A stretch of DNA of 25,339 nt from Saccoglossus kowalevskii (Eukaryota > Hemichordata > Enteropneusta > Harrimaniidae), in NCBI RefSeq assembly GCF_000003605.2, contig NW_003106595.1, forward strand, positions 574,733 through 600,071, read 5' to 3'. A program made the position numbers and the translations under genes. Shown here piece after piece: positions 1 through 25,339 of this stretch (position 1 is its first letter; each line of letters begins with the position of its first letter). Under the pieces are notes generated by a model. The model was not told the DNA's origin. It searched no databases and saw only the letters and a program-made list of their open reading frames with translations.

Positions 1-1299
1 CAATTGATTACAGCTTACGAAAATACCCCTTGCCGACCCTCTATCTGTGACAAATGTGAATATTGGCACATCTTAGGAATAGAAAAGAATATCTTTAATA
101 ACTTTCTTTTATTTATAAGACTTGGGTATTGGTAAACACACGGGTTTATCACTATGCTGTTAATTAGCATGATATGGAGCATGGTGGTGTCATAATAATG
201 CATTGAAGGTTGAATAAAAATACCATTGTTACCTACAATGATACCACGGTTACTAAAAAAGAACCGTGATGATACCAATGTCAGGAATGGTTATTTGATT
301 GCTTTAATGTAGAAGTCTACTCATAAATTAAAATACCCAGAATTTATTCATTTTGCAATAAACTGTACTCCAAGGCAATACGAGGATATTGACCTAAAAA
401 AAGTTGGGGGTCACCAGTCTTTTTTTTTTTCTCAAGAAAATGATGGTTGTATTTTAGTGGAAAGTCGCCATTTTGGCACTATTATAACACTTTTACCATA
501 TGTTCCTATGGCAGAGATATTATGCAATATCTAAAAATCTACCTTGTAACTGTTCCCCTCCATTTCACTCCACACACAGCAAAAAGAAACATCAAGATTT
601 GGAGCTATTGTCTGATAGCTAGTAGTAGGTGTAATATGGTGGGCTAGTTCAAGTTGAATTCCGATTTAAAATATCTGCCACTAAATGTTTTCAAGTTCCT
701 TACTGCATGACGATGCCATGGTCACTTTTTCTGTGCAGTTGCGTGTTCAGATATGCATGACTATTGTCTGAAGGTAGGAATGTTATTCGTGCCTCAAACT
801 GTTTAAGCAATAGTTCCTGCAGATCGTCCTTCGCAGTGGAGAACCAGATAAGGTCAAACATTTATTCACTGTCAGCATAACATATTTTATTGGTATGCCT
901 ATTATGTCACTCTGATTAAAATCTGATGTATGTATAGCTCCTCCCCCCATTTATTTTCATTTTTTCATTGTTATTCTTATTTATTTATTTCTGAATATTT
1001 CTTTGGTTTTACTTGCCATTATCATACATATTTTGTAATTATAAATTTATTTCTTGTTAATAATTAATTTGTATGATTGTAATGGGACTGTGTATTAATT
1101 ATTAAGTTTTTCTATATTTCATATCTCAGTCGTCTTTAAAAAACTAAAATGAAAGCAACAAAAAAGTCATAAACAAAAATAACAATAAAAATGTTAGTAT
1201 AATAAATTGGAGACTATAACACTATTGATTTTAATCAGATTGCCATTACTGTTTCAGATCACTTGATTGAGTTATTGGCTTAAAAACTTTTATTTTCAG
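1..1299 (+). other. Intron upstream of the first visible exon
   Basis: AT-rich and non-coding. I see no open frame with family similarity, no RNA gene and no strong repeat. Small hairpins are present: CACGGTT/AACCGTG around 244-267 and AGATATT/AATATCT around 515-532. The region ends in a good TTTTCAG acceptor at 1299. It is presumed to be part of a longer intron leading to the missing 5' exon. Confidence 0.6.
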
Positions 1300-1460
1300 G
1301 TCACCAAGGTCAAATATCGCAGGTCAATATTGGCACTACACATTTTCTCAACGCAGTAATTCAGAGAAAAAATCTGGCAAAGGTATCAGTAATCAGATTA
1401 TGTGGACCAGCTTCAACCAGCCTGCCACCATGCATTGATATCCCATCAGATCTGTCAAAG
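1300..1460 (+). CDS. Exon 1 seen: HyuA N-terminal segment
   Basis: The exon begins with the last two bases of a split codon (xGT) after TTTTCAG, so a coding exon must precede it, and it ends in phase 0 at AAAG|GTGAAA. It encodes 53 residues with VNIGTTHFLNAVIQR followed by VIRLCGPAS. This is the classic junction of the hydantoinase N-terminal domain, where the strand after the first phosphate motif leads into the variable 'LCGP' turn. I searched 1-1299 for the preceding exon with a D-V-G-G-T-N-T-D type motif and saw none. That exon is therefore most likely left of the window. Confidence 0.92.
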
Positions 1461-4400
1461 GTGAAAGTCATACATAGGAGTATACCTACGTAGTTGTGTG
1501 TTTTTAATTATTAGATCAAATAGGCATTATTTATTTATTTATTTATTTACTTAGCTCACAATTAAGGTCCAACTTGTACTCTTACAATTGCTTAAAAATT
1601 GAGTGCCATTCAAGCGTAAGTTTTCAACTGAAATATATTATATGACCATTGAATGTCAAAGCTAGGTCATCTTACATAACATAAGTTTAGTCAAGGAATT
1701 TTTGTAATTCATGTCAGGTATTTGTTTTTTTCTTTACATTAGGTAATATGTGCATCTACACATTTACTGCAAGGTGGATATGAATACGACGGTAGAGAAA
1801 TAACATCTGTGGATGTACAGGAAGTTAAAAGTTGTATTCAATTATTGAAAGAGCAAGGAATTAGAAATGTGGTTGTTTGTGGTATATTCTCTCCAGTTAA
1901 TCCAACCCAAGAATTAAAGGTATGTGCATTATAGATTATCATAACATATCTTGGATTCTTCATAAAAAGTCAACATCATGAAATTTTGTGGGGGTGAAAA
2001 AAATTTACATGAATGCCATAAAATCCTGAAATATATTATATGCTTTACAATATTGAACCAGTACATATTTTTAAATGTTTGGGAGGGCAATATCATTATT
2101 TGTTGCCTGTTCAAGGGATGGTGGTCATGATTATAATATTGATTGAGCCAAAGGCAAGGATATCATCAATATTATGGTCATAACCAACAGCCCAGGGGCT
2201 TGTCAACTGACGGCAAATCCCCTACCACAAACACAAAGTGCGAGAAGTGAGGACACTCCTCATCCCTGATGTCGTCACAACTATAGATTATCTGAATTTT
2301 AGGCAGTGATACACAGTTTAACTTAGAAAAAACTCACACAGGGTGAATAAATTATATTGTCCTCTTATTTAAACCAAATCTACAGTTTGGAATCCACCGT
2401 AGTGATCCCAGATACACTGTATCAGTGGCAGCTTTGCTGTTTATAGTTGTTTCATATAAAGAATATCCTAAACATCTAAACGATGTATCTTATTTAATAT
2501 CCATTCCGGCATATTCACAGTCTATTTTGGAGGGCTAAAGTTTCTTCAGAACATTGAAAGCAACATCGACTGGGACAGCGGTAATGCAGATGTCATTTGT
2601 GTGATATACCAAGTGTTTTCTACTTAGCAGGCATTGAGATGTGATAATGATATACGAGTATAAGTACATATCATACAAGACCATTATTCAGTTATATGAC
2701 CAGTATATAATAATATATATTTAAATAATAACACATGTATGTAAAGGTAATATCATGATTTGTTGCCTGCCCAAGGGATGGTGGTCATGACCATAATATT
2801 GATAATGCCAGAGCCAAAGACGAGGGCATCATCAATATTATGGTCATGCAAATCGTGATATTGCCCGAATAACCATGTGTTATTTATATTATCACATCGA
2901 GAAGACATCCACCATGCACAAATACATCGAGCCATACACCACTCACACCCACTCTCCCACAAAATAACAACACTTATATTTAAAGTATGGAATATTTAAA
3001 GTAGGCAATATTTTATTTTCATGTATTATAACAAGTGCCACATTACTCAATGTCATACATACATTGTTTGCTGAAAAAACTGCGAAATACACACAGTAAA
3101 CACTATTTTCAGCCACGGATACTAAAAGTGAACCACTCAATTTATCGAGTATAACATTTTTGAAATGAACTGAGAAAATCTCAAACGCAAGTTATTTAAC
3201 CACTCGCAAGATAAAAATGTCAGAGTGCCGTAGAAGTGTTTGAAATTACTTTCTCATGAACATACTACACCTTCTAGTCACAAATCACACAGTTTAGAGT
3301 GTTTTCGATTAGCATCGGCGTGGAGCGCGTAGAAATGCTCACAGCATAGAACACTGCCGCAGCGATTCGGCTGCGACGTTTCAGTGGCGGCTTTGACGTA
3401 CATTTTTGCTTCATATAAAGAATACCCTAAACATTAAAACAGAGTATCTTACTTAATATCCATTTTGGCATGTTCGCTGTCTTTTTTGAACGTCTAAAAT
3501 TTCTTTAAAACCTTGAAAGCAACCCTGAAAGCAACAACAAGCACCAGCCGGGCAAGCACCAGTGCAGCGAACGACAATTTGTTATGCGCAGTAGTTTCAG
3601 TGACGTCATCCATGTGATATACCCGTGTAATATCCCCTTGGCGGGCAATATACCAGGGATGTAATATACATTTTTATTCAACCAATCATAACAGGCAAAA
3701 AAGCAGTGAGATGTGATAAATATATATATTGTGATCATTAATTATTGGTATATCCTATGCAAAAATCATTCATTCATTCATTCATTCATTCATTTACTCA
3801 TTCATTCACCTGATGTTTAGGTGGCCTCCATATTTAAAGAAGAGTACCCTGATGTCAGTCTAACTTTGTCACACACAATAAGCCAAATTGGTTTGCTGGA
3901 AAGGGAAAGCGCAGCAATATTGAATGAGAGTTTAAAGCCACTCTGTTTACAAACCATCAGTGCCTTTCAGACTGCCCTGCAACAGCTGGGACTTGATTGT
4001 CCTTTTTACCTGACCCAGAATAATGGCACAATTCTCAGGTAATACCGGTATACACGGTTTAATATACATCTAACATAGAGAAGCTTTACAGTATTAAAGG
4101 GAGGTGGTCGTCGTGCCGTGTCGTGTTCAAAATGGGACTAATAACAACGTACGCAACACATGTGAAATACAAAACATTGTTACATTTAATGTCATGTTTA
4201 TGTATAATATTCTATTGTGTGGATGTTACCTGCATAGCAGTTTGCTCTTCCACTAACCAGTCATAATAGATTTCATGTGTATAAATCTTGTAATGCAACC
4301 ATTATTTGTTGCCATTAGCTAGTTAAAGACATAGCTATGATTTACATAAGACAGAAATTAATCACACGCCATATTTGCCCCTATTGTAAACCTGTCCAAA

Positions 4401-7400
4401 CTGAATCATGTGTAAATTGCTAAATTGTTTTTACGTTGCAAGTTGGAAACATTGATGCTCAGAGCATTTGGACCATTCAAAATCTGTCCAACCTTCTGGC
4501 GCAATATGCGCAAGCATACAAACGATGAACGTGCAAACGCTAACAACAATTGCGATAAAATCATCAAATCGTGAAAATACGTAACAGTGAAAATTACTGT
4601 AGGTAAATAGTTTACAGTACTCCTTGTACTTAATAAGATACTTTCTATTCCCTCTGCTCAGTGCTAAACACGTCTTAGAGTTTCCAGTGCGTACATTTTC
4701 ATCTGGGCCAACAAACAGTATGCGAGGAGCAGCACATTTATCTGGAGTTAAAGATGCTATTGTTTTAGACATTGGTGGGACGTCTACTGATGTGGGTTGT
4801 CTGAATAAAGGACTTCCAAGGCTTGCTTCAACACATGTAGAGGTATGAATCTTCACATTTTCAAGTGTAGTGAAATAACATTATTGTGAATTACAAAAAT
4901 TTATTGAGCTTCCTTCTTTTATGACTGATCCATTTTGCAGAGTGAAACCATTATCTAGTCTACTACTAGTTGACAATGAGTACCGTAATCATTCTATCAC
5001 TTTTGCTGAAACAATAATTTTTAAATTTTCGTTCAGCAATCTGAACCTGTTCTGATGAATGCATTCAGTGTGACCTTTCCGCCTCAGTAGATGTTTTTTT
5101 TACTATTGACAAGGATTAAAACTATCGATACCGTAGTTAATCTGTGAGGTTTTTGACTCTCGTTTGCAAAGTTTGCAGTTAGTGTGTCTGTCTGTGTGTC
5201 TGTCTGTGTTTGTTCCACTGCTATCTCGAGAACCATACATCGTTTTTTGATGAAACTTGGTGCATAGATGCTCTGGGCCAATGCGCAGATTTGATTAGGT
5301 TTTGGTAAAAAGCCATGCATATTAATTACCTAATTTGCATGATAATTAGCTGATTTTTAGCTGTTCCATGACTGTTCCACTGATATCTAAAGAACCACTC
5401 ATTCGATTTTGATGAAACTTGGCACATATATGCTCTGAACTAATGTGCAGATTTGATTAGTTTTGGGTAAAAATCTCTGCAAACATTAATTACCTAATTT
5501 GCATAATGATTAATCAATTTTTGGCTTTTTCACTGATATCTCAAGTACTACTCATCACATTTCAATAAAACTTGGTATGTAGATATCATAGAACACTGCA
5601 CAGACCTGATAGTTTTTAGGGTGATATCAGTACATATTAATTACCTATTTGCATAATTAATTAATTTTCAGCTTTTGATATTTTAAGTAGTGATCATCAC
5701 ATTTTACTGAAACTTGGTACATATTTACTTAAGGACTGTGCAGAGACCTGGGTTTTGGGATCAATATTTGTGCATATTAATTACCTAATTTGCATAATTA
5801 GTTATTTCCCCCCAATGAATGTTCCATTGATATATAAAGAACCACTAATTAGATTTTAATGAAACTTTTAAAGAGTATTCATCATCACATTTTAATGAAC
5901 CTAGGACTAAGCAGAGACCAAATTAGTTTTTGGTAAATATTTATGCTTATTAATCACCTAATTAAGATTATTAATTAACACTGATATCTCAATTACTGAT
6001 CATCACATTTGAATAAAATTTGGTACATAAATGCTTTAGGACAATAGACAGGCCCGATATAATTTTGGGTTGAAATTTGTTCATATTAATTCTCTAATAA
6101 TAATTCATAAATTTTTTGTTCTAATCACATTTCAATGGAACTTGGTACATATATATTACATTATGCAGGCCTTATTAGTTTTACACTCAAATCTGTTCAT
6201 ATCAGTTACCTGATTTACATAATTAGTTTTCAGCTATTCCATCAATATCTCAAGTACAAGTAATTTTGAATTAATTTTTAATGTGTTTGAAATACTCTCA
6301 GCACACAGGAGTTCTTTCCAAGCTTTCTTTGATTTTTTATTGACAAGGATTAAAACTACCGTAGTTAATCTGTGAGTTTTTTGTGTTTTGTTTCCATTTT
6401 TTAAATATGTTCTATTTGAAATTAAATCAATGGATATTTTTACTTCTACAATCAAGTTTCCGGTACCTCTGATGAAATATATTTTTTTTTATTCCAGTAT
6501 CCCAGCTCCAAAAATAATTATTTGTTGTATATTGTCTGATTTCAGTCCATTATTTGTGTGAGCACCTGCATGTCTGCATCTTAAACATATTTATTGTTTA
6601 ATTCAACTTTTCTATAGAGATATGACATTCTTTTACCGATATCTTCAAAATAATACACTGATGATCTTCTGGTAGTGAGATCTGATCTAAGTGATCGTAC
6701 ATGAATTGTGTTTTTAAGCTGGCTAATTTTTGACAAGATATCTTTGCTCAAATATTTATTTTACAGATTTTGACGGTAAATTCTAAAAATGGTCGACAGC
6801 GTTTTGCACTGATTTTGACAGTGGCTGTATCACCGATAGAAAATGTACTAATTCTAAAGCAGATAAAAACATATACTAATGTAGCACATTTTCCTTCAAA
6901 TTATAAAAAAAATATTTAGTTGGGTGGAGTGAGAACCAACTTTAGGATGCCTGATGTGCTATGTATAGGACTTGGCGGAGGTTCACACGTAAATATGGTA
7001 CAGAGTAACAATGGAAAAGTAAGTTGAAATAATTACATTATTATATGCTCCATTAGTAGTACAACTTGCCCTTGTTGAAAATTGCAGAGGTGCTTTTATG
7101 GGCAAAATAAGAAGCATTTTATGATTCAGTGTATTATATTTTTGGAGATGCGCTTCTAATAGAGAAAATATGGTGCTTATCTTGGTCAAGGAACACTTGT
7201 AAACACTGTATAGAGTAATGATGGCAAAGTATGTTATAATGTTGTTTTGTGAACAAAAAATACTCGTTATAGAGAACTATACCAGCTATATGCAGCTAGA
7301 CGTTTTTAAAAACTGAAATGTGATTCGTTAGCAATTTCATGACGTCATTCCACCCGTCAGTCACACTGATACACTACAGGAATATTTTTCTACAGTGGCA

Positions 7401-10400
7401 AGTGATGGCGATCAATAAAAGTCCCTCGTGCTTTGCGTTATTTGCTTGATTTCGCAAAAGCATTGCGGCATTTGATTAAATCATGTTAGTGCAAAAAAAA
7501 CATTAGGCCAGAGGAACTGTCAACAGTCTATATTCAGTGTGTGATATCAATCGTAGCTAAAGAAATTTACTCATATGTTTACTATCCAGTAAAATTTTTG
7601 AGTTTTACAAAATTCCAAACCATATTTCTGCATGATTATTTAGCAATGAATACTGTGTATGAGTTTCATTTTCAGCAGTTTCAGTTTCTTTAATAAAAAA
7701 ATCAAACTTTTATTTCAGAAGTCTGTCAAAGTCGGCCCACTGAGTTGTGGCAACAATCTTACTGTCCAAGGGATGGTTTTTGGTGAACCAGTTGGTGAAA
7801 AGGTGTTGACAGCAACAGACATTGCAGTTGCAGCAGGACTTGTAAACTTAGGGGACCCTAGCAAAGTGGCACACTTAGACAAGCAGTTAATTGACAGTGC
7901 AGTTGAAGAAATGCATTTCATGGTAGAGTCTGCAATTGACAAAGTTAAGGTGAATAAACTTTCATTTCATTTTATTATATTTTGTGCACATATTTTATCT
8001 AACTTATTTTCATACTGATTTGGCTTCTTAATGCTCAATAATAAATTCTACTTGAAGTTTCAGACTTTTCTAACCTGGAAGAAGATCCTGTTCATTCCAT
8101 AATTGTTACATGCATGTAATGCAATGCAAAATAATATCGTCTATGTTAGTTACATACACAAGTTGACCTGAAACTATGTCATTTGACTAGTTTAGATTAA
8201 AATGAATCCGCAATTAGAATACTCATATTTTCTGTAACTGATAAATAAATTGACAGCATTTTTTTTTTCCAACCAAAAGATCACCCACCTGCGGTGTATC
8301 GGATAAATACATTATGCTTTGCTATGGTCATATTTCAGTTCTCTTAAATTTCACATTTTAATGATTTTCAGCAAATGTTAACAACCAATTTTGCTAATAG
8401 GCTATGAGGATAGTGTTGCGCGCATGCAACCAAACTGTTCTATTTAAAATAACTAAGAATATTTTGCTATTGTTAGACTGACAGAAAAATACTCACAATT
8501 ATTTACGCAACACTATTTTCTAAAGGGACTATTGCCATTACATTTTTAGTCCCCGTTCGAATGCAGTCCGAAAACAGGGACTTGTGTTTTGACCTCTGTG
8601 CGTCCATGCGTCTGTGTGTCCATGCTTCCGTCTGTGCGTGCATGCGTCCGGACCTGTATCTTCAAAATTCCTGGACCAATCACAATCAAACTTCACACGT
8701 ACATCAAACATGATATTATACATATGCACATCAATTTGTTTCACAATCTGATTCAAGATGGCCGAATGGCAGCTATTTTTGTTCTGAAAATCATCAAAAT
8801 CAAGCATTTCTCGGCTGTTTACTGATGGATTTTGTTCAAACTTAGTATATACGTTGGAAATTATAGGACCTTGATGCACATCATTTTGTTTTTCAGATAA
8901 GAATCAAAATGACTTGCTGTGACTGATTATGTTCAAATGTTAAATATTCATTATACATCATGTCATAGATATACAGATATATTGTTTTGACGATCCTATT
9001 AAAAATGGCCAAATGGTAACCATTTTTGTGCTAAAAAATCATCAAAATCAAGCATTCCTCAGCTGTTTACAGATGGATTTTGTTCAAACTTGGTATATCT
9101 GTTGGACATTATAGGACCTTGATGCACATCATTTTGTTTTTCAGATAAAATTCAAAATGGCCGACTGACGGCTATTTTGTTTTAATGAATGTGGTTCTAG
9201 TGACATATCTCTGACTTGCTGTGACTGATTATGTTCAAATGTTAAATATTCATTATACATCATGTCATAGATATACAGATATATTGTTTTGACGATCCTA
9301 TTAAAAATGGCCGAATGGTAGCCATTTTTGTGCTAAAAAATCATCAAAATCAAGCATTTCTCAGCTGTTTACAGATGGATTTTGTTCAAACTTGGTATAT
9401 ATGTTGGACATTATAGGACCTTGATGCACATCATTTTGTTTTTCAGATAAAATTCAAAATGGCCGACTGACGGCTATTTTGTTTTAATGAATGTGGTTCT
9501 AGTGCCATATCTCTGACTTGCTGTGACTGATTATGTTCAAATGTTAAATATTCATTATACATCATGTCATAGATATACAGATATATTGTTTTGACGATCC
9601 TATTAAAAATGGCCGAATGGTGGCCATTTTTGTGCTAAAAAATCATCAAATATCAAGCATTTCTGGCATTTATGGATGGATTTTGTTCAAACTTGGTACA
9701 TACATTAGACATTATGGGTTCCTGATGCACGTTATTTTATTATTTAGATCAGATTCAGAATGACTGATTAGTGGCCATTTTGTTTTAATGATTGGGCCTC
9801 TAGAGCCATATCTCTGACATGCTTTGACTGACTATGTTCAAATTTTATATATTCATTATACATGTATTCAAAATGGCTGCATGATTTTGTTTTAATTAAT
9901 GCTGTTCCAGAGCTATATCTCTCAATACTCGTTTGACGATCAGATACAAATGTCAATCATTTGAATGTAAACAATCATCATAGTCATATTCCTGACATGT
10001 TTATATTCCAGCTCTATTACTATATACTAAACTATATATCTTAAATTTGATAACTAACGGGGACTGTGTCATGCATGGCTTGTTTGTTTCAATATCATTT
10101 GCTTTTAAAATATGTTTTAATGCATGGATTTACAAAGACATGTTTTTTATTTTGATCACTAGATATATACATGTATGTATGGGAAGCACATGCACCAAAT
10201 ATGTCACATATATGTAGTAGCCCCAAAACTCAAAGTGTTAAATTTGATATAAATAGCATGTGTTTCAGTTGATATTTTGACTTTTGATTTCTTGTATTTG
10301 TAGTTGAAATCCATGGACCAACCCATAATACTGGTCGGTGGGGGCAGCATTCTAGTTGATGAAAGGAGACAGTTACAAGGGGTATCTACTGTTATCAAGC

Positions 10401-13369
10401 CGCCACACTTTGAGGTAACAACCTAATTTTCATGAATGTCTGTATTGCACTCATCAACTGTATGTCTGTTTATTTGGGTGAATTGTGGGTAAGAATGTTG
10501 CATTCCTGTTTCTTGGAATTATGTGGTTCTGTTCATTCAGAACCAAGAGATGATGGTAGAAACAACTTTATTCACTGCTGTTAGTTATGCCTGCCCAGCG
10601 GCCATCTTGGAATGCAACAAATATACCATGTACATGCACATAAGGGGGCCTCTCACATTACATCACTACATTCTATCAATACTATTTTCTAAAGTATTGA
10701 ATAAGAGAAATCACATAAATACTGTAGTTTGATGTATGTGATCTAAATATATGACGTCTGATTTTCTAAATGTACCGAGGGAGGGTGACAAAAATAAAAG
10801 CAAATTTTTGAAATTGGAATTATTGTGAAAATTTTTTGAATTTCAATTTGTGAACAGCTCAAGTTATTGCAGATGTCTAGGTTTTATCAGTTGTCAATCA
10901 TCACATAGGTTGCAAATGCTGTAGGGGCAGCCCTGAGCCAAGTGAGTGGTGAAAAAGATGTGGTGGTGAGAATGGACAAGGCAGTCCAAGATATGCTGAA
11001 TGAAAATTCAACAGACGATGAGATCAAAAAGGCCAAAGAAATTGCAAGACAACATGCTATCGATGCGGCAAAGAAAAAGGCAATCCAGGAGGCAGTGAAT
11101 GCTGGAGCTGATGAGAGCACAATAGAGGTGAATAAAACTCCCATAGTCATAGCAACATGCAACATACAATGTGGATAAAATACCAAATTCTCTGTACAAG
11201 TATGACACTTAAGTCTTATTCTTGTCAACATTGTGTTTGAAGAATTTGACATCTTAAGTGATATGTGTACTGTAATAAATACAACATCTATGGGATTGGC
11301 ATTTATCATTTAAAATTTATCATATGCCAATAGTCGAGCATAACTTAGCTGTTATTTTTTCAGCATCGTCATCAAGTCCAAAAATTGCATGGAAGATTCT
11401 CAGTTCAGCGATTAAAAATGGACTATATTACAAAATCCATATTCAATGGGAAGAATTTTTCATTAAGATTAGTTTGGTATACACACCTCACTCTTGCGTC
11501 GTTTCTGAATGGTCATGAGGTCCCTCCATTTTTAATTTGTAGGACAAATGTTTTACTCATGTTACAGCATTAAAGCAAATGTTGAACATTACCTTCTTCT
11601 TAGTTTAGTTGTTTTTACTAGTGCACTCCTGAAGACAAATTCTAACAGCAGTGCATGATGGGTTTTGTTATAGTGACTGAGTTTCTGTTACGGGTAAATT
11701 AGCTTTTGTCACATTGGTTAATACTCTGTTGTTTTTCTTTGCCAATTTTAAACTGGTTTAGCCACTTTGAGAATGGAAAGAAATGAAAAATCATGAATTG
11801 GTGGCAAAAGTGACATAATTTTTTGTAAGGAAATCTAAATGAAATGCAGTATTGGCAACTAAGGATTAGTAGAAACACAGAGTGACACTAAATAACTCAC
11901 TCAATAAATGTTGAAATATATACGGTTTCAAGTAGTACTCACAAACACATGAATGCTGGCCAAATTTGTTACAGACAAATTTCAAGAACAAGCAAATTAT
12001 TATTTCAACTAGACTATGAAATTAATACATGGGACTCTATGAGGGGAAAAGTAAAACACCCCCTGTTGAATTATAAAGAAATCAATTTTTTTTTAATGTG
12101 TTGAGAACTACATTTTATCAAATATATAAATAACAAAAGGTTGTCACTGACCTTTTTATTAATATATGACAGTTTTCTGTATGCTATTACATTGACAACA
12201 CAACGTTCTCTTGCGCATTCATGTAAACCTGCAGGTTTTCGGACTGTATTTATCACCTAACGTTTGTGATGCTTGCATGCGTTTCACTGTCACTTATGAG
12301 GTATTATACATTTTCTTTGCCAAAACACTTGTACATTTACAATATCAAGTTTTTTTTTACTAGAACAAAGGAGGGAGCACTGCAATTTAGTGGCGCCACC
12401 AAGTGGGGGGAGATAGGGTTCTCTCTACGAGGGTGTGGAGTTTTTGATAATTCTAAGTTAAAATGGAGCATGCTATGGCTTCCTTTAGGCCAAAATTACT
12501 ATCAGACAGGTAATAGTTGAAGACTGGCCACATGTGATCCCTGGTCAATCAGAATTTTATGGTTGCCAGAGGATCTGCTCCCCAGGATAAGGGGGCGCAT
12601 GGCCATGACATGAGGGTGCTGCGCCCCTGTTCCCTTGTTTAAAAAAATCCCTGATATCTTTGTTAATTTTGGACCATGTGGCTACAGGTGTATAATAGAC
12701 AAGTTTAGAGTTGCTGGGCATGTTTCATGGTTGTTATGTTACTGACCACATTTGTAACAGAAAGGGGGGGGGGGTATGTTGGATATACATGCTTGTAACT
12801 TGTCCCCCAGAAATGTTTAGCAATATGGGGATATAAATGTTATTTTGTCTTCATTCATTCATGTATAAAAATGTAAAAACACGTCAAAGGTACTGTCAAC
12901 AATCTAGAATCAATTATGCGGTACAAAACTGAAGCTTGTATAATAACTGCCAGGAAGTGAAGCCCTGTTTATGCATTCCCCCAACATTTGCAGGCAGTGT
13001 AGCTTAGCAACCAGGGAACTTTAAGATCGCAAATAGATCTATTGTGGAAGGTGACAAAATTTGACTTTTAATAAACTTTTAATGCACAGATTACAGATTT
13101 TGAAGAAATACCGTTGACCTACCTGACTGGTAATGCAGTGAGATACAAAGTACAGGCCATAGGATCTCTCAAGTTAACTGATCAACAATGTCATTCTGCT
13201 ACTGTTGATGTGGTTGTCAAGCAACCAGAGAAAGATGAAGCTCCTCAGGAAGTATTACAAAGTCAAGGTTAGTATGTACAGTGAGCAGTCTGTTACACTG
13301 TAACTCTTTCAATTGACTCAGTACTGTTATCTGAGCTCCTAACCAAACTTTTATTTTGTGATGATGATG

Positions 13370-13401
<32 letters not shown>

Positions 13402-16400
13402 GGGCCTGCTAGTACTGCCCCAAGACCATAAGAATAAAAGAAAATCACAAATTATTATTGACGCTTTGAAAATAGTCACCTACTATTTTATCAAATTTGG
13501 TTCAATGCATGGAAGAATCTTATTTTTAACTGCCAACATTATGGTGGAAATTGATTCAGCTCAGCAGTTCAAAATGAACAGTGTGTAATGTTTTGTTTGG
13601 TGATTTACTAAAACAAATAGAAGCTTAAAAGTAGAGGAGGTATGATATTGTATCAATAAGGATCAGTCAAACTGGTTAGCCATTTTTATCAGTACCAGGC
13701 AACGACTAGTGTGACTTCTTGCATTTAGAGTATTTACCATCAACCATGTTTATAATATTCAATGGTTACATTGTGTCCAACGTCATTTGAGTCAGTGTGT
13801 GTTACAGTGAAAGACACAAAGCTATAGGGCTTTGCTTAAAATGTATATATATATAAAAGTTTGTAATCATTCAAATATTCATTCATGCACACACATTGAA
13901 ATGGGACAAAATATAACACCTTGGTATCCTTATATACATTGAATCCAATATTTCTGAAAGATAGTGACCATGGAACCATATTTATTTCAAAATTTAACTT
14001 GTGAAAATATTATATATAGCAACTATGGAACTCAAAACACTTATTAGTCAACAATTTGCATTTGTAACAACAATTGCATCTCTGATTTTCAGCTTGTGAT
14101 CTGTTTAAAGTAGGGAATGCACCTGCACCATCAGAAGAGGCATCAGTGACAGTAGAACCATTGGCGGCGAAAGACAATGCCAGTGATGATCCACACATTG
14201 ATACTGTCACAGGGGAATGGTTGCTATCAGAGCGAGACATCGACTGTATTTCTATAGGTGCTACTATTCTTGGATGTGGTGGAGGAGGGAATCCGTATTT
14301 TTTAAAACTGCAAACCAAACGTCAAATTCAAGATGGTAAAAGAATAAGAGTTATAACACCTGAGAGGTATGGTAGCTCAATGTAATAATTAGTAGTCTCA
14401 GTTTGCTCACCTTGTTTTAAACTCACAAAGGAAACAGTATATTTCACAGAATACATTGCACAATCTAAAATGTCCGTCATTTTTACTTTTAGCGAGACCC
14501 TTCAAAATATGTGGTACATCAAAATTCAAAAAAAGTATTGGTTTTTTGTATTAAACTGTCTAGCATCTTATCCCCACAATTCTTATTTTATGGTCTGATT
14601 TCCCCTAGTTATACACAATGTTTTCACTTTTTGTTTTCTGAAAGGCTGCATAAGACTGATTTAAAGCGAGAGGGTCGTCACCTACACATGCGCGAGAATT
14701 GAGTCCCAAACGACCATAACAACACACGCTTAAACACAAAGGCTCATGGGTAGACATGTGCAGATGACAACTCCCCCTCTTTAAGCTTTCATGGATTTCA
14801 TAAATAAGTTTATTGAATATAACTTTTGAGCCAAGTTGTATTAATCAGGTACTTGTCATATTGTTTTGACCTTTCATCTAATAAAGTAGCTAGAGGGTAC
14901 ACACGTACTCGTTATTAGAATCTTGTGGTTCAGACACAAGTTTCTACACAAGTTGAAAGATGATTGTATTCTATATTTATTTTATATATTTTAAAAACTT
15001 TCACTAGATATGTACTTCTGCAATAATATTCATTGCAAGTGCATGTTTTTACTTTCAGAATTAATGATAATGGTATTGTTTCTTGTATTGCCTATATGGG
15101 AGCTCCGATGATAACGATAGAAAAACTGACTTGCGATAGTGAATTAGTTGGCTCTGTTTTATGCATGCAAAATATACTGAAGTCTGGTTACAGTGATGGC
15201 TATATTCAGGATGAAGGTGAAACAATTTACTGATAATTTATCTGGATTTTTTATCTCACTGTGTTCCCTTGGCTGTGATAAATACTGCTGTTTATGTTTT
15301 ATTCTTGAGCTAGAGCTATATCACAGAATGTTTTATGTTGCTTGGACATGTATCACTGTACCATGGGTTTTTATGGGCTCTGTGTGAGCTGCTGTCGAAC
15401 AGCATGTAGTCTCAGAACCAGTAAAAACAGCTAATGTCGAGAAAACAAAACAAACTCAACTTAGAGACAATCCAAAACGTCCCAATTAACTGTTATGTGT
15501 TGCAGTGGTCTTGTTACACTGTTCAAGAGAGCCTCAACAACTAACCCAAAAGTTAGTTCTTTTGAGAGTTTTGGGGCTTTGTTTTCAACGATGATGTTTG
15601 TCAGGCAGTGAAAATGCATGGATGTCCACTCCTGAGTGACAATTTTAGTTGATTCATTTTTAGTTTTTAATAGACTTAAAGATTGTGCGATTCAAAAATG
15701 CTTCTTTATTTCTATTCTCGAGATCATACATTACATTGCTGCATTTAAATACCTATCACATTCAAACTTCACACATATATTATATATCTTGGGATATATG
15801 TTTTTCCTGTTGCGTTTGGTTTCAAGATGGGTGTATATTGACCATTTTTGTGCTAAAATAATCATTAAAATTATGTCCTTCTGCCATTCTGGAACCAGAT
15901 TTTGGTCAGATTTTCTGCAAGTTCAAGCATTAGACATTATTGGACCTTGATGCATGTCTTTTGTTTTTTTCAGATCAAGTTAAAAAACAGGTGATTGGTG
16001 GCCATTTTATTTTAAAGAATGATGTTCTGAATTTATATCTCTGATATGCTTTGCCTTTTCATGTTCAAACCTTATAAATTTCTTGATTGGAATTACCAAA
16101 TAAAAATATGTTTTTAGAAGAGAATATTAGCGCCATCCTGACAGAGTGGAGCTATTCCTAACTTGCTTGTACTCTACTTTTTAATTCCTCCGAAAAAATG
16201 ATAACTGTATGTCTCTGATTCTTTCCAGGGAGATGGTTCTTCTTCATTATTTTAGTGAATATTGTAATGTTTTGGTAAACAATGGAATTTTCGACTTTGT
16301 CCTAAAAACAGCATTTCACATTTAGATGAAATGGTGAAGACGATAAATGGTCACAGATATAATAACCTAATGATTCTTTCTCCCAGATGGAATTAATGTC

Positions 16401-19400
16401 AAAGAGATAGATGGACTCAGATATATTGATGACTATCACAGTGACTGTACATCAGTAATGAAACCGGATGCGACAAATACTTTGACTGCTCTAATGAGTG
16501 CTGAGATAGGTGGTCTTAATTCAATGGCACCGTTGTACGTTGGCAGTGTTCTAGATATTCCAGTTGTAGATGCCGATGGTATGGGAAGGGCATTTCCTGA
16601 GTTACAAGTATGCATTTATACACATTTTATTATGTAAACCTCTAGCAGCTTATTATCCAAAGTGAAAAAGCAATCTAATATTTCTCTTGTTAGTTGGAAT
16701 AATGTAAACATAATACCATGCTTGCTAGAAAGACTTTCCAATGTACCCCTACCTCTAATCCTAACCTGACACCACTTTCTATTGCCCACTCAAATTAATT
16801 GCATATATCCCTCCTGAGAACATCTATACTTATCTAAAGTCTTTCTTGCTTGCTGCAAGTGAGCAATTTTCTAACTTTGAAGAATATTGTTATCGTTTTT
16901 AGTAAAAAAATGATATCATCAACATCAGTACTCTGGGTAAAATGGATTCCACTTTAAAAATCTGAAATTTGTGAAAAAAATCCCATACTATGAATAACAG
17001 TAAAAGCACATTAAGAGTGAAATACATAAAAGAAAACACTTCTGTATTCATTAATCCAGATCCAGATCATGATAAAAATGTATATAAATATTTGGTGAAA
17101 CAAATGTTTTGTGGATCTCTCAGACTCAGTGTCAAAACCTCTAATTTTACATGCAGGTACCCCTAATGAAGCTTTCTTACATTTGGGTTTTGCAACCTGT
17201 ATCATGATTTCTATCGGTGCAGAATATGCTGTAAATTACTGTTATAAAATTTCAGCCCAATAATATTTGGGTTCTATTTTTTCAGATGTTTGTTCCAAAT
17301 ATTTGTGGTCTACCTATGCATCCATGCTGCTTGTCAGATGAGAAAGGTAGAAGAGCTGTTGTGTTAAAGGCAAACACTGCGAAAGATATTGAAGATTATA
17401 TGCGTAAAGTTGTGGTAGAAATGGGGTAAATATGGTTATGAATTTACCATGCATATGAGTGAGGCAAAATGGCTAAATTCAATTCGTGTTTATATGTTTC
17501 TTTACTTGAATTAGTCAGGTTCAGACCAAGTTAAACATTGTATGTAATCTATTTCTTACTTTTTCATTATTATTGGCTTTAAATATATCAAAAATGTAAG
17601 CAAAAATTGAGGTCACTTTCAAGAAACAGAATTTCATAAATACTTGCACCAGTTTTCATGGTAAAATTATTCCTTCATATCTTTACATTTTGCTTGGTGA
17701 GATGAGATGACAAAAGTCATGTATTATTGATATTATGGAAACATTTTAAAAAATTGGTTTTTAATATAGTGAGTTTTCAGTGTGATAGTAATTTTCTATT
17801 ATATGGAATGCAAAGTTCTTTCCCATAATGCAATATATATACATAGTGCCCTGCTTAGTAGTATACAATTTGATTTTGAATCAAACAATAACAACATGAA
17901 TTTTATTTGTAGTTTTTCTATTTACTTTAACCTACTCTTTAACACTAAAATGGATTGTCTTGTACTAGAGATGATAATAGTTTTCCTAACATATATCATC
18001 TCGCAGACAATACAAAATGGCATACAAAATAAAGTCAGGTATGAAATGTATAGTGATGTCCGTATTCACTATGTTCTCTTACAGATGCAAAGGAGCCCTT
18101 TCTTGTTGTACATTCAATAAAGAAGACATCATGTCCCACAGTGTGAAGTATTCTATCAGTAGAGCTTGGCGTCTCGGTCAAGCTGTAATTCATGCTAAGA
18201 GTATCAAGGCAGACCCGATACAAGCAATATTGAAGTGTGAAAATGGAAAACTTTTAATTAATGGAAAGGTAACACTCTTACCAGAAGAAATCATGTTCAT
18301 ACACAAATAAATCTGATCATGTCACACTTTTGTTTTACAGTTTTATTCAAGATGGTTGACTGGAGTTTCTTATTATTTGTAATAACATGCGTCTCTTACA
18401 CGACCATTTATATTGGTTATAACATAGTATATAACTCCATAATATGTGTAATGTGACACAAATGCACATACAATTTTTTCCAAACATGATACGCATATAG
18501 AAATGAAAATACACGATATGACACATATAGAAAAATTAATAAACAGGTCTTGGACGCTTACTATCTCTTGTATAATAAAAATAAAATTTAGATCCTGCAT
18601 TATATGTGAATCATAGACACAGAACAAACAAAGCTCATAGCAATAAAGATCTATCAAAACACTGTTTGAGATTAGACAAACGTATTTTAATATCGTGTTA
18701 TGCACAATTGGCGATAGTCAATTTTGATGAGCTAATGGTATTTCAATGACATTTTCCCTTTGGAAAGGTCCATATGTCGGTATTTAACTAACACATTAAA
18801 ATGTACATAATAGTGAATGCAAATTTGTGATTATCTGTAAATGTTTTTGCTATTCACTCAGATATCAGATGTTGCCAGGACCACAGAACGTGGGTTCAAT
18901 ACCGGGAAAGTGATCATAGATGGATTCGATGAAAATGCTGGAAAGACACTTCATATTGAGTTCCAGAATGAAAATCTGATTGCTACTCTTCACAGCGAGA
19001 TGGAGAAACCTAAGGTAAACTTAATTGTGTAAAAGTATGAATAGCTTTTAACTGGCTCTGATCAAATGTTGAGATACGTTCTTTGCACTGTAAGCAAACC
19101 CACTGTGAATTTAGTATTTACTTCATTATGTTTATTTGACATAATTATGGCATTATCCCTCCACTCAACAGGTTTTAGCATGTGTTCCTGACTTGATCAC
19201 TATCATTGACACCGACACTGGGGAGTGTATTCCCACTGATGAAGTACGATATGGACTACGTGTCACTGTGCTTGTGTTACCATCAGCGCATGTTCTAAGA
19301 ACACCTACAGCATTAGAGGTGATTGGTCCACAGGCATTTGGATACTCAGAAGAAGTACAGTACCATCCAGTGTGTGACAGCTCTGCTTATGATCCAATAC

Positions 19401-19411
19401 CACCAATGTAG
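1300..19411 (+). CDS. HyuA-type hydantoinase/oxoprolinase fused to DUF917 (5'-partial, 16 exons)
   Basis: Whole gene model: exons 1300-1460, 1743-1919, 3821-4038, 4662-4842, 6920-7018, 7719-7949, 10304-10414, 10909-11127, 13090-13267, 14093-14366, 15059-15216, 16387-16607, 17286-17425, 18085-18268, 18862-19014, 19172-19411. All introns are GT-AG, and the phases chain to 980 codons plus TAG with no internal stop. Residue numbers count from the first whole codon in exon 1. Seen: IGTTHF at 10-15, DIGGTSTD at 221-228, GLGGGS at 262-267 and LVGGGS at 365-370, which are landmarks of the HyuA ATPase fold. DUF917 landmarks are GCGGGGNP at 585-592, MGAP at 629-632, EIGG at 708-711 and PVVDADGMGRAFPELQ at 727-742. 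Known: bacterial HyuA enzymes hydrolyse cyclic amides with ATP, often with HyuB, and fungi also carry HyuA-DUF917 fusions. No signal peptide can be judged because about 50-60 N-terminal residues, with the first phosphate motif, lie upstream. Inferred: a soluble enzyme of hydantoin, oxoproline or thiohydantoin turnover, substrate unknown. Confidence 0.93.
1526..1549. repeat. (TTTA)n microsatellite
   Basis: About six perfect TTTA/TTAT units in intron 1. Confidence 0.9.
1743..1919 (+). CDS. Exon 2: HyuA N-terminal domain, continued
   Basis: This exon has 59 codons and is phase 0 on both sides. The acceptor is TTTACATTAG and the donor AAG|GTATGTG. It encodes a glycine-rich stretch (LLQGGYEYDGREI), an amphipathic helix and then NVVVCGIFSPVNP. 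The last segment matches the 'vAVs.vFSPvn..hE' strand and turn of hydantoinase N-terminal domains, as I recall the family. Confidence 0.9.
2085..2660. repeat. Intron-2 interspersed repeat, copy A
   Basis: Starts with GGGCAATATCATTATTTG and an imperfect hairpin whose arms lie at 2126-2143 and 2165-2182 (about 15 of 18 bases pair). From about 2420 it runs through a block (TTCATATAAAGAATA..CCTAAACAT, then TTAATATCCATT) that recurs at 3409-3470. It ends near GAGATGTGATAA at 2636-2647. The two copies in this intron are diverged and differ in length, so they are probably old insertions of one non-autonomous family. No protein-coding content is seen. Confidence 0.65.
2634..2903. repeat. Long inverted-repeat (fold-back) element
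   Basis: A perfect 18-bp inverted repeat, 2786-2803 against 2831-2848, lies at the centre. Outside it, the left arm around 2722-2766 (AATAACACATG ... AATATCATGATTTG) pairs imperfectly with the right arm at about 2848-2890 (CAAATCGTGATATTGCCC ... CATGTGTTATT). A further outer pair, GATGTGATAAT (2638-2648) and ATTATCACATC (2889-2899), encloses a 75-base asymmetric insert on the left. This looks like a MITE or foldback element, or nested insertions of one. No target-site duplication is obvious. Confidence 0.65.
3370..3740. repeat. Intron-2 interspersed repeat, copy B
   Basis: Diverged direct copy of the block at about 2420-2660. Both share CAGTGGC.GCTTTG, TTCATATAAAGAATA.CCTAAACAT, TTAATATCCATT, CTTGAAAGCAAC (or near), GTGATATACC and GAGATGTGATAA in the same order. 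Copy B has an extra segment around 3520-3600. The intervening 2905-3370 holds no gene I can recognise. Confidence 0.65.
3766..3808. repeat. (TTCA)n microsatellite next to an acceptor
   Basis: About ten ATTC/TTCA units with one interruption. The repeat ends 12 bases before exon 3 and supplies most of the pyrimidine-poor acceptor neighbourhood. Confidence 0.9.
3821..4038 (+). CDS. Exon 3: end of HyuA N-terminal domain into the ATPase core
   Basis: The exon starts in phase 0 and ends with two bases (AG) of a serine codon completed in exon 4. It contains LTLSHTISQIGLLERESAAILN, the family's 'lSheig..g.leReNtailNa' signature, followed by a helix and then the substrate-side strand FYLTQNNGTIL. It sits 12 bases after a TTCA microsatellite. 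The acceptor is TGATGTTTAG. Confidence 0.92.
4039..4661 (+). other. Intron 3
   Basis: 623 bases, AT-rich. A reading frame on the - strand that overlaps exon 4 is an antisense shadow. Nothing else is seen. Confidence 0.6.
4662..4842 (+). CDS. Exon 4: HyuA core with ATP-binding DIGGTSTD motif
   Basis: The first base completes a serine codon, and the exon ends in phase 0 at GTAGAG|GTATGA. It encodes RTFSSGPTNSMRGAAHLSG and then IVLDIGGTSTDVG. The second motif is the phosphate-binding loop of the ASKHA-type (actin-like) ATPase fold in hydantoinase A. All key glycines and both aspartates of DIGGTSTD are present, so the nucleotide site looks intact. Confidence 0.95.
5104..6376. repeat. Degenerate tandem array bounded by direct repeats
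   Basis: The interval is bounded by a direct repeat: TTGACAAGGATTAAAACT..CCGTAGTTAATCTGTGAG at 5106-5148 and again at 6340-6376. The first copy has about six extra bases. Between them, seven or eight degenerate units of about 140-165 bases repeat 'atatctcaa..a.cactcatcacatttt.atgaaacttggtacatatatgct' and 'attaattacctaatttgcataatta'. A CTGT-rich simple repeat (5181-5210) opens the array. No coding potential. The terminal direct repeats may be remnants of the element's ends or simply extra repeat units. Confidence 0.75.
6920..7018 (+). CDS. Exon 5: HyuA core with GLGGGS motif
   Basis: This short exon has 33 codons, phase 0 on both sides, acceptor AATATTTAG and donor AAA|GTAAGT. It encodes GGVRTNFRMPDVLCIGLGGGS, which joins directly to the end of exon 4 as in bacterial relatives (...VEvGGvrtnFrmPdv.siGlGGGS). 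Nothing is missing across the 2.1 kb intron between them. A decayed second copy lies exactly 210 bases downstream. Confidence 0.93.
7165..7228 (+). pseudogene. Decayed duplicate of exon 5
   Basis: Shifted by exactly 210 bases from exon 5, the ungapped 60 bases from 7181 match those from 6971 at 43 positions by hand count, and this includes the donor region. In frame it reads LGQGTLVNTV, a TAG stop, then SNDGK, against LGGGSHVNMV-Q-SNNGK in the true exon. The stop arises where the real exon has CAG. Similarity fades upstream of about 7170, so the 5' half is lost or has diverged past an indel. The most likely reading is an old local exon duplication now dead, possibly once an alternative exon. 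Confidence 0.7.
7719..7949 (+). CDS. Exon 6: HyuA core, TATDIAVAAG segment
   Basis: This exon has 77 codons, phase 0 on both sides, acceptor TTTATTTCAG and donor AAG|GTGAAT. It encodes KVGPLSCGNNL, then VLTATDIAVAAGLVNLGD and a long helix. The TaTDiaVAaG.a..Gd signature is typical of hydantoinase A. The open frame continues into the intron for a short distance, but family homology stops at the GTGAAT donor. Confidence 0.93.
8410..8516. repeat. Short element or stem-loop with 11-bp perfect inverted repeat
   Basis: ATAGTGTTGCG at 8410-8420 is the exact reverse complement of CGCAACACTAT at 8506-8516, with an 85-base AT-rich loop. Size and layout resemble a very small MITE. A related string, ATACTATTTTCTAAAGTAT, occurs near 10677-10695. 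Confidence 0.45.
8548..10065. mobile_element. 1.5 kb non-autonomous element with AGTCCCCGTT terminal inverted repeats
   Basis: AGTCCCCGTT at 8548-8557 is the exact reverse complement of AACGGGGACT at 10056-10065. The left end also folds on itself (AGTCCC.GTT against AACAGGGACT at 8573-8582). A TGCGTCCATGCGTCTGTG-rich stretch follows, and then a tandem of 302-base units. No frame of convincing coding quality exists inside, so any mobility would depend on enzymes encoded elsewhere. The flanks (TTTTT and GTGTC) show no clear target duplication, so the true ends may lie slightly outside. It fills most of intron 6. Confidence 0.6.
8758..9900. repeat. 302-bp tandem repeat, about four units
   Basis: The anchor ATGGCC.AATGG occurs at 8758, 9005, 9307 and 9609, and a second anchor, GACTTGCTGTGACTGATT (or near), at 8911, 9213, 9515 and 9816. 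Spacing is 302 between the good units. The first is 247 because a 55-base block (GCCGACTGACGGCTATTTTG...) is absent. The central units are almost identical, while the outer ones are clearly more diverged. That pattern fits recent internal amplification by unequal exchange or replication slippage. Confidence 0.85.
10304..10414 (+). CDS. Exon 7: HyuA ATPase, second glycine loop
   Basis: This exon has 37 codons, phase 0 on both sides, acceptor TATTTGTAG and donor GAG|GTAACA. It encodes PIILVGGGSILVDERRQLQG followed by a strand ending KPPHFE. ILVGGGS is the C-terminal adenosine-side glycine loop of the actin-like ATPase fold and aligns with 'vilVGGGsilvp..l.G.s.v..P..a' of the family. Confidence 0.92.
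10909..11127 (+). CDS. Exon 8: HyuA C-terminal helical region
   Basis: This exon has 73 codons, phase 0 on both sides, acceptor ATCACATAG and donor GAG|GTGAAT. It encodes VANAVGAALSQVSGEKDVVV, the family's 'aNAiGAAiaqvsGe.d' helix. A charged helix (KKAKEIARQHAIDAAKKKAIQ) follows, ending AVNAGADESTIE. The last part corresponds to the conserved tail 'A...AVaAGAdpatvevve' of hydantoinase A. Confidence 0.93.
11128..13089 (+). other. Intron 8
   Basis: 1,962 bases without recognisable coding. A locally G/C-richer patch at about 12365-12640 contains the perfect palindrome GTGGCGCCAC (12390-12399) and may be an old repeat fragment. An 11-base G run lies at 12764-12774. The short open frames have no family character. 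Confidence 0.55.
13090..13267 (+). CDS. Exon 9: end of the HyuA part
   Basis: The exon starts in phase 0 after TAATGCACAG and ends one base into an alanine codon at CAAG|GTTAGT. It encodes ITDFEEIPLTYLTGNAVRYKVQAIGSL, matching the closing strands of HyuA ('.eeiPlaYlpgna.ri.vkavG.l'). A charged, flexible tail follows (VVVKQPEKDEAPQEVLQSQ) and begins the linker to DUF917. Confidence 0.91.
13357..13402. repeat. (GAT)n microsatellite
   Basis: About 15 GAT/ATG units with one GGT interruption in intron 9. In one frame it reads as a run of methionines, which is an artefact. Confidence 0.95.
14093..14366 (+). CDS. Exon 10: inter-domain linker and start of DUF917
   Basis: The exon joins exon 9 in phase (G|CT = Ala) and ends with AG of an arginine codon before GTATGG. 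The first 40 or so residues are a low-complexity Pro/Glu/Ala/Asp linker with no family match. From about residue 566 it reads EWLLSERDIDCISIGATILGCGGGGNPYF, the N-terminal signature of DUF917 ('.ltee.le.ia.Ga.iLGtGGGGdp'). This exon physically encodes the fusion of the two domains, so the fusion is not an artefact of joining neighbouring genes. Confidence 0.93.
14367..15058 (+). other. Intron 10
   Basis: AT-rich, with a more complex patch at 14645-14785. No gene or clear repeat is recognised. Confidence 0.5.
15059..15216 (+). CDS. Exon 11: DUF917, MGAP segment
   Basis: The first base completes an arginine codon and the last base starts an aspartate codon (GAAG|GTGAAA). It encodes IVSCIAYMGAPMITIEKL followed by a helix (ELVGSVLCMQNIL) and SGYSDGYIQDE. 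The MGaP...EKl motif is a recognised DUF917 landmark. The stretch after the helix is less like bacterial members. Confidence 0.9.
15740..16095. repeat. Diverged relative of the intron-6 element
   Basis: Shares, in the same order as 8670-9240: CACATTCAAACTTCACAC, TTTCAAGATGG, CCATTTTTGTGCTAAAA.AATCAT.AAAAT, TTAGACATTAT.GGACCTTGATGCA, TTTTGTTTTT.TCAGAT, GGCCATTTT.TTTTAA.GAATG and ATATCTCTGA.TGCTTTG. Only one unit is present and I see neither AGTCCCCGTT end. An old, truncated insertion in intron 11. Confidence 0.75.
16387..16607 (+). CDS. Exon 12: DUF917 core with DADGMGRAFPE motif
   Basis: The exon starts after CTCCCAG with two bases finishing an aspartate codon and ends in phase 0 at TTACAA|GTATGC. 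Its first half (about residues 669-700) has no clear bacterial counterpart that I can recall. The second half reads LMSAEIGGLNSMAPLYVG and then IPVVDADGMGRAFPELQ, the most diagnostic block of DUF917. All the conserved acidic and arginine residues of that block are present. Confidence 0.94.
16608..17285 (+). other. Intron 12
   Basis: 678 bases of AT-rich intron. Nothing beyond the splice sites is recognised. Confidence 0.5.
17286..17425 (+). CDS. Exon 13: DUF917, cysteine-rich segment
   Basis: The exon starts in phase 0 after TTTTTTCAG and ends with GG of a glycine codon at ATGGG|GTAAAT. It encodes MFVPNICGLPMHPCCLSDEKG and then VVLKANTAKDIEDYMRKVVVEM. The layout 'm.tf...G.p..P..l.D..G' is kept, but three cysteines (residues 749, 756, 757) sit where bacterial members, as I recall, usually have small or hydrophobic residues. 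Confidence 0.91.
17426..18084 (+). other. Intron 13
   Basis: 659 bases, very AT-rich. The open frame crossing into exon 14 is in the wrong phase until the TTACAG acceptor. No other content is seen. Confidence 0.5.
18085..18268 (+). CDS. Exon 14: DUF917, RAWRLGQAV segment
   Basis: The first base completes a glycine codon after CTCTTACAG, and the exon ends in phase 0 at AAG|GTAACA. It encodes CKGALSCCTFNKEDIMSHSVKY and then ISRAWRLGQAVIHAK, matching the DUF917 helix 's.a..lG.av..ar'. Another cysteine pair lies at residues 796-797, with C790 close by. Confidence 0.92.
18269..18861 (+). other. Intron 14
   Basis: 593 bases, AT-rich. An open frame on the - strand (18373-18705) is hydrophobic by base composition only and has no family signature. 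Confidence 0.5.
18862..19014 (+). CDS. Exon 15: DUF917 C-terminal beta region
   Basis: This exon has 51 codons, phase 0 on both sides, acceptor TTCACTCAG and donor AAG|GTAAAC. It encodes ISDVARTTERGFNTGKVIIDGFDENAG followed by IEFQNENLIA. This corresponds to '.g.i.dv.r.t..Gf..G.v.i.g.....g....i.fqnE.l.a' in DUF917. The paralogue at the right edge has the matching exon on the - strand. Confidence 0.93.
19172..19411 (+). CDS. Exon 16: DUF917 C-terminus and stop
   Basis: The acceptor is CACTCAACAG, the exon starts in phase 0 and runs to TAG at 19409-19411. It encodes VLACVPDLITIIDTDTGE, a middle strand pair, and then TPTALEVIGPQAFGYSEEVQYHP. These match the last conserved DUF917 blocks (vPDLI.vlD..tge.i and gp.aFGyd..y.p). 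No canonical AATAAA is seen within about 1 kb downstream. A TATAAA variant is present near 19699. Confidence 0.95.
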   Translation, partial: VLACVPDLITIIDTDTGECIPTDEVRYGLRVTVLVLPSAHVLRTPTALEVIGPQAFGYSEEVQYHPVCDSSAYDPIPPM

Positions 19412-21607
19412 TTCCTATTCATACAGTAAATATCATATACTGTATATCATGGTATATATAATATCCCTTTAATTGGTGTGAGAATCTTTAATACATATCT
19501 TTTAATACTCACAAAAAATATAAGAACACTCTAACAACATCAGAATTCACAAGCAATTTCACAATTCCGGAAGGTGAAAAAACACTCTGTACATGTACCT
19601 CGAATACAACATGTGTGTCATAGAAACGTTTTCACTGCGTGACAAAATATAAGTAATGGGCATGGTCTGAACTTGATTCCATATCTGAACTGACACATTA
19701 TAAAACAGAATGCTGAATTACAAAAAAATCCTAGAAAAATAGGTTTAAATAAGGAAATAGTTGCCAATTCGTATTATAATTTGAACGAAGGCAGTAAGAA
19801 CTGTATTCCTAATATTACTGGTATGTTTTGGGGTTTAAAATATTGGTCAACCAATTTTATATATTTTGATGTTGTGCTCCAATAGCGTGTACAACATTAG
19901 ACAACACAAGTTTGAATAGATGTGACACTTTTAACATCAAAACATGTTTTTTTGTATAATTTTATTTTAGTGAAAATGCACAACACAGAATGGCAGACAT
20001 GGCACTACTTCTATGATGGCGGAAGTGACGGTTCATTGCATTTTCTTTTACCATTCTGTGCAAAACATTGTACACTATGTGTGTTTTGTACTATAGAACG
20101 CAAAACTTGCCGAATCGAACAGACTCGAGATAATAACAATTCAGGGAGAGATAAATGGTCCCCCTGGAAACCAACCGGAAGGTGATGCCCTGCTGCAAGT
20201 AATACAATTACACTATCTTTCCTTTTGCAATTTAACACCACACACATGTCGATAATATAAATCAACATATGGTTAAAGTGTTTTGACAACTTCTGTGAAA
20301 GAGAGATGTCTGGTAAATAGTGATCAATGGAGACGCACAATGTTTACATTTAAATTCACAGTCAAGAATGTTTTTATTATGAATGTTTTTTATTAATGTT
20401 TTTATTAGCGTTTCAATGAATAATGCATAATTATGAATACATATGATATATGCAGACATTTTAATAAACTCTTTGAGTGCTATTTTTCCATCCAAAATGC
20501 ATTGCAAATATTTTCACATTTTGAGAAATTTTCACTCAATTTTATCTCCATTTTGTTCCATATGGACAGTTTCAGATATTGTTTAAGTTTCGGACCAAAA
20601 TATTTGTCAATTCTTATCAATCTGTAAACAATCATTTTGTCGATGGTGCGAACAAATATCGATGGCGCTCAATAGGGTTACTCTCGTAGCCATATTGTTC
20701 TGAACACCAAAACAGCAAGATTTCCAACAAAGTTGCTGACTGGTTTGTTATGCGCGTCTCAGGATCGTTGCATGATTATAACTGGTTTGTTCAAACCAAG
20801 GGTGCGCCATTTGGCTAAATGCGCTTATTTATTACGTTAGGACACGCACAAGACACACCATAGACTGTGTCCTGCATTTCATATAGTGTCAGTGCATACA
20901 CTTTTTTGAATAACATATTTTATATAAAAAATTCTGTGATCAAATGAAAACCAATTGAAAGGCAATCGGATCATGGTCTTCTATTTATATTTGACGTGTC
21001 CGAGTCCCCCACTGTTAGTTTGACGTCTCTTTTTGAGGTTGGTTTGACCCAAATTATTTTAATCGCAACAATGTCCAGTCGCACATAGCGAACTACTCAG
21101 CAAAGTAACTGGCAATGTTGCTGTTGCGGTGTTCACAACAATATGGTGGTGACGGTGAACAATGTTCACAAATTGTACGTGTCAATAATTAGATGGGTTC
21201 ATGGGAGAATAAATACAAACATTATATGAGAGATTTGGGTTATGGACTATAACGGTATTTGATTAATTTACTCCACATAGAACAATGTCACATTGGTAGG
21301 TTAACTAAGTGTGACAATAAATAAAGAATAATGAAGTATGCATGGAATGAAGAAGAAATTATTAGATGTACATATTCTCTTAAAGCTTTACAAAACGTCA
21401 TTGTTGTGTATATTTACCTACATTGTTGTATTGTATTGCATTGTGGCAGTGCACAATACTCAAAAGCAGACATGTTTAAGATATTACTGAAAACGTTTAA
21501 AGAACCCAGACTGTCGTTGGACCATCCAGCTCCGTAGTGCACCATCAACTTGCATGGTCTGGTTAGCGGTGTGAGTCATTATTAGGTAATTAACAATGAC
21601 CTACAAG
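19412..21607. other. Convergent spacer, left part (3' flank of the + gene)
   Basis: Probably the 3' UTR of the + gene, then intergenic DNA. Overlapping open frames on both strands at about 19922-20340 have no family character. AATAAA occurs at 20463, rather far from the stop. The stretch 21000-21180 is less AT-rich but shows no gene. No RNA gene is recognised. Confidence 0.5.
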
Positions 21608-22690
21608 TCCAATTCATATACCAAATATCTCCAATCATTTACTAAACTTAGCCAATCCTAGACCATTGTGATAAATCATATATCAAACCTAACCATTCGT
21701 AGACCATTGTGATAAATCATATACCAAATGTGCCAAATCATAAACTAAACTTGGCCAACCCAAGACTATAATGATAAATCATATACCGAATGTGCCAAAT
21801 CATAAACTAAACTTGGCCAATCCTAGACTATTGTGATAAATCATATACCGAATGTGCCAAATCATGAACTAAACTTGGCCAATCCTAGACTATTGTGATA
21901 AATCATATACCAAATGTGCCAAATAATAAACCAAACTTGGCCAATCCTAGAATATTGTGATAAATCATATACCAAATGTGCCAAATAATAAACCAAACTT
22001 GGCCAATCCTAGAATATTGTGATAAATCATATACCGAATGTGCCAAATAATAAACCAAACTTGGCCAATCCTAGAATATTGTGATAAATCATATACCGAA
22101 TGTGCCAAATCATGAACTAAACTTGGCCAATCCTAGACTATTGTGATAAATCATATACCAAATAATAAACCAAACTTGGCCAATCCTAGACTATTGTGAT
22201 AAATCATATACCAAATGTGCCAAATCATAAACCAAACTTGGCCAATCCTAGACTATTGTGATAAATCATATACCAAATGTGCCAAATCATAAACTAAACT
22301 TGGCCAATCCTAGACTATTGTGATAAATCATATACCAAATGTGCCAAATCATAAACTAAACTTGGCCAATCCTAGACTATTGTGATAAATCATATACCGA
22401 ATGTGCCAAATCATGAACTAAACTTGGCCAATCCTAGACTATTGTGATAAATCATATACCAAATGTGCCAAATCATAAACTAAACTTGCCCAATCCTAGA
22501 CTATTGTGATAAATCATATATCAAATGTGCCAAATCATAAACCAAACTTGGCCAATCCTAGACTATTGTGATAAATCATATATCAAATGTGTCCAATCAT
22601 AAACTAAACTAGGCCATTCCTAGACTATTGTGATAATATACCAAATGTGTCCGATCCAATACCAAGTTAAACCAACCCTAGACGACTGTA
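21608..22690. repeat. 62-bp minisatellite, about 18 units
   Basis: The anchor GATAAATCAT (or near) recurs at 21670, 21711, 21773, 21835, 21897, 21959, 22021, 22083, 22145, 22198, 22260, 22322, 22384, 22446, 22508, 22570 and 22632. Spacing is 62 except for one 41-base and one 53-base unit. The consensus reads GATAAATCATATACCAAATG, then TGCCAAATCATAAACTAAAC, then TTGGCCAATCCTAGACTATT and GT. Because 62 is not a multiple of three, and stops are frequent, it is not a protein repeat. The edge units are the most diverged. Variant types (CATAAACTAA, CATGAACTAA, AATAATAAACCAA with GAATATTG) recur in clusters, which indicates block duplication. Confidence 0.95.
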
Positions 22691-23120
22691 ACTTTTGTGA
22701 TCAATCATACAGCACATGTTCAATATCTGTTATTGCCACACTCCTCGTCTTCTTAAAACACACTTGTCAACATAAGTGAAATACGGTCATTCCCAAACCT
22801 TCAATCACCTTACTCTTCACATGTTTCTCAATGTTCTCAAATACCCTCTGACGTTTTTTGATTAGCTATAATAATAATTTGAGGAAATTGTTACATCGTA
22901 TTTTTCTTGCCGTTGACAGTGACAACTGTTTTAAGAAATTTAAACCCCAACTGAGGACCTGAGAAAGTTATACGTATGTATTTCAAAACACGTGCGATCT
23001 GGCGTGTTTTATCATTTAAAACGGGTCATATCGTTCCTGTATTTAAATCCAGTTTTCTAGTGCCAGGTTTTTAATGAACTGAACGAGAAAATAAAACTGA
23101 GTTTTACCTATAAAACCAAC
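22691..23120. other. Spacer between minisatellite and possible small gene
   Basis: No gene recognised. AT-rich with scattered short runs. A TATAAAA lies at 23109-23115. Confidence 0.45.
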
Positions 23121-23441
23121 ATGCTGTCGAAACAGATAAAGCTTCTGGTCGCGAAGTAAAGTATTTTTTCTAACCATCTTCACAATTCATTGAATAGTGC
23201 ATTATCACATACCATAAATATTGTAAATAAATACATACCATATAATAATATAACTACCATAAATATAGCATTGACAGTTTGATATTCTAAAAAGTGCACC
23301 CATGTGAAGTTAATTAATTATTCTTGGTTATACAACAGTTCTCTGCCCCAGTATGCTCATGCTGCGTTATCGTTTGATGCTTTAGCTAATTTAGACATGG
23401 TGACAATTGAACATGCTGAAATGGGTAGTGTTAGACATTAA
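23121..23441 (+). CDS. Possible small two-exon gene, function unknown
   Basis: Candidate only. An ATG at 23121 (A at -3, a fair start context) opens 11 codons plus AA up to 23155, followed by a GTAAAG donor. At 23338 a TACAACAG acceptor leads to an open frame whose first base completes the split codon (AA|T = Asn). The frame runs to TAA at 23439-23441. The joined product would be 45 residues, starting MLSKQIKLLVAN and ending VTIEHAEMGSVRH. The second part looks like protein: mixed A, D, E, H and hydrophobic residues in a helical pattern. I recognise no family. A TATAAAA lies at 23109-23115, too close to the ATG to be its TATA box. Alternatively, a weak GTAGTG donor near 23425 could extend it to further exons, or it may be chance. 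Confidence 0.27.
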
Positions 23442-24694
23442 ACTGCACTAACAATATGAATTCACCAAATTTTATCCCATTTTAGCAAATTAATTACCGT
23501 AGATTATATACTTAATAGTATAAGACATTGAACGACATACACGGTATACATGTGCCAAGTTTTAACTTATTAAGAAAAACAGTTTTTAGGATATTAATAA
23601 GAAATGTTAAAAATAGTTAATTAGTAGCTAATTATTATGTATGGATTTTGGACAAAATCTAATCAGGGCTGGGGCACCTTACAAAGTATATGTGTATTAA
23701 ACTTTATCCAAATCCACTCAGTGGTTCTTGTTACATTGGTACGAATGTATGTGATACACACATCTATACCGACAACCATCAGTATTCACGACAAAAAATG
23801 TACATGTTCAAATGTCTATAATATTGTATAATTGAGGTTGTATGTTCTTGTTTTTCTTTAGATTACCCGCTGTGAAACATCTCTCCATGCTTTTAATAGC
23901 GATTCATACTAAATTACAATTGTGTGTGTTTGAATAGCAAAATTCCTGTACATACTCGCATGTGTGTATATTTGGTAAAATAAAAAAAAAAAACTTTAGC
24001 AGAACCTTAATCATATCGAAATGTTTCATAATTAATAGCTCCCAAGTCACATATGCAACATTATCTATGGCTTTCAAATTACTAGCTAGTACCACTCACT
24101 CAAGACAAATTTGACTTCCATATGCCATTTGACCAATACTACTTTATTCATACGCTATTAGTATGGAAAATAGTTATGTTATGCTATCCATCATTTATCA
24201 ATTGTTTTAATATTATATACATGAGCTATCATTATGAATGTTGAACATCTTGGAGGTGCAAATCTTAAATTCTGAATAACTTATCCTGGGTATGTAGTAT
24301 ATATCTACAGTATTATATCCGTAGTATAACAGTTTCACTAAGCATACTATACTATATTATACTATATTATAATTAATAGCATATCATTGTCCATATTTGG
24401 TCAATGAGTTACGTCACTGCTACTACACGCCATCAGGCTTTTAGCCTTATATATTTAATAAGGATACAGAACTTACTATCGAGTCCCTGTCCTATCTAGT
24501 ACGTTACTATCTAAAAGAAAATAAACCTCGACATGCACGTTTTAATTATTATTTACAATTTTCAGCAGTTCTCTAAAAACTGGTCGCTATATATGTAAAA
24601 ATTAATTATATATCATAATAAAAATAATGATTCTCCAGCAGGGTAATATTGGATTCAGAGTCGAATCTACGCTATTATAATATAATTATAATAT
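23442..24694. other. Convergent spacer, right part (3' flank of the - gene)
   Basis: Very AT-rich and holds no convincing frame. A short ACTAT/ATACT repeat run lies at about 24343-24372. ATTAAA on the - strand at 24546-24541, about 150 bases after the paralogue's stop, is a plausible polyadenylation signal. Confidence 0.5.
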
Positions 24695-24949
24695 TTAAAA
24701 ACTATTTGCTGCACATTGATGAACAGGTTTATATTCTGTGTAATCCGCCACAGGATGGTACTGAACATCTTCTGGATATCCAAACGCTTGTGGACCAACG
24801 ACCTTCAATGCTGTCGGTGTTCTTAGAATATGCGGTGATGCGAACACAAGCACAGTGACACGTAGATTATTTCGTAACTCATCAAAATGAATAGCCTCCC
24901 CAGTGTCAGTGTCAACGATAGCGATCAAGTCAGGAACACATGCTACAAC
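24695..24949 (-). CDS. Last exon of a second HyuA-DUF917-type gene (paralogue)
   Basis: On the - strand, an acceptor TTGTCAACAG precedes a phase-0 exon that encodes VVACVPDLIAIVDTDTGEAI, then LRVTVLVFASPHILRTPTAL and VVGPQAFGYPEDVQYHP, and ends in TAA at 24697-24695. By hand count, 53 of the first 75 residues match exon 16 of the + strand gene, and the intron falls at the same codon and phase. The tail differs: here it ends with about 10 extra residues finishing CAANSF. The reading frame is intact, so the copy is probably functional. Known: this is the DUF917 C-terminus. Whether the upstream part also holds a HyuA domain cannot be seen here. A possible ATTAAA polyadenylation signal lies on the - strand at 24546-24541. 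Confidence 0.93.
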   Translation of the reverse strand, partial: VVACVPDLIAIVDTDTGEAIHFDELRNNLRVTVLVFASPHILRTPTALKVVGPQAFGYPEDVQYHPVADYTEYKPVHQCAANSF

Positions 24950-25190
24950 CTGTTGACAATTGAACAAGCATGAGTACAATGTAATTTAACGTAGCGATAT
25001 GTTTAATCGAATGAATATGAGGAAATAACAGTAATATTTAAGTTGAATACGATGTTACACCAGTAGTATGTTAGTTGTATGTTTGCTAAGGTACAGATGC
25101 AATGAAACTATGCAAGTTTCTTATGGTGGCAGTAATGGCAATACTATAATACTTGTAATGCACATTCACAGCAAAAAACTGCCATCTTAC

Positions 25191-25339
25191 CTTAGATTCT
25201 CCTGTCATGCAGTGAAGAGTTGCAGTCAGATTTTCGTTCCGGCATTCGACACGAAGTGACTGACCAGCATATGCGTTATAACCATCAATGATCACTTTTG
25301 CTTTTGAGAATGCGCCTGACAGTTTCGTTTTACATCCGA
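25191..25339 (-). CDS. Penultimate exon of the paralogue, cut by the window edge
   Basis: Reading the - strand from the right edge, the frame is open from 25339 down to a donor TCTAAG|GTAAGA at 25191/25190. It encodes KTKLSGAFSKAKVIIDGYNAYAG (in pieces) and then VECRNENLTATLHCMTGESK. It aligns to exon 15 of the + gene (GFNTGKVIIDGFDENAG... FQNENLIATLH). The upstream acceptor is not inside the window, so the exon continues beyond the edge. A 241-base intron separates it from the last exon. Confidence 0.9.

Follow-up and report, generated by a model that had tools for sequence, protein, structure and literature searches.

The question raised by this locus is whether a HyuA-type ATPase and a DUF917 domain, which the initial annotation read as parts of a single animal fusion gene, are indeed encoded together, and, if so, what kind of chemistry such a protein might carry out. 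The window, by which the whole analysed stretch of 25,339 nucleotides is meant, belongs to the Saccoglossus kowalevskii assembly (contig NW_003106595.1, here C128, positions 574733-600071) and lies between runs of N of 4,330 and 1,242 bases. The gene in question (gene A) is laid out in it as follows.

1300..1460, plus strand: exon 1, visible part (aa 1-53, within Hydant_A_N); the gene's 5' portion falls beyond the window
1743..1919, plus strand: exon 2 (aa 54-112)
3821..4038, plus strand: exon 3 (aa 113-184)
4662..4842, plus strand: exon 4, with SGPTNS and DIGGTSTDVG (second phosphate motif)
6920..7018, plus strand: exon 5
7719..7949, plus strand: exon 6
10304..10414, plus strand: exon 7, with VGGGS
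10909..11127, plus strand: exon 8
13090..13267, plus strand: exon 9, with the HyuA end (about aa 492) and the first part of the linker; without a recognised counterpart in paralogues B and C
14093..14366, plus strand: exon 10, with the second part of the methionine-free linker and the DUF917 start (GCGGGGNPY)
15059..15216, plus strand: exon 11
16387..16607, plus strand: exon 12, with EIGGLNS and VDADGMGRAFPE
17286..17425, plus strand: exon 13
18085..18268, plus strand: exon 14
18862..19014, plus strand: exon 15
19172..19411, plus strand: exon 16 and stop codon

As reconstructed, the gene consists of 16 exons on the plus strand (1300-19411) that yield 980 codons and a TAG stop codon at 19409-19411, the first visible exon beginning within a codon. 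Its splice sites were chosen by eye for homology and phase and checked afterwards, with 15 of 15 introns being GT...AG and the reading phase being kept at 15 of 15 junctions, which bears out the 16 in-phase exons and 980 codons initially annotated. Between exons 6 and 7, the intronic sequence contains 3.2 tandem copies of a 302-bp unit (92% matches, window 8910-9863). The Pfam check proposed for the joined protein returned all four expected domains above cut-off: Hydantoinase_A at 2e-29 and Hydant_A_N at 7e-21 (PF01968 and PF05378, 103.6 and 75.2 bits against cut-offs of 22.9 and 25.2), followed by S-Me-THD_N at 1e-46, matched in two stretches, and S-Me-THD_C at 2e-59 (the PF06032/PF20906 halves, 159.2 and 200.6 bits against a cut-off of 27).

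The Hydant_A_N profile was, however, matched from position 55 onward only, and the 4,330-base run of N, either a gap or withheld sequence, lies directly upstream of gene A on C128, which leaves some 55 N-terminal residues, including the first ATP-binding motif, out of view. The claim that the landmarks of both domains are intact consequently holds for the readable part, and not for these first residues, whose D-x-G-G-T-N-T-D motif, a feature of the bacterial kin, is absent from the window. Neither a pattern search of the joined region C128:545001-649000 (which would overlook a motif interrupted by an intron) nor tblastn of eight bacterial HyuA starts against C128:545001-576233, 609600-625120 and 632300-649000 found a first phosphate motif; the N runs in C128:545001-649000 measure 4,330, 1,242, 5,998 and 15,679 bases and lie, among other places, directly upstream of the readable parts of A and of paralogue C, and farther upstream of paralogue B. 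The second phosphate motif, DIGGTSTDVG, is present, and both its D221 (80/80 prokaryotic rows) and its D228 (77/80) are kept.

Relatives of both halves are encoded by prokaryotes, where tblastn against plasmids gave 891 records with a top identity of 41%. The set examined further comprised 87 loci, namely the best 80 of 551 genome-contig stretches encoding a relative plus seven annotated plasmid loci, and is no census. HyuA was present at 84 of these 87 loci, and at 77 it was adjacent to DUF917 on the same strand with the matches no more than 350 nt apart, HyuA coming first in 42 of the adjacent pairs (the order seen in gene A) and DUF917 in 35; HyuA was otherwise placed at seven loci, and three had no HyuA in the available DNA, some stretches being short. 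In none of the 87 did the two share one frame, and an overlap of 4 or 8 nt links the two genes in five of the seven annotated plasmid loci. Both halves of gene A align over their full length with these bacterial and archaeal partners (HyuA 43-47%, DUF917 31-41% identity; HyuA short, about 515 aa), which are two separate genes; gene A is a single, intron-containing one with a 74-aa linker and with inserts, some 20 aa long in HyuA and some 40 aa long in DUF917. Fungal HyuA-DUF917 fusions, also mentioned in the initial annotation, are said to have the same domain order. Gene A retains 53 of the 55 near-invariant DUF917 columns of the prokaryotic relatives (counted on 80 of the 87 rows, 331-479 residues in length) and 70 of the 77 covered near-invariant HyuA columns, and has the commonest residue in 109 of the 303 other DUF917 columns. 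Three loci (L003, L004 and L005) have one HyuA followed by two DUF917 genes in a row, as if the DUF917 partner there had two subunits.

As for the neighbourhoods of the same 87 loci (best 80 of 551 plus seven), counted by similarity to one query protein per family (two of the queries, the permease and the second of the racemase type, being named presumptively), parts of Opp/Dpp (peptide-type) ABC transporters were found near 50, AroM near 22, Asparaginase_2 near nine and Asp/Glu/hydantoin racemase-like genes near seven. At the Chromobacterium locus L024, which falls near the animal genes in trees, a different binding protein, which we take to be spermidine-type, stands in place of the Opp/Dpp type, its query having matched one of the 87 loci. 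The transporter, AroM and racemase-like neighbours would fit imported peptide- or hydantoin-like compounds and are silent on sulfur. Hydantoin racemases, DUF917 and AroM are also described as co-occurring in cyclodipeptide-oxidase clusters, DUF917 being called uncharacterised there (PMC11055893).

Could the animal gene nevertheless be something other than a fusion of its own genome? Two tandem genes or transcripts, suggested by the stop codon that read-through past exon 9 meets just behind the donor, seem highly improbable: the HyuA half stops near residue 492 in exon 9, at the same point as its bacterial counterparts, the phase is continuous across exons 9-10, and the 74-residue linker (residues 493-566) holds zero methionine, the first one beyond it being residue 629, already inside the DUF917 domain. 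This lack of a start codon for DUF917 favours one polypeptide. Exon 10, said initially to span the junction, does contain the rest of the linker and the beginning of DUF917; the HyuA end is in exon 9. Every relative in the searched sets being prokaryotic, bacterial contamination or a very recent transfer also has to be considered, and we regard it as having next to no probability, as gene A has 15 introns, its best plasmid match is 41% identical and the 87 loci (best 80 of 551 plus seven) do not exceed 49% (HyuA) and 40% (DUF917) identity to it, its 784-kb contig (of 4,830 contigs in the 572-Mb assembly) carries three paralogues, and its branch is long in both trees. Wnt genes are likewise found in the assembly, with 30 matches in an exon-by-exon search versus 0 in 14 control genomes. 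Contamination in particular is ruled out by the introns and the contig. The tree check proposed in the initial annotation was run with prokaryotic relatives by a quick method, the animal genes being the sole eukaryotic sequences: A and B fall beside a Chromobacterium/Shinella/Roseateles group in the HyuA tree with an SH-aLRT of 94 (the programme sets its star at 95), the animal genes have no firm position in the DUF917 tree, and the animal branch is long (1.2), with a warning about long branches from the tree programme. A transfer may have taken place long ago, and no donor is claimed. Exon phases, Pfam domains, selection (see below) and the wnt matches support the joining of a HyuA-type ATPase and DUF917 in one animal gene, as initially annotated, and gene A is a real, nearly complete animal HyuA-DUF917 fusion gene.

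Gene A has two paralogues on the same contig and the opposite (minus) strand, namely B (C128 609791 to 599427, convergent with gene A), whose last two exons, not remarked on in the initial annotation, reach into the window, and C (readable part C128 632531 to 625094).

25191..25339, minus strand: paralogue B exon 15, cut at the window end
24695..24949, minus strand: paralogue B last exon and stop codon

The search for their exons accepted only those in the phase of their A counterparts and with borders no more than 60 bases from the expected ones, leaving lengths free; the shared phases are therefore partly built in, and the lengths came out identical to those of A for seven exons of B (1-7) and eight of C (3-7, 13-15). 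All the exons found are open; exons 9, 13 and 14 of B (the last two at a run of N) and exons 1, 2 and 9 of C were not found in this search, and exon 15 of B was added by hand without its start. A and B are 62.3% identical (dS 0.82, dN 0.25, dN/dS 0.31; 767 codons), A and C 59.8% (dN/dS 0.34; 773 codons) and B and C 92.6% (dN/dS 0.51; 660 codons), ratios that point to selection on the protein rather than chance. Beside a 62-bp satellite (15.4 copies, 93% matches, window 21693-22636) lies a translated stretch that by eye resembles one near C128:622974, which adjoins gene C; this resemblance suggests that a larger segment was duplicated to give B and C. Upstream of gene B, on the plus strand (C128:611773-613225), are two open frames reminiscent by eye of gag-pol pieces of a retroelement.

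The two halves of the paralogues do not seem to have fared equally. Among near-conserved columns (threshold 0.8 or 0.5 of prokaryotic rows), those kept by A only were set against those kept by the paralogue only in eight binomial and four Fisher tests, the p values being uncorrected. In the HyuA half, the ratios were 31:3 for A/B (p 8e-7) and 25:3 for A/C (p 3e-5) at 0.8, and 47:10 (p 8e-7) and 42:6 (p 1e-7) at 0.5, and B and C have thus firmly lost conserved HyuA residues. In the DUF917 half, they were 7:4 (p 0.55) and 9:7 (p 0.80) at 0.8, with the same lean at 0.5 (15:6, p 0.08; 22:10, p 0.05). The contrast between the halves (Fisher p 0.05 for B and 0.02 for C at 0.8; 0.35 and 0.05 at 0.5) gives moderate grounds for a stronger loss in HyuA than in DUF917. 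Both B and C have D228 replaced by H, P201 by T and G230 by C and keep D221 and T225; the replacement of P201 is weaker evidence, since 63 of 80 prokaryotic rows have P in that column. The end branches are 0.62 for B versus 0.087 for A in the HyuA tree and 0.54 for C versus 0.34 for A in the DUF917 tree.

What would such a protein do? The explanation that we consider the best, and somewhat probable, is that gene A encodes a single-chain form of the prokaryotic HyuA-DUF917 pair acting as an ATP-dependent ring hydrolase with DUF917 in place of HyuB; ATP-dependent ring chemistry as such is likely, judging from the sequence. The HyuA half, a short member (about 520 residues) of the hydantoinase/oxoprolinase ATPases, would bind Mg-ATP and phosphorylate the ring carbonyl, in its iminol form, of a small compound that may be a cyclic amide, an imide or hydantoin-like. 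The DUF917 half, where HyuB sits classically, would complete the reaction, whether by hydrolysis, by opening the ring or by an exchange on the activated carbon, and the fusion would keep the activated intermediate between two active sites. Animal 5-oxoprolinase, a HyuA-HyuB fusion, holds its intermediate likewise. This chemistry and its order of steps are proposed on the strength of what was read directly, i.e., the fused gene model, domains, conserved residues, selection and bacterial pairing. With HyuA-HyuB enzymes (hydantoinase, 5-oxoprolinase, caprolactamase), gene A shares the second phosphate motif and VGGGS in the HyuA half and, putatively, two active sites in one enzyme, and differs in having DUF917 rather than HyuB (PF02538) as its second half. 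No hydantoinase B product is listed in any of the seven annotated neighbourhoods (plasmid gene tables being incomplete), from which we infer that the second step would fall to DUF917. The joined protein likewise gave no Pfam match to HyuB at E values up to 1, and an exon-by-exon search of the genome gave no HyuB exon at E 0.001 (an intron-split gene could escape). The equivalent PF01968 search matched gene A exon 4 only and missed B and C, so such searches are insensitive to split genes and do not show absence for HyuA or HyuB.

The PDB kin of the HyuA half are named N-methylhydantoinase, 5-oxoprolinase, acetone carboxylase and acetophenone carboxylase; their subunits have 658-732 residues versus about 515 in the bacterial HyuA partners, and the profile similarity of the HyuA half to PDB chains ends near position 361 of 515. 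For caprolactamase, phosphorylation is proposed to take place in CapA and ring opening in CapB (PMC8453981); Asp11, Asp295 and Thr299 of CapA are placed near the nucleotide, and the substrate is described as surrounded by Asn269, Pro272 and Asp302. When gene A is aligned to 6yra_A, whose numbering agrees with that given there, Asp295, Thr299, Asp302 and Pro272 correspond to its D221, T225, D228 and P201, all of them kept. Against the fused ring hydrolase speak the Asn269 equivalent (S198 in gene A, A in 76 of 80 prokaryotic rows), not kept in the subfamily, the CapA Asp11 motif, which lies outside the visible gene A sequence, and the adjacent pair being missing at 10 of 87 loci (best 80 of 551 plus seven). 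Sequence comparison yielded a single DUF917 relative of solved structure, PDB 2O3I, which is homologous across the DUF917 half and, unlike gene A, unfused (405 residues, listed as "Hypothetical protein").

As a rival reading of the function, the initial annotation proposed that one polypeptide could combine desulfuration with the ATP-driven opening of a sulfur hydantoin, the ring being a (S-methyl-)thiohydantoin formed when ergothioneine or ovothiol is degraded, and ATP chemistry on a ring amide is indeed plausible. A thiohydantoin substrate fits, weakly, Pfam's family name S-Me-THD-like, as well as the fact that the only DUF917 equivalogs reported by NCBIfam are thiohydantoin desulfurases, and, again weakly, exons matching OvoA in this genome. 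Gene A, however, scores 67.4 bits on NF058532 (S-methyl thiohydantoin desulfurase) and 64.1 bits on NF058529 (thiohydantoin desulfurase) against equivalog cut-offs of 450 and 440, and seven bacterial DUF917 relatives from four loci, with 74-122 bits, lie outside the desulfurase groups as well; the seven annotated neighbourhoods show no sulfur theme. Gene A, as far as its sequence tells, shares the superfamily of these desulfurases (PF06032/PF20906) and has not earned their name, the desulfuration part and the sulfur hydantoin as substrate are not supported, and we deem the whole reading quite unlikely. The exons matching the OvoA N-terminal profile, at C4451:222098-228991 (minus strand) and 329138-334177 (plus strand), none of them alone over the whole-protein cut-off, form two opposite sets, perhaps two ovothiol synthase genes, and the animal may have a sulfur-histidine pathway. 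Catalysis by DUF917 alone, the HyuA half being regulatory or structural and ATP not being spent on the substrate, would agree with the greater alteration of HyuA than of DUF917 residues in B and C and with the loci where HyuA is non-adjacent (7/87) or absent (3/87; best 80 of 551 plus seven, some stretches short); it appears unlikely, as gene A preserves the near-invariant HyuA columns (70/77 covered) and pairing is the rule among these loci.

The open-access literature yielded little DUF917 biochemistry (desulfurase work may stand in subscription papers) and, among the matches listed, no animal DUF917 gene, whether or not joined to HyuA. Nothing is overturned by the present gene, HyuA-DUF917 pairing being already plain from bacterial operons, and it offers one expressible protein for substrate screening. 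Tentatively, and with considerable doubt, one can picture a cassette of prokaryotic type that was fused and multiplied in this animal lineage, A being ATP-competent, the HyuA halves of B and C becoming pseudo-ATPases with DUF917 more constrained, and B and C acting ATP-free or regulating A; they may be enzymes with a different ATP demand, or partners of A. The paralogues, at any rate, allow an ATPase half that is conserved to be compared with naturally occurring ones that are decaying. Two enzyme parts that usually come from neighbouring bacterial genes are here found in one animal protein, and this natural fusion ties HyuA and DUF917 together in a single reaction.
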